From positions 1 through 24,297 of the IMG/VR virus record IMGVR_UViG_3300035698_022788: a stretch of DNA of 24,297 nucleotides. One strand, 5' to 3'. Numbering within the stretch: the stretch's first letter is position 1; the number at the start of each line of letters is the position of its first letter. Below the pieces are notes generated by a model. That model was not told the origin of the DNA, made no database searches, and saw only the letters and a program-made list of their open reading frames with translations. A program made the translations under genes and the position numbers. Below are positions 1-24,297 of this stretch, piece after piece. Source of the DNA: a virus.

Positions 1-764
1 GTATTTTATTTTCAGAAAATGCTTTGTTGGGACTGTCAGGATCTATTGAGATGTTAAGGGTAATCGGTGGATCTATAGATATTTATAAAAATAAATTTAT
101 AAGAGGATCAAGAGTAATAAATCAATATATTTTTGTTCAAGGATCTTCCGCAGAAGGTCATCAAGTAAGAGAAAATTATTTTGATAAATCTACAGTGGAC
201 GATTTAACTAACGAGAATTTAATATCTCCTATTAATGAAAATTTTTATTCACATAAAAATAGAAATCAAATATATCGAGCCCTTCTATTACCTTCTTCTA
301 CAGGAAGTGCTCAAGGTATACTCGGTAGTGCTACTTGGCATTTTATATCGGGTGCCGTCTTGCGCACCGCATTTGGACAAAAGCGTGACGTCACAAATTT
401 CGTAAATCACTCACACATCGATATTATGCAAAATTCCATAATCGCTGATCCTGAATGTAAAATAATAAGAATTAGCGCTCAGGTCTATACAACTGGATCA
501 ATCTCGTCGACAACTATAAATAACATATCAATTAAGTTAAATGATAGAAGTGGTCAACATTTTAGTAATTCCGTATCAGTTACAAGTCAAGCAACCTGGG
601 CATCTTTAGGAGTCAATCCGCAAATTATTAATCTTACTCCTCAACAAGTTAGTCTTAAAGTTTTTAGTGTACCGATCATTTCTCTGGAAGTTGCAGGTGA
701 CGTTATTACGTCACCTGGTGCTACATTGATAATTAATAATCTTACTGTGCGATACACATATTAA
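1..764 (+). CDS. Unidentified phage structural protein, 5' end missing
   Basis: The reading frame is open to the left edge (first full codon at position 3), so the gene starts outside the window and about 253 residues are visible. The in-frame TTG at 24 has no convincing ribosome binding site and is probably internal. I do not recognise the family. The visible part looks soluble: a polar stretch in the first 90 residues, then a C-terminal half rich in Ser, Thr, Val and Ile in alternating patterns, as in beta-sandwich virion proteins. There is no signal peptide, membrane segment or catalytic motif. It ends two bases before a likely tail terminator gene, upstream of sheath and tube, so a neck, head-tail joining or fibre-like virion role is possible. 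That is inference from position only. A strong hairpin lies within its last 75 bases. Confidence 0.6.
   Translation, partial: ILFSENALLGLSGSIEMLRVIGGSIDIYKNKFIRGSRVINQYIFVQGSSAEGHQVRENYFDKSTVDDLTNENLISPINENFYSHKNRNQIYRALLLPSSTGSAQGILGSATWHFISGAVLRTAFGQKRDVTNFVNHSHIDIMQNSIIADPECKIIRISAQVYTTGSISSTTINNISIKLNDRSGQHFSNSVSVTSQATWASLGVNPQIINLTPQQVSLKVFSVPIISLEVAGDVITSPGATLIINNLTVRYTY
694..717 (+). repeat. Perfect 10-bp inverted repeat with 4-nt loop inside a coding region
   Basis: The arms CAGGTGACGT (694-703) and ACGTCACCTG (708-717) are exact reverse complements around a TATT loop. The repeat lies in the last 75 bases of the first gene and encodes part of its C-terminal beta-rich region. No T-run follows it, so it is not a standard rho-independent terminator. 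The core GTGACGT/ACGTCAC also occurs without a spacer as the palindrome GTGACGTCAC at 385-394 in the same gene. The function is unknown; an RNA stem or a protein-binding site are both possible. Confidence 0.55.
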
Positions 765-766
765 AA

Positions 767-1591
767 ATGTCAGCCAATAATTCCTCCAAAGATACACTTC
801 ATGAGTATTACAACATTGTTCAATACTCTATGTTGTCATATCCAAAAGAAGCTTTAATAGCTATCTTAAGAGATTACTTTTCTTATTCGCAATTTTACCA
901 TTACGAAAAAGATAAATTTGGATTTGCAAATACAACAGATCATACCAATATGCCATTAGGGTTTGACCTACCATCTGACGCACTAGGATCAACGTCTTTG
1001 CCAGGACAAATGCTTTCCACTAGGCTTTTCATTGGTGAAAATTTTAGATTTGACGGAATTTACTACCCAGCAATTATTGTTAAATCCGGTGGTGGTAGAT
1101 ATGTTCCAATTTCAATGAACAGAGATTTTGGTAAAGTAGAATACCAAAATATACTTTATGAAGATGGGTACGGAAATTCTAAAATGGTAAAGAAGCCTAC
1201 TTACTTCGTTACATCCGGCGCTTATGAGGGATCATTCACCATAGACATAATGACTCGTTCATTAAGGGCAAGAGATGATCTTGTTGAAATGGTGGCAATT
1301 TGTTTTACAGAAATACATTTTAAAACATTAGAAGATGTTGGAATTGTAATTAAGCCGGTTACTTGGTCAGCACCAGCGGAAAAAGAAGATAGAATAGATA
1401 AACTTTTTACGCAATCAATAACTCTTGAAATTAGAACCGAGTGGGAACGTAAAATTCCTGTTGGAAATATATTAGAAAGTATTATTTTTTCCGTAGACTT
1501 TCAAAATCTATCGAATGATAATTCGGTTCCAGCAGCCAACCTAACAATTAAAACAGAAAATAATTTATTGGACGTCATTTTTAACACTTAA
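767..1591 (+). CDS. Putative tail terminator / neck protein
   Basis: This 274-residue protein starts two bases after the preceding stop and sits directly upstream of the sheath gene, where contractile-tailed phages often carry the tail terminator or tail completion protein that caps the finished tube and sheath and joins them to the neck. The central part (roughly residues 150-225) reads as alternating strands around a helix: a strand ending in a short basic segment (MTRSLRARDDLVE), a helix, then another strand pair (ITLEIRTEW). This resembles the small alpha/beta fold of tail terminators, but the resemblance is judged by eye. There is no signal peptide or membrane segment. The N-terminal 60 residues include an aromatic-rich helix (YFSYSQFYHYEKDKFGF). 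The ATG has no strong Shine-Dalgarno sequence, which suggests translation coupled to the gene before it. A sheath-stabilising or head completion protein is the main alternative. Confidence 0.45.
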   Translation: MSANNSSKDTLHEYYNIVQYSMLSYPKEALIAILRDYFSYSQFYHYEKDKFGFANTTDHTNMPLGFDLPSDALGSTSLPGQMLSTRLFIGENFRFDGIYYPAIIVKSGGGRYVPISMNRDFGKVEYQNILYEDGYGNSKMVKKPTYFVTSGAYEGSFTIDIMTRSLRARDDLVEMVAICFTEIHFKTLEDVGIVIKPVTWSAPAEKEDRIDKLFTQSITLEIRTEWERKIPVGNILESIIFSVDFQNLSNDNSVPAANLTIKTENNLLDVIFNT

Positions 1592-1674
1592 AAATAAGTT
1601 ATATTAATATTCAAACATAACAATGACGATGGCAATAGTGAAAAAATTCTTTCAAAACTTTATGGAGACATCTA

Positions 1675-4440
1675 ATGGCTAATTTTCCAGGCGGAACAGG
1701 TGTATTACCTGGCGTATATTCAGATTTTATTACAGCTTCACGAGGAGTTTCTATTCCAGGTGGAAACAGAATTGCTGCCGTCATAGGCGAGGGTTCAACT
1801 GATGAGACACTAGTATCTCAGGCGAACGGCAAAGGATTAGATGGTTTAAACCCACTATTTTCTTCTACATCCGGATCTGACGGTAGGCATTTTCAAATGT
1901 CAAACTTTCCTTATGTAAGGAATAGAACTACCATTTATAAAAATGGAATTCCGCTAACTGGGTATGAGGGTATAGTTGACTCGTCAATTTTTAGTGGTAA
2001 ATATGATTATCGAGTTGATGTGAATACCGGAAAATTAGAGCTGCAAAAAGCAAGCCTCACAGATCAAGGCGGATCTTTCTATACATCACTAAATTCCAAT
2101 GTAGGTAAAGGAAGTTTAGAAAATCTTGTTCTTCAGGACGCCAATGCTCTACAGGAAACTTGGACCGTACGATGTGTTTCTGTACAAAGAAACCCATCTA
2201 ATTTACCGATACCAGGGACCGCAAAATTTTTAGCCTTCGGATCTATTTCCGGATCACTATCCGACGGTAATGGTAATCCAATCGTTTGGGTAGCCGATGG
2301 TTATGCCGCCTCAAACGGAGTTATAAGTTTTTCAATTCAAGAAGTCGAAATTCTTAGTGTAGCCGTATCCTCTTTCAGGGAGGGCGACGCTTTCCTAGTA
2401 AAAATAAGCTCTGGCGTTTTATCAGTAAATGATAGCTTGACCGCTAATTATTTACCAATTCTAAATATTAATGACCCCATTCTAACTCAAGGTATGAATG
2501 ATGTTGTTGTCAGGCACGGACTACCAAGCCTAGATAATACATTGAGCCTAGGCGCTCAATTGGCATATTCTAATGCCGCTTCAGTCCTAATGACTTTACA
2601 GGCAGCACCATCAATGCCACGTAGAACCTCTTACATTTTATCACCATCTGTAAATTCACTATCTACTTCTGTAGAAGATTTCGTATTTCCTCTGCCCTTA
2701 GATGTTGTTCCATACATTCAGAGCAATATTCATTTCTTTGTGGTTAACAATGCTACAGAAGTTGAAACACAGGTCCTACCTAATAAATTTAATTTTTACA
2801 CATTAGATACTGCTGGTAATCCAACTACTGCTGCATTCGTAAATGATACAACTCCTGCACCAGGAGGATTTGCATATTTCTATACCGTGAAGGAAAGCTT
2901 AGCAGCTCTTAATTCGGGATTTGACGGATATATCGGTCGCATAACTTCCAGCACCGGAGTTTTCAGCTCATCAATACAATTCGGATCTACATATGTAGGA
3001 AAGAAATTGCGTATCGAGGGCTCACAGAGCGAGGTAAATAAAAATACATATACTGTCACTTCAGTATTAGGTGGTAAGTTATATGTTACTGCCGATCCCA
3101 ACCCTTATTCCGGAACCACAAATAATCAATCTGGAGTATCTTTTCAATTCATAGAACCTTCTAATAGCGTAGTTGTGCCTAACTCAAGCGCAAATGATGG
3201 TGTATTTACTGTAAATGCATCAACTGAGACAGCGACATTATCATCTGCATCATTAATATTCAGCAACATCCCAAGCTTTTTAAATAGAAGAGTTAAAATC
3301 AATGCATCCATATTGAATAATGGATTATATGATATTGTATCTTATGATACACCATCGGATACTCTAACTTTACTAAAGGCAATTTCTACCGAAGGGTCCC
3401 TTGGGTTCGAAGTATTAGATCCAAGTGACACTTCTTCTTTTATTGTTGTAAATAGATCCGTAGTTCCAAATGGGCACGGTCTAAGAGTTTCTCTTATTCA
3501 AGACGCGGACGCTGACTTCTACGATCCGGGCTGGATAAATGCTTTGGCAGCACTAGAGACCATAGAATGTGATATGGTTGTTCCACTTCCAAAACAAACA
3601 ATCTCTGTTATTATTCAAAATACTTTAGCGCATTGTAAAACAATGTCCAACATTCGTAATAAGAAAGAGCGAATGCTATTAACTGGAGCTATTCGAGGAT
3701 TAACCCCAGCTAATTTAATTGGAACAAGACCAGCAGCAGTAGAAAATATTGGTGTACTTGAGGGAATTCAAGGAGACAATGTTACCGAAGTGCTATCAGG
3801 TAATATAGAGGATTTGGCAAACTACTCTGTAGCAAGCGCATTTGGTAATACATATCGCTGTATCTATCTTTACCCAGATGAAATCGTGGTAAATGCGGGC
3901 GGTCAGAACGTATTTGTTGACGGTTTCTACGCAGCAGCAGCTACTGCTGGATGGTTTTCTGCCAGTGTCCGCGTAGAGAATCCTTTAACTAATAAAGTTG
4001 TAAGCGGATTTTCAATATTAAGAAATAAACAATTATCTACAACTACTTTAGAGCAATTGGCAGCGGCAGGCGTGTGCGTTCTTCAGCCAGTTGCTGGTGG
4101 TGGAATTTGTAAGTGGGGAATTACTACGTCACAGTCTGGATTCGTAGAGGAGCAAGAAGCTTCAATTATATTCATCAGAGACAAATGCGCAAAACAATTA
4201 AGATCCGGATTCAACGGGTATATTGGAAATGCAGAAAGTGAGAATATGCAAGCTATTCTTAACACAAGAGCTGTAATACTTTTGAACTCTTTAGTTAGTC
4301 AGAGACTAATAACTGATTATAAGGATTTGGTTGTTGTTAAAGATTCTGTAAACCCAAGTCAATATAACGTTAGTTGTAGGGTTCAGCCCAATTACCCAAC
4401 GAATTTCATATTCTTGAAAATTTCTGTCGGGCAATTATAA
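1675..4440 (+). CDS. Contractile tail sheath protein
   Basis: This 921-residue protein forms the outer contractile tube (T4 gp18-like family). The N-terminus has the typical sheath opening with PGVYSDF and a short Ser/Arg segment. The C-terminal 250 residues carry the conserved core: LTGAIRGLTPANLIGTRPA, a WGITT strand, then EEQEASIIFIRDKCAKQLR with a helix ending in YIGNAES, and a last strand after a YKDLVVVKD turn. This end donates strands to neighbouring subunits in known sheaths. It is clearly longer than T4 gp18 (about 660 residues). The extra length is mostly a central region of Ser/Thr/Asn-rich beta sequence, including two successive similar modules at about residues 415-495 and 500-582, probably surface-exposed. 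GGAG at 1664-1667 lies a suitable distance upstream of the ATG, which fixes the start. A strong terminator follows the stop, and the tube gene comes next apart from two inserted endonuclease genes. Confidence 0.9.
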   Translation: MANFPGGTGVLPGVYSDFITASRGVSIPGGNRIAAVIGEGSTDETLVSQANGKGLDGLNPLFSSTSGSDGRHFQMSNFPYVRNRTTIYKNGIPLTGYEGIVDSSIFSGKYDYRVDVNTGKLELQKASLTDQGGSFYTSLNSNVGKGSLENLVLQDANALQETWTVRCVSVQRNPSNLPIPGTAKFLAFGSISGSLSDGNGNPIVWVADGYAASNGVISFSIQEVEILSVAVSSFREGDAFLVKISSGVLSVNDSLTANYLPILNINDPILTQGMNDVVVRHGLPSLDNTLSLGAQLAYSNAASVLMTLQAAPSMPRRTSYILSPSVNSLSTSVEDFVFPLPLDVVPYIQSNIHFFVVNNATEVETQVLPNKFNFYTLDTAGNPTTAAFVNDTTPAPGGFAYFYTVKESLAALNSGFDGYIGRITSSTGVFSSSIQFGSTYVGKKLRIEGSQSEVNKNTYTVTSVLGGKLYVTADPNPYSGTTNNQSGVSFQFIEPSNSVVVPNSSANDGVFTVNASTETATLSSASLIFSNIPSFLNRRVKINASILNNGLYDIVSYDTPSDTLTLLKAISTEGSLGFEVLDPSDTSSFIVVNRSVVPNGHGLRVSLIQDADADFYDPGWINALAALETIECDMVVPLPKQTISVIIQNTLAHCKTMSNIRNKKERMLLTGAIRGLTPANLIGTRPAAVENIGVLEGIQGDNVTEVLSGNIEDLANYSVASAFGNTYRCIYLYPDEIVVNAGGQNVFVDGFYAAAATAGWFSASVRVENPLTNKVVSGFSILRNKQLSTTTLEQLAAAGVCVLQPVAGGGICKWGITTSQSGFVEEQEASIIFIRDKCAKQLRSGFNGYIGNAESENMQAILNTRAVILLNSLVSQRLITDYKDLVVVKDSVNPSQYNVSCRVQPNYPTNFIFLKISVGQL

Positions 4441-4464
4441 TAATCTAATTTTTTATTAGACATC

Positions 4465-4492
4465 AGCCCGCCTAAATGGCGGGCTTTGCTTT
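4465..4492 (+). terminator. Rho-independent terminator after the sheath gene
   Basis: AGCCCGCC (4465-4472) pairs perfectly with GGCGGGCT (4478-4485) around a TAAAT loop, followed by the T-rich tail TTGCTTT. The 8-bp, almost all G+C stem stands out sharply in this AT-rich sequence and starts 25 bases after the sheath stop. A weaker AT-only hairpin (TCTAAT/ATTAGA, 4444-4460) lies between them. The terminator should end most sheath transcripts and separates them from the endonuclease genes. Confidence 0.88.
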
Positions 4493-4524
4493 ACATTCAA
4501 AGTAAAAATGATAAGGTGTATCTC

Positions 4525-5688
4525 GTGGAAAAACAATGCACTAAATGCAAAACTACTAAGTTAATATGTAATTTTTCTAACTATTTTAGATCGAAGGATG
4601 GAAAGAAGCCGGCTTGTAAGGATTGCTGTAAATCAAATAAAATAAAAATAATTTATTCATCCGAAGATCATTCGAAGTATATATTACATTTTAATATAAC
4701 TCATAAGAAATGCAGCGTATGTAAAGAGGATAAAGAAATAATATTCTTTGGATTAAGTAGTGCATCTAAAGACGGTAAACGTAATGATTGCAAATCTTGC
4801 ATAATTTTGTACGGAGAAAAAAATAAAGAAAGACTTGCTCTATACAGAAAGAAAAGATATGAAAAATACTCAGAGCAGATTTGTGATATATTAAAATATA
4901 ATCGTAGATTAAAAAATCCAGAAAAATATAACTGCAAATTACAGCCTAGTATAAAAAAGAAAAACTATTCAATACAAATTGAAGATAAGATACTTGAGGA
5001 AATTAAATTGCTATATGATGGCATAGTTGGCGCTCGAACTATTGCTAAAAAAATCGGTATAAGTAGAAACTATGTTATTAAAGCCTACAAAATACTGGGA
5101 TTAGATAATTCTAAAATAAAACCTCCTCACAAAAATTTGGATAAAATAAAAGAAAAACGATGCAAAGATTGTGAAAAAATTTTTAGCATTTCTAATTTTA
5201 GAAAAAGAAATAGTAAAAAAAGTGCCACAGGTATTTCATACGAACCATATTGTAATGAATGTGAAAAATTTAGAGGCAATGAGCTGGGGAAGAAAAGATC
5301 TAAAAGGTTAAGAAAAGAAAATCCTGGGTTTGCTATCCATAAAGATATTTCTGCTAGAATATGGAAAGCCATAAAAGGAAATAAAAATAAAGAAAGTTGT
5401 ATAAAGTATTTGCCATTCTCTATTGAAGAATTAAAAATTCATCTGGAATCAATGTTCGAAGATTGGATGAGTTGGCAAAATTATGGTGGATATAAACTAT
5501 CTGAATGGAATGAAGAAAATAAATCAACTTGGAAATGGAATTTAGACCATATAATACCTCATTCAAAATTTAAATACTTATCCATGGAAGACCAATCATT
5601 CAAAGATTGCTGGTCTTTATGTAATCTTCGCCCATATTCTGCAAAGCAAAACCTTCTTGATGGTGTATCAAAAATAAGACACGTATGA
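4525..5688 (+). CDS. HNH homing endonuclease with Cys-pair zinc modules
   Basis: A free-standing HNH-type homing endonuclease: it would cut an allele lacking the insert so that repair copies the gene in. From the GTG at 4525 it has 387 residues. Three CxxC...CxxC zinc modules are visible (Cys5/8-31/34, 63/66-89/92, 213/216-243/246), with a helix-turn-helix-like segment at about 168-193 (ARTIAKKIGISRNYVIKA). The C-terminal nuclease core has DHIIPH at 341-346, Cys-Trp, Asn367 in NLRP and Asn376, i.e. an H-N-N form of the HNH motif. The GTG is chosen because AAGGTG lies six bases upstream and the first Cys pair follows at once. The longer TTG start at 4486 falls inside the terminator. The gene lies between sheath and tube and overlaps the next HNH gene. 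It is rich in Lys and A-ending codons, unlike the structural genes. Confidence 0.88.
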   Translation: MEKQCTKCKTTKLICNFSNYFRSKDGKKPACKDCCKSNKIKIIYSSEDHSKYILHFNITHKKCSVCKEDKEIIFFGLSSASKDGKRNDCKSCIILYGEKNKERLALYRKKRYEKYSEQICDILKYNRRLKNPEKYNCKLQPSIKKKNYSIQIEDKILEEIKLLYDGIVGARTIAKKIGISRNYVIKAYKILGLDNSKIKPPHKNLDKIKEKRCKDCEKIFSISNFRKRNSKKSATGISYEPYCNECEKFRGNELGKKRSKRLRKENPGFAIHKDISARIWKAIKGNKNKESCIKYLPFSIEELKIHLESMFEDWMSWQNYGGYKLSEWNEENKSTWKWNLDHIIPHSKFKYLSMEDQSFKDCWSLCNLRPYSAKQNLLDGVSKIRHV

Positions 5689-6371
5689 TATCTAAATACG
5701 ATCAAGAATTAATATTAGATTGGTTTCACAATCAAATCGGTATTAGAGAAATAAGTAAAAAGATTAATATTGCTAGAAATAGAATAGAGATCTTTTTAAA
5801 AGATTATGATAAGTATGAAAAAGGCAAGCTTTGTTTAGAATGCTTAACCGTTAAGCATATAAATGATTTTAACGGAACTAAAATACGCAAATGTAAATAT
5901 TGTCAAAAAATCTATCACCAAATTTTAAATTCAAATAAAACTTCTAAAGAAATTAGGAAAACATATAGAAAAAATAATAAAGATAAGACTAATTCGTTTA
6001 TTAAAAGTAAGAGTAAAACAGATATTAATTTTAAGTTAAGAAAAAGAATATCGTGCTCAATAGCTAGGTATTTAAAAGAAAATAGATCTGGAAAAGCTAT
6101 CGAAAATCTTGAATACTCGGTTGATGAATTAAAATATCATATAGAAAATTTATTTGAGCCTTGGATGAATTGGCAAAACCATGGAATATATAGCAAAAAA
6201 TGGAATGATGAAGATCCTTTGACATGGACGTGGCAGATTGATCATATTATTGCGCATAGCTCTTTTAAGTATAAAAATACTTTATGTAATGAATTTAAAA
6301 AGTGTTGGGCGTTGTCAAATTTAAGACCACTATCATCAAAACAAAATTGTTTTGATGGTGTGCGAAAATAA
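5685..6371 (+). CDS. HNH homing endonuclease, shorter paralogue
   Basis: A second HNH endonuclease of 228 residues. Its ATG overlaps the stop of the preceding HNH gene in an ATGA junction, so the two are probably translationally coupled. It starts with a helix-turn-helix-like segment (about residues 17-40, IGIREISKKINIARN), followed by one Cys-pair zinc module (CLEC, then CKYC). It lacks the two N-terminal zinc modules of its neighbour. The nuclease core has Asp186-His187, His191 in DHIIAH, Asn212 in NLRP and Asn221. The Pro of the usual DHIIPH is Ala here. The block before the core (EPWMNWQNHG...KKWND) matches the other two HNH proteins of the window closely, so the three are paralogues. The key residues are intact, so it may be active. 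It could act alone or with its partner, for example one supplying DNA recognition. Confidence 0.85.
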   Translation: MISKYDQELILDWFHNQIGIREISKKINIARNRIEIFLKDYDKYEKGKLCLECLTVKHINDFNGTKIRKCKYCQKIYHQILNSNKTSKEIRKTYRKNNKDKTNSFIKSKSKTDINFKLRKRISCSIARYLKENRSGKAIENLEYSVDELKYHIENLFEPWMNWQNHGIYSKKWNDEDPLTWTWQIDHIIAHSSFKYKNTLCNEFKKCWALSNLRPLSSKQNCFDGVRK

Positions 6372-6422
6372 ATGCATATTTTCTAATAATATAGAAGAAC
6401 TTTATTTTATTGGAGATAATCA

Positions 6423-7061
6423 ATGGCAAATGCTATTAACACAGGCTCAACACTAACCACAACATCGGGTCAAAATAAGACATCAACCTCATTATCTACT
6501 AATGTAATCATACTAGTTAATGGAACTGCGGTAGGAGCCATACAAAGCCTTTCAGTAAATGAATCCGGATCAATCCAAATTATTGATGAAGTTGGATCTG
6601 ATGGTGCTATAGATAGCGTTAGAAATAGTTCGGTAAAAATAAGTGGTTCTTGCAAAAGAATTCGTTTTGATAGAATGAGAATTTCTGAAGCATTTTCTCG
6701 AGGCTTTCTTCACGTAGCAGCTCAAGCCTACCCATTCGATATTGTAATTCTAGATCGTCAAAAGTCAGATGCCGGCAATCAAATTTCAACAGTTATAAAA
6801 AATGTTTGGATTGAAACTATAAGTTATGCTTATACTTCATCAGACTACATAATTGCAGATGATATGGGTTGGAAAGCCGAAACAATATTTAGTATTCTAA
6901 ATAACGGATCTGGTGTTCCTGCGGCTCAAGGCGGAGAACGCGGAATTCCTTTCAGTAATATTCCAATTGAGCGCGCAACAGATACTGGGCGTAATGGTCG
7001 CAGAGGATCTCTTGATGCTTCGGGGCTAATAGATTTAGCCAGAGATTTTGATGTTTTCTAA
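6423..7061 (+). CDS. Tail tube protein
   Basis: This 212-residue protein is the likely inner tube subunit (role of T4 gp19, P2 gpFII). The N-terminal 25 residues are low-complexity Thr/Ser. Residues 28-75 then form the typical tube beta-hairpins (IILVNGTAVGAIQSL, a turn, SVKISGSCKRIRFDRMRI), followed by a helix and more strands (PFDIVILDRQ, VWIETISYAYTSSDYIIADD) as in the beta-barrel that stacks into hexameric rings. The C-terminal 40 residues are Gly/Arg-rich and probably extended. GGAG at 6412-6415 sets the ATG. In contractile phages the tube gene normally follows the sheath gene directly, and here it does so apart from the two HNH genes. A terminator follows. Tube versus a second minor tube-like protein cannot be told apart by eye, but size, fold pattern and order support the call. 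Confidence 0.82.
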   Translation: MANAINTGSTLTTTSGQNKTSTSLSTNVIILVNGTAVGAIQSLSVNESGSIQIIDEVGSDGAIDSVRNSSVKISGSCKRIRFDRMRISEAFSRGFLHVAAQAYPFDIVILDRQKSDAGNQISTVIKNVWIETISYAYTSSDYIIADDMGWKAETIFSILNNGSGVPAAQGGERGIPFSNIPIERATDTGRNGRRGSLDASGLIDLARDFDVF

Positions 7062-7086
7062 AAAATAAAATAAAAAGTTTATGAAT

Positions 7087-7108
7087 AGGACCTTAAATGG
7101 TCCTTTTT
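7087..7108 (+). terminator. Rho-independent terminator after the tube gene
   Basis: AGGACC (7087-7092) pairs with GGTCCT (7099-7104) around a 6-base loop, followed by five consecutive T. It starts 25 bases after the tube stop, the same spacing as the sheath terminator. The 6-bp stem is weaker than the sheath one, so read-through into the chaperone and tape measure genes is likely. This would lower their expression relative to the abundant tube protein. Confidence 0.75.
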
Positions 7109-7120
7109 CATTTCTTGCGA

Positions 7121-7126
7121 TATAAT
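7121..7126 (+). promoter_or_regulatory. Possible -10 element for the chaperone/tape measure operon
   Basis: TATAAT lies 13 bases after the terminator T-run and 23 bases before the chosen chaperone start at 7149, leaving room for a short leader that still contains CAGGAG. At a 17-base spacing the upstream hexamer is TGGTCC, a poor -35 match located inside the terminator stem, and no extended -10 is present. In AT-rich DNA the hexamer could be chance. The position after a terminator is the main support. Confidence 0.3.
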
Positions 7127-7148
7127 GACATTAAAGCAGGAGTATATA

Positions 7149-7790
7149 ATGGCTAATTTTGAAAGTGGTCTCGGTAATAAAAAAAATGGTGGGCAAAATA
7201 GTACGAGGCAATTCGTTGTTGAAGATGTTCAGGGCGAACAAAACGCTCCGTTCGACCTTAACGCAATAAGATCATTTCAAAATCAAATGAATGAGAGCGA
7301 TGCTCCAGAAGAAGACATTCAGCAAATTGAAAGAGATATGCAAAGGTCTCGCCAAGAAAAAAGAACAGGTCGTCAAAGATTAGACCCTGGGGCTAAAAAA
7401 AGATTAGAGCAATTACTTGGAATAGTAAGAACTGAAAAAGAAGTTGTCCTAAATGAAAAAATGACTTTTGTTTTGCAAACATTAAAGTCAGGGGAGCTAA
7501 ACGATGTTCTGGCTGCTGCCAGAAAAGAGCCCAATCAGTTTGATTTTGATTGGCAATTACGCCGTCATAACCTATCAAGGTCTATTAAAACAATAGCTGG
7601 TATAAAATTTACCGACTTTGTCGGCAGCGAAGATATAGAAGATCTTTTGTATTTCATAGACCAATTAGATGATTTTGTTTTGACTAAATTGTACAAAGAG
7701 TACGGTAATTTATCAAAAGAAGCTCAAGACAAATATGGAGTAAATACCGATGAAAAACAGAAAGAGGTAGTAGAAGACCTAAAAAAATAA
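7149..7790 (+). CDS. Tail assembly chaperone, short (unshifted) form
   Basis: This 213-residue protein lies between tube and tape measure, the standard place for the tail assembly chaperones (lambda G/GT-like role) that coat the tape measure protein while the tube polymerises. It is soluble and mostly helical. An acidic, Gln-rich N-terminal third is followed by RLEQLLGIVRTEKEVVLNEK and a strand-helix region (MTFVLQTLKSGELNDVLAA), and the C-terminal part is helical and charged. The ATG at 7149 is chosen because CAGGAG (7138-7143) precedes it. The in-frame ATG at 7125 has no such site and overlaps the possible -10. The gene ends CTA AAA AAA TAA, which carries a perfect -1 slippery heptamer at 7781-7787. 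A fraction of ribosomes should therefore continue into the next frame and make a longer protein. Confidence 0.78.
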   Translation: MANFESGLGNKKNGGQNSTRQFVVEDVQGEQNAPFDLNAIRSFQNQMNESDAPEEDIQQIERDMQRSRQEKRTGRQRLDPGAKKRLEQLLGIVRTEKEVVLNEKMTFVLQTLKSGELNDVLAAARKEPNQFDFDWQLRRHNLSRSIKTIAGIKFTDFVGSEDIEDLLYFIDQLDDFVLTKLYKEYGNLSKEAQDKYGVNTDEKQKEVVEDLKK

Positions 7791-7813
7791 TATACGAACC
7801 GGAGCATAGGTTC
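7764..7813 (+). promoter_or_regulatory. Programmed -1 ribosomal frameshift signal (tail chaperone)
   Basis: The canonical slippery heptamer A AAA AAA (7781-7787, phased X XXY YYZ in the upstream frame) sits immediately before the TAA at 7788. GAGGT at 7764-7768 lies about 12 bases upstream, the spacing at which Shine-Dalgarno-like elements stimulate -1 slippage in bacterial genes such as dnaX. Downstream, GAACC (7796-7800) can pair with GGTTC (7809-7813). Alternatively GAACCGGA (7796-7803) can pair over 8 bp with TCCGGTTC (7879-7886). The -1 frame is open from 7754 to the stop at 8168-8170, so it overlaps the upstream gene by only 37 bases, and these include the heptamer. Confidence 0.85.
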
Positions 7814-8170
7814 ATTTGGTTTTTATGCAAGGAGGTATTTAAATGCCTTCCAGATGATGCAAGAATAACAGAAATGGATCCGGTTCAAAAGATTTGGATG
7901 TTTAATAATTGGATCGAGGACAAGTCCGAAGAATACGAATTATCTAAGCACAATGCCTATACAACCGCGTCATTTACAAATCCTGAAGGTGTTCATAAGA
8001 TGGTTTCTGATGAGGGCAAATACGAATCTACTGAAGAAGAATTTGAAGAATCTACAATGCTTATGAAGCAGCATAATAAAATTCAAGAAGACTTAGCTAA
8101 GAGCAAATTGCTAAAAAATGCAGGTTCATTAAAAAAGAAAAAGAGAAAAATATTATTGAGAGAAGAGTAA
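7787..8170 (+). CDS. Tail assembly chaperone, frameshift extension
   Basis: This is the -1 frame that follows the slip site. It adds about 127 residues to the 213 of the upstream frame, giving a fusion of about 340 residues comparable to lambda gpGT: the extra domain would recruit tape measure or tube subunits. The extension begins IIYEPEHRFIWFLCKEVFK and runs without a stop through an aromatic-rich helical part into a charged, acidic C-terminal half ending in a basic tail (KKKKRKILLREE). A separate start at the ATG of 7874 would give only 98 residues. That ATG has no ribosome binding site of its own and would remove about 29 well-formed residues that the open frame encodes, so fusion is preferred. 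The next gene, the tape measure, starts one base after the stop. Confidence 0.8.
   Translation: MIYEPEHRFIWFLCKEVFKCLPDDARITEMDPVQKIWMFNNWIEDKSEEYELSKHNAYTTASFTNPEGVHKMVSDEGKYESTEEEFEESTMLMKQHNKIQEDLAKSKLLKNAGSLKKKKRKILLREE
7829..7868 (+). promoter_or_regulatory. Consensus Shine-Dalgarno with chain of tiny ORFs inside the chaperone extension
   Basis: AAGGAGGT at 7829-7836 is a full-consensus ribosome binding site, placed six bases before an ATG at 7843 that opens only a four-codon frame (MPSR, stop 7855-7857). That stop overlaps an ATG at 7854 (ATGA) that opens another four-codon frame (MMQE, stop 7866-7868), five bases before the ATG at 7874 of the 98-residue frame. Reinitiation could give a little independent 98-residue product. 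A chance effect of the Lys-Glu-Val codons in the extension frame is equally possible. Confidence 0.25.
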
Positions 8171-8171
8171 A

Positions 8172-10379
8172 ATGGCTGATAATGTAATTGCGACGGTTCC
8201 ATCAGAAAATTTGCAAGATGCTGCGTCAAATATAGATAGAGTTACCGCATCTACGGAGCGGGCAACTATTGCTATGAATATTCAGAGAGAGAGTGCATCT
8301 AGCTTAACATCTACAATTAGTAATGTTACATCGGCTTTCGGAGCTGCTGCTAGTTCCGGAGTAAATGCTTTTTCTGAGGGAATTAAAAATACAAGCCAAT
8401 CCATAAAAGATGCAACGTCTTTAACTCAAAATCACACCAACATATTAGCTGGAATGACAACGGCTGCTCTTGGCGCTGGAGATGCGTTAAGAAAGGCTTC
8501 CGACTCATTTGATACAAAGTCATTAAATACCTTTGGTAAACAATGGGAGAATTTACAAAAAGGAATTCTGTCCTCGCCAATAAGCGCTGCCGTTGCCGAA
8601 TCTCTTGGAGGTATAGTAGGTGCATTTGAAAAACTTGGCATGAGCTCTGATATCGCAACAGCAGCTTTAAAAGGTACTGCTGCCGGAATATCTGCTTTTA
8701 AAAATTTCGGAAACGAATTATTAAGCGGAGTTTCCCAAGCACAAGAGTTCAAAAGTGCAATGTTTCAGGCAGCAACTCAGTCTGGCACACTAGGCCAAAC
8801 ATTAGCAAAAATAAATCCAGATTTAAGTAATCTTAACGAAGTTTTATTTGAAAATAATAATATTTTGATGGATACATCAATCTCAACACAAACTAATATA
8901 AGATATCTTGGCGGATATTATCAGCAGCTAATAAAAATTCCTGGAGCTCTTAACGCGCAAGTTTCTGGATTAACAGATGCTACCGATAAAACAAATATGC
9001 TTACTGCTTCCATGAATTTAGCAAAAGGATCTGGCAGAGCATTTGAAGATGTAATGAAAGATGTTTCATTAGCTTTTGAAAACTATGGAGTTACGGGAGA
9101 GAAGGCACTAATGATGTCCGCAATGTTTTCAGAGGTAGCTAACAAAAATGGAATTCCCTTAGAAGTATTAAAAAAAGGATTGAATAATACCGCTGAAGCT
9201 TTTATAAATGTAGCTGACTCAGGAGAGGCTTCATTTAATCAATTTAAAAAGTTGTCAGAAGTAACAAACCAATATTATAATTCTTTAAGATCGTCTGGAG
9301 CAACTCAATCAGGAGCCCTAAAAACTATAACTGAAATGTCAACCGCTGTCGTTAATTTAACTACGGCGCAAAAAGCGTTAATATCTCAACAAACCGGAGG
9401 TCCCGGAGGATTAATGGGAGCTTTTCAATTAGAGAAGCAGTTAAAGGATGGAGATACAGCCGGCGTATTTGAAAAAATGAAAGATACTATAATGAAGCAA
9501 ATGGGCGGAAATATGGTTTCAATGGAAGAAGCCGGTCAAAGCGAAGCTTCCGCTTCCCAATATCAAAAACAAAGAATGATGATAACTCAGGGACCATTAA
9601 ACGCAATAGTTAAAGATGAAAGGGGAGCAGATAGATTAATTGAAGCATTTAGAAACAATAAACCTGCTGACTTTAAAGAGATGCTGCAAGACGGTGGGCT
9701 TCAAAAGCAAATGTCTATGGGAAATGCCATGCGTGGAGCCGAAAGCACTAATTTGGGAGATTTGGGAGCTACACTCGCTAGGACGAAATTTAATGCAAAT
9801 ATTACCAATATGAGTAATGTCGAGAAAATATTATCAGAAATTCCAAATAGCATTATGAGTGGAACTGAGGGAGCAGATGGAAAAAAAATGCGATCTGACT
9901 TATCGCAAAGAAGGAAATCTGAATCCCCTACAGATATGCTTGGAAGTATGAAAGATTTACGCGGATATATGGCTACTGTTCCAGACGCAGTTAAAGCTAC
10001 GGTGAGTGGATTTGCTGAGGCGGTTAAAAGCGGAAACGTTAGTAATATAAAGGAAGAAAGATCGAAACTTGAATCCGAAATCTCGAATTCAAGTGCAAGA
10101 AACTCAATGACGGAAGACCAGAAGCAAAAACAAATGTTTTTAAAATCTCTTCCAGGATATGAGAATCCGTCTTCAAGACTCGCTAATTCTCCTAGATTTT
10201 CCCCTAATCGAAATAACTCTGAGGGTAGAAGCACAAATGAATCTGCGACCCAAGAACCTACTCAAAAGATAGAAGTTACCGTAAAGGGATTATGTATAGA
10301 TTGCGGAAATACAACTAACGTAAGTCAGCAAGCTAGATCAACTAACCCAGCTGCTTTTCCAAATAAAAGGGGAAATTAA
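8172..10379 (+). CDS. Tail tape measure protein
   Basis: This 735-residue protein follows the chaperone pair by one base and is the likely tape measure, the extended protein inside the tube that sets tail length and is ejected before the DNA. It is almost entirely predicted helix, rich in Ala, Ser, Lys, Glu and Asn, with a mildly hydrophobic Gly/Ala part at about residues 135-180 of the kind that may insert in the host membrane. Residues 640-700 are a Ser/Asn/Pro-rich linker, and the C-terminus carries LCIDCGN with Cys708 and Cys711, a possible metal or disulfide pair. At the usual rule of about 0.15 nm per residue the tail tube would be near 110 nm. No peptidase or lytic transglycosylase motif is seen. 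The start follows GAGAAGAG in the end of the chaperone frame. The stop overlaps the next ATG by one base (TAATG). Confidence 0.82.
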   Translation: MADNVIATVPSENLQDAASNIDRVTASTERATIAMNIQRESASSLTSTISNVTSAFGAAASSGVNAFSEGIKNTSQSIKDATSLTQNHTNILAGMTTAALGAGDALRKASDSFDTKSLNTFGKQWENLQKGILSSPISAAVAESLGGIVGAFEKLGMSSDIATAALKGTAAGISAFKNFGNELLSGVSQAQEFKSAMFQAATQSGTLGQTLAKINPDLSNLNEVLFENNNILMDTSISTQTNIRYLGGYYQQLIKIPGALNAQVSGLTDATDKTNMLTASMNLAKGSGRAFEDVMKDVSLAFENYGVTGEKALMMSAMFSEVANKNGIPLEVLKKGLNNTAEAFINVADSGEASFNQFKKLSEVTNQYYNSLRSSGATQSGALKTITEMSTAVVNLTTAQKALISQQTGGPGGLMGAFQLEKQLKDGDTAGVFEKMKDTIMKQMGGNMVSMEEAGQSEASASQYQKQRMMITQGPLNAIVKDERGADRLIEAFRNNKPADFKEMLQDGGLQKQMSMGNAMRGAESTNLGDLGATLARTKFNANITNMSNVEKILSEIPNSIMSGTEGADGKKMRSDLSQRRKSESPTDMLGSMKDLRGYMATVPDAVKATVSGFAEAVKSGNVSNIKEERSKLESEISNSSARNSMTEDQKQKQMFLKSLPGYENPSSRLANSPRFSPNRNNSEGRSTNESATQEPTQKIEVTVKGLCIDCGNTTNVSQQARSTNPAAFPNKRGN

Positions 10380-11248
10380 TGGTTAATATAAACGATGCAA
10401 TTAAGGGAATTAATAAAATTCAGGATAGCTTGAATAACGACTCAGGTAAAACAAATTCTAGCTCATTTAGTCAAGATGGTTTTACGGTACCTGATTCTTA
10501 TCAGGCGGATGGAAATGGATTACCGTCTCAAAAAGTTCCAACAAATTCTTATGGAAAAATAAAAAGAAATATTATTACTTGGTTTGTTCCAGAATTTGGA
10601 TCGGTTAAAATGTACATAAATCCTCAGCAAATAGACTATAATTATAAAAAAATTATAAGTAAAACAAAAACAAAGGGCGGATACGCAATTCAGTATTGGG
10701 GAGAAGATTTAACCACATTAACTATTACAGGAACTACTGGAAGTTCTGGAATTGAAGGAATTAATGTTTTGCGCGAAATATATAGGGCGGAACAATTATC
10801 TTTTGACGGGTTTGGGCTTTCTCTAGCGGCTAATAACGCCCTTGCATCGTCTGGAGCTGCAGGTATAACAAATGCCATAGGCGGAGCCTTAGGAGGTCTT
10901 CTGGGAGGAGGAACCGCTACATCAATTGCCGGTGGTGCAGGCATTCTTGGAGGAATACTTGGAACAACTTCTCCAAATTCAAATTTAGCGACTCAAAATA
11001 TACCATCATTAGCGCAATTGGCATTCACAGTCGAGATGTATTACGACGGCGTTGTTCACAGAGGCTTCTTTGAAAGCTTTACCGTAAATGAGAGAGCTGA
11101 GAATTTTTGTTTTCAGTATTCTATAAATTTTACCGTTACTCAAACTAGGGGTTATAGAACTAATTATCTTCCATTCCACAGAAGTGCTACAAATGGACAA
11201 TCAGAGTATACTACTCCAAATTCATTTTCTGGCATGATTAAAAAATAA
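10379..11248 (+). CDS. Baseplate/tube-adaptor-like structural protein with glycine-zipper insert
   Basis: This 289-residue protein is encoded between tape measure and hub. Residues 55-120 have a compact beta pattern (KMYINPQQIDYNYKK, then GGYAIQYWGEDL and LTITGTTG) that I associate with phage proteins connecting tube and baseplate. A second beta block at about 210-270 (QLAFTVEMYYDG, FESFTVNERA) could complete the fold. Between them, residues 166-195 form a Gly/Ala/Leu/Ile run with repeated GG pairs, a glycine-zipper-like, membrane-compatible segment that is unusual in a soluble baseplate part. The first 50 residues are polar and probably disordered. It overlaps both neighbours by one base, so expression is coupled. 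A role as tube initiator or hub adaptor is inference from order, and I cannot assign an exact homologue such as T4 gp48 or gp54. Confidence 0.55.
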   Translation: MVNINDAIKGINKIQDSLNNDSGKTNSSSFSQDGFTVPDSYQADGNGLPSQKVPTNSYGKIKRNIITWFVPEFGSVKMYINPQQIDYNYKKIISKTKTKGGYAIQYWGEDLTTLTITGTTGSSGIEGINVLREIYRAEQLSFDGFGLSLAANNALASSGAAGITNAIGGALGGLLGGGTATSIAGGAGILGGILGTTSPNSNLATQNIPSLAQLAFTVEMYYDGVVHRGFFESFTVNERAENFCFQYSINFTVTQTRGYRTNYLPFHRSATNGQSEYTTPNSFSGMIKK

Positions 11249-14200
11249 TGTCTTTCTTAAATAAATTAGCAGAGCAGCTTTCATCCCAAGCTTCTCTCGG
11301 AGAAAATAAGCAAAAAACAATCGATCTAGGATCTTTTTCGAGTCAGGTAGACAAGTCCGCAGAGCGCAGATATTTGGAACAAGGATATTTAAGAAAAGAT
11401 CCATTCAATGCATCTCCAAAACAATTCGACTTGCTAGTTCAGCAGCCATCCGCCACCATCTTAATTAAGAAAAAGATGTTTTCTTCAATGGCTGAAAACT
11501 TCAGATCAGATTATATGGATGCAGAAGAAAAGCTTTATTTCAAAGCAATAAAAGTTTTGTTCCAAAATAAATGCAATCAAATTGCAGCTTTAGAAAAACT
11601 ATCTAAAATACAAAACATTTCAGAAGCTACGGGCGGAATTAACGATCAATTGATGCCAATAATATTTGGTTTGTCTGACGTTATCTCAAGCGGCTTTGAG
11701 TCTGGTGGAAATTTATTTGGAGCTCTCGGAGATTCAAATCCATTCGGATCAAAAATAAGTGGTTTTTCAAAAACTATTAACAATATAAAAAAAATATACG
11801 CTTATAATTATCCTTCAAATTATACAAAATGGATAACAGATAGTACGAACATAGTACAATCTCAGTTTGGGCAGGGAACTGGAGTTATTGAAATAACAAA
11901 TTTCGAAGGCTTTTCAACAAGCTCATCTATTAAATTAGATCCTTCAATCGGGAATATATCGATATTAGATCCGTATCAAGCAATGCTTATTACCGAATAC
12001 GATATTGAAAAGGCAATTGCGGACGCAAATAATTTTTTTAATGACAGCCAGACATTTCAATTCGCAAAAGACGGTGTAAACGATGTAATAGAAAGGGCAA
12101 AAGGGGAATTAAACTCTGTTCGAGCCTTAAGAAAAGCTAGTCCAATTTCATTTAGAATATCTCCGGATACATTAATTAGTAAAAGATTAGTAGCAATAAT
12201 AGATAGGTCTGGAATTGAAATAATATTCAGCTATGATGAGTTAAGCGGAAAGTTCCCAGGATTAGGCGGAGCTACTAATAACTCCGTTAAAGTAGATCGT
12301 ACTTATTTAAAAAACGGAGCTATTGCTGGATTTAATGGATTAGATAATGAGCCAAGCCAAAGCACATCTAGAAATAAAAAAGCCGAAACTGAACTATCTA
12401 TTTTTAACAGACTTGTTTCTGCGATTTATAATAAAATACAACTAGAGAAAAACTCACAAAATGCAATGATTCAGAATAATGAAAAAACAAACGGAATTAG
12501 AAGAGAGCTTCGTTTTAATTTTCTAGGAAGACTAATAATACAAGAGCAAGACCCAGTACATATCTACATAAACTCAAAATCAAGGTATGATAATAAGATA
12601 CTATCTGGTTTAAATTCTATGATGTCTGGGGTTGGAACTTTTCAAAACTTAAATAATGCTGCCACTAATTTGAAAAATTCAGCAGAAAGTTTATTTAATC
12701 CAGGAATACATATTCCAACGCAAATTGAAAAATCTATTTATGTTGGTGATGATTTCCCGAATTATTTATGGAACATGTTAAGAGATCAGTTCGTAAATGA
12801 AAAAGAGGGAACTCATGTTTTTGGAGGATTCATAGAGACTGCAACTGATAGCTGGTCTGATGGATCATTCAAGGTAGATATAAGTATAATCGATAATGCC
12901 AAATATTTTAGCATGAGCCAAATAAACTTTCAACCAAGCGTCGACATTTATAATGGATCTATATACGATCCGCTAACTCCGTTTGAAACAAATTTTGATG
13001 ATGTCGGGGGATGGGGTCAAAAAGATCCAAAGCTTTTGGAAGAAAATAAAACTCTTTTAGACATTGGTATATTGAAAAAAAAATTGGGACCAAACGCTGG
13101 AGAAATAGCAAAAAGTTCTAATATAATAGAAGATAGCTCAATTGATAAAAGTACTGGAAATGTGACTAGGGTCATGCATGCTCCAGATGGTTTGTCATAC
13201 AAATGGAAAAAGGGAATAGGCGTATTTACTCAATTTTCAAAATCTTCTGAAACAAACGATGCAAGTAGAGTTGGAATACCAAATATTTATAATGAGCCAT
13301 TTGCAGGTTTGGATGTAATGAATACAATATCATTATTGATAGCTGGAGTTCCTTATAATTTCCAAACTTATTATGATACAGGATTAGATGTTGGAAAATT
13401 TTCTAATCAAAAAGATAGCCCAGTTTCCTTTTTATCCGTTCTTAAAAATGATTTAAAAAAATCCAACTCTTTGTGGGGGAATTTCATACCATTTAAAAAT
13501 CTGGTAGTAGATGAAAAATCTTATGCAAACATGGCGAACGCAAAATCAAGCGAATCTAAAATTAACGCAGATATCGATAATAAATTAAAAGAGTTGTCAT
13601 CGTTAAATGATGCAATAATCGTTACTGGAGCTGTAAATTTCTTATCATCGAAAAGTGATACGAATAATAGTGATTTTGAAAATTTAAAAGCAAAAGTTGA
13701 AATTCTTTCTGATGAGATCCAATCTAAGCTAGCAGACTCTTTGGCATACGAAAAAGAAAAGAATGCTGAAATTTCCGCAATGGAAAAGGTCGATGCCGGC
13801 GAGAACAGCGACCAAAGCAGAAGATTCATTAGAAAAAAAATGAGCATGCTTACGAAAAGAATGTCTTATAACGTAAGATCAAATACGGACAAAAATTTAT
13901 TTATCGTAGATGATAATTATGATAAAGATTATGATATCATGGCTTATAATAAGTCTTTGACAACAGGATTAAATCTTATGTCAAATAACTATACTAATAC
14001 ATCTGACAAAATTAAAATAACTGCAGATCTTTTGGATATGGAGGTATTTTGCGATACCCAGGGACATATAAGAACTAGATTTCCTCAATATAACAGAATG
14101 CCAAGTTCAGTTTTTTACAAAATGATTAATTTAAAATCATCCACAGGAATAGAGATATATCCCAAATTTTTAAGTAATTTTTTTGAAGATCAGATAGGTT

Positions 14201-16014
14201 CATTGAAATTAAAAATAGAGGCTATAGAAGACTTTATAAGATTATACTCGGCAATTCTTGGAAATGAATCGGATCGGGACACTGTAAATTATTTGAAATC
14301 TTCAAACAACTCATCTTCCACTGGATCAAGTTTTGATTTCGTATCAAACGAAAATGGAACTATTATAAATATAGATAATGTTTTAATATCTTCAGACGAA
14401 GATACTTCTGAAAATCAATCCATAAAAAATTATGAAAACATAAGATTACAATCAGCATCTAATAAAGCGAATTTTGGAAATGCTCAAAAATATAAAACTA
14501 TTTTAGAGGCATTAAACAGGCAAAATTTAAAAAAAGACGGAATTAATACAATATCTAACGTAGATAGGATCGAATCAAGTAAAAAAATCGATAGATTAAT
14601 ATTAAGAATTAATTCAAAATCACCAGTAAAGATAAAAATATCTGACTATATAGAGGATACTACCACAGCAAGTTCTCAGGTATCAACCGGCTCCAGAAAA
14701 ATAAATATTTTTAAAATAACAAAAGGTATGCAAGACAAGATTAAAGAAAGGCAATCTGTTTTAAAATTATTTTATGGAACAATTAAAAATTCTATTGAAT
14801 ACAAATCAATCGACAATGATGGCTCAATTACTTCTAAATTAATGCCTTCAGGAAATTATGGTAATTCTAATATACCAGAAGTATATGAGCATATGATAGA
14901 GGATGAAAGTTTCGACGATTTGGGGTTTGGATCAGGATCAAGGTTTATAATTAAATCATCTCAAATTATATCAATGAATATTTCTAGACAATCTCCAGAG
15001 TATACAAGTATTCAGGTAAATGGAATAGTTAGTGATTATAATTTAGCTGCACCTAGCAGTCTAGCAACATCAGGTCAAGGAGGTAATGCGATGACTACTG
15101 CAATAGCCGTTGATTATGATAACTGGAGAATGCACGGATTTAAGCCATCTCAGGTCATAAATTTACCTTTTATTAGCGATGCACAAAGTCAATCGGCTCC
15201 GTATGCAACCATGCTATTAAATCGAGCGCGTAAAAACGTAATACGCGGAAGAATATCAATAGTGGGAAATGAATACATGCAACCAGGAGAAGTTGTTTAT
15301 GTGGAAGATAGGTCAATGTTATTTTATGTTGATTCAGTAAATCATAATTTTAATTATTCCGGAACTTTTACAACCGAGTTAGTGCTGACCTACGGTCACA
15401 CACCAGGAGAGTACATACCTACATTTTTAGATGTCATAGGAAAAATTCTTTATAAAAATAAAGACTCCGGAGATGTAGTTGTTCAAAGACAAAACTCATT
15501 CTTAAACGAAGTTAGTTTAGGAGCATTAACTCTTTCCGATAACGATGAATTTAGCGGACAGGATATCGATACTTTAATAAATATTATGTATCTTGCTAAA
15601 TATAAATTAGCCGGAGCAAGTGATAAAACAAAAATAAAAACGAAAATAGAGTTAAGAATTTATTATAGTGATGATGAGCCAGGCTCTACTGATCTGGATG
15701 CATTTGCCGATAAGGCAAGGAATGTAATTACTGGAAAGTCTTTGCCAAAAGAATTTTCGGAAAAGCAGAAAGATGATTTGATTCAACCGATAGACGAATC
15801 ACTAGTCTTAGTAAGACGTATAAATTTAAAAAAAGTTGATAATCCATATTCGCCATCTCAAAAGGCAGTAGACTCTGCAAAGAATATGTCAAGAAGTGCT
15901 TTTAGATTTACTAACCCCTTTTCTAAGGGCAAGAAAATGGCAGAATCTAATAAAATTAGACATAATTTATTCGGATATATAGTTGACTGCTTTATATCAA
16001 TAAAAGAAGGTTAA
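11248..16014 (+). CDS. Very large baseplate hub-like protein
   Basis: At 1588 residues this is the largest protein of the window, several times longer than T4 gp27 or P2 gpD. The hub assignment rests on its C-terminal third. At about residues 1335-1390 it has NEYMQPGEVVYVEDRSMLF, then YVDSVNHNFNYSG and TTELVLTYGH, the closing pattern of hub proteins (beta-barrel with a His before the last strands). An earlier piece, TRFPQYNRMPSSVFYKM near residue 945, also resembles hub domains. Residues about 760-860 are charged and helical and likely form a coiled coil. The N-terminal 180 residues are helical with an aromatic-rich segment. The C-terminal 150 residues are charged and may be an added domain. 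It lies directly before the spike gene, as hub genes usually do. Fusion of hub with other baseplate parts would explain the size. A run of nine A at 13075-13083 encodes Lys-Lys-Lys in frame. Confidence 0.6.
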   Translation: MSFLNKLAEQLSSQASLGENKQKTIDLGSFSSQVDKSAERRYLEQGYLRKDPFNASPKQFDLLVQQPSATILIKKKMFSSMAENFRSDYMDAEEKLYFKAIKVLFQNKCNQIAALEKLSKIQNISEATGGINDQLMPIIFGLSDVISSGFESGGNLFGALGDSNPFGSKISGFSKTINNIKKIYAYNYPSNYTKWITDSTNIVQSQFGQGTGVIEITNFEGFSTSSSIKLDPSIGNISILDPYQAMLITEYDIEKAIADANNFFNDSQTFQFAKDGVNDVIERAKGELNSVRALRKASPISFRISPDTLISKRLVAIIDRSGIEIIFSYDELSGKFPGLGGATNNSVKVDRTYLKNGAIAGFNGLDNEPSQSTSRNKKAETELSIFNRLVSAIYNKIQLEKNSQNAMIQNNEKTNGIRRELRFNFLGRLIIQEQDPVHIYINSKSRYDNKILSGLNSMMSGVGTFQNLNNAATNLKNSAESLFNPGIHIPTQIEKSIYVGDDFPNYLWNMLRDQFVNEKEGTHVFGGFIETATDSWSDGSFKVDISIIDNAKYFSMSQINFQPSVDIYNGSIYDPLTPFETNFDDVGGWGQKDPKLLEENKTLLDIGILKKKLGPNAGEIAKSSNIIEDSSIDKSTGNVTRVMHAPDGLSYKWKKGIGVFTQFSKSSETNDASRVGIPNIYNEPFAGLDVMNTISLLIAGVPYNFQTYYDTGLDVGKFSNQKDSPVSFLSVLKNDLKKSNSLWGNFIPFKNLVVDEKSYANMANAKSSESKINADIDNKLKELSSLNDAIIVTGAVNFLSSKSDTNNSDFENLKAKVEILSDEIQSKLADSLAYEKEKNAEISAMEKVDAGENSDQSRRFIRKKMSMLTKRMSYNVRSNTDKNLFIVDDNYDKDYDIMAYNKSLTTGLNLMSNNYTNTSDKIKITADLLDMEVFCDTQGHIRTRFPQYNRMPSSVFYKMINLKSSTGIEIYPKFLSNFFEDQIGSLKLKIEAIEDFIRLYSAILGNESDRDTVNYLKSSNNSSSTGSSFDFVSNENGTIINIDNVLISSDEDTSENQSIKNYENIRLQSASNKANFGNAQKYKTILEALNRQNLKKDGINTISNVDRIESSKKIDRLILRINSKSPVKIKISDYIEDTTTASSQVSTGSRKINIFKITKGMQDKIKERQSVLKLFYGTIKNSIEYKSIDNDGSITSKLMPSGNYGNSNIPEVYEHMIEDESFDDLGFGSGSRFIIKSSQIISMNISRQSPEYTSIQVNGIVSDYNLAAPSSLATSGQGGNAMTTAIAVDYDNWRMHGFKPSQVINLPFISDAQSQSAPYATMLLNRARKNVIRGRISIVGNEYMQPGEVVYVEDRSMLFYVDSVNHNFNYSGTFTTELVLTYGHTPGEYIPTFLDVIGKILYKNKDSGDVVVQRQNSFLNEVSLGALTLSDNDEFSGQDIDTLINIMYLAKYKLAGASDKTKIKTKIELRIYYSDDEPGSTDLDAFADKARNVITGKSLPKEFSEKQKDDLIQPIDESLVLVRRINLKKVDNPYSPSQKAVDSAKNMSRSAFRFTNPFSKGKKMAESNKIRHNLFGYIVDCFISIKEG

Positions 16015-16016
16015 TA

Positions 16017-18035
16017 ATGTTTGATCCATCACCAGGTTTATTAAAAAAAGGAGTCATTAGCTCTTACGATAAGTTCACAAGGGAAGTAAAGGTAAAGCTA
16101 AATGAATCTCAGTCAATTGGAGGATCTAACGACTCACATGTTACTATACAAATGCCATTTGGGTTATTTTCTAATAACGGAATGTTTATCGGAACAGATC
16201 CAATCATTGGAACACCAGTTGTAGTTGGGCAAGGCGTTGGAAATAAATATTATATAGTTTCTTTTACTTCAGAGAATACTCCAAATATACCGGAGACTAA
16301 AAAAGATCAACTTCTGGTTAGAGCTTCAGATAAATCAAAAATAATTTTAGATAAAAATTCAGATATTATTATAGGGTCCGATTTAAATAAAATACATATA
16401 AATACTGGAAATAACTCAAGCCCAAAAACAAATTTAATTACATTCAATTTTGAGAATGAGAATCATTTTACTCAGGCGTCCAGACATGTAAGCGGTTTAG
16501 TTAAAAGAGATATAAATTTTAATACAAATTATAGCCAATCTTCTAAACTAGAGAGCGATGATTATGATGGAATATTTAAAATAATAGGAATGGACCCATC
16601 TGCGGCATCCAACTCTTCTGCTTCGGGTGCAAATAAAAATCCGGGGTTTGTTGAAAACAGAGAACTTATTTACGAATTTGAAAATAATTCAATGGTTCAA
16701 AATGATTATATAGAAAGCTTCAACTATAGCGGCACTAGGCAAAATAGTGAAAAATACACTTATCCTAATAGAAGAAAGTCTCGTTCAGATACATTATCTT
16801 TAAGCCTAGTAGAGCCAAATCATTTAATAGAAATTACTAAAGGTACGTTAATCGATATATTTGGAAATATATTAGATATAAACAGGCAGCCCTTACCAAT
16901 AGGAAAAGAAAAATTTACAATTAGACCCGATAAATCAGAAGATAAGCAAAAATCGTTTTTACTTATAAAAGAACAGCAGAGAAAATCAATAGCTTTTCAC
17001 TTTGAAATTAATTCTAGAAAAAGCCTTTCTAAGGCTGGAAAAGTATCAGATGCAGTATTTGATATTAACTCTAATGAAGATAATTCTAAATTAAGAAGTC
17101 GGTTCTTTTTGGATATCGATAAAGAGGGTCAGTTTAAAATGAATGTTCCGGCTTCATCTGAAACCGGCAACATAAGTTTGCTTACAAGGTACGAAAATTA
17201 TTCAACATTCGGCGACGAGGATAATAAAAATCCAAATAAATTATTCTTTAGAAAAGATAATTTAGATATTTTCCAAGATAGCTTTGCTGCACCCAAAACG
17301 TCTTTTGAAAATAGTAATAGAAAATTTTCTAAAGGAAGAGGGTCTATATCGATCAAAGATGGTGCCGCTGAAGCGACTCCAATAGATAGAATCACCAAAG
17401 AGCATATTAGGCACGGTACAGCTCATCACGATATAATGAAAACATGCTTTATTCATCAAAATAATCAATTTCTGAGTTACCAGAAGGGAACTGTAGCTAA
17501 ATTAACAATAGACCTTGCTTCGATACCGGAGTTAAAGAATATAGTTTCGGATACTATTAATATTTCCGGAGAAAATGCAAATGCTGGCGGAAGATCAGGG
17601 GTAATTAATTTTGACGGCTCTCTAGAGATAAATTTAGGAGCTAATACGGTAGATAGACAATCTCTTTGGCTTGATACAGCTGGAGGGTTAGTTGCAAACA
17701 TAGGTCGCGATAAAAATATGAGATCTGCAGCAATAGGAATGTCGGGAGATCTTTATATGCAAATAGGTGGATTTGGTATTGAAGCCGATAGCAGATTTGT
17801 CAAAAATAATAACGGATACCATGGAGCCGTAGTTGATCTGAGAATAAGTGGGGCTGGCGGCTTCGCGCACATGATAAGAATTGATTCTAATGGTATAAGC
17901 TTAATGACTCCTGGTAATGTTGCAATACACGCAGCTGGTAATATGAAATTGTCCGCGGACAGAAATATGGCTTTAGAGGCGGAAAATATTTCTATACAAA
18001 ACAGGACTGTATTAAAGCTGGGGCAATCGATATAA
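16017..18035 (+). CDS. Baseplate central spike protein
   Basis: This 672-residue protein is the likely membrane-piercing spike (T4 gp5 C-terminus / P2 gpV role). Residues about 8-90 look like the N-terminal OB-fold (KKGVISSYDKFTREVKVKL, then GTPVVVGQGVGNKYYIVSF) that sits on the hub trimer. The C-terminal 140 residues are a repetitive beta-helix: DGSLEINLGANT near 531, LWLDTAGGLVANIGRD ending near 565, then GNVAIHAAGNMKLSADRNMA, the characteristic short-strand pattern of spike needles. No lysozyme domain is visible between them; the middle 350 residues are charged, Asn/Ser-rich and unassigned. No HxH metal-binding tip is seen at the extreme C-terminus, so a separate PAAR-like tip or no tip is expected. 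A GAAGG site lies just upstream of the ATG, two bases after the hub stop. Confidence 0.8.
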   Translation: MFDPSPGLLKKGVISSYDKFTREVKVKLNESQSIGGSNDSHVTIQMPFGLFSNNGMFIGTDPIIGTPVVVGQGVGNKYYIVSFTSENTPNIPETKKDQLLVRASDKSKIILDKNSDIIIGSDLNKIHINTGNNSSPKTNLITFNFENENHFTQASRHVSGLVKRDINFNTNYSQSSKLESDDYDGIFKIIGMDPSAASNSSASGANKNPGFVENRELIYEFENNSMVQNDYIESFNYSGTRQNSEKYTYPNRRKSRSDTLSLSLVEPNHLIEITKGTLIDIFGNILDINRQPLPIGKEKFTIRPDKSEDKQKSFLLIKEQQRKSIAFHFEINSRKSLSKAGKVSDAVFDINSNEDNSKLRSRFFLDIDKEGQFKMNVPASSETGNISLLTRYENYSTFGDEDNKNPNKLFFRKDNLDIFQDSFAAPKTSFENSNRKFSKGRGSISIKDGAAEATPIDRITKEHIRHGTAHHDIMKTCFIHQNNQFLSYQKGTVAKLTIDLASIPELKNIVSDTINISGENANAGGRSGVINFDGSLEINLGANTVDRQSLWLDTAGGLVANIGRDKNMRSAAIGMSGDLYMQIGGFGIEADSRFVKNNNGYHGAVVDLRISGAGGFAHMIRIDSNGISLMTPGNVAIHAAGNMKLSADRNMALEAENISIQNRTVLKLGQSI

Positions 18036-18061
18036 AATCATATTAATATAAAAGGGCTACT

Positions 18062-18415
18062 ATGAAAATAAACAAAACACTTTACAACAAATTACTTCTT
18101 CAGGCAGAAGAAGCTAAAAATCATGGTATGGTAAAATTAGCTTCAGACGTAATTAACTCTATTGAAGCTTTTCCAGAGGAAGAGGCGAAAGAATATTCGC
18201 GTAAAGAAATGCAAGATGATGTTTCTGCCGATGTTTGGAAAGTAGCAACTAGAGTTTTTAACTATTACCAAGTGAAGAGCGCAGATATTGAAATTCTTAA
18301 TAAAATTATAATTCAATCTTCTGAGCAGCTTATTTCAAATTTGGAAAAAGCTATAAATTTGAAAAAAGATCTAATTGGAAAATCAGAGCCTTTAGTTCCT
18401 GGCGAAGAAAAATAA
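18062..18415 (+). CDS. Small helical protein of unknown function
   Basis: This 117-residue protein is encoded right after the spike gene. It is predicted to be nearly all helix: an N-terminal amphipathic helix (NKTLYNKLLLQAEEAKNHG), an acidic central turn (EAFPEEEAKEYSRKE) and a long C-terminal helix with a Lys-rich end and a short Pro/Gly tail. There is no signal peptide, membrane segment or Cys. Size and helicity resemble small accessory or chaperone-like proteins found among phage structural genes, but I do not recognise a family. An AAAGGG sequence upstream of the ATG is a weak ribosome binding site. The third HNH gene begins 19 bases after its stop, separating it from the rest of the baseplate genes. 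Confidence 0.6.
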   Translation: MKINKTLYNKLLLQAEEAKNHGMVKLASDVINSIEAFPEEEAKEYSRKEMQDDVSADVWKVATRVFNYYQVKSADIEILNKIIIQSSEQLISNLEKAINLKKDLIGKSEPLVPGEEK

Positions 18416-18434
18416 CATTCGTTATATACAATTA

Positions 18435-19493
18435 ATGGACATAAGGACATGCTCCCAATGTAGACAAGACAAACTTTTTACTGAATACGGTAAATCTTCA
18501 GGAAAATTTAGAAGTTTGTGTAAATCTTGCGTTAAAGTCTATAATAGAGCAAAATATTTAGAAAGAAATCCAAACGCTTCTAAAAAATTAGATCCGAAAG
18601 ATGGATTTAAATTTTGCAATGGTAGGTGTGCCTCGTTCATTAAGATTTGTGATTTCGATTTTGCTAAAAATCGTCCTAATAGCAGGTGCCGTAGTTGTAT
18701 TTCTTTAGATAGAATTGATAGGTATCGTTTTAAAAATGCCATTTCAACAAAGCCAATAACTAAAGTTGGATTTAAATCTTGCGAAGGTTTATGCCGACTA
18801 GAGATAAATATTAAAGAGGGTTTCTATTGTAAGGGTAAAAATAGTAAAGGTAAAAGGTATGATAATATTTGTAAAATATGTCGAGCAGGTATAGTTAATA
18901 ACTATTATTATGAAAATAAAGAAGATATTCTTACAAAACAAAAAAAATATTCGACTACCAACGCCATTCATAGTAAAAAAATAAAAAATATTTATTATTT
19001 AAATAATAAAGAAAAATTATCTAAAAATAACCAAATTTATTATCAAAAAAATAAAAAAGCTATAATAGCTAAAAGAGTAAAATATCAAAAAGATAAGGTA
19101 AGGACAGATCCTATATTTAAATTGAGGAAAAATATAAGTCGAGATATTTCAAAAGTTTTAAAATCAAAGGGCTCTGGAAAACGAGGAGGTTCAATTTTAA
19201 AATATTTACCTTATGATATTTTAAAGCTTAAAGAGCATATTGAAAATAAATTCGAGCCTTGGATGAATTGGGAAAATCAAGGTCATTACAAAATTGATGA
19301 ATGGAACGATAACGATCATAAAACATGGAAATGGCAATTAGATCATATTATACCACACTCAAATTTTATCTACGATAGCATGGAACATGAAGATTTTAAA
19401 AAATGTTGGGATCTGTCTAATTTGAGACCATATTGTGCCAAGCTAAATTTATTAGATGGTGTTAATCGTACTAGACATAAGAAAGTAATTTAA
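18435..19493 (+). CDS. HNH homing endonuclease, third copy
   Basis: This 352-residue free-standing HNH endonuclease sits between the small helical gene and the next baseplate-region gene. Three Cys-pair zinc modules occupy the N-terminal 160 residues (the first is Cys6/9-29/32). A very Lys/Asn/Tyr-rich helical linker follows (about 165-230), then the nuclease core with Asp303-His304, His308 in DHIIPH, Asn329 in NLRP and Asn338. No helix-turn-helix segment like that of the other two copies is evident. The core and the preceding EPWMNW block match both other HNH proteins, and 18 bases (19254-19271) are identical to 6156-6173 of the second copy. No clear ribosome binding site precedes the ATG. 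Its stop ends one base before the next start, so the insert fits tightly between two structural genes. All key residues are intact. Confidence 0.87.
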   Translation: MDIRTCSQCRQDKLFTEYGKSSGKFRSLCKSCVKVYNRAKYLERNPNASKKLDPKDGFKFCNGRCASFIKICDFDFAKNRPNSRCRSCISLDRIDRYRFKNAISTKPITKVGFKSCEGLCRLEINIKEGFYCKGKNSKGKRYDNICKICRAGIVNNYYYENKEDILTKQKKYSTTNAIHSKKIKNIYYLNNKEKLSKNNQIYYQKNKKAIIAKRVKYQKDKVRTDPIFKLRKNISRDISKVLKSKGSGKRGGSILKYLPYDILKLKEHIENKFEPWMNWENQGHYKIDEWNDNDHKTWKWQLDHIIPHSNFIYDSMEHEDFKKCWDLSNLRPYCAKLNLLDGVNRTRHKKVI

Positions 19494-19494
19494 A

Positions 19495-21648
19495 ATGCCT
19501 TGTAGCCCAAATGATGTCAGTATATCTAGTCCGGATGGTCCAAGCGGTCCGTCGATTCCCGGCTTCGGCACACCATTTTCGCTAAAGCTGCCTTCCATAG
19601 CTCCTATTGTTGATGGGATGCCAGAGGATTTGTTAGATATTTTAAATAAGCTTCAATTGCTCATCCCGCCTGGCGCATTGAAACCCGCATTAAATCCTAA
19701 TTTTGGAAAAGATATTTTTGATGGAATTATGAAATTGTTAGATCAGTTTATTCCAATTCTTATGTTATACAAATTTTTCTTGCCAATACTAAATATGATT
19801 ATTTGTATTATCGAGGTTCTTTGTGCATTAACAAATCCCTTTAAGCTAATCAAGGCCTTAAAAAAATTATTTACAATTTGTATTCCGGAATTTTTATCTC
19901 TATTCCCCATATTCGCATTAATACTGATGATAATATCTATTCTATTATTGCTACTAGCAATCATTGAATATATAATCTCTCAAATTCTAAAATTTATCGA
20001 GCTAATTTTAAGAAATATATTGGCTTTAGGCAAGGCTTTTCAATCTGCGGATGAGGGAGTATTAGAAATAGCTCAGAAAATAGGATCGCTTCTTTGTATT
20101 TTTCAAAATCTATTCGTGATACTATCTATTTTTGCAACAATTATACAAATAATTAAAGACATACTTTCTATGATTTTTAATATACCGCCATGTCAAGACG
20201 GTGATAACGAAGAAGATGATGAAGGATGCTGCACTCCAGATGTTTGCCCAGCCATTATTAAAAATGGTCCGTATACGAGAGAGACTGGAACAATGCAATA
20301 CTTGCCCAGAGTTGGCGCCCAAACTAATATAGTTTTACCTCCACCCTTTAATAATTTAAATTTTGATGTTCGTGCCGAAACTTGGCAAATTTACGATACG
20401 CAGCAAACATTATATCAAGAATTTATTAATATCGTAAATGCATACGACGTATTAATTTTTCCTAAACCAATATTTTTCCCAACAGATACTACATATAATT
20501 TTGAAACAAATTATAGGCAAGCTGTATATACAGTAGACGTTAATTTATTTTATGATCCTTCGGCTTGGGGAAGGACCGGGCTTTCTAGAAATATAATTTT
20601 TAAAAATTGCGTTATCTTAGAAAGACCAACATCAAATTTGTCAACATATGATAACAAAAAAGTATTTGTAAAAAATGGAGTAATAAAAATAGCTGGCGGT
20701 ATGGGATATGAAGAAGACGGATCGACCATACTTAAGGGCTTTAATGATGACGGCTCGCCTTCCGAAGATCAGGCAACATTAAATAATTTTATACATACCC
20801 CGGATCAATTTTCAGATTCAGCTCCGCTTTTTCCAACGGATGGAGAACTATTTTCAAATATTAAGTATACATTCAAACCAAACTCAGCAGCTCTTATGGG
20901 CAAGGGTATAGTAACTGCCGGATGTGATCCTGGATTAGCTTCAGCTAGGCAATTTATGGGAAATGTTGTATTTGGAGACATCGCTATAAAGACCGAGCTG
21001 GTTAGGGAAATATTAGACAGTGATACATTCCCAAATGTGCAAGGAACTCAAGAATGCTTAGCCACAGCACTAACTAATTTGAGAAATAATCTAACCGTAG
21101 AAGGAGTTGCTGAATTTAAAACGGCAACAGATATTTGTTTGAATGGGCTTAGGGATAATACAACAAAAACAATTCAAGAGCTAGTTGCAGTAGCTTTCGA
21201 TGCTGCAAAAAGCGACTTCACTATTACTCCCAAAATACAATTTACAAGTAAACCAATTATAGTTAAAGTAAATCTCAGAGAAAAAAATTCAGCATCACTA
21301 TCATCTGGATTACCAGAAGATATATCTAAAAATATGGCTTCTAAAATTTCACCAATTATAACGTTCGGAGAAGTATCAAATTTCGAATATAATGAGGCTG
21401 AGCAAAATTTCCAAGCTAGTCTTATAAGTGATTTGCCAGGCACTGGAACAATAATGATGAGTTTCGACGGAGATATTTTTGCTAAAGATATTATTTCTGC
21501 AGATGTAGATATTTCTCCAATAAGAGAACTGCAGAAGTTAGATTACCAATTCGTATACACTCCAGTCTCAACTACAGGCGATATTGATGGCGCACCACGT
21601 AGAGATGAGTCCGATATTTCAAGATCATCAGATAGTGATGGCAGCTAA
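19495..21648 (+). CDS. Baseplate-region protein with multi-helix hydrophobic N-terminal region
   Basis: This 717-residue protein has two very different parts. After a Pro-rich start (residues 1-60), residues about 85-112, 136-163 and 196-230 are strongly hydrophobic, with a further amphipathic helix near 163-180; together they look like three or four transmembrane helices. A short acidic Cys-rich segment follows (Cys233, 245, 246, 251 around EEDDEG). The remaining 460 residues are soluble and beta-rich with many aromatic strands (TWQIYDTQQTLYQEF, YTVDVNLFYDPS) and an acidic Ser-rich end. There is no classical signal peptide. It lies among baseplate genes and overlaps the next ATG by one base, so a virion role is likely. 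The hydrophobic part could insert in the host membrane during infection or be buried in the baseplate centre. I do not recognise the family. The start follows the third HNH gene by one base, with only a weak binding site. Confidence 0.6.
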   Translation: MPCSPNDVSISSPDGPSGPSIPGFGTPFSLKLPSIAPIVDGMPEDLLDILNKLQLLIPPGALKPALNPNFGKDIFDGIMKLLDQFIPILMLYKFFLPILNMIICIIEVLCALTNPFKLIKALKKLFTICIPEFLSLFPIFALILMIISILLLLLAIIEYIISQILKFIELILRNILALGKAFQSADEGVLEIAQKIGSLLCIFQNLFVILSIFATIIQIIKDILSMIFNIPPCQDGDNEEDDEGCCTPDVCPAIIKNGPYTRETGTMQYLPRVGAQTNIVLPPPFNNLNFDVRAETWQIYDTQQTLYQEFINIVNAYDVLIFPKPIFFPTDTTYNFETNYRQAVYTVDVNLFYDPSAWGRTGLSRNIIFKNCVILERPTSNLSTYDNKKVFVKNGVIKIAGGMGYEEDGSTILKGFNDDGSPSEDQATLNNFIHTPDQFSDSAPLFPTDGELFSNIKYTFKPNSAALMGKGIVTAGCDPGLASARQFMGNVVFGDIAIKTELVREILDSDTFPNVQGTQECLATALTNLRNNLTVEGVAEFKTATDICLNGLRDNTTKTIQELVAVAFDAAKSDFTITPKIQFTSKPIIVKVNLREKNSASLSSGLPEDISKNMASKISPIITFGEVSNFEYNEAEQNFQASLISDLPGTGTIMMSFDGDIFAKDIISADVDISPIRELQKLDYQFVYTPVSTTGDIDGAPRRDESDISRSSDSDGS

Positions 21649-23306
21649 TGGCTGATAATGAAGAGTTAAATCAAAGTAAAAACTTTTACAATAATCAAAA
21701 TTTCATATTTGATATGGATCAAATATATAATGATTTTATAATTGAAATAGATTTGATTAGAAGTCATTCCGTATTTAATTCAGAAATATCTGGACAATAT
21801 ATTAAATCTTTGATGGATAATTCAAACTCTAAAATAAATGTAGAGGAGAAGCCGCAAGAAAGTAGATGTCACGCGTATTTCAGATTAATAGGTCTTCCAG
21901 TAGTTAGTTTAGACGGATCTTATTATAGTCCAGGTCACGATAATATAAAGGAAGCTAGAAAAATTAACAGAGATTTTAAAATTAAAACTTCTCTAAATCC
22001 AATTAAAGATTTCGATAAGCTAAGTTCTTTTAGAGAAAATTATGTTCAGTCCATAATGAAAATTTTCTCCAAAACGTCATCGCTAAACTCTTCGATTTTA
22101 TCAATATCGTCTGGGGGAAGCGGATCTCAAGGAAGCCCTAATATAAGGAAATTTATAGCACCGTTTGATAAAGATACTTCATACTTGGATATGAATATCG
22201 AAAATCAATCATATGATATTGAAAATAATATTTTAATCGGCGGCATAATCAAAAAAAATTCGGAATTAAAAGACGATCTTGGGCAGTCCCCGTCTGTATC
22301 GTCTAAAAAAAGACATATAATTAAGCCTTTTATAGTTAACGGAAAAATTGATTTAACAACGTCACCCTCAACCAATAGGGTATGCGTGCCTTTCGTTTAT
22401 AACAATTCAAATACATTAATATCTGATGGAATTCACGGTAAGAGACCACTCTTGGAAAAACTTATAAGAGAAAAGCTGTTTGTTGAAGATTTAAAAGAAG
22501 TTTCAACATACGAGGCATCGATAAAAAAATATATCGAAAATATATCTTCGATCCAAGATTTAGAGATAGTAAATAGATTGTCAACAAATGATTTTAATTT
22601 TTCAGACAGAGAAAAATTTGCAAACTCATTGAAGATGATCGAGGAAATGATCAAAAAATTAATTGAGGCGACACAAGTTATAAAAAATTCTCAAGAAAAG
22701 TATTTATGGCTGCCTGAACCATCGCCCTCTGGACCAGAACTTGGATCAAAAACAAAGCCACTATTTTTTCCAAAAAATCAAGAAGAAGAGAGTATGCTAA
22801 CAGATCTAGATAAAGAAATATTGTTAATGACAGCTAAGGTTATGTCAAATGGCTTTTCAAATAAATCTGCTAGTTCTGAAATTTTCGCTTTTGACGGAAT
22901 TATTAAAGGGTTTGGTAAGGATACAACATCTTCTATGGGAGACGCTTCTTCAAATTCCCTTGAAAAAATTTCAAATAATAGAAAGAACATTCTAGGAAGC
23001 GCAAATGAGGCATCCAGGGTGGTTGAAATAATAATGGGAGAATTTAGCGGACTTGGGTTATCAGATATATTAGCAATACAAGGGGCGCTTAGTATTTTAT
23101 CATTAAGAAGCTTATTAGGACTAATAGATATAGATGCGTTTGATAGAATGAATAAGATATTAGATCTTAAGCTATTGGATGAGGATAGGGCTCCTGTTTT
23201 AGAGGCGGTAGAAGATTTATCAAAAATAGTCGCAGATTTTTATGGAATTATGGATAAAATGTATGTCGATAGATTAATAAACGATAATCTAACATTTGAT
23301 GATTAA
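21648..23306 (+). CDS. Unassigned phage structural protein (baseplate region)
   Basis: This 552-residue soluble protein starts on a TAATG overlap with the preceding gene and ends shortly before the gp25-like gene. The N-terminal 60 residues are helical and polar. Residues about 70-90 hold a compact motif (ESRCHAYFRLIGLPVVS, then GSYYSPGHD) that looks like a conserved core. A Gly/Ser-rich linker lies near 155-165. The C-terminal 250 residues are mainly helical, including a Leu-rich segment (LAIQGALSILSLRSLLGL, around residues 475-495). No enzyme motif or membrane segment is seen. Position between the membrane-like protein and the wedge genes suggests a baseplate part, possibly a partner of the preceding protein since the two are translationally coupled. 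I cannot assign a known homologue. Confidence 0.5.
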   Translation: MADNEELNQSKNFYNNQNFIFDMDQIYNDFIIEIDLIRSHSVFNSEISGQYIKSLMDNSNSKINVEEKPQESRCHAYFRLIGLPVVSLDGSYYSPGHDNIKEARKINRDFKIKTSLNPIKDFDKLSSFRENYVQSIMKIFSKTSSLNSSILSISSGGSGSQGSPNIRKFIAPFDKDTSYLDMNIENQSYDIENNILIGGIIKKNSELKDDLGQSPSVSSKKRHIIKPFIVNGKIDLTTSPSTNRVCVPFVYNNSNTLISDGIHGKRPLLEKLIREKLFVEDLKEVSTYEASIKKYIENISSIQDLEIVNRLSTNDFNFSDREKFANSLKMIEEMIKKLIEATQVIKNSQEKYLWLPEPSPSGPELGSKTKPLFFPKNQEEESMLTDLDKEILLMTAKVMSNGFSNKSASSEIFAFDGIIKGFGKDTTSSMGDASSNSLEKISNNRKNILGSANEASRVVEIIMGEFSGLGLSDILAIQGALSILSLRSLLGLIDIDAFDRMNKILDLKLLDEDRAPVLEAVEDLSKIVADFYGIMDKMYVDRLINDNLTFDD

Positions 23307-23320
23307 AATAACATTTTATT

Positions 23321-23752
23321 ATGTCGTTCGATTTAAAAATAAGCAATTACGATATTTTAATAGATATGGGAGAAGTAAAGCTGGTCGAGGGGACTGAAAA
23401 ACTTATTCAAGATATACTTAAGATATGTCTTACGGAATCTGGTTCGAATCCAATGCATCCGGCTTACGGATCTTATCTATCAAAATCTGTAGTCGGCAAT
23501 GTTTTGGAATCAGAAATAACGATATCCATAGCTAGAGATCAGCTTGTAGTCGCTTTAGAGAATTTAAAAATGCTGCAAGAGGGGCAGATAAGATCTTTTC
23601 AGAGATTATCTGCTCAGGAGCAAATATCTTCGATATTAGAAGTTTCCGTAGAAAGAAATAATATACTTCCAACATTATTTGATATTAGAATTAAAGTTGC
23701 TTCGAAGTCTTTCGACGTAACAACTACGGAATTTAATATTAATATTATATAA
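23321..23752 (+). CDS. Baseplate wedge protein, gp25 / gpW-like
   Basis: This 143-residue protein matches the T4 gp25 / P2 gpW family, a wedge component that starts sheath assembly by imitating a sheath subunit end. The family pattern is clear: an early beta-hairpin (ILIDMGEVKLVEG), the helix TEKLIQDILKICLTE, the turn NPMHPAYGSYL, a second helix (SEITISIARDQLVVALENLK) and closing strands (ILEVSVERNN, FDIRIKVASKSFDV). Length is typical (T4 gp25 is 132 residues). The gene is followed by the gpJ/gp47-like gene, the usual W-J order of contractile systems. The ATG at 23321 is the only sensible start; its ribosome binding site is weak. Confidence 0.87.
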   Translation: MSFDLKISNYDILIDMGEVKLVEGTEKLIQDILKICLTESGSNPMHPAYGSYLSKSVVGNVLESEITISIARDQLVVALENLKMLQEGQIRSFQRLSAQEQISSILEVSVERNNILPTLFDIRIKVASKSFDVTTTEFNINII

Positions 23753-23782
23753 ATTTGTTTAGGCGTAATTACATATTAATGT

Positions 23783-24297
23783 ATGGCAAATATCAGGTCT
23801 TTGGAACAAATAATAGCCGGAATGCTCGATTATTATCGAATAAAGCAACCCGACGCTGACACAAAACCTGGCACAGTCATTAGAGATCTATTCGTTGAAG
23901 CTCCCGCTACGCAATTAGCGATGCTTTACGATGAGCTAAGTGGTATTGCAAATAAGCAATCAATAAGGCTTGCAAACGGCTCTGATTTAGATAAGCTTGC
24001 CAGAAATTTTGGAATATCAAGAAGGCAATCAACTGGATCGACAGGCGTAGCGTTATTAACATTCTCTTCAATAAATTCACCCATAGTAATAAATTCTTCT
24101 GAATCTGCCACTGCAAACAACGGAGTTACATTTAATTTTGTAACCAATTTAGTTGTTAGTCCGGAAGCTTCAAATTTTTATAAATCAGTTGCATCAAAAT
24201 ATAAAGATCAGTTAGAGTTCGTTGGAATAATTGACCAGTACGCAGTGGAAGTATCTGTATCTTCAATATCTACCGGAGTTATCGGAAACATAGGCAA
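23783..24297 (+). CDS. Baseplate wedge protein, gpJ / gp47-like, 3' end missing
   Basis: The frame from the ATG at 23783 is open to the right edge, giving 171 complete codons. The N-terminus carries the family pattern of baseplate J-like proteins (P2 gpJ, Mu gp47, T4 gp6 role): KPGTVIRDLFVEAPATQLA, then YDELSGIANKQS and ANGSDLDKLARNFGISRRQS, followed by a beta domain (VALLTFSS...). These proteins form the wedge dimers that ring the hub and trigger sheath contraction. The order directly after the gp25-like gene supports it. Another ATG at 23779 is in a different frame and lacks this pattern. No strong ribosome binding site precedes the start. Confidence 0.87.
   Translation, partial: MANIRSLEQIIAGMLDYYRIKQPDADTKPGTVIRDLFVEAPATQLAMLYDELSGIANKQSIRLANGSDLDKLARNFGISRRQSTGSTGVALLTFSSINSPIVINSSESATANNGVTFNFVTNLVVSPEASNFYKSVASKYKDQLEFVGIIDQYAVEVSVSSISTGVIGNIG

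Follow-up and report, generated by a model that had tools for sequence, protein, structure and literature searches.

Tail assembly chaperone frameshifting is a known phenomenon of tailed phages (PMC5009743) and is annotated in the nearest isolated relative found for the gene described here. In phage lambda, genes G and GT are joined by a -1 slip on G_GGA_AAG near the end of a short chaperone gene, in the interval between tube and tape measure genes (PMC5009743). The present gene shares this position, the slip direction and the short/long logic; its heptamer is different, and the resemblance lies in the arrangement. For certain tailed phages, stimulatory signals seem to play no part in the shift (PMC5009743), whereas the clade treated here conserves both an SD-like signal and a stem. 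Signals of the E. coli dnaX and IS911 type have the same composition: an A-rich heptamer, an upstream SD-like stimulator and a stem 5–9 nt downstream (PMC4066793, PMC5009743). Their stems are local stem-loops, whereas here most relatives have 75 nt between the two arms, and the pairing partner varies by clade.

The window, which is the whole stretch of DNA analysed, is a virus record of 24,297 bases, complete as stored, with a G+C content of 34%; it comes from a large, uncultured phage with a contractile tail. The chaperone gene, its signals and the two neighbouring tail genes are on the plus strand. The gene order is sheath (1675–4440), two nuclease ORFs, probable tail tube (6423–7061), chaperone, probable tape measure (8172–10379) and, further on, baseplate genes. 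The tube gene is assigned by a match to PHROG 985 (virion structural protein, E=5.8e-5) and by its position, as in SPO1-like phages. The tape measure gene, which gave no family match, is assigned by position only, as phage G gp183 ('tapemeasure') and its counterpart in phage Adastra. With that limit, the chaperone gene stands between tube and tape measure genes, and the order is the same in phage G and Adastra. The nuclease-like ORFs at 4486–5688, 5685–6371 and 18435–19493 share a C-terminal domain, about 50% identical, that contains the motif [LI]DHII.HS...NLRP; the first two, located between the sheath and tube genes, have matches in PHROG endonuclease families. All three are probable homing endonucleases, judged by these motifs and matches.

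The gene is identified as a tail assembly chaperone gene because gene order, profile matches to phage G gp181/gp182 and Foldseek matches to its predicted structure agree. For the AlphaFold model of the zero-frame protein (ORF1), the matches include phage G gp181 (E=8.6e-7) and, among other annotated chaperones, one from a Rhodococcus phage (E=5e-6). Of 48 second-frame sequences, 16 have matches in PHROG families for tail assembly chaperones. Homology or fold is thus common to this gene and annotated chaperones. No convincing PHROG or Pfam match was obtained for ORF1 of the window, no significant match in the fold search with the second frame, no homologue in GTDB genomes, and no close relative of ORF1 or ORF2 of the window among isolated phages. 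PHROG 1316 matches the second-frame chaperone domain and is labelled 'RNA polymerase beta subunit'; the label may stem from a record of Staphylococcus phage Twort, where the gene is named a tail morphogenetic protein in another record.

Bacillus phage G (JN638751) is homologous in both halves by profile (hhalign P=96.7% for gp181 and P=95.9% for the second frame of gp182), and for ORF1 also by fold. Its gp182 is annotated as a two-piece joined tail assembly chaperone, and the tape measure gene is next. The junction reads GAA TTA AAA AAC TAG; here an in-phase A_AAA_AAC abuts the zero-frame stop, and AAGGA lies 12 nt before the heptamer. Phage G differs from the window in the heptamer (A_AAA_AAC, not A_AAA_AAA), the absence of the GAACCGG arm, the predicted fold and the longer C-terminal part. 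The tapemeasure chaperone of SPO1-like phages (Okubovirus) has a homologous second-frame domain (hhalign P=95%) and the same gene order; its second frame is +1 relative to the first, is annotated as '+1 frameshift product' and has no A7. Such homologues occur in Bacillus phages Adastra (L148:2926-3023) and Goe10 (L149). The window, with a -1 second frame, does not belong among them, and their zero-frame protein gave no match to the ORF1 profile. Frameshift direction therefore appears, from these comparisons, to differ within the wider family. Because the remoter SPO1-like homologues use a +1-relative frame and have no A7, the -1 site is a property of the window's clade, not of the whole family.

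The zero frame (7149–7790) encodes a putative short chaperone of 213 aa. Its start is most likely ATG 7149, because AGGAG (7138–7142) stands just before it and the N-terminus M-[AP]-x-[FY]-[DE]-S is common to most relatives; the expected products are therefore 213 and 340 residues long, the latter being the fusion of 213 and 127. The -1 frame opens at 7754 behind TGA (7751–7753) and runs uninterrupted to its stop at 8168–8170, as a sequence-only reading of this DNA had reported. The extension proper (7787–8170, 127 aa) begins with IIYEPEHRFIWFLCKE. Its first in-frame ATG is at 7874, and a simple gene caller would report 7874–8170, in agreement with the same reading.

The slippery heptamer A_AAA_AAA occupies 7781–7787, inside the overlap of the two frames. 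It is in phase and immediately precedes the zero-frame stop TAA (7788–7790), the codons being CTA AAA AAA TAA, as had been read from the letters. By itself the heptamer is little proof: the window holds 25 A runs at least seven long, and several other genes of this AT-rich DNA contain an in-phase A_AAA_AAA by chance. Its conservation is another matter. IMG/VR was searched with the -1-frame peptide or profile, with patterns made from conserved residues and not from the A run, and the loci came from many contigs, several of them 350–460 kb long. In 77 of 77 distinct sequences, window included, the X_XXY_YYZ site is present in phase as exactly seven A with T on both sides; the zero-frame stop is the very next codon in 67 of them, and in the other 10 a single codon intervenes. 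AAA AAA is preceded by CTA, TTA, ATA or GTA throughout (77/77), so Leu, Ile and Val interchange while the final A stays. Both Lys codons of the site are AAA in 47/47 cases, against a background of 73%. A relative with the heptamer broken and both frames persisting, which would have spoken against the claim, was sought among the 77 distinct sequences, and none was found. Conservation of this extent is regarded as decisive against a chance occurrence.

An SD-like stimulator, AAAGAGGT, is placed at 7761–7768. The GAGGT pointed out earlier is found in it at 7764–7768, with 12 bases between it and the heptamer, and GAGG is present 12 nt upstream also in most relatives. Over 76 sequences the median anti-SD duplex energy is -9.9 at this position, compared with -2.9 for control windows taken from the same gene. 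Codon choice is under synonymous constraint: Glu at the SD-like site is GAG in 57 and GAA in 7 sequences, whereas Glu three codons later is GAA in 56 and GAG in 5. The SD-like element 12 nt upstream and the stem 8 nt downstream are both at the usual spacing.

The long-range stem is composed of a 5' arm GAACCGGA (7796–7803), starting 8 nt after the heptamer, and a 3' arm UCCGGUUC (7879–7886). This 8-bp pairing, noticed in the first reading, is exact and is part of the minimum-energy fold. The local 5-bp hairpin noticed with it fared less well: it is present at 7796–7800/7809–7813, its 3' arm GGTTC competing with the long-range stem, but it is not generally conserved, the fourth pair being broken in 34/48 sequences, and was rejected as a general stimulator. 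Both structures can form in the window; the predicted pairing probabilities are 0.95 for the distal pairing and about 0 for the local one. The long-range stem is predicted to win over the local hairpin.

The stem is under strong synonymous constraint. When the window sequence alone is reshuffled synonymously, a perfect 8-bp arm arises with a probability of 3%; for the 77 sequences such reshuffling predicts 1.7 with a perfect arm, and 46 have one. In the 5' arm, Pro5 is CCG in 37/43 (background 20%, z ~11); in the 3' arm, Pro32 is CCG in 38/41 (z ~13) and Val33 is GTT in 38/38 (z ~14). These z values assume independent sequences and are best compared with the near-zero values of neighbouring columns, most other columns of the -1 frame having little excess of one codon. 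In an unbiased scan of conserved pairings the 8-bp stem ranks first. Where the distal arm is present, the mean predicted probability of its pairing with the 5' arm is 0.87.

Classical covariation is weak, with a two-sided change in 1 of 8 pairs (alignment A4). Since the same bases serve both protein and RNA, strict covariation is rare. It is clearest in L001 and L008 (U.G) and in L070 (U-A, with Val to Ile), on a C-G background. About two changes on the tree suffice for the distal arm, and the joint presence of the arms is therefore not independent evidence; their co-loss, mostly on one branch, was likewise not counted as strong covariation. The inner helix CAUC/GAUG is conserved but tied to His and Asp codons, without covariation. 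RNAalifold found no common structure over all 48 sequences, and the Rfam search gave no match. A 9-bp local hairpin (A4 columns 40–48/58–66) was rejected as a general structure, with 74% of cells paired and no two-sided change; it is likely an alternative in sequences such as L027, L049 and L119.

The CCGGTT motif is absent from 22 sequences. Several of these have CCA in the 5' arm and are predicted to pair it locally, for example as GAACCAGAG/CUCUGGUUC in L119 and GAACCAGAU/AUCUGGUUC in L049. At the third base of codon 10, the would-be partner of the arm, C occurs in 11 of 15 sequences with CCA and in 13 of 53 with CCG (Fisher p=0.0014, with no correction for relatedness). The nearest relative of the window (L005, 67%) has lost the distal arm and kept the 5-bp local hairpin. 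A third synonymously conserved island, GAACTAGCTAAAAATCACGCATATCTATTA, covers codons 51–60 of the -1 frame (L006:2334-2363) and recurs at the corresponding position in about 50 of the 77 sequences. It is absent from L005 and from the window, where the counterpart is 7937–7966. Its 16-nt core is present once per locus that has it, with no second copy, and is likewise absent from the window. The pairing scan gave no convincing partner for this island.

The frameshift could be real and the bases of the 'stem' kept as some other DNA or RNA motif, without stimulation. The scarcity of two-sided covariation agrees with this, as does the island at codons 51–60 of relatives, conserved with no evident pairing partner. 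It is nevertheless judged unlikely, though it deserves to be taken seriously: the two conserved islands complement each other exactly and give the top-ranking stem when pairings are scanned without bias, the stem begins inside the usual range after the heptamer, the path C-G to U.G to U-A can be followed in L001, L008 and L070, and several sequences lacking the distal arm are predicted to pair the 5' arm locally.

A second explanation is transcriptional slippage: RNA polymerase would add or drop an A in A7, and the fusion would arise when the changed mRNAs are translated normally. Polymerases can slip on homopolymer runs, and for E. coli AAAAAAA has been cited as potentially a site of transcriptional slippage (PMC4066793). 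Longer runs would slip more, yet the run is exactly seven A in all sequences, T-flanked and of fixed phase; RNA polymerase needs neither an SD-like signal nor a stem at distances typical of the ribosome; the site of phage G is A_AAA_AAC; and runs of A7–A9 are common in other, intact genes of the window. Transcriptional slippage as the source of the fusion is thus very improbable, though it may add a small contribution.

Translation of the -1 frame upstream of its usual first Met is indicated by the sequences themselves, because the peptide is conserved while third positions vary most. The first 28–29 residues, which precede this Met, are among the best conserved; they carry IIxEPxHRFxWxLCK, with many of the protein's most conserved residues, among them H7, R8, F9, W11, L13 and C14. 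Diversity is highest at third codon positions (0.51 versus 0.29–0.30). In L049 the first Met is only at residue 37 of the -1 frame. The downstream frame has a conserved coding pattern ahead of its usual first Met. That it is an independent gene, started internally at ATG 7874 or by reinitiation after TAA 7788, would fit the gene-caller output and the closeness of the zero-frame stop to the downstream start, and can be practically dismissed, since the 28–29 codons before ATG 7874 encode some of the most conserved residues, the first Met of L049 comes only at residue 37, AAGGAGGT at 7829–7836 serves the out-of-frame ATG 7843, and the conserved heptamer would be left unexplained. The stretch 7829–7845 of the window, a perfect AAGGAGGT followed by this ATG, opens an ORF of 4 codons out of frame with the -1 ORF and is not conserved in relatives.

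Programmed -1 ribosomal frameshifting, as first proposed for this DNA, almost certainly joins the two tail assembly chaperone frames, because the slip site, the pre-Met -1 peptide, the SD-like stimulator and the downstream stem are all conserved. One mRNA would give two chaperones. Most ribosomes would end at TAA 7788, yielding the 213-aa protein. Others would slip back one base while Lys-tRNAs occupy the P and A sites on AAA AAA, and would read on to 8170 to give the 340-aa fusion. Two elements would favour the slip: GAGG, 12 nt upstream, by pairing with 16S rRNA as the ribosome elongates, and the long-range 8-bp stem, which begins 8 nt downstream. If the two proteins act as lambda gpG and gpGT do, the short form would coat the tape measure and the long form would recruit tube subunits.

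It is possible, at somewhat less than even confidence, that three conserved elements, namely the SD, A7 before the stop and a long-range 8-bp stem whose arms are separated by about 75 nt, together set the chaperone ratio in this clade of large phages, and that a single 5' arm swaps distal and local partners, the stimulator being rebuilt around a fixed half-stem. As far as sequence comparison can tell, the unusual aspects are a conserved group of stimulators in which the stem can exchange its partner, and the firm conservation of both SD and long-range stem.

Gene calls in a large uncultured phage clade are hereby corrected: an ATG start of the second frame drops about 29 residues together with the fusion. 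The 77 sequences are natural variants of one signal, including some predicted to pair the 5' arm locally, not distally, and with these variants the SD, the slip site and the stem can each be tested.
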